Source: a virus | IMG/VR virus record: IMGVR_UViG_3300010883_000673 | Location: 1 to 20,375 of that record | Reading direction: 5' to 3' (one strand) | DNA: 20,375 nt | In this document: piece after piece, positions 1 through 20,375 of the stretch | Layout: the number at the start of each line of letters is the position of its first letter | Position numbering within the stretch: position 1 is the first letter of the stretch | Position numbers and translations under genes: made by a program | The notes under the pieces: generated by a model | Seen by the model: the letters and a program-made list of their open reading frames with translations, nothing else | Told to the model about the DNA's origin: nothing | The model's database searches: none

Positions 1-2
1 AT

Positions 3-107
3 TATGATGGTTTAGAAGGCGGTGAACATAGAGAAAAAGAATATGCTCAAAATTTTAAAGACGCCAACGAAGAAGACCGTATAGAGTACAAAGTAGAGAT
101 TGAATGA
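3..107 (+). CDS. 3' end of an unknown gene
   Basis: An open frame enters from the left edge and encodes 34 residues before a TGA at 105-107. The visible tail is strongly charged, rich in Glu, Lys and Asp (KVEIE at the end). I do not recognise it. Its stop overlaps the ATG of the next gene as ATGA, the junction style seen through the rest of this block, which supports it being a real translated gene rather than a chance frame. The start and most of the protein lie outside the window. Confidence 0.6.
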   Translation, partial: YDGLEGGEHREKEYAQNFKDANEEDRIEYKVEIE

Positions 108-679
108 TTGAATATTACAGTCCCTATTTTGGACCTTTGATAATGAACATGCAGATAGACGAAGCGATTGTTAAGTCTATAGAAACAAGTGCTTATGCTG
201 CTCGTGAATCCAACCCAAAGACAAAAAGAAAACTAGGTGAGTTTGATGATGGACGACCTGAAGATTTTGTTTCATTGCGGTGGAAATTGGATGTCAATGA
301 GGAGTTAAGGCAATACTTTGATGTCTACCTTGAAGAAGGTAAAAAGTTACAGAACATTGGCGAATACAAAGAAGATAAAGGGTATCGTATTGAAAGTCTG
401 TGGGCAAATTTTACCCAACGAGGTGAATATCAACCCTTGCATAATCATGGTGGTGATTTGTCTTACAATCTTATCATTCATCAACCCAAAGGTTTAGGTG
501 AAGCAGGCAATCTTTATTTTCGTTATGGTGAAGATATGGAATTTAATATAAATACATATAGAGTAGAACCACAGCGAGGTCAATTAATAATATTTCCTTC
601 ATGGGTTATGCATTATGTATTTCCTACTATGAGTACGGAAGAAAGGGTCACGGCTGCTGGCAATATATTTTTACTATGA
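104..679 (+). CDS. 2OG-Fe(II) oxygenase-like protein
   Basis: A 191-residue protein resembling the putative 2-oxoglutarate/Fe(II)-dependent oxygenases common in T4-like marine phages (2OG-FeII_Oxy_5 type). Visible signature: W100-x-N102 then G107-x-Y109 leading to H113-N-H115 (candidate iron ligands), L119-S-Y121, a Pro near 128, then G159 and F164-P-S-W with the distal His at H170, R181 as candidate 2-oxoglutarate anchor and N187. The length is typical of these short phage enzymes. Such enzymes hydroxylate or otherwise oxidise a substrate with O2 and 2-oxoglutarate; the substrate here cannot be read from sequence. The start at 104 is fixed by the ATGA overlap with the preceding stop, and its own stop overlaps the next start in the same way. 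An internal TATAAATA at 547-554 may serve the next gene. Confidence 0.82.
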   Translation: MIEYYSPYFGPLIMNMQIDEAIVKSIETSAYAARESNPKTKRKLGEFDDGRPEDFVSLRWKLDVNEELRQYFDVYLEEGKKLQNIGEYKEDKGYRIESLWANFTQRGEYQPLHNHGGDLSYNLIIHQPKGLGEAGNLYFRYGEDMEFNINTYRVEPQRGQLIIFPSWVMHYVFPTMSTEERVTAAGNIFLL

Positions 680-1362
680 TACATTTTCCTACAACAGTAT
701 TGAATAATTTTTTTGAAGACCCACATGGTGTCATAGACATTGCAAAGGGTGACAATATTAATTGGTTACCTGCACCAGAAGGTGCATGGCCAGGTGTACG
801 AAGTCAACCATTGCATGATATTGATAGAGATTTATATATTTTCATTATGAAAAAATATCTCACTACATTCTTTGATGTTGAGGATATGTCAACTATTAAT
901 TTTAATGCAACAAGTATCTTTCACAAAATAGAATCCAAATGGGAGAGTGGTTGGATACATAGTGATTCTCCTGATATTCATACTTTTATTATTTACTTGA
1001 CACCTAATGCTGATCCAAAATCAGGTACAGGTTTATACACACCAAAAAATATTCAACAAAAAGTTTTACATACTAGTACTAGTATTAAAAAAAAATATTA
1101 TCTAGGAGAGATTAGTAAAGACGAAGCTGAACCGGCACGATTAGAACACAATGCACAATTTGATCCTGATACAATGGTGTATAATCGTTTCAATCGTCTG
1201 GTTGGTTTTGATAGTCACCAATGGCATGGTGTCGAAGCATTTAATACAGGTACAGAAGAAAGACTAACATTGGTTACATTCATTCATCAATTGTCTTGTC
1301 CACCTACTGCCTATCAACGAATGAAAGCAGTACGCTTGTTTAGAGGTGAAGAACCAAACTAG
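676..1362 (+). CDS. Second 2OG-Fe(II) oxygenase-like protein
   Basis: A 228-residue protein with a double-stranded beta-helix oxygenase pattern different from its neighbour: H95-S-D97 as the HxD iron-binding pair, Y107-L-T-P, a G117-T-G-L-Y segment, then H184 in QWHGV and R196 in EERLT as the distal His and 2-oxoglutarate-binding Arg. It probably oxidises a phage, host or cell-surface substrate; the target is unknown. I choose the ATG at 676 rather than one at 601 because 676 overlaps the preceding stop as ATGA and starts cleanly with MIHFPTTVL, whereas the 601 start would lie deep inside the upstream gene. A perfect 16-bp palindrome and an A9 run at 1070-1094 lie inside the gene without breaking the frame. 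Confidence 0.75.
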   Translation: MIHFPTTVLNNFFEDPHGVIDIAKGDNINWLPAPEGAWPGVRSQPLHDIDRDLYIFIMKKYLTTFFDVEDMSTINFNATSIFHKIESKWESGWIHSDSPDIHTFIIYLTPNADPKSGTGLYTPKNIQQKVLHTSTSIKKKYYLGEISKDEAEPARLEHNAQFDPDTMVYNRFNRLVGFDSHQWHGVEAFNTGTEERLTLVTFIHQLSCPPTAYQRMKAVRLFRGEEPN

Positions 1363-1468
1363 ATGTTGTGTATCAAAAAATATTAAGGCACAAGAAGCAG
1401 GAATTGGTTTTTTACCTTATACATAGTATGCTGCCTTTTCAGAAGGTAACACCTCGATAAATCCTCAT

Positions 1469-2047
1469 ATGAATATACAAGTATTAGATGTACCAAATGG
1501 TACTCAAAGAGTATTAAAATTTGGAGAAGACCATGTACAAGGTAGAATGAACAAAGATGGAACATTGTCTTTGGATTATTTTAAACAACTTATACATTGT
1601 TTCGACCATATAGAAAATCCTAAATCTATTTGTATTTTAGGATTAGGTGCAGGTTGCTTACATAGATACATACTAGAAAATTACCCCCATATAACAATAG
1701 ATACGGTAGAAATTTTACCTGAAATGCCCGAGATAGCAAGGGAGAAATTTTATTTACCTGATAATAACCGTATTCGTATTTTTATCGAAGATGCTCGGAC
1801 TTGGATAAAAAAACATAGTGGTTATGATATTGTTATCGTGGACTTGTATAATGAAAATGGTCAAGTTTTTATGGACGATAGAGACCTCAAAAAATTAGGT
1901 AAATTAATTGCCTATAATTCCCTTATAAATAAAAACACTTATCAAAGTTACATGGCACAGCTTCGTGCGGTTTATAATAATGTGTATGAACAATATAAAC
2001 CAGAATTAAAAAACGAAGAATATAACCATATAGCATTTTGTCAATGA
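1469..2047 (+). CDS. Spermidine-synthase-like (aminopropyltransferase/methyltransferase) protein
   Basis: 192 residues with a Rossmann SAM/decarboxylated-SAM-binding fold of the spermidine synthase type. Strand 1 and the glycine loop are I56-L-G-L-G-A-G62, the acidic ribose-binding residue is E81 in VEILPEM, the adenine-contact segment is E107-D-A-R110, and the post-strand-4 motif is I123-V-D-L-Y-N. Family members are usually near 280 residues with an N-terminal beta domain; this one begins almost directly at the core, so it may be a minimal aminopropyltransferase or a related methyltransferase. No in-frame ATG exists between the upstream TAG at 1424-1426 and 1469. There is no clear Shine-Dalgarno; GATAAATC at 1456-1463 sits 5 nt before the ATG, a weak copy of the late-promoter geometry seen elsewhere. 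It follows a 106-nt gap and overlaps the next gene as ATGA. Confidence 0.75.
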   Translation: MNIQVLDVPNGTQRVLKFGEDHVQGRMNKDGTLSLDYFKQLIHCFDHIENPKSICILGLGAGCLHRYILENYPHITIDTVEILPEMPEIAREKFYLPDNNRIRIFIEDARTWIKKHSGYDIVIVDLYNENGQVFMDDRDLKKLGKLIAYNSLINKNTYQSYMAQLRAVYNNVYEQYKPELKNEEYNHIAFCQ

Positions 2048-2475
2048 TGGTCAACGATTATAGAAAATTTTGGGCAGATAAGAATAGTAAACAACCTTGT
2101 TTAGGATATAATATTATGGAAGAAAAACTTAAAGAATTAAAAGCAAACATAATAACCCACCCGGAATTTCACCAAATGTTACCTTTAGATGAGGTAACTT
2201 TTAAGTGGGATAAGGTGCAAGGTAAATGGGAAACTTTTGCTGATAGTCAAGGTATAAATTATAAAAAACTTTTTGATAGTTTAGAGAAAAATGGTATGTT
2301 ACATCCTGTTATGGTTCGTAAGATGAACGAAGGATACCGTAAATGGCAGGCAGGTGGTCGTAGAATTATATGGGCAAAACTTAAAGGTTACACTCATATT
2401 TCTGCCTATGTTTTAACAAAACAGGAAGAAGTTGATGAAATATACACAGTACAATATGATAAGACTTATAAATAA
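2044..2475 (+). CDS. ParB-like nuclease-domain protein
   Basis: 143 residues. The C-terminal half matches the ParB/sulfiredoxin-like domain: L76-F-D-S-L-E-K-N-G then H87-P-V-M-V near 87-91, Y98, G104-G-R-R107 in the place of the family's GxRR box, and K114-G-Y-T-H-I-S. In ParB proteins this segment binds and hydrolyses nucleotides; in phages it occurs in small proteins of mostly unknown function, often near DNA-modifying or transcription-related genes. The N-terminal 60 residues are not recognised. The start at 2044 is chosen for the ATGA overlap with the preceding stop; a TTG six bases upstream is possible but less likely. The stop codon overlaps the late promoter of the porin unit at 2467-2474. 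Confidence 0.72.
   Translation: MMVNDYRKFWADKNSKQPCLGYNIMEEKLKELKANIITHPEFHQMLPLDEVTFKWDKVQGKWETFADSQGINYKKLFDSLEKNGMLHPVMVRKMNEGYRKWQAGGRRIIWAKLKGYTHISAYVLTKQEEVDEIYTVQYDKTYK
2467..2474 (+). promoter_or_regulatory. T4-type late promoter for the porin unit
   Basis: Exact TATAAATA octamer, the -10 element used by T4 gp55-type late sigma factors. Transcription would start around 2480, leaving a leader of about 60 nt that contains a short CCTC/GAGG hairpin and GGAGA at 2530-2534, eight nt before the porin ATG. The octamer overlaps the stop codon of the preceding gene. Confidence 0.75.
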
Positions 2476-2542
2476 TACGAGAGCTCTACATAATTCCTCC
2501 ATCGAGGTTGATTAATCATAAAGAAATACGGAGAAAATAAAT

Positions 2543-3415
2543 ATGTTATTTAGGATAATAACACTAGCAGGTATTGCTTTGTTTCTATTTGCCTATACGG
2601 CAAGTGCGGCTGAGATAACGCCTTATGGTGCATTTAATTACAAATGGTCACATGATGAAAATTCTAGTGGCGTAGCATACGACAAACTTGAAGACGCTGG
2701 TTCAAAAATTGGTTTAGATTTTTCTGAAGCAAGTATTGAAGGTTCTTCAATTGGTGCAATTGCAAAACTAGAAGTAGGTATTGACACAGACGATAGTGGT
2801 TCAAATACTTTTGATAGCAGACTAGCATATGTTGGTCTTACTAACAACGGTGTAACATTATCAGTTGGCCGTCAATCACATCCGTTCACAGACAATGTTG
2901 GTGGTAAAACTAACAACTTTAATGTGTATGGATCAAATGCTGATTTTAATTATGCTACTCGTTCATCAAACTCAATTGCTTTATCTAGCGATATGTTAGA
3001 TGTTATGGCAATAGTAGATGGTTCATCTGGACAAGATGGCATTGATGAATACGAAGTTACATTATCTCATTCAATGGCAGGTTTAGATGTATCTGTTGGA
3101 TATGCTGATGATGTTGCTAGTGACATTTCTTATTGGGGTGCAGGTGCTTCAACAACTGTAGGTGATATCAAAATTGGTTCATCTTATACAGTTAGTGACG
3201 CTGCTACTGACAAAGTAGGAATGGAAGCAACAGTAGGTTATAAAGGACTTACAGTTGGTTATGGCGACAAAGAAGGAACTGGAACTTATTTGACCTATGG
3301 ATTAAGTCATAATATGACGGATAGTTTAAGTGTTTATGCTGAGTATCAATCAGACGATTTAGATACAGGTACAGACTTACAACACTATTCTATAGGAACG
3401 AAGTTTAGTTTTTAG
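2543..3415 (+). CDS. Phage-encoded outer-membrane porin
   Basis: 290 residues with the full layout of a Gram-negative general porin (Porin_4-like). Residues 1-22 form a Sec signal peptide: Arg4, a hydrophobic core, and cleavage after ASA at 20-22. The mature part starts AEITPYG, then alternates polar and hydrophobic residues in beta-strand pattern with short Gly/Asp turns, including a VGRQ segment typical of porin strands, and ends in GTKFSF, the terminal Phe expected for insertion by the BAM machinery. Length matches small porins. It should form a beta-barrel channel in the host outer membrane. An exact late promoter at 2467 and a good Shine-Dalgarno imply strong late expression. Precedent is the OmpC-like Lc porin of lambdoid phage PA-2. 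Role here is inferred: receptor masking or superinfection exclusion, altered permeability, or help with release. Confidence 0.82.
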   Translation: MLFRIITLAGIALFLFAYTASAAEITPYGAFNYKWSHDENSSGVAYDKLEDAGSKIGLDFSEASIEGSSIGAIAKLEVGIDTDDSGSNTFDSRLAYVGLTNNGVTLSVGRQSHPFTDNVGGKTNNFNVYGSNADFNYATRSSNSIALSSDMLDVMAIVDGSSGQDGIDEYEVTLSHSMAGLDVSVGYADDVASDISYWGAGASTTVGDIKIGSSYTVSDAATDKVGMEATVGYKGLTVGYGDKEGTGTYLTYGLSHNMTDSLSVYAEYQSDDLDTGTDLQHYSIGTKFSF

Positions 3416-3422
3416 ATAAATA
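3415..3422 (+). promoter_or_regulatory. Possible late promoter variant
   Basis: GATAAATA, one base from the T4 late consensus and overlapping the porin stop codon. A start near 3428 would place the AGGAG at 3435-3439 close to the 5' end of the message for the first small membrane gene. It could boost the two microproteins over the porin, or be chance in AT-rich DNA. Confidence 0.45.
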
Positions 3423-3447
3423 ATAAACACAAAAAGGAGAAATTTAT

Positions 3448-3606
3448 ATGGATAAATGGATCAAAGAACATAGCGCATGGAAAGATTATGGACTAATTTT
3501 ATTAGCAGTTTGCCTGTTTACAGGAATCGTGGCGCCTATGTTAATCGTGAAATGGGGATTGTTAGCATGGATTGCTAGTAACCTATGGCACAGATATAAT
3601 TCATAA
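3448..3606 (+). CDS. Small membrane protein, 52 aa
   Basis: 52 residues preceded by a strong AGGAG at 3435-3439, eight nt from the ATG. The N-terminus is polar and charged (MDKWIKEH), followed by a hydrophobic helix at about 15-34 (GLILLAVCLFTGIVAPMLIV) and a second shorter hydrophobic, Trp-rich stretch at about 36-47, ending in a basic HRYNS tail. It is a likely inner-membrane protein with one helix or a helical hairpin. I do not recognise a family. Size and topology would suit a small holin-like or accessory membrane protein, but there is no holin-specific motif. It sits 32 nt after the porin and 15 nt before another microprotein, in one late unit closed by a terminator. Confidence 0.7.
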   Translation: MDKWIKEHSAWKDYGLILLAVCLFTGIVAPMLIVKWGLLAWIASNLWHRYNS

Positions 3607-3621
3607 ACAAAGGAAAACATT

Positions 3622-3771
3622 ATGATTAAGAAAATTATTTTTGCACTAATTGTTATATGTGCATTTTATCTTGGTCATCATTTTGGAGAAGAAGCTGCAA
3701 GAGTAATAGATAAAGTACCTTTACCAAAAGTTACAATTGAAATGCCTTCAGCTGAAATTTCAACTGAATAA
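3622..3771 (+). CDS. Small secreted or membrane-anchored protein, 49 aa
   Basis: 49 residues with an AAGGA about 8 nt before the ATG. The N-terminus is MIKK followed by a hydrophobic segment at about 5-18 (IIFALIVICAFYLG), so it is either a signal anchor or a signal peptide with Cys13 in the core; no convincing lipobox is seen. The remainder is polar, with GEEAARVIDKVPLPKV and an acidic C-terminus, probably exposed to the periplasm. Not recognised. As the last gene of the porin unit, 11 nt before the terminator stem, it may act with the porin or in envelope disruption (a spanin-like arrangement was considered but not supported). Confidence 0.65.
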   Translation: MIKKIIFALIVICAFYLGHHFGEEAARVIDKVPLPKVTIEMPSAEISTE

Positions 3772-3782
3772 CTAAATTAAAA

Positions 3783-3808
3783 AAAGGGAGACCTTATTGT
3801 CTCCCTTT
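3783..3808. terminator. Bidirectional rho-independent terminator
   Basis: Ten-base-pair stem AAAGGGAGAC / GTCTCCCTTT with a six-base CTTATT loop. On the plus strand it is followed by a T-rich run (TTTCTTCTTTTT); on the minus strand the stem leads into seven T residues. It lies 11 nt after the second microprotein stop and downstream of the convergent minus-strand operon, so it should end both units. Confidence 0.88.
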
Positions 3809-3819
3809 CTTCTTTTTCT

Positions 3820-3887
3820 GATGGCGAAAGCCCCAACCGGGCGCCTTAGCGAGGGATCAAGTCCCTTGTGGTTGGTTGAAAACCATC
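3820..3887. ncRNA. GC-rich structured element with tRNA T-arm-like hairpin
   Basis: Roughly 60% G+C by my count in a genome near one-third G+C, lying between convergent units with no convincing ORF. Pairings seen: GATGG 3820-3824 with CCATC 3883-3887; a GGC-GAAA-GCC hairpin at 3823-3832; CCAACC 3833-3838 with GGTTGG 3870-3875; and a stem GAGGG/CCCTT at 3851-3867 with the seven-base loop ATCAAGT. That last hairpin matches a tRNA T-arm at six of seven loop positions, including the conserved closing G-C pair. The CAACC/GGTTG helix sits where the acceptor stem would be, with only ten bases between in place of the D and anticodon arms. Some pairings exclude each other. It may be an ncRNA, a tRNA-derived remnant or a tRNA-like signal. 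The T-arm reads on the plus strand, but a minus-strand transcript would run straight into the terminator at 3783-3808. Confidence 0.45.
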
Positions 3888-3904
3888 TCTATGAAAACTC
3901 TATA

Positions 3905-4081
3905 TTATTGATAGTCATATCGTTTTAATAAAATATACCTCAATCTTTCCCAAATCATTCTATCTTTAAATTGCTGGGCAGACCTAGGTTCTCTTACTGC
4001 TATAACATCTATTTTAAATTTTGCCTTAATTAATTTTTCTAGGCATTTACCTTTTGTCTTATTTGGTTGAAGTAAGCCCAA
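3905..4081 (-). CDS. Possible small basic protein, 58 aa, TTG start
   Basis: An open minus-strand frame of 58 residues runs past the end of the last clear gene of the leftward operon and fills most of the otherwise empty space to the structured element. It would start with TTG at 4079-4081, preceded by GGAGA about 6 nt upstream, and overlaps the 3' end of the neighbouring gene by 43 nt. The protein is basic and looks amphipathic, with KCLEKLIKAKFKIDVIAV, then REPRSAQQF and a C-terminal RLRYILLKRYDYQ. Composition is like a real small phage protein rather than random translation. The lack of an ATG makes it uncertain; it could be a decayed or frameshifted 3' fragment. No family recognised. Confidence 0.4.
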   Translation of the reverse strand: MGLLQPNKTKGKCLEKLIKAKFKIDVIAVREPRSAQQFKDRMIWERLRYILLKRYDYQ

Positions 4082-4287
4082 TGCATATCTCCGTTTTGGT
4101 TAAAAGTTACATCTTCATAAGTTATACTACCAACATAATCCAAGTTAGTATCATACTGAGCTACATTATATTCATCATGTCCTTGACGACCTGTTGATGA
4201 TATACTTATATTTTTTATTTTAGCGTCCCTTAAAAGGGGGTTTAACCCCCTCTTAACTTCGACAACATCACCTACACTAATAATCAC
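4039..4287 (-). CDS. Hypothetical protein, SH3/KOW-like, 82 aa
   Basis: 82 residues. The opening IISVGDVVEVKRG, followed by alternating strands (KIKNISISS, YVGSITYEDVTF), looks like a small beta-barrel of the SH3/KOW type, but this is by appearance only. It begins with GTG at 4285-4287, overlapping the TGA of the upstream gene by four bases (GTGA), with GAGGA about 9 nt before. This coupling argues for co-translation. It is the last clear gene of the leftward operon. Function unknown; such small phage proteins are often early regulators or host-interaction factors. Confidence 0.65.
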   Translation of the reverse strand: MIISVGDVVEVKRGLNPLLRDAKIKNISISSTGRQGHDEYNVAQYDTNLDYVGSITYEDVTFNQNGDMHWAYFNQIRQKVNA

Positions 4288-4502
4288 TCTGAATAGTCCT
4301 CAACATAATCATATAATGGTTCAAATTTAGAAGTAAGGTCAACATCATCAACGGACATTTCACCTTCATTCTGTTTATTAAATTTTTCAATTAAATTTTC
4401 CATTTCTTTAGAAGCGGTATTTAATAGAGCAGTAACATCATGTGTTAATTTCTCATGTGTGAAAGTTTGTATTTCTTTTTTTCTTTCTTCTGTTTTTGTC
4501 AT
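4284..4502 (-). CDS. Hypothetical acidic protein, 72 aa
   Basis: 72 residues starting MTKTEERKKEIQTF. I use the ATG at 4500-4502, one base after the upstream stop, instead of an ATG 21 bases further upstream that would lie inside the previous gene. The N-terminal two-thirds are predicted helical and charged, with heptad-like hydrophobics (LTHDVTALLNTASKEMENLIEKF) suggesting a coiled coil. The C-terminus is strongly acidic (DDVDLTSKFEPLYDYVEDYSE pattern). No family recognised. It is coupled on both sides within the leftward operon. Confidence 0.65.
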   Translation of the reverse strand: MTKTEERKKEIQTFTHEKLTHDVTALLNTASKEMENLIEKFNKQNEGEMSVDDVDLTSKFEPLYDYVEDYSE

Positions 4503-4503
4503 T

Positions 4504-4764
4504 TTACGCAGCCTCCAAACCACTCATGTTAACACGGTATCTTGAACCGCCATTAATAACTTTAACAACCGCATTTTTGATTGCAAGTTTTTCAATGTGT
4601 CCAGTCATACCACTAAAGACAACTTGTTGTCCAATAGTAAATTTTGACCTAGCATTCATTGCTAAGATTGCTCTTTGGTTTTTAATCATACTAACAACAG
4701 TATTGATTTCTTTATTTGTGCAATTTTCAATTCTTGCTTGTATTTCTAATAATCGTCTATTCAT
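4504..4764 (-). CDS. Hypothetical protein with C-terminal KOW-like barrel, 86 aa
   Basis: 86 residues in two parts. Residues 1-38 look helical (RRLLEIQARIENCTNKEINTV). Residues 41-83 look like a small barrel: F-T-I-G-Q-Q-V-V-F, GMTGHIEKLAIKNAVVKV, NGG and YRVNMSGLEA, a pattern shared with short cyanophage/T4-like proteins that carry a KOW- or SH3-like module. Such modules bind nucleic acid or protein; no specific role can be given. The ATG follows directly on the stop of the upstream gene (TAAATG), so translation is probably coupled. Confidence 0.68.
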   Translation of the reverse strand: MNRRLLEIQARIENCTNKEINTVVSMIKNQRAILAMNARSKFTIGQQVVFSGMTGHIEKLAIKNAVVKVINGGSRYRVNMSGLEAA

Positions 4765-5022
4765 TTAAGATATCCTCGCTGGGTCTTGGTTAACAATTTC
4801 ACTATATCCACTAACACCACGAGCGGAATGTAATCCATTGTTTAAAGTTTCATAACCTTGTCTTATGTGTGAAACTTGGTCATGTAAATTCATTGAACCA
4901 CCTGCAGATTCACTTTGCATATGGTCTAAATTTGATAATATATTTAAGTTTAATTCTATTTGATTATTCAACCTTTGCAAAGTCGCAAGTGTTTGAACAA
5001 TCATTTGGTCGTTGGTAATCAT
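4765..5022 (-). CDS. Hypothetical helical protein, 85 aa
   Basis: 85 residues, preceded by a good GAGGA Shine-Dalgarno six nt before the ATG at 5020-5022. The first half is a likely long helix or coiled coil (MIVQTLATLQRLNNQIELNL with Leu/Ile spacing), followed by a flexible SESAGGS segment and a second helical part. It has almost no aromatic residues. No family recognised. It stands second from last among the well-supported promoter-proximal members of the leftward operon, 11 nt after the previous stop. Confidence 0.65.
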   Translation of the reverse strand: MITNDQMIVQTLATLQRLNNQIELNLNILSNLDHMQSESAGGSMNLHDQVSHIRQGYETLNNGLHSARGVSGYSEIVNQDPARIS

Positions 5023-5033
5023 AATTTCCTCGT

Positions 5034-5246
5034 TTAAGCGTTTAAAGTATTAATCATATTATCCCAATTAATATTATATAGAGCAGGATAACATAAGTTC
5101 ATCATTGTACAAAACTCAATTTTTTCTTCTTTAGTTTTAAAAGAATTATAAGTTTTATAAACATTGTCTATGGACATTTTATCTTCTAGTTTATAGACAT
5201 CTGCTAGATTGGTGTCATAGGTTAATTTTATTTTTTGTATAGTCAT
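5034..5246 (-). CDS. Hypothetical protein, 70 aa
   Basis: 70 residues, MTIQKIKLTYDTNLADVYK at the start, then helical and charged, ending in a Cys/Tyr/Trp-containing tail (FCTMMNLCYPALYNINW). No recognised family. Its 5' flank shares a 20-nt identical stretch, ending in the first codons, with the flank of the gene upstream, so both use the same ribosome-binding context (GAGA about 10 nt before the ATG). It follows the first operon gene after 20 nt. Confidence 0.62.
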   Translation of the reverse strand: MTIQKIKLTYDTNLADVYKLEDKMSIDNVYKTYNSFKTKEEKIEFCTMMNLCYPALYNINWDNMINTLNA

Positions 5247-5560
5247 AATGTATATTTCTCTCTTTCTTATCTGTTATAGATTGTAAAATTAGTTGCAATA
5301 TTCATATGACAAAAAGATTGCAGTCTTTTTTGAAACGGATGCGATGGTCCGCGGTATCTTATTCTTAATTTTAGTTTATTTTGTTTGATTATATTTTTAA
5401 TAGAATTTAAATGTTTAATATCAATTTTTTTCATAAGTGAAACTTCATTATCTTTTGGATAAGTGAAGGCAATTTGATTTTTAAACATAGATTCTGCAAC
5501 TTTATGTATATCGTGGATTGTTGTATTTTCTTGTGTATTTGTCATAATGTATATTTCTCT
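5242..5560 (-). repeat. Duplicated 20-nt translation-start leader
   Basis: The sequence reading AGAGAAATATACATTATGAC on the minus strand occurs identically at 5242-5261 and 5541-5560, in each case spanning the start codon of a gene. It holds the GAGA ribosome-binding site and a TATACA that could also pass for a -10 box. It may come from duplication of an expression cassette. Confidence 0.7.
5267..5545 (-). CDS. Hypothetical basic protein, 92 aa
   Basis: 92 residues; first gene of the leftward operon, about 30 nt downstream of the predicted start from the sigma70-like promoter at 5582-5610. The N-terminus is mildly acidic; residues 40-92 are strongly basic, with LRIRYRGPSHPF near 60-72 and a His/Cys/Met-rich stretch SFCHMN. 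The RYRGP segment recalls short T4-like marine phage proteins of unknown role that I have seen annotated only as hypothetical. Possibly nucleic-acid binding given the charge; this is inference. Confidence 0.65.
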   Translation of the reverse strand: MTNTQENTTIHDIHKVAESMFKNQIAFTYPKDNEVSLMKKIDIKHLNSIKNIIKQNKLKLRIRYRGPSHPFQKRLQSFCHMNIATNFTIYNR

Positions 5561-5581
5561 TTTATTGTTTATTATCTCTTA

Positions 5582-5610
5582 TTCCTATCATAGTTTTAAC
5601 CATTTGTCAA
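5582..5610 (-). promoter_or_regulatory. Sigma70-like early promoter for the leftward operon
   Basis: On the minus strand, consensus TTGACA (plus 5605-5610) is followed after 17 nt by TAGGAA (plus 5582-5587), preceded by TGA as an extended -10. The -10 hexamer itself is weak. Transcription would start near 5575, about 30 nt before the first gene. No late octamer precedes any gene of this operon, so host-polymerase early transcription is the likely mode. Confidence 0.6.
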
Positions 5611-5668
5611 GAAAATAATGAAATTAAAACTCTTATTTTTCAATGGGTTATAAATTAATTTAAAAAAA

Positions 5669-5691
5669 GTTGTTTCATACTATGAAATAAC
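5669..5691. repeat. Inverted repeat in the divergent intergenic region
   Basis: Arms GTTGTTTCATA and TATGAAATAAC around a central C: eleven positions with one G/T mismatch. It lies between the leftward early promoter and the rightward late promoter at 5737. On the minus strand it is followed by seven T residues, so it might be a weak terminator of antisense reading; its symmetry also suits a repressor operator. A perfect palindrome TAAATTAATTTA lies just upstream at 5651-5662. The remainder of 5546-5758 holds only the two promoters. Confidence 0.45.
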
Positions 5692-5736
5692 TGTGGTGTT
5701 CGCTGGATGTTCTTACTTTTTTGATGGTTTTTGTGA

Positions 5737-5744
5737 TATAAATA
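5737..5744 (+). promoter_or_regulatory. T4-type late promoter opening the tail module
   Basis: Exact TATAAATA. Transcription would start at about 5750, right at the AAGGAG at 5750-5755 that serves the first microprotein, giving a very short leader. This is the first late promoter of the long rightward structural block. Confidence 0.78.
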
Positions 5745-5758
5745 GTAGAAAGGAGATT

Positions 5759-5890
5759 ATGATGTCAAATTTTATTAAAAATATTGAGAACGATTTGAAG
5801 GCGCTGACCAAATTTCTGGTAGGAACCGTGGAAAAGAAAAAGAGTGCTCCAAAAAAAATTAAAAAAACAAAGAAAAAAGGTAAGAAATAA
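5759..5890 (+). CDS. Lys-rich microprotein, 43 aa
   Basis: 43 residues (42 if the second ATG at 5762 is used; that one is six nt from the AGGAG at 5751-5755 and fits spacing better). The first half is a probable helix, SNFIKNIENDLKALTKFLVG. The second half is almost pure Lys with Ala, Pro and Ile (KKKSAPKKIKKTKKKGKK), a tail that would bind nucleic acid or another polyanion. An ATG at 5693 is in frame but lies upstream of the late promoter, so it cannot be used from that transcript. Its stop overlaps the next ATG (TAATG). No family recognised. Confidence 0.62.
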   Translation: MMSNFIKNIENDLKALTKFLVGTVEKKKSAPKKIKKTKKKGKK

Positions 5891-5979
5891 TGGAATGTAA
5901 AAACTGTGGACACGGATGCCATTGTTCAGATAGTTCATCTTGTCAATCATGCGAATGTTCTAATTGCGAACATGGGTAA
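5890..5979 (+). CDS. Cys-rich microprotein, 29 aa, eight cysteines
   Basis: 29 residues starting MECKNCGHGCHCS and ending CECSNCEHG, with Cys at 3, 6, 10, 12, 18, 21, 23 and 26 and His at 8, 11 and 28. The CxxC / CxC spacing is that of a metallothionein-like or zinc-cluster peptide. The ATG overlaps the preceding stop as TAATG, and the reading frame overlaps the PAAR start by 8 nt, so three small genes are translationally chained. The high cysteine count in a low-GC phage gene, kept in frame with proper junctions, argues for real coding. A role in metal supply or assembly of the metal-binding PAAR tip is inference. It is too short for standard gene callers. Confidence 0.6.
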   Translation: MECKNCGHGCHCSDSSSCQSCECSNCEHG

Positions 5980-6262
5980 TCCAATACAAAGAATGGGAGA
6001 CGCTAATAGTGGCGGAGGTGTTATTGATAGTATACCTCAAGGTACTGTTAAGGCTAATAGTTTAGTTGTTTCTATTGATGGATCTAAAGGAACAGGTCAC
6101 GGTGTAGGTATTCATTCCTATCATGCTTGGGATACTGCCAATGGAAGTTCAATTGTTAGAATTGGAGGTACACCAATCAATCGTACTGGTGACGCTGATA
6201 CATGTACTCATGCAAGAGTAGGTGGATCTTCTAATGTAAATGTAGGTGATAAATCTAGTTAA
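5972..6262 (+). CDS. PAAR-motif tail-spike tip protein (gp5.4-like)
   Basis: 96 residues beginning MGNPIQRMGDANSGGGVI, the usual opening of PAAR proteins, followed by Gly/Ser/Val-rich beta repeats, a second RIGGTPINRTGDADTC motif and a terminal VGGSSNVNVGDKSS. PAAR proteins form a cone that sharpens the central spike of contractile tails and bind a metal ion through His/Cys; candidates here are H53, H57, C84 and H86, counted approximately. Length equals T4 gp5.4. I place the start at 5972: a further upstream ATG in frame (5906) would add 22 residues unlike PAAR proteins that overlap the Cys-rich gene. It directly precedes gp25, as expected for the hub/wedge order. Confidence 0.82.
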   Translation: MGNPIQRMGDANSGGGVIDSIPQGTVKANSLVVSIDGSKGTGHGVGIHSYHAWDTANGSSIVRIGGTPINRTGDADTCTHARVGGSSNVNVGDKSS

Positions 6263-6266
6263 CTGT

Positions 6267-6274
6267 TATAAATA
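6267..6274 (+). promoter_or_regulatory. Late promoter abutting the gp25 start
   Basis: Exact TATAAATA followed by five bases (GTCGT) and the gp25 ATG at 6280. With the usual T4 late start five to six nt after the octamer, the message would begin at or within one or two bases of the start codon. No Shine-Dalgarno is present in the preceding 15 nt. Confidence 0.75.
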
Positions 6275-6279
6275 GTCGT

Positions 6280-6723
6280 ATGGCTATCTATCAACAAGGT
6301 TATACGGATGCTTCTCGCACAAATGCTTCATCAAGGTCAGTAAGACTTTATAGAGATATAGCATTGAGTTTTGAAAAAAATAGTAATACTGGTGATATTC
6401 TTATTAAGAAAGATGTAGCAGCAGTTAAACAATCAGTAAGAAATTTGATACTCACTAATCATTTTGAGAGACCCTTTCATCCTGAAATAGGATCAAGTGT
6501 TTCTGCCATCTTGTTTGAACCATTGGGTCCAATAACTGCCAACATGCTTAGTAGAACAATATCAGAATGTATTAATAATTTTGAACCAAGAGCAAGACTA
6601 GTATCTGTTGAAGCTTTTCCTAATTTAGATAGAAATGCCTACGAAGTAACAATTAATTTTTATGTGGTCAATATACCCGGTGAAATGATACAATTAACAA
6701 CACTATTGGAGCGTAGCAGATAA
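6280..6723 (+). CDS. 25: Baseplate wedge protein gp25
   Basis: 147 residues of the GPW/gp25 family. It has the diagnostic segment ERPFHPEIG at 63-71 and the conserved EPR triad in N100-F-E-P-R-A-R-L, followed by two terminal strands (VEAFP, YEVTINFYVV). In T4 gp25 binds the gp6-gp7 core bundle of the baseplate wedge and nucleates sheath polymerisation through the EPR motif. Length is close to T4 gp25 (132). Its stop overlaps the ATG of gene 6 (TAATG). It may be translated from a leaderless late mRNA as well as by read-through from upstream. Confidence 0.93.
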   Translation: MAIYQQGYTDASRTNASSRSVRLYRDIALSFEKNSNTGDILIKKDVAAVKQSVRNLILTNHFERPFHPEIGSSVSAILFEPLGPITANMLSRTISECINNFEPRARLVSVEAFPNLDRNAYEVTINFYVVNIPGEMIQLTTLLERSR

Positions 6724-8573
6724 TGGCAAAGAGATTATCAGTAACAGATTTAGATTTTGATACAATCAAAGGTAATCTAAAAACATTTTTAAAACAACAA
6801 GACCAATTTACAGATTATGATTTTGAAGGATCAGGTATGTCAGTTATGCTTGATGTTCTGGCATATAATACACATTACAATGCCGTTTATGCTAATGTAT
6901 TAGCAAACGAAATGTTTATAGATAGTGCTGATTTACGAAATAGTGTAGTCTCACATGCCAAACATGTAGGATACACGGCTAGAAGTGCCACATCTCCATA
7001 TGCTGATATAACTGTTGTTGTTAATGACGCTACTGGTGGAACTTTAACGGCGGCACAAGGTACAACTTTTCAAACAACTGTTGACGGTACAACTTACAAC
7101 TATCTTGTAAAAGAAGATACAGCAATTTCACCTACTGATGGTGTTTATACTTTTTCTAATTTAAAAGTTTACGAAGGTACTTTAGTTAACAACAAATATA
7201 CTGTTGATACTTCAAATGCTGACCAAAGATTTTTAATTAAGAATGATATGTCAGATACAACAACTTTACAAGTTAAAGTTCAAAACAGTTCAGGTGATTC
7301 CACCTCAACAACTTACACCCTTGCAAGTGATTTAGCAGATGTTTCAAGTACATCAACTGTATATTACCTTGAAGCAACGGAAGATAGTCAATACGAAGTT
7401 ATATTTGGTGATGGTGTTTTAGGTAAAGCATTGTCAACTGGTAATATCGTAACATTAACATATATAGTAACCAATGGTGATGAAAGTAATGGTGCTTCAT
7501 CATATAGTTTATCTGGTACTCTAGGCGGATTTAGTGATGTTTCAATCACAGTAAATTCTGCTAGTGCTAATGGTGCAGAACCTGAAACAGCAGACAGTAT
7601 TCGTTTCAATGCACCAAAAACTTATACAACACAAAATAGAACAGTAACAACAAAAGATTATGAAAGCAAAGTTAAACAATTATATCCAAATGCTAAATCA
7701 GTTCAAGTATGGGGCGGTGAAGATAACTCAACACCAGTTTATGGTCGAGTATATATCTCTATTAATCCTGTTGCTGGTGCTACATTAACAGAAACAACTA
7801 AAACATCTATCATTACTCAACTTAAAGATTATAATGTGGGTAGTGTAACTCCTGTTATTGAGGACCCATTATCAACATATTTACAATTAACAACTACTGT
7901 AAGATATAATGCTAAACAAACTACACAAACGGCAGATAGTCTTAAATCTTTAGTATCCTCAGCAATCACAAATTATAACACAACTAACTTAACAGAATTT
8001 GACCAAGTGTTTAGACATAGTAAATTTATTGAAACAATGAACAAGGTAGATGATTCCATTGTATCAAATATTACTACAGTAAAATTATACCAACCATTTA
8101 CAGCAACCACTACAGGTTCTACAACATATACGCTTTATTTTAATAATGCATTTTATAATCCACATGATGGACATAATTCAGTAGGTAATGGTATTTTATC
8201 ATCAACAGCATTTAAGATAGATGGAGATACTACAAATGATTATTACTTAAATGATGATGGTTCTGGTAATGTAAGAATATATTATACAACTGCTGGTGTT
8301 AATACATATACTAACAATACAATAGGTACAATTGATTACACGGCTGGCACAATCACTATCAACAGTTTGTATATTACAAGTGTTGGTAATGTAGATGGTG
8401 CAAGTTCAACTGATGTGAGACTAACAGTTATACCTAATTCTGTTGATATTGTTCCAGTTCGTAATCAACTTATTCAAATAGACGAAACAAACACAACTGT
8501 TACTGTTACTGCTGATGATTATGATACAACAACAGGTATAGGTTATACAACAGCGACAAGTTATGCGAGTTAG
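6723..8573 (+). CDS. 6: Baseplate wedge protein gp6
   Basis: 616 residues; T4 gp6 has 660. The N-terminal MAKRLSVTDLDFDTIKGNL, FLKQQDQFTDYDFEGSGMSV and LDVLAYNTHYNAVYANVLANEMF segments are the characteristic start of gp6 in T4-like marine phages. A central part shows the baseplate-J-like fold, with A-P-K-T-Y-T-T-Q-N-R-T-V-T-T-K-D-Y-E near 296-313 (the conserved R-x-V-T-x-x-D-Y motif) and AKSVQVWGGEDN after it. Gp6 dimerises to close the hexagonal inner ring of the baseplate. The C-terminal 100 residues are a Thr/Asn/Tyr-rich beta domain. GGAG ten nt before the ATG is the ribosome site. It lies in the expected order 25-6. Confidence 0.92.
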   Translation: MAKRLSVTDLDFDTIKGNLKTFLKQQDQFTDYDFEGSGMSVMLDVLAYNTHYNAVYANVLANEMFIDSADLRNSVVSHAKHVGYTARSATSPYADITVVVNDATGGTLTAAQGTTFQTTVDGTTYNYLVKEDTAISPTDGVYTFSNLKVYEGTLVNNKYTVDTSNADQRFLIKNDMSDTTTLQVKVQNSSGDSTSTTYTLASDLADVSSTSTVYYLEATEDSQYEVIFGDGVLGKALSTGNIVTLTYIVTNGDESNGASSYSLSGTLGGFSDVSITVNSASANGAEPETADSIRFNAPKTYTTQNRTVTTKDYESKVKQLYPNAKSVQVWGGEDNSTPVYGRVYISINPVAGATLTETTKTSIITQLKDYNVGSVTPVIEDPLSTYLQLTTTVRYNAKQTTQTADSLKSLVSSAITNYNTTNLTEFDQVFRHSKFIETMNKVDDSIVSNITTVKLYQPFTATTTGSTTYTLYFNNAFYNPHDGHNSVGNGILSSTAFKIDGDTTNDYYLNDDGSGNVRIYYTTAGVNTYTNNTIGTIDYTAGTITINSLYITSVGNVDGASSTDVRLTVIPNSVDIVPVRNQLIQIDETNTTVTVTADDYDTTTGIGYTTATSYAS

Positions 8574-8576
8574 TAA

Positions 8577-11500
8577 ATGGCAAAATTTACTAAAAAAATA
8601 AACCCGCTAGTAAGCAGACAGTTCCCACATCACCTACAGGCGAATAATCCCTTATTGGTTGATTTCATTAAACAATATTATGTGTTTATGGATTCATCAC
8701 AAATTACATTATCAAGTGTAACTGCCACAGACCAAATCTTATTAGAAACAACTACAGAAGGATTTTTAGCATTAAACGCCACAAACGAACATGGTGCTCA
8801 TGCAGACGATTATATTCTTAATGAGGAAACAAGTGTAGGTGAATTTACTAAAGGTGAAACAATTACTGGTGGTACATCAGGTCAAACGGCAACAATACTT
8901 GCTGAAGATACAGACAATTTAAAAATATATGTTACTGCTAATACTTTATTTGTAACTGGTGAAACAATTACTGGCAGTACATCAGGTGCAACTGGTGTTA
9001 TTTCCAAATATCGTGCTAATCCAAATGAAACATTAAGTCAATTATTGGAATATGCAGATGTTAATGATACACTAGATGATTTTTTTACACAATTTAGAAA
9101 TACATTTTTACAAACTTTACCTAATACACTTGCTGATGGTTTAAATAAAAGACAGTTAACAAAAAATATCATTGATTTATATAAAAGAAAAGGAACAAAG
9201 AAAGCACATGAAATATTTTTCCGTGCATTACTAAACGAAACACCAGAAATTTATTATCCTAAAGAAGATATGTTAAAAGTATCTGGTGGTAATTTTGATA
9301 CTAAACAAATATTAAAAGCAACAATTAGCACACCAACAGATGGTGATATGACCAAACTTGTTGGTCAAACAATAACACAAACAGACATTGTAGGTAACAC
9401 AACTGTTGACCTTGCAAGTTCTGTTGTGGAAAGTGCTTCTGTAGCAACTGTTCAATTAGATGGCGAACCACATGATGTTGCTACATTAATTCTTAGCCCA
9501 AAATCAACAACAGGAACATTTGCTTCAAGTGCTGGTGACGCTATGTTACTAGATGGTACAGATAGTTCAAGTACAAATGCAGGTGATGAAATAATATTAG
9601 ATGGTACAGATAGTTCAAGTACAAATGCAGGTGATAGATTAATTCAAAACACTAAAGCAACATTTAGTGGTGCTGCTAATGATGATGCAGATGTTACTCT
9701 CACATGTAATATTGAAAGTATTGTGGATGGTGCTACAGTAGATACTGGTGGTCAATATTATACTAAAGGTGAAACATTTACCTTTACGGTAGAAAAAGGT
9801 GGTACTGGTGCTCTAGGAACAATTAATGAAGTATCATATGGTGTTGTAGATAGTATTCAAGTAGAAACTGGTGGTTCAGGTTATGCAGTAGGTGATGTTT
9901 TAGCAGTTACAAATCCTTCTACAGGTGGTGACGCTCTTGCAGGTAAAGTTGCCGTAGTAAATGGTGGTTTCACTTTAGAACAAGATAGTTTAGATGAAGG
10001 TGTTATTATACTTGAAGATGGTTCAGATTATGTAATGATGATGGAACCAGCCACAAACGGTGGTGGTAGTCCAACAAACGATATTACAAAAATAAGATTA
10101 ACAAATACAGGTGGTGGATATATTTCATTACCAACTGTTAGTATTACAAGTGACGATGGCACAAGCGCTGCTGTGTATCCTGTTTCATCAACTGTTGGAA
10201 ATGCTTTAGATGTGTTAATGATTGACCAAGGATTTAGATATGAAACACCACCAGTAGTATCTCCTAAATTACACTTACAGATTGATAACTTATCAGTAGT
10301 AGGTGCATTTACAGAAGCAGAAACCGTAACCGCTGCTACAGAAGATAATATCATTTTAGAACAAGCAGACCCTAACACATACTCAATATTATTAGAAGAC
10401 TTTAGACAAGCAAACTTTTTATTAGAAGATGGTAATGGTGCAGTTATATTAAATGGTACAGATGGTTCAAGTACAAACGCAGGCGATAAATTTGATTTAG
10501 AAGAATATGGTGTTGCTTCAAATGGTGTTCATCAAAAATATTTAAGAGATGAAACAGATAATGATAGAATTGTTTTTGATGATTATACAATTAATTTAGA
10601 TACCAGCGATCCTAATATTATTATTCTTAATGGTACTGATGGGGCATCTCCACAGGCAAACGCCGGTGATAGATTACAAAATGAGGATTCAACGGCTATA
10701 AGTGCAACATTTAGTTCATATGATGTTAATACGAATGTAGCAACATTTACAAGTCCATCAGGAATTTTTGGTGATAAGGTAACATTATCTGGTGGTACAT
10801 CAGGTAATACTGCTAGAGTAAGAAACCTTAACCCACAAGCCGTAAGAGCAACTATGTCAGCAACTGTTGGTACTGTTATTACAACAGATGGAACAAATGT
10901 TGGTGTTGGTGGTCAAGTTTCAGAAAGTACAAAGAAAATACAAGACAGTTTATATTATCAAGATTATTCATACATTATAAAAGTAGGTACAGCAGTTACA
11001 GAATGGAGAGATTATCTTAAATCTGCCGTTCATCCTGCCGGTTTCTATTTTGCAGGTGAGGTAACTATTGCTACCAGAATTAACGCTAAAATGAAAACTG
11101 GATATACTAGACTTTCAGGTCTTACAGAAAGTGATGAAGTGGTTGAAATACTTACTGTTATCTTTGCAGAAAAAATTGGAAGAAAATTGGGTACTGTTGA
11201 TGATGGTACTAGTGCAAGAACAAATCCTCATCTTGGTATTGAAGCAAGTGCCTCATTTACTGATAGCACTAGAGCAGTAACATTAAAAGATGAAGTTACG
11301 CTTAAATTAAATCAACAAAGAGATAGTGGACAACAAGTTCATTCAACTAGTGTTACACAAGGATTTATATATGCAGGTGCTCGTTTAGATACTATAGGTA
11401 ATATGATAAATACGGCATTTGGTAATTCAGTAGAAGGTGGTGGAGGTATGAGTGGTATAACTTTGGCACATTTACATGCTATAAAACTTACAGGAACAGG

Positions 11501-11675
11501 TAACACAACTATTGGAGCGGCTGCAATACAAATAGGAGATTTTGCTTTACCATTAGGTACTAGATTTGCAATACCAACAGAAATTAGTTTTGATGAAGAT
11601 AGTTATAGTGCGGCTGGTCCTGCAGCTCAAACTTGGGATACTTTAAATAAAAAATTTGATGATAATACTCGTTAG
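8577..11675 (+). CDS. Large baseplate/virion structural protein in the gp7 position
   Basis: 1032 residues. N-terminus MAKFTKKINPLVSRQFPHHL, then LLVDFIKQYYVFMD. At about 195-236 comes KNIIDLYKRKGTKKAHEIFFR with ETPEIYYPKEDML, a segment I associate with large T4-like marine phage structural proteins next to gp6. The middle is made of beta repeats: two GETITGxTSG units (80-145), two perfect LDGTDSSSTNAGD units near 325-352 plus later diverged ones, and GGSGYAVGD/GGGYISLP units. A C-terminal domain contains WRDYLKSAVHPAGFYF near 811. Position between gp6 and gp8 suggests the gp7 role (wedge core); T4 gp7 is also about 1030 residues, but I cannot show homology by eye. It has no clear Shine-Dalgarno and starts 3 nt after gene 6. 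Confidence 0.75.
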   Translation: MAKFTKKINPLVSRQFPHHLQANNPLLVDFIKQYYVFMDSSQITLSSVTATDQILLETTTEGFLALNATNEHGAHADDYILNEETSVGEFTKGETITGGTSGQTATILAEDTDNLKIYVTANTLFVTGETITGSTSGATGVISKYRANPNETLSQLLEYADVNDTLDDFFTQFRNTFLQTLPNTLADGLNKRQLTKNIIDLYKRKGTKKAHEIFFRALLNETPEIYYPKEDMLKVSGGNFDTKQILKATISTPTDGDMTKLVGQTITQTDIVGNTTVDLASSVVESASVATVQLDGEPHDVATLILSPKSTTGTFASSAGDAMLLDGTDSSSTNAGDEIILDGTDSSSTNAGDRLIQNTKATFSGAANDDADVTLTCNIESIVDGATVDTGGQYYTKGETFTFTVEKGGTGALGTINEVSYGVVDSIQVETGGSGYAVGDVLAVTNPSTGGDALAGKVAVVNGGFTLEQDSLDEGVIILEDGSDYVMMMEPATNGGGSPTNDITKIRLTNTGGGYISLPTVSITSDDGTSAAVYPVSSTVGNALDVLMIDQGFRYETPPVVSPKLHLQIDNLSVVGAFTEAETVTAATEDNIILEQADPNTYSILLEDFRQANFLLEDGNGAVILNGTDGSSTNAGDKFDLEEYGVASNGVHQKYLRDETDNDRIVFDDYTINLDTSDPNIIILNGTDGASPQANAGDRLQNEDSTAISATFSSYDVNTNVATFTSPSGIFGDKVTLSGGTSGNTARVRNLNPQAVRATMSATVGTVITTDGTNVGVGGQVSESTKKIQDSLYYQDYSYIIKVGTAVTEWRDYLKSAVHPAGFYFAGEVTIATRINAKMKTGYTRLSGLTESDEVVEILTVIFAEKIGRKLGTVDDGTSARTNPHLGIEASASFTDSTRAVTLKDEVTLKLNQQRDSGQQVHSTSVTQGFIYAGARLDTIGNMINTAFGNSVEGGGGMSGITLAHLHAIKLTGTGNTTIGAAAIQIGDFALPLGTRFAIPTEISFDEDSYSAAGPAAQTWDTLNKKFDDNTR
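9550..9635 (+). repeat. Perfect 38-bp direct repeat, 48-bp period
   Basis: Copies at 9550-9587 and 9598-9635 are identical and encode successive LDGTDSSSTNAGD units with a 16-residue period. Diverged copies follow at about 10450-10487 and 10629-10670 in the same gene. The near-identity of the first pair implies recent duplication or conversion. Confidence 0.85.
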
Positions 11676-11682
11676 AAAGGTG

Positions 11683-11690
11683 TATAAATA
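11683..11690 (+). promoter_or_regulatory. Late promoter abutting the fibre-like gene start
   Basis: Exact TATAAATA followed by GTAAC and the ATG at 11696: the same octamer-5 nt-ATG layout as at gp25. The only purine-rich stretch (GAAAGGTG) ends at or before the promoter and would not be on the transcript. Confidence 0.75.
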
Positions 11691-11695
11691 GTAAC

Positions 11696-12361
11696 ATGGC
11701 ATATCAAGCAGTAGGAATAGGTAGTTCAGCGAATGATGGAACAGGTGATACTTTAAGAGTAGGTATAGATAAAGTCAATGATAACTTTGTTGAGTTATAC
11801 ACGGCTCTTGGTGCAGGTTCTACAACTGCTTTAAAAGTAGTAACAACTGGCGCAAGTGCAGGTCAGGCATTAGTTTACGATAGTGGTAATGCAAGATTTC
11901 AACCAGGTAGTGTTGCTATTTCAGCAACTATTTCTACATTAACTTTTGAAGGTGGTACAGCAGACAGTTTTGAAACAACTTTAAATGTTGTTGACCCAAC
12001 TGCTGATAGAACAATTAATTTTCCAAACGATAGTGGTACTGTTTTATTACAAGCTGGTACTTCAACTGCTGCCGCTTCAGATGAAGCTTCATCTGCTGGT
12101 GCAGTTACATCAAATGCTGATAGAATTACACATACATTAACAATTGACGGTACCACAGCAGATAATGCTGAAATTGCAGATGTAACGGTAACGAATAGTA
12201 AGGTGACAGCTAGTAGCGTTATTCTTGCAACTAGTAGAGGTGCCGTAGATATTATAGTTCATACAGTTGCTTCTGGATCATTTAAATACATAATTGTAAA
12301 TAAGAGTGGTGGTACATTAGCAAATGATAGTACAGTAATAACAAACTTTATAGTGATATAG
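11696..12361 (+). CDS. Small fibre-like virion protein, 221 aa
   Basis: 221 residues. The opening AYQAVGIGSSANDGTGDTLR followed by KVNDNFVELYTALG is the NDGTGDTLR module that starts many tail-fibre and attachment proteins of marine T4-like phages. A second fibre-type element, DPTADRTINFPNDSGTVLL, lies near 100-120. The C-terminal part (NSKVTASSVILAT to FIVI) resembles a trimeric fibre-tip beta domain. Low in aromatics and Cys, rich in Thr, Ser, Ala and Gly as expected. It may be a short fibre or collar/baseplate decoration linking wedge and receptor-binding proteins; exact role unknown. It has its own late promoter, with possibly leaderless translation. Confidence 0.75.
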   Translation: MAYQAVGIGSSANDGTGDTLRVGIDKVNDNFVELYTALGAGSTTALKVVTTGASAGQALVYDSGNARFQPGSVAISATISTLTFEGGTADSFETTLNVVDPTADRTINFPNDSGTVLLQAGTSTAAASDEASSAGAVTSNADRITHTLTIDGTTADNAEIADVTVTNSKVTASSVILATSRGAVDIIVHTVASGSFKYIIVNKSGGTLANDSTVITNFIVI

Positions 12362-12369
12362 AAAAGTGA

Positions 12370-12377
12370 TATAAATA
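12370..12377 (+). promoter_or_regulatory. Late promoter of gene 8
   Basis: Exact TATAAATA. Start predicted near 12383, leaving AAGGA at 12383-12387 at the extreme 5' end and the ATG at 12397. This gives a leader of about 14 nt, unlike the two leaderless arrangements. Confidence 0.75.
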
Positions 12378-12396
12378 GAAGTAAGGATAAACAATA

Positions 12397-13785
12397 ATGC
12401 CAGCAATCATAACAAAAGATTTTAGAATACAAAACGCTAATCAATTTTTAGAAAGTTTTAGCGAAAGTGCAGATACTTATTACCTGGCAATAGGTAGACC
12501 TCAAGCATTTGCAAACGACCAAGCATTTAATGATGGAACAGATACATCTCCTCCTACTCCTGTGGATTCTGTAGGTAGTGTAGATTATTATGTCTATGAC
12601 GATTTAATGTCAGCGAAAAAAATTACAAGCTCAGATGTATCACTTGCTATTCCAAGAAAAACTTGGGCAACTGGTACAACTTATGACCATTATAGACATG
12701 ATTACGGAGAAATTAATACTGCAGGTACGGCTATAACATCAAATAGTGGTGCTTCAACTGTATTAGATAGTACCTTTTATGTACTGAATAGTGCTTATGA
12801 TGTTTATAAGTGTATTGATAATGACGGTAATACGGCTTCAACAACTGAGCCAACTGATAACAAATCAACTAGTGTTTTTTCAACTGCTGATGGATACAAA
12901 TGGAAATATATGTATTCATTGTCAGCAAGTGAACAAGCAAATTTCTTATCAACAGACTTTATGCATGTATCAACAGAAGGTACAGATTATTCAACAACTG
13001 CTGGTGCAATAGAAAACGCATTTGTTACGGCTGCAGGTACAAGTGGAACAAACGGAACATATACAAGTGTGGTAATTCGTGGTGATGGTTCAAGTGGTGC
13101 ATGTACTGTTGTTGTTGGAGGTAATGCAGTAACAAGTGTTACAGTTACAACTGCAGGTTCTGGTTACACATATGCAAGTGTTCTTGCTGCTGATATTGGT
13201 AATACCTCTGGCACAGATTTAGATTTTATTATTTCACCACCAGGTGGACATGCTACAGATTGTGTTGCTGAATTAGGTGGATTTTTTGTAATGACAAATG
13301 TTGATTTTGCAACGACAGAAAGTGGAGAGTTCAATACAGACAATGACTTTAGAAGAATTGCTTTATTAAGAAATCCAACAGATAGCACAACAGGTGCAAC
13401 TGCAAGTGCTTCAACACTAGACGCTACTAAAGCAATTACATGTGCTTCAGGTGCAGGTACTTTTGTTGCAGATGAAAAAATTACACAAGCAACTACTGGT
13501 GCAATAGGTTATGTTGTAGATTATAATGGAACAACAAGAGTAATAAGATACATACAACCGCAGTTTGCAAACCAAGGAGTAGATGCTAATGGAAATAATA
13601 CGGCATTTAGTGGAACATATACCGTGACAGGTGCCACTTCTAGTGCAACAGGCACACCAACAGCAATAGATGTTACTCCAGAATTAACGGCAGATACAGG
13701 TGATATCCTGTATATTGAAAATAGAAAACCAATTAGCCGTGCTTCAGACCAAACGGAGAATGTAAAGTTAATTGTAGAGTTTTAG
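12397..13785 (+). CDS. 8: Baseplate wedge protein gp8
   Basis: 462 residues; T4 gp8 has 334. The N-terminal KDFRIQNANQFLESF and YYLAIGRPQAF (compare the T4 IFITFGR region), the VDYYVYDDLMSAKKITSSDV strand and IPRKTW (T4 has IPRRDW), a YKCIDNDGNTASTTEPT segment, DGYKWKYMYSL (T4 GDGYVWEYLFEI) and the C-terminal GDILYIENRK with SDQTENVK all match gp8. Gp8 forms a dimer bracing the wedge and contacts gp10, gp7 and gp53. The extra length comes mainly from inserts: a Gly/Thr/Val-rich stretch with TTAGSGYTYA near 245-265 and a DEKITQATTGAIGYVVD unit near 357-375, both modules shared with neighbouring proteins. AGGAG for the next gene overlaps its stop. Confidence 0.9.
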   Translation: MPAIITKDFRIQNANQFLESFSESADTYYLAIGRPQAFANDQAFNDGTDTSPPTPVDSVGSVDYYVYDDLMSAKKITSSDVSLAIPRKTWATGTTYDHYRHDYGEINTAGTAITSNSGASTVLDSTFYVLNSAYDVYKCIDNDGNTASTTEPTDNKSTSVFSTADGYKWKYMYSLSASEQANFLSTDFMHVSTEGTDYSTTAGAIENAFVTAAGTSGTNGTYTSVVIRGDGSSGACTVVVGGNAVTSVTVTTAGSGYTYASVLAADIGNTSGTDLDFIISPPGGHATDCVAELGGFFVMTNVDFATTESGEFNTDNDFRRIALLRNPTDSTTGATASASTLDATKAITCASGAGTFVADEKITQATTGAIGYVVDYNGTTRVIRYIQPQFANQGVDANGNNTAFSGTYTVTGATSSATGTPTAIDVTPELTADTGDILYIENRKPISRASDQTENVKLIVEF

Positions 13786-13794
13786 GAGAAATAA

Positions 13795-16700
13795 ATGGCA
13801 ACAAATTTTAATGTCTCTCCGTACTATGATGACTTTTCTGAAAGTAGTAATTTTCATAAAGTATTATTTCGTCCTGCTTATTCTATTCAAGCAAGAGAGT
13901 TAACACAACTTCAATCAATATTACAAAATCAAGTTCAACGCTTTGGACAACATATGTTCAAAGACGGCTCACAGGTTATACCTGGTGAGGTAACTGTATG
14001 GACTATTTTTGAATATGTGAAACTTGCTTCATTCAGTACAAGTGCTGTATCAGGTTTAGAGGATGTTTTAATGACAGGTGGAACATCTGGTGTTGTAGGT
14101 CAAGTTTCACTTTCACAAGCGGCAACAACTACTACAGCTGCAACATTATTTGTTGTATATACAAAAACAGGTACAGATAATACAACTTTAAGATTTTCAG
14201 ATGGAGAAACATTAACAGGAACAAATAGTGCAGGTACAACTGTTACTGCTGTTGTTGGTACATCTGGTACGGCATTACCAATTGCTAGTGACGCTACAGG
14301 TATTGGTTCTGCTGTTAAAGTGGAAGAAGGTGTTTATTTTGTTAATGGATATTTTGTAAAAAATGCAGAACAAACTTTAATATTAGAAGCATACAGTAAT
14401 ACACCAAGTTATCGTGTTGGTTTTACAATTACGGAAACTTTTGTAACACCAGAAAGTGATACTGCATTAAAAGACAATGCAACTGGTTCATCAAATATAA
14501 ATGCTCCTGGTGCCCACAGATATAAAATAGCTTTAACACTTGCTAAACTATCTTTAACTACAACGGAAGATAGTGATTTTGTTGATTTAATAAGACTTAA
14601 TAATGGTCTTGGTGAATCCAAAGTAGTTAAAACACAATACAATATACTTGAACATGAATTAGCTCGTAGAACACATGACGAAAGTGGTAACTATGTTACT
14701 AAACCTTTTGATATTGATGTTAGAGAACATTATAAATTAGATGGCGACACAACATATACTCGTGGAATATATGCTACTGATACAGATAGTAAATATGAAA
14801 ATGGTTTATATACATTGGCGGAATCTCAAGCAAGACTTGCTATGGGTATGGGACCAGGTAAAGCATATGTTCACGGATATGAACAAGAAACAACAGGTAC
14901 AAAATATCTAACTATAAAAAAAGCACAGGACTTTGATGAAGTTAATAATTCATCAACTTCATTATTATTAGGAAATTCTTTAGAAGTAACAAGTGTTTAT
15001 GGTTCTGTTGATTTGGGTACTGTATCTGGTGAAACAGAAGCATATAAAGAATTAGCATTACACAAAGAACAAACCGTATCAAGAGGTGTTGCTCGTGGTA
15101 CATCAAACAATGATATACAACAAATTGGTCGTGCAAAACCTCGTTACTTTGAATATAAATCAGGTACGGCTGGATCACTATCAACAAACACAACATCAAT
15201 ATATAAATTAGGTCTGTTTGATGTTCAAATGTTTACTCATATAACTGTAACAACCGCACAAGGTTTTGATACTGGTGAAATTCTTACTGGTGGCACATCT
15301 GGTGCAACTGGTATTATAGAAAGTATATCTACAAGCAGTTCTGAATTGGACGCTATTGCTTCAGAAGAAGGTACATTTGACCAAATTGTATTAAACAGTA
15401 CATCTGGTGCAAGTACAAACGCAGGAAGTAATATTGGATTAGAAAGTGCAGCTTTAGCAACTGTTGTTTTATCAAATGTTAAAGGTACTTTTGCAAATGC
15501 AGAAACAATAACAGATGAAAGTTCAAATTCTGGTGTTATTGCTAGTGATTATCCAGAAACAAAAGCGGTTACATCTTATGATATTTCGCAAGTAAAACAA
15601 ATTTCACAAGCAGGTTCACCAACATTTACGGCAGATACAGTTCTTACAGCAACTGCTGTTGATCCAGAAGATATATCAATTACTACATTAACTGGTTCAA
15701 TTACAATTGCTTCTGGTTCAACTTCAATTATAGGTTCTGGTACAAACTTTACTAGAGAATTAAAAGTAGGTGACCAAATTGCATTTACAGATACAGATGG
15801 TAATACACAAACAAGATTTATAGGTTCTATTGCTACGGGTACATCTGCCAATACAACTACAATTGTTAGTGCTTCAGCTACAGGTGCTACAGCAGAATTA
15901 AGAAGAGCAAAACTTACAGATATTGAAAATGTAAGTCTTGTATATGAATTACCTGAAGAAACAATTAAAACTTTAAAAACAACAACCAATTCAGGTGTAA
16001 CGGACGCAAATCATAAAGTGAGACGCCAATTTGTTGAAACATTATCATCACAAGGAACGGCAACATTTACTGCTGGTGCAAATGAAACATTTATAGCACA
16101 TGCAGAAGCAGATTTTACTTTATCAATAATGACCGCAGGTTCAACATCTGGTGTTGCAGGTGACATTGTAAGTTTATCTGGTAATAGCCATGAAGGTGAT
16201 ACTATATTCACATTAAGTGGATCACCAACTGGTCGTACATTATCTATTGATTTAGGTGCAAACTATGCTACTGCTAAAGTTAAATTTACTGGAACAATTA
16301 CTCGTAGTGTTGCAGGTGAAAAAACAAAATCATTACAATCAACTACAACAGCAATTACTACTGAAGCAAAAGCAACTTTTTCTTCCATACCTTTAGGTAA
16401 GGCAGATATCTATGCTTTAACAAGTGTTTATATGTCAGCTGACTTTAGTACAACAGCAACAACAAGTCATACAGATGTTACTAGTAGATTTACTTTAGAT
16501 AATGGACAAAGAGATAGTTATTATGATATAGGTAGAATTAATTTAAAACCAAATCAACAAACACCAACAGGACAATTACTAATTACATTCCAGTTCTTTG
16601 AACATGGTAGTGGAGATTATTTTAGTGTTGACAGTTATTCAGGTGTTGTAGATTATGGTGATATACCGTCTTTCAAATCACCAACAAAAGGTAAACTTGA

Positions 16701-18699
16701 ATTAAGGGACTGTATAGATTTTAGACCAAGAGTAGCAGACGCTAGTAAAGTTATAGGATATGATGATAGCGCTTCTATAGGTGCAAAGAATTATACTGGT
16801 GGTGGTACTTCAACTGTTGATATGATTAAACCAGGAGATACTTTTACAGGTGATTTTGAATTTTATCTTTCACGAATTGATGCTATTTATTTTTCTACAG
16901 GTGGTACCTTTGAAAGACGGCAAGGCGCACCAGCAATTGATCCACAACGACCAGATCCTTTAGAGGATGCTATTTTATTATATTATGTACGATTACCTGC
17001 TTATACTTTTTCTCCAAGTGATGTTATTATTACACCAATTGATAATCGTAGATATACTATGAGAGATATTGGTAAGATTGAGAAGCGTGTAGAAAATTTA
17101 GAATATTATACTCAACTATCTTTATTAGAACAAACCGCATTGAATACACAAGTTCAGGATTCTAATGGTATGGATAGATTTAAAAATGGTTTCTTGGTAG
17201 ATACTTTCAAAGGTCACAATGTTGGTGACGCTTTAAGTCAGGATTATAGTGCTGCTATGGATATGGAAGAAGGTACTGTAAGACCATTGTTTTATAGTGA
17301 CCAAATTACTTTAGAAGAAGAAAATACTACTGACGCTCAAAGAACGGCAGACGGATATCAAAAAACTGGAGACTTAATTACCTTACCCTATACGGAGGTA
17401 GTTTTTGCTTCAAACACTTTAGCTTCTAAATCTGTAAATATTAATCCATTTGCTGTAGGGTGCCTGATTGGAGAAGTAAAACTTACTCCTGATTCTGATG
17501 AATGGAAATCAACAACAGCAAGACCTGATTTAATTGTTAACAATGAAAATTTATATGACGCTGTAAAAGATATTCCAAATCCTGCTCATGCATTGGGTAC
17601 AACTTGGAATGAATGGCAAACAAATTGGACAGGAACTTTTATTGAAAAATCGTCTAGTGGTCATGTTACTACAACTAAAGAGGGTAGAACAGGTACAGCA
17701 ACAAGAACAGGTATATCCAGAACATTAACAAATAAAGTTGTTAAACAAACTTTTGGTGAAAGAATTGTTGATACATCATTTATACCTTATATTCGTTCAC
17801 AATCAATTTCATTTAGTGCAACAGCTATGAAACCAAACACTAAAGTTTATCCTTATTTTGATGATAGTCTTATTAGTGCATATGTAACACCAACAGGTGG
17901 TGTTGTATCAGGACAATTAACAACAGACGCTAATGGTGCTGTTTCTGGTACTTTTGCAATACCTGATCCTGCTACAACAACAAATCCTAAATGGAGATGT
18001 GGTGAAAGATTATTTAGATTGACTTCTAGTTCTGTTAATTCAGATGACGATAGTGATATTGATACCTTTGCGGAAAGAAAATTTGTAGCAAGAGGATTAC
18101 AAATAACTACGGAAGAAACAATACAAGCAACAAGGGTACCTGATGTTTTAAGTACAAGTGTTAATGCTTCTGAGCCTAGAAAAACTATTGATAAAAATAC
18201 AACTGTTGATAATACACCTCCACGAAGTAATAATGGAAATAATAATAATGATAACCAACAAGATGAAAAGAAAACAACAACAACAACTACCGGATCTAGC
18301 AGAAGAAATGGAGTGATAAGTGGACGAAATAGCTGTGGTCCTGGTCCTAGAGTTATATGTACAGAATTACATAGAACAGGTGAGTTATCCACTAAAGATT
18401 GGATAAGAGATACACAATTTACATTTAGAACATTAACTAAAACACATGTTAAAGGATATTTAGCGTGGGCAATACCTACAGTTAAACTTATTAAAAAATA
18501 CCCTACATATAGAAAATTATGGAAACATTTAGCACAACATAGAGCAAATGATGTTGCATGGAGATTGAATGAACATAAGTTTGATTTACTTGGAAGAATA
18601 TATGCAGGTTTTGGTGAACCATTATGTTGGTTAATAGGTAATTTTGTAAGTGATAAACAAGTAAATGAATTAAATATTACAAACTGGAGAAAAATCTAA
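13795..18699 (+). CDS. DUF4815-type giant structural protein with extra C-terminal domain
   Basis: 1634 residues. The N-terminal block NVSPYYDDFSESSNFHKVLF, RPAYSIQARELTQLQSILQ and QVQRFGQHMFKDGS at 5-57 is the DUF4815 signature of T4-like marine phages (virion structural, baseplate-linked). The middle (about 110-900) is rich in Thr/Ser beta repeats including GETLTG and GEILTGGTSGATG units. At about 1220-1380 come INPFAVG, TTWNEWQTNWTGTF, DTSFIPYIRSQSISFSA and MKPNTKVYPYFDD, typical of the C-terminal half. From 1463 a charged Asn/Gln/Thr linker leads to a 121-residue domain starting at Cys1514 (CGPGPRVICTELHRTG, later GYLAWAIPTVKLIKKY and LGRIYAGFGEPLCW). I recall this last type as an unexplained C-terminal domain of phage tail proteins. 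It has a good AGGAG and overlaps the next gene as TAATG. Confidence 0.82.
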   Translation: MATNFNVSPYYDDFSESSNFHKVLFRPAYSIQARELTQLQSILQNQVQRFGQHMFKDGSQVIPGEVTVWTIFEYVKLASFSTSAVSGLEDVLMTGGTSGVVGQVSLSQAATTTTAATLFVVYTKTGTDNTTLRFSDGETLTGTNSAGTTVTAVVGTSGTALPIASDATGIGSAVKVEEGVYFVNGYFVKNAEQTLILEAYSNTPSYRVGFTITETFVTPESDTALKDNATGSSNINAPGAHRYKIALTLAKLSLTTTEDSDFVDLIRLNNGLGESKVVKTQYNILEHELARRTHDESGNYVTKPFDIDVREHYKLDGDTTYTRGIYATDTDSKYENGLYTLAESQARLAMGMGPGKAYVHGYEQETTGTKYLTIKKAQDFDEVNNSSTSLLLGNSLEVTSVYGSVDLGTVSGETEAYKELALHKEQTVSRGVARGTSNNDIQQIGRAKPRYFEYKSGTAGSLSTNTTSIYKLGLFDVQMFTHITVTTAQGFDTGEILTGGTSGATGIIESISTSSSELDAIASEEGTFDQIVLNSTSGASTNAGSNIGLESAALATVVLSNVKGTFANAETITDESSNSGVIASDYPETKAVTSYDISQVKQISQAGSPTFTADTVLTATAVDPEDISITTLTGSITIASGSTSIIGSGTNFTRELKVGDQIAFTDTDGNTQTRFIGSIATGTSANTTTIVSASATGATAELRRAKLTDIENVSLVYELPEETIKTLKTTTNSGVTDANHKVRRQFVETLSSQGTATFTAGANETFIAHAEADFTLSIMTAGSTSGVAGDIVSLSGNSHEGDTIFTLSGSPTGRTLSIDLGANYATAKVKFTGTITRSVAGEKTKSLQSTTTAITTEAKATFSSIPLGKADIYALTSVYMSADFSTTATTSHTDVTSRFTLDNGQRDSYYDIGRINLKPNQQTPTGQLLITFQFFEHGSGDYFSVDSYSGVVDYGDIPSFKSPTKGKLELRDCIDFRPRVADASKVIGYDDSASIGAKNYTGGGTSTVDMIKPGDTFTGDFEFYLSRIDAIYFSTGGTFERRQGAPAIDPQRPDPLEDAILLYYVRLPAYTFSPSDVIITPIDNRRYTMRDIGKIEKRVENLEYYTQLSLLEQTALNTQVQDSNGMDRFKNGFLVDTFKGHNVGDALSQDYSAAMDMEEGTVRPLFYSDQITLEEENTTDAQRTADGYQKTGDLITLPYTEVVFASNTLASKSVNINPFAVGCLIGEVKLTPDSDEWKSTTARPDLIVNNENLYDAVKDIPNPAHALGTTWNEWQTNWTGTFIEKSSSGHVTTTKEGRTGTATRTGISRTLTNKVVKQTFGERIVDTSFIPYIRSQSISFSATAMKPNTKVYPYFDDSLISAYVTPTGGVVSGQLTTDANGAVSGTFAIPDPATTTNPKWRCGERLFRLTSSSVNSDDDSDIDTFAERKFVARGLQITTEETIQATRVPDVLSTSVNASEPRKTIDKNTTVDNTPPRSNNGNNNNDNQQDEKKTTTTTTGSSRRNGVISGRNSCGPGPRVICTELHRTGELSTKDWIRDTQFTFRTLTKTHVKGYLAWAIPTVKLIKKYPTYRKLWKHLAQHRANDVAWRLNEHKFDLLGRIYAGFGEPLCWLIGNFVSDKQVNELNITNWRKI

Positions 18700-20288
18700 T
18701 GGCATTAGGACAAACATTTATAAATCCATCTGGTGATGGATACTTTCTTACTTCCGTTGATGTTTTCTTTGCAGAAAAAGATACGGCATTACCTGTTTCA
18801 CTTGGTATAGTAAATACATATGGTGAAAAACCATCTAATAAAATTTTACCATTTAGTACAGTAACTAAAAATGCTAGTGAGATTACAACATCAACAGACG
18901 CTGAAACAGCAACAACATTTACTTTTGACAGTCCTGTATATATTACAGGTTCTGAAACATATTGTCTTGGATTAGAAACTTATAGTACAAAATACAAAGT
19001 ATATGTTTCTGAATTAGGACAAACAGCATTAGGTTCTACTCAAAGAATTAGTGAACAACCAATAACTGGAAGTTTATTTAAATCACAAAATGTAGGTCCA
19101 AAAGCGGATTCTCCTTTTGAGGATTTAAAATTTGTAATGCGAAGAGCAAGTTTTACAACAGGTACAACTGCTTCTTTAGATTTAGTTAATAGTGCAATAC
19201 CTACAAAAACTTTAGGTACAAATCCAATTGAAACAAATGCTACTGCAGGTAGTGGTACAACATTTGGTACTAACCCAGCAATAGTTAAAGTGTTACATGA
19301 AAATCATGGCATGGCAACTAGCGATAGTGTTACAATTGCAGGAGCAGGTGCTACAACTGATTATAATGGTATTGTTGGTAGTAAATTTAATGCTACTCAT
19401 ACAATTGCAAATGTAACTTTAGATAATTATACAATAACAATATCAGGTGATACTGGTACCTCAACAGGTAGTGTTGGTGGTACGGCAATAACAGTAACAG
19501 AAAATAAAGCATTTGAGGTAATTTATCCACAAATTGGTCAAACAGTTTTCCCAACAAGTCTTGTTAAACACTATATAAAACCAACAACTAAAAAATCTGT
19601 ACATGGAAGTGAAACAGGTTATACTGCAACTTCTGAATCAAACAGAAAACAAATAATACCTAATGATAACTTTTATTTGGCGGCTCAACACCAAGTAGCA
19701 TCCACTATTAATGAAACAAATAATCATTCTAGTGCTAAGTCAATGAAATATGATATTGAATTTTCAAGTGCTACTAATGAATTGTCTCCTATTATTGATA
19801 CAAAAAGAATGAAAATGATTACTGTGACAAACAGATTGAATAGTCCAACATCAAGTAATACAACTGGATTTAAAGCAGAAACAGAAGCATTAGGTGGAAG
19901 TTCAGCTGGAAAATATGTAACAAAAGAAATTGTTTTAGAAAATCCTTCAACAGCTTTAGATGTTCGTATTAGTGCAAACAATTTCCCAAGTTCTACAATT
20001 ACTGCTTTATATAAAATAAGAACAGTAAATGACAATAGAGAGTTTGATGAAATACCTTATGAGTTTTTTAATACAACAGGTGCTCCTGATAATACAGTAA
20101 AGTATTCAGAAAGTAAAGCACAGTCACCTTATCATCCTGATTATTTTAAAAGTTTTTTTGAACAAAAATTTAGTGTAAAAGAGTTAGATGAGTTTTCTTC
20201 TTTTGCAATTAAACTTGTAATGACTGGAACAAATCCGGCATTCCCACCTCGTATCACGGATATGAGATGTTTAGCATTGGCATTATAA
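18699..20288 (+). CDS. Structural protein matching the C-terminal part of DUF4815 proteins
   Basis: 529 residues. The N-terminal 150 residues (LGQTFINPSGDGYFLTSVDV, FFAEKDTALPVSLGI, SNKILPFSTV, TTFTFDSPVYITGSETYCLG, YKVYVSELG) match, from memory, the QTF...FLTSVDVFF region that in T4-like cyanophages is fused downstream of DUF4815 in one polypeptide. A beta insert at about 195-270 carries VLHENHGMATSDSVTIAGAG and a Thr/Gly-rich continuation, a module common in marine phage structural proteins. The C-terminal third ends in FFEQKFSVKELDEFSSFAIK and RITDMRCLALAL, a typical jelly-roll-like tail. It probably assembles with the 1634-residue product in the distal baseplate or fibre network. Start overlaps the previous stop; GGAGA lies about 9 nt upstream. 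Confidence 0.78.
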   Translation: MALGQTFINPSGDGYFLTSVDVFFAEKDTALPVSLGIVNTYGEKPSNKILPFSTVTKNASEITTSTDAETATTFTFDSPVYITGSETYCLGLETYSTKYKVYVSELGQTALGSTQRISEQPITGSLFKSQNVGPKADSPFEDLKFVMRRASFTTGTTASLDLVNSAIPTKTLGTNPIETNATAGSGTTFGTNPAIVKVLHENHGMATSDSVTIAGAGATTDYNGIVGSKFNATHTIANVTLDNYTITISGDTGTSTGSVGGTAITVTENKAFEVIYPQIGQTVFPTSLVKHYIKPTTKKSVHGSETGYTATSESNRKQIIPNDNFYLAAQHQVASTINETNNHSSAKSMKYDIEFSSATNELSPIIDTKRMKMITVTNRLNSPTSSNTTGFKAETEALGGSSAGKYVTKEIVLENPSTALDVRISANNFPSSTITALYKIRTVNDNREFDEIPYEFFNTTGAPDNTVKYSESKAQSPYHPDYFKSFFEQKFSVKELDEFSSFAIKLVMTGTNPAFPPRITDMRCLALAL

Positions 20289-20375
20289 TGGATTATAAAG
20301 TAACAGGACATTCTACCTTAATGAAAAATAACAGAACACATGCGGTTATTAATAAGGACACTAGTGCTTATTCTA
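20288..20375 (+). CDS. 5' end of an unknown gene
   Basis: The ATG overlaps the preceding stop (TAATG) and the frame stays open to the right edge, giving 29 visible residues beginning MDYKVTGHSTLMKNNRTHAV. The opening resembles small T4-like marine phage proteins found between structural genes that start with a similar KV-GHS-L pattern, but I cannot name it. It continues the late structural operon. Confidence 0.6.
   Translation, partial: MDYKVTGHSTLMKNNRTHAVINKDTSAYS

Follow-up and report, generated by a model that had tools for sequence, protein, structure and literature searches.

What would a T4-like phage of SAR11 gain from an outer membrane porin of its own, placed behind a late promoter? 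Few cells on Earth are as abundant as those of SAR11, which, when lytically infected, must feed through their outer membrane while virions are being made. A conserved, dedicated viral porin would offer a testable handle on whether marine phages re-plumb this membrane, be it for feeding, hiding, or progeny protection. We address the question for one such gene, found in a 20,375-base virus record (IMGVR_UViG_3300010883_000673, positions 1 to 20,375), the whole of which is referred to here as the window.

Phage lineage of the window

The window contains a T4-like baseplate region, and its gp6 is 76% identical to that of Pelagibacter phage HTVC008M, a T4-like SAR11 phage of the Kyanoviridae, compared to 55% for Mosig EXVC030M and 50% for the OM43 Melnitz phages. 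The window therefore represents a pelagimyophage of the HTVC008M group, which is group A of the pelagimyophage survey (PMC7029224), and an initial annotation of this DNA was right to place the porin inside a myovirus genome. The neighbors of the porin encode 2OG oxygenases, a methyltransferase, and a ParB-like protein, none of which names a nutrient.

HTVC008M itself encodes an "outer membrane porin" (AGE60376) that is 68% identical over the whole window protein and shares its gene order (spermidine-synthase-like gene, small ORF, porin, two ORFs of ~51 amino acids [aa], gp25, and gp6), as well as the upstream TATAAATA element and a two-hairpin leader. The HTVC008M leader is longer, with a full-length hairpin 2, but this is otherwise the same gene, and the location of the window porin between the gp5 region and gp25, behind a late promoter, is that of an ortholog. 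No porin homolog was detectable in the two other cultured relatives, Mosig EXVC030M and the Melnitz phages. Neither the gene, already annotated in HTVC008M, nor the concept of a phage porin is new. In the openly readable literature searched, we found no discussion of this porin family and no description of the inverted conservation, the covarying two-hairpin leader, the two conserved micro-membrane proteins, or the phage-lineage and accessory character presented below.

The gene encodes a general porin

The complete ORF (Table 1) begins with a hydrophobic signal peptide (residues 1 to 22) that ends in YTASA and leaves a mature protein of 268 aa starting with AEITPYG. Its C terminus, KFSF, ends in the Phe found in all complete homologs listed. 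The protein thus carries both a Sec signal peptide and the C-terminal aromatic residue that serves as a signal for the BAM complex, confirming the earlier description of a complete porin with a signal peptide cut after ASA and a terminal Phe. Pfam assigns it to Porin_4 (E value of 4.7e-15; 56.6 bits against a cutoff of 27), a family also matched by the HTVC008M and L034 homologs, while the distant homologs L131, L117, and L143 match Porin_1. Neither PHROGs nor a profile search with alignment A1 gave a useful match (none at all in PHROGs), and a PDB sequence search returned only chance antibody matches. The identity of the protein as a porin is well supported; by extension, it would insert into the outer membrane, trimerize, and act as a pore.

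Table 1. Features of the porin locus in the window
Feature	Position	Strand	Description
TATAAATA, T4-type late promoter element	2467..2474	+	Exact match; recurs in homologous leaders and marks HTVC008M structural genes
Porin mRNA 5' leader	2478..2542	+	Alignment A3, covariation, covariance model
Hairpin 1, CCTC-CATC-GAGG	2496-2507	+	Short form in the window
Palindrome TGATTAATCA	2509-2518	+	Reduced form of the relatives' hairpin 2
Shine-Dalgarno GGAG	2530-2533	+	9 nt before ATG
Porin ORF	2543..3415	+	ATG, complete, 290 aa; Pfam, AlphaFold2, Foldseek, VIA
tm1, membrane micro-protein	3448..3606	+	52 aa; starts ~35 nt after the porin
tm2	3622..3771	+	49 aa; one N-terminal membrane helix, short conserved tail PLPKVTIEMP
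Intrinsic-terminator-like hairpin	3779..3812	.	Bidirectional; strongest such site of the window, both strands

AlphaFold run on the porin sequence alone gave a pLDDT of 35, and an alignment of 61 homologs from viral contigs and HTVC008M (A2) was used as AlphaFold2 input instead. The resulting monomer model has a mean pLDDT of 88.8 and a pTM of 0.79, with 16 strands by DSSP segments when read from the C-terminal periplasmic end. Strand 5 is followed, as in general porins, by a long, inward-directed L3 (residues 113 to 139) containing a short helix. The best Foldseek match was Vibrio OmpU (E value of 9.8e-14), which VIA-align superimposed with a Z score of 27.7 over 263 residues at 2.4 Å. Across bacterial general porins that share the 16-strand barrel and L3 (Vibrio OmpU/OmpT, Comamonas Omp32, Neisseria PorB, and OmpF/OmpC), the model yielded Foldseek E values of ~1e-13 and VIA Z scores of 25 to 27.7 (255 to 269 residues; root mean square deviation, 2.0 to 3.2), although the window porin is only ~19% identical to the best of them and has shorter loops. 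The model shows the fold of a general porin, comprising 16 strands and a constriction loop. Of the trimeric 16-strand barrel expected in the initial annotation, the barrel is borne out for the monomer, which is what was modeled, and the trimer is presumed.

The arginines on either side of L3, R110 and R140, are invariant in 61 of 61 homologs (alignment A2), as expected of a working pore. With 39 acidic and 13 basic residues, the mature protein has a predicted pI of 4.1, and all sampled homologs are likewise acidic.

A T4-type late promoter precedes the porin

The late promoter of cyanomyoviruses and T4 is NATAAATA or TATAAATA (PMC2984593). The exact element upstream of the porin overlaps the stop codon of the ParB-like ORF, and both the late promoter and the ribosome site originally noted are present. 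The motif occurs seven times in the window, always on the plus strand, with 3.84 occurrences expected over both strands; 6 of 100 shuffles reach seven, making the raw count weak evidence and position the better guide. HTVC008M has 20 sites on the plus strand and 1 on the minus strand, with ~16 expected per strand, indicating that the motif is depleted on the noncoding strand rather than enriched in total. Of the 20 plus-strand sites, 17 fall, as we read the annotation, within the 100 nt preceding an annotated start; the sole minus-strand site is found 13 nt upstream of a minus-strand gene. The genes behind these sites include gp25, baseplate wedge, tail sheath, portal, and CsgF; the site of the HTVC008M porin is at 27940. 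Among leaders of near porin homologs, 41 of 80 contain an exact TATAAATA (52 when NATAAATA is counted), compared to 2.1 expected. Furthermore, HTVC008M is annotated with a late-transcription sigma factor and with a putative transcription factor for late promoters, so that the element is found in a lineage with a gp55-type sigma.

The porin is thus probably expressed late, judging from these sequence signals. No terminator lies between the porin and its upstream genes, however, and earlier expression by read-through is therefore possible. Sigma-70-like promoters near the porin were dismissed, as their number (68 found versus 67.6 expected) is at chance level.

A second outer membrane channel of HTVC008M is also preceded by this element: the curli pore operon, CsgF-CsgG, opens with TATAAATA at 7549, 13 nt before CsgF. 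The motif often stops exactly 5 nt before an ATG, leaving no space for a ribosome site, as at 6267-6282 and 11683-11698 in the window and at 6267, 7549, 31119, 49747, and 18929 (the last on the minus strand) in HTVC008M (L172). If the T4 start spacing holds, several late genes, among them gp25 and CsgF, would yield leaderless mRNAs. In contrast, the porin has a structured leader of 65 to 100 nt.

The 5' leader and the downstream genes

In HTVC008M-type relatives, two hairpins lie between the promoter and the Shine-Dalgarno sequence. In an alignment of 28 distinct leaders (A3), 91% of cells pair, and 17 cells have changed on both sides, compared to 4.9 in shuffles (0 of 500 as high), while the paired fraction falls to 32 to 47% in slid controls. 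The first pair of helix 1, for example, varies among U-A, A-U, and C-G. The window leader has a minimum free energy of -5.0 kcal/mol, and a covariance model recovers it with an E value of 6e-4 and the HTVC008M leader with 1e-9, both of which belong to or resemble the training set. These data support a structured leader, with the caveat that the structure was drawn from the same sequences and does not imply a function; the plain reading would be that of an mRNA-stabilizing 5' hairpin.

The two-hairpin leader as the mark of a phage-wide regulon was not supported, since a search of HTVC008M with model R1 recovered that of the porin alone. A weak R1 match (E value of 0.94) lies before the tail sheath gene of this phage (L173, 16796-16852), where a two-hairpin leader follows TATAAATA in a porin-like layout. 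Distant porins (L118 to L158) have G+C-rich leader hairpins ~30 to 60 nt before the ATG, e.g., GCGATCGC...GTGATCGC, that are unrelated in sequence.

All 69 near loci have both micro-proteins behind the porin, tm1 being highly conserved and of the same length throughout; neither has a PHROG match or a significant Pfam match. The bidirectional hairpin closes this porin-tm1-tm2 unit as well as the opposing minus-strand genes. The three genes do not form an obligate unit, since L180, L183, L188, and L191 have tm1 and tm2 without the porin; in the first three of these, reading of the site showed that the late promoter is also kept. L188 has a 27-aa membrane ORF at the place of the porin, and the DNA of L183 and L180 is near-identical there. 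In L209 (6937-7101), where the porin is likewise missing, a different, 54-aa two-helix protein precedes tm2. Directly after the terminator of the window lies a G+C-rich stretch (3816-3890) that folds strongly on either strand (~-27 kcal/mol on the plus strand), with no Rfam family, no tRNA, and no match among the related loci fetched.

Selection and inverted conservation

The porin is under purifying selection (median dN/dS of 0.20, with a highest pair of 0.47, over 237 pairs). Among 42 near homologs, mean pairwise column identity is 0.75 for the extracellular loops without L3, 0.63 for strands, and 0.39 for periplasmic turns (P = 3e-7 for loops versus turns; P = 0.007 for loops versus strands). 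Pooled pN/pS ranks the three parts alike, with 0.24, 0.32, and 0.59, respectively. These columns are not independent and the strand limits come from the model; shifting the limits by one residue raises the loops-versus-strands P value from 0.007 to 0.09. In 19 distant sequences, loops again exceed turns, while loops and strands do not differ significantly (P ~ 0.12). Four E. coli porins (OmpC, OmpF, PhoE, and OmpN) show the opposite order, with 0.31 for loops, 0.71 for strands, and 0.74 for turns, in a control consisting of paralogs of one species for which the OmpF strand limits are approximate. Conservation in the phage family is thus inverted relative to the E. coli porins, with the loops conserved most and the periplasmic turns least.

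The plain reading of this natural contrast is that a porin displayed mainly by doomed cells may escape the phage and immune pressures that diversify bacterial loops. The loops exceed even the strands, a possible sign that the outer face has a positive function, and loops that are both short and conserved imply a pore mouth that is open rather than shielded. More speculatively, and in our view rather doubtfully, a marine phage-specific porin family spanning T4-like SAR11 phages, phages of 240 to 330 kb, and others would have evolved this conserved outer face to act on the cell exterior during infection, by binding a partner or by setting selectivity. The porin would then be a surface organ of the virus's own making and not a pore borrowed from the host.

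What the porin may do in the infected cell

We tentatively favor added outer membrane permeability during late infection. In this scenario, a gp55-type late promoter would turn on a porin gene that belongs to a phage lineage, and the secreted protein would fold in the outer membrane of the host as a barrel of 16 strands, presumably within a trimer. The barrel would add a short-looped, strongly acidic diffusion pore and thereby raise permeability to small hydrophilic solutes and ions through the long late phase, when a slow-growing SAR11 cell is producing virion proteins. We prefer this reading because a porin can work by mere addition, whereas replacing a receptor needs turnover, and because of the selected pore, the invariant arginines flanking L3, and parallels from marine systems. 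In viruses of oxygen minimum zones, a viral OmpL porin adjoins glnK-amtB (PMC8115048); this is likewise a porin in marine virus genomes, but its description, with a probable Bacteroidetes origin and a nitrogen-uptake cluster, sets it apart from the window porin. During cyanophage infection in the dark, transcripts of host porin and amt1 increase, a response taken by the authors as a sign of nutrient limitation (PMC5082946). The pelagimyophage survey, which also describes the curli pore operon, considers improved uptake as well as a changed surface for the same phages (PMC7029224). While the initial annotation took late timing to argue against nutrient uptake, these marine parallels and the possibility of earlier read-through lead us to a different view, in which the porin may serve uptake. 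Uptake cannot be essential, since close relatives (gp6 76% identical) lack the porin and keep the promoter together with tm1 and tm2.

The main rival, possible although we consider it unlikely, is that the porin remodels the surface so that the infected cell binds fewer other phages (superinfection exclusion) or fewer of its own progeny (their protection from receptor-bearing debris). A precedent is provided by PA-2-type phages. The idea is also in keeping with the presence of other late-promoted surface genes, such as the curli pore, and with conservation that peaks on the outer face, as would be expected of a functional surface. Receptor change of the PA-2 type acts in growing lysogens, though, and in a slow-growing, nondividing, lytically infected cell, the existing host porins and receptors would stay in place despite any additions. 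Conserved, nondiversifying loops are also unlike those of an arms race. Surface change against superinfection has been proposed for pelagimyophages (PMC7029224). In T4, however, exclusion is established quickly, and the exclusion protein Spackle is the product of an early gene (PMC7677548), so the late timing from which exclusion had originally been deduced speaks at least as much against it. Of the functions first suggested, late timing agrees more with the shielding of progeny from debris than with exclusion, and the step from such timing to exclusion is not supported.

A binding or signaling surface may account just as well for the conservation peak on the outer face. In such a case, conduction would be secondary, and the acidic outer loops (17 acidic and 2 basic residues among 77 loop positions) would bind a partner such as divalent cations and lipopolysaccharide, a virion protein, or a vesicle target. 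We regard this as improbable, in spite of the charge and the ranking of loops above strands and turns: no partner is known, short acidic loops may simply be stable in seawater, and the distant group alone does not place loops significantly above strands.

Distribution and inheritance of the family

Five scans with porin queries identified more than 100 porin loci on viral contigs, so that related phages do carry the same gene. A near group (54 to 81% identity) comprises HTVC008M-like and other pelagimyophages; on contigs of sufficient length, their porin precedes gp25 by ~3 to 6 kb. Contigs of 242 to 328 kb and 92 kb encode porins of 43 to 47% identity, and in a distant group (34 to 40% identity), the porin adjoins phage primase and DnaB genes. 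Two scans for phage-conserved peptide patterns, which would reveal close relatives only, detected no relative in 84,980 bacterial and archaeal genomes. Porin distances correlate with those of the baseplate gene gp6 (Mantel r of 0.72 for 35 loci; 0 of 999 permutations as high), which suggests that the gene is old and mostly inherited vertically with the phage. From its occurrence on viral contigs, it appears to belong to a phage lineage.

This bears on whether the porin is incidental cargo, i.e., a host-derived gene kept without much benefit. The porin is accessory, since only 14 of the 20 close contigs that extend 5.2 kb or more upstream of gp6 carry it, and lambdoid phages do carry host-like porins: 42 phage records contain OmpC-like porins, including J02580, annotated as "lc outer membrane porin," which substantiates the PA-2 precedent cited at the outset of this work. 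Like the window porin, PA-2 lc and the lambdoid OmpC/OmpD/NmpC-like proteins are phage-encoded general porins. They are, however, 64 to 66% identical to E. coli OmpC and visibly host-derived, and they reside in temperate phages rather than behind a late promoter in a T4-like phage; tblastn with the window protein returned only HTVC008M and none of the 42 records, which places it outside the OmpC subfamily. Purifying selection, divergence that follows gp6, a conserved promoter and leader, and the lack of a close relative in the pattern scans of bacteria and archaea all speak against cargo, which selection and conservation already largely refute and which we hold to be quite improbable.

Least probable is help in lysis, the last of the roles first suggested, in which late over-expression would permeabilize or stress the outer membrane and speed cell opening; it accords with the late promoter, but we rejected it on the basis of a specific-porin fold with a constriction loop, purifying selection on that fold, and a location outside the lysis region, far from the lysozyme gene (putative lysozyme at 141,029 in HTVC008M).

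The two largest porin-bearing contigs, L117 (242 kb) and L125 (328 kb), are large phage contigs with terminase. In L117, the porin (43% identity) lies near genes for Hsp20, DnaK, SufB, a class-V aminotransferase, an aldehyde dehydrogenase, and an ExbB/MotA-like protein.
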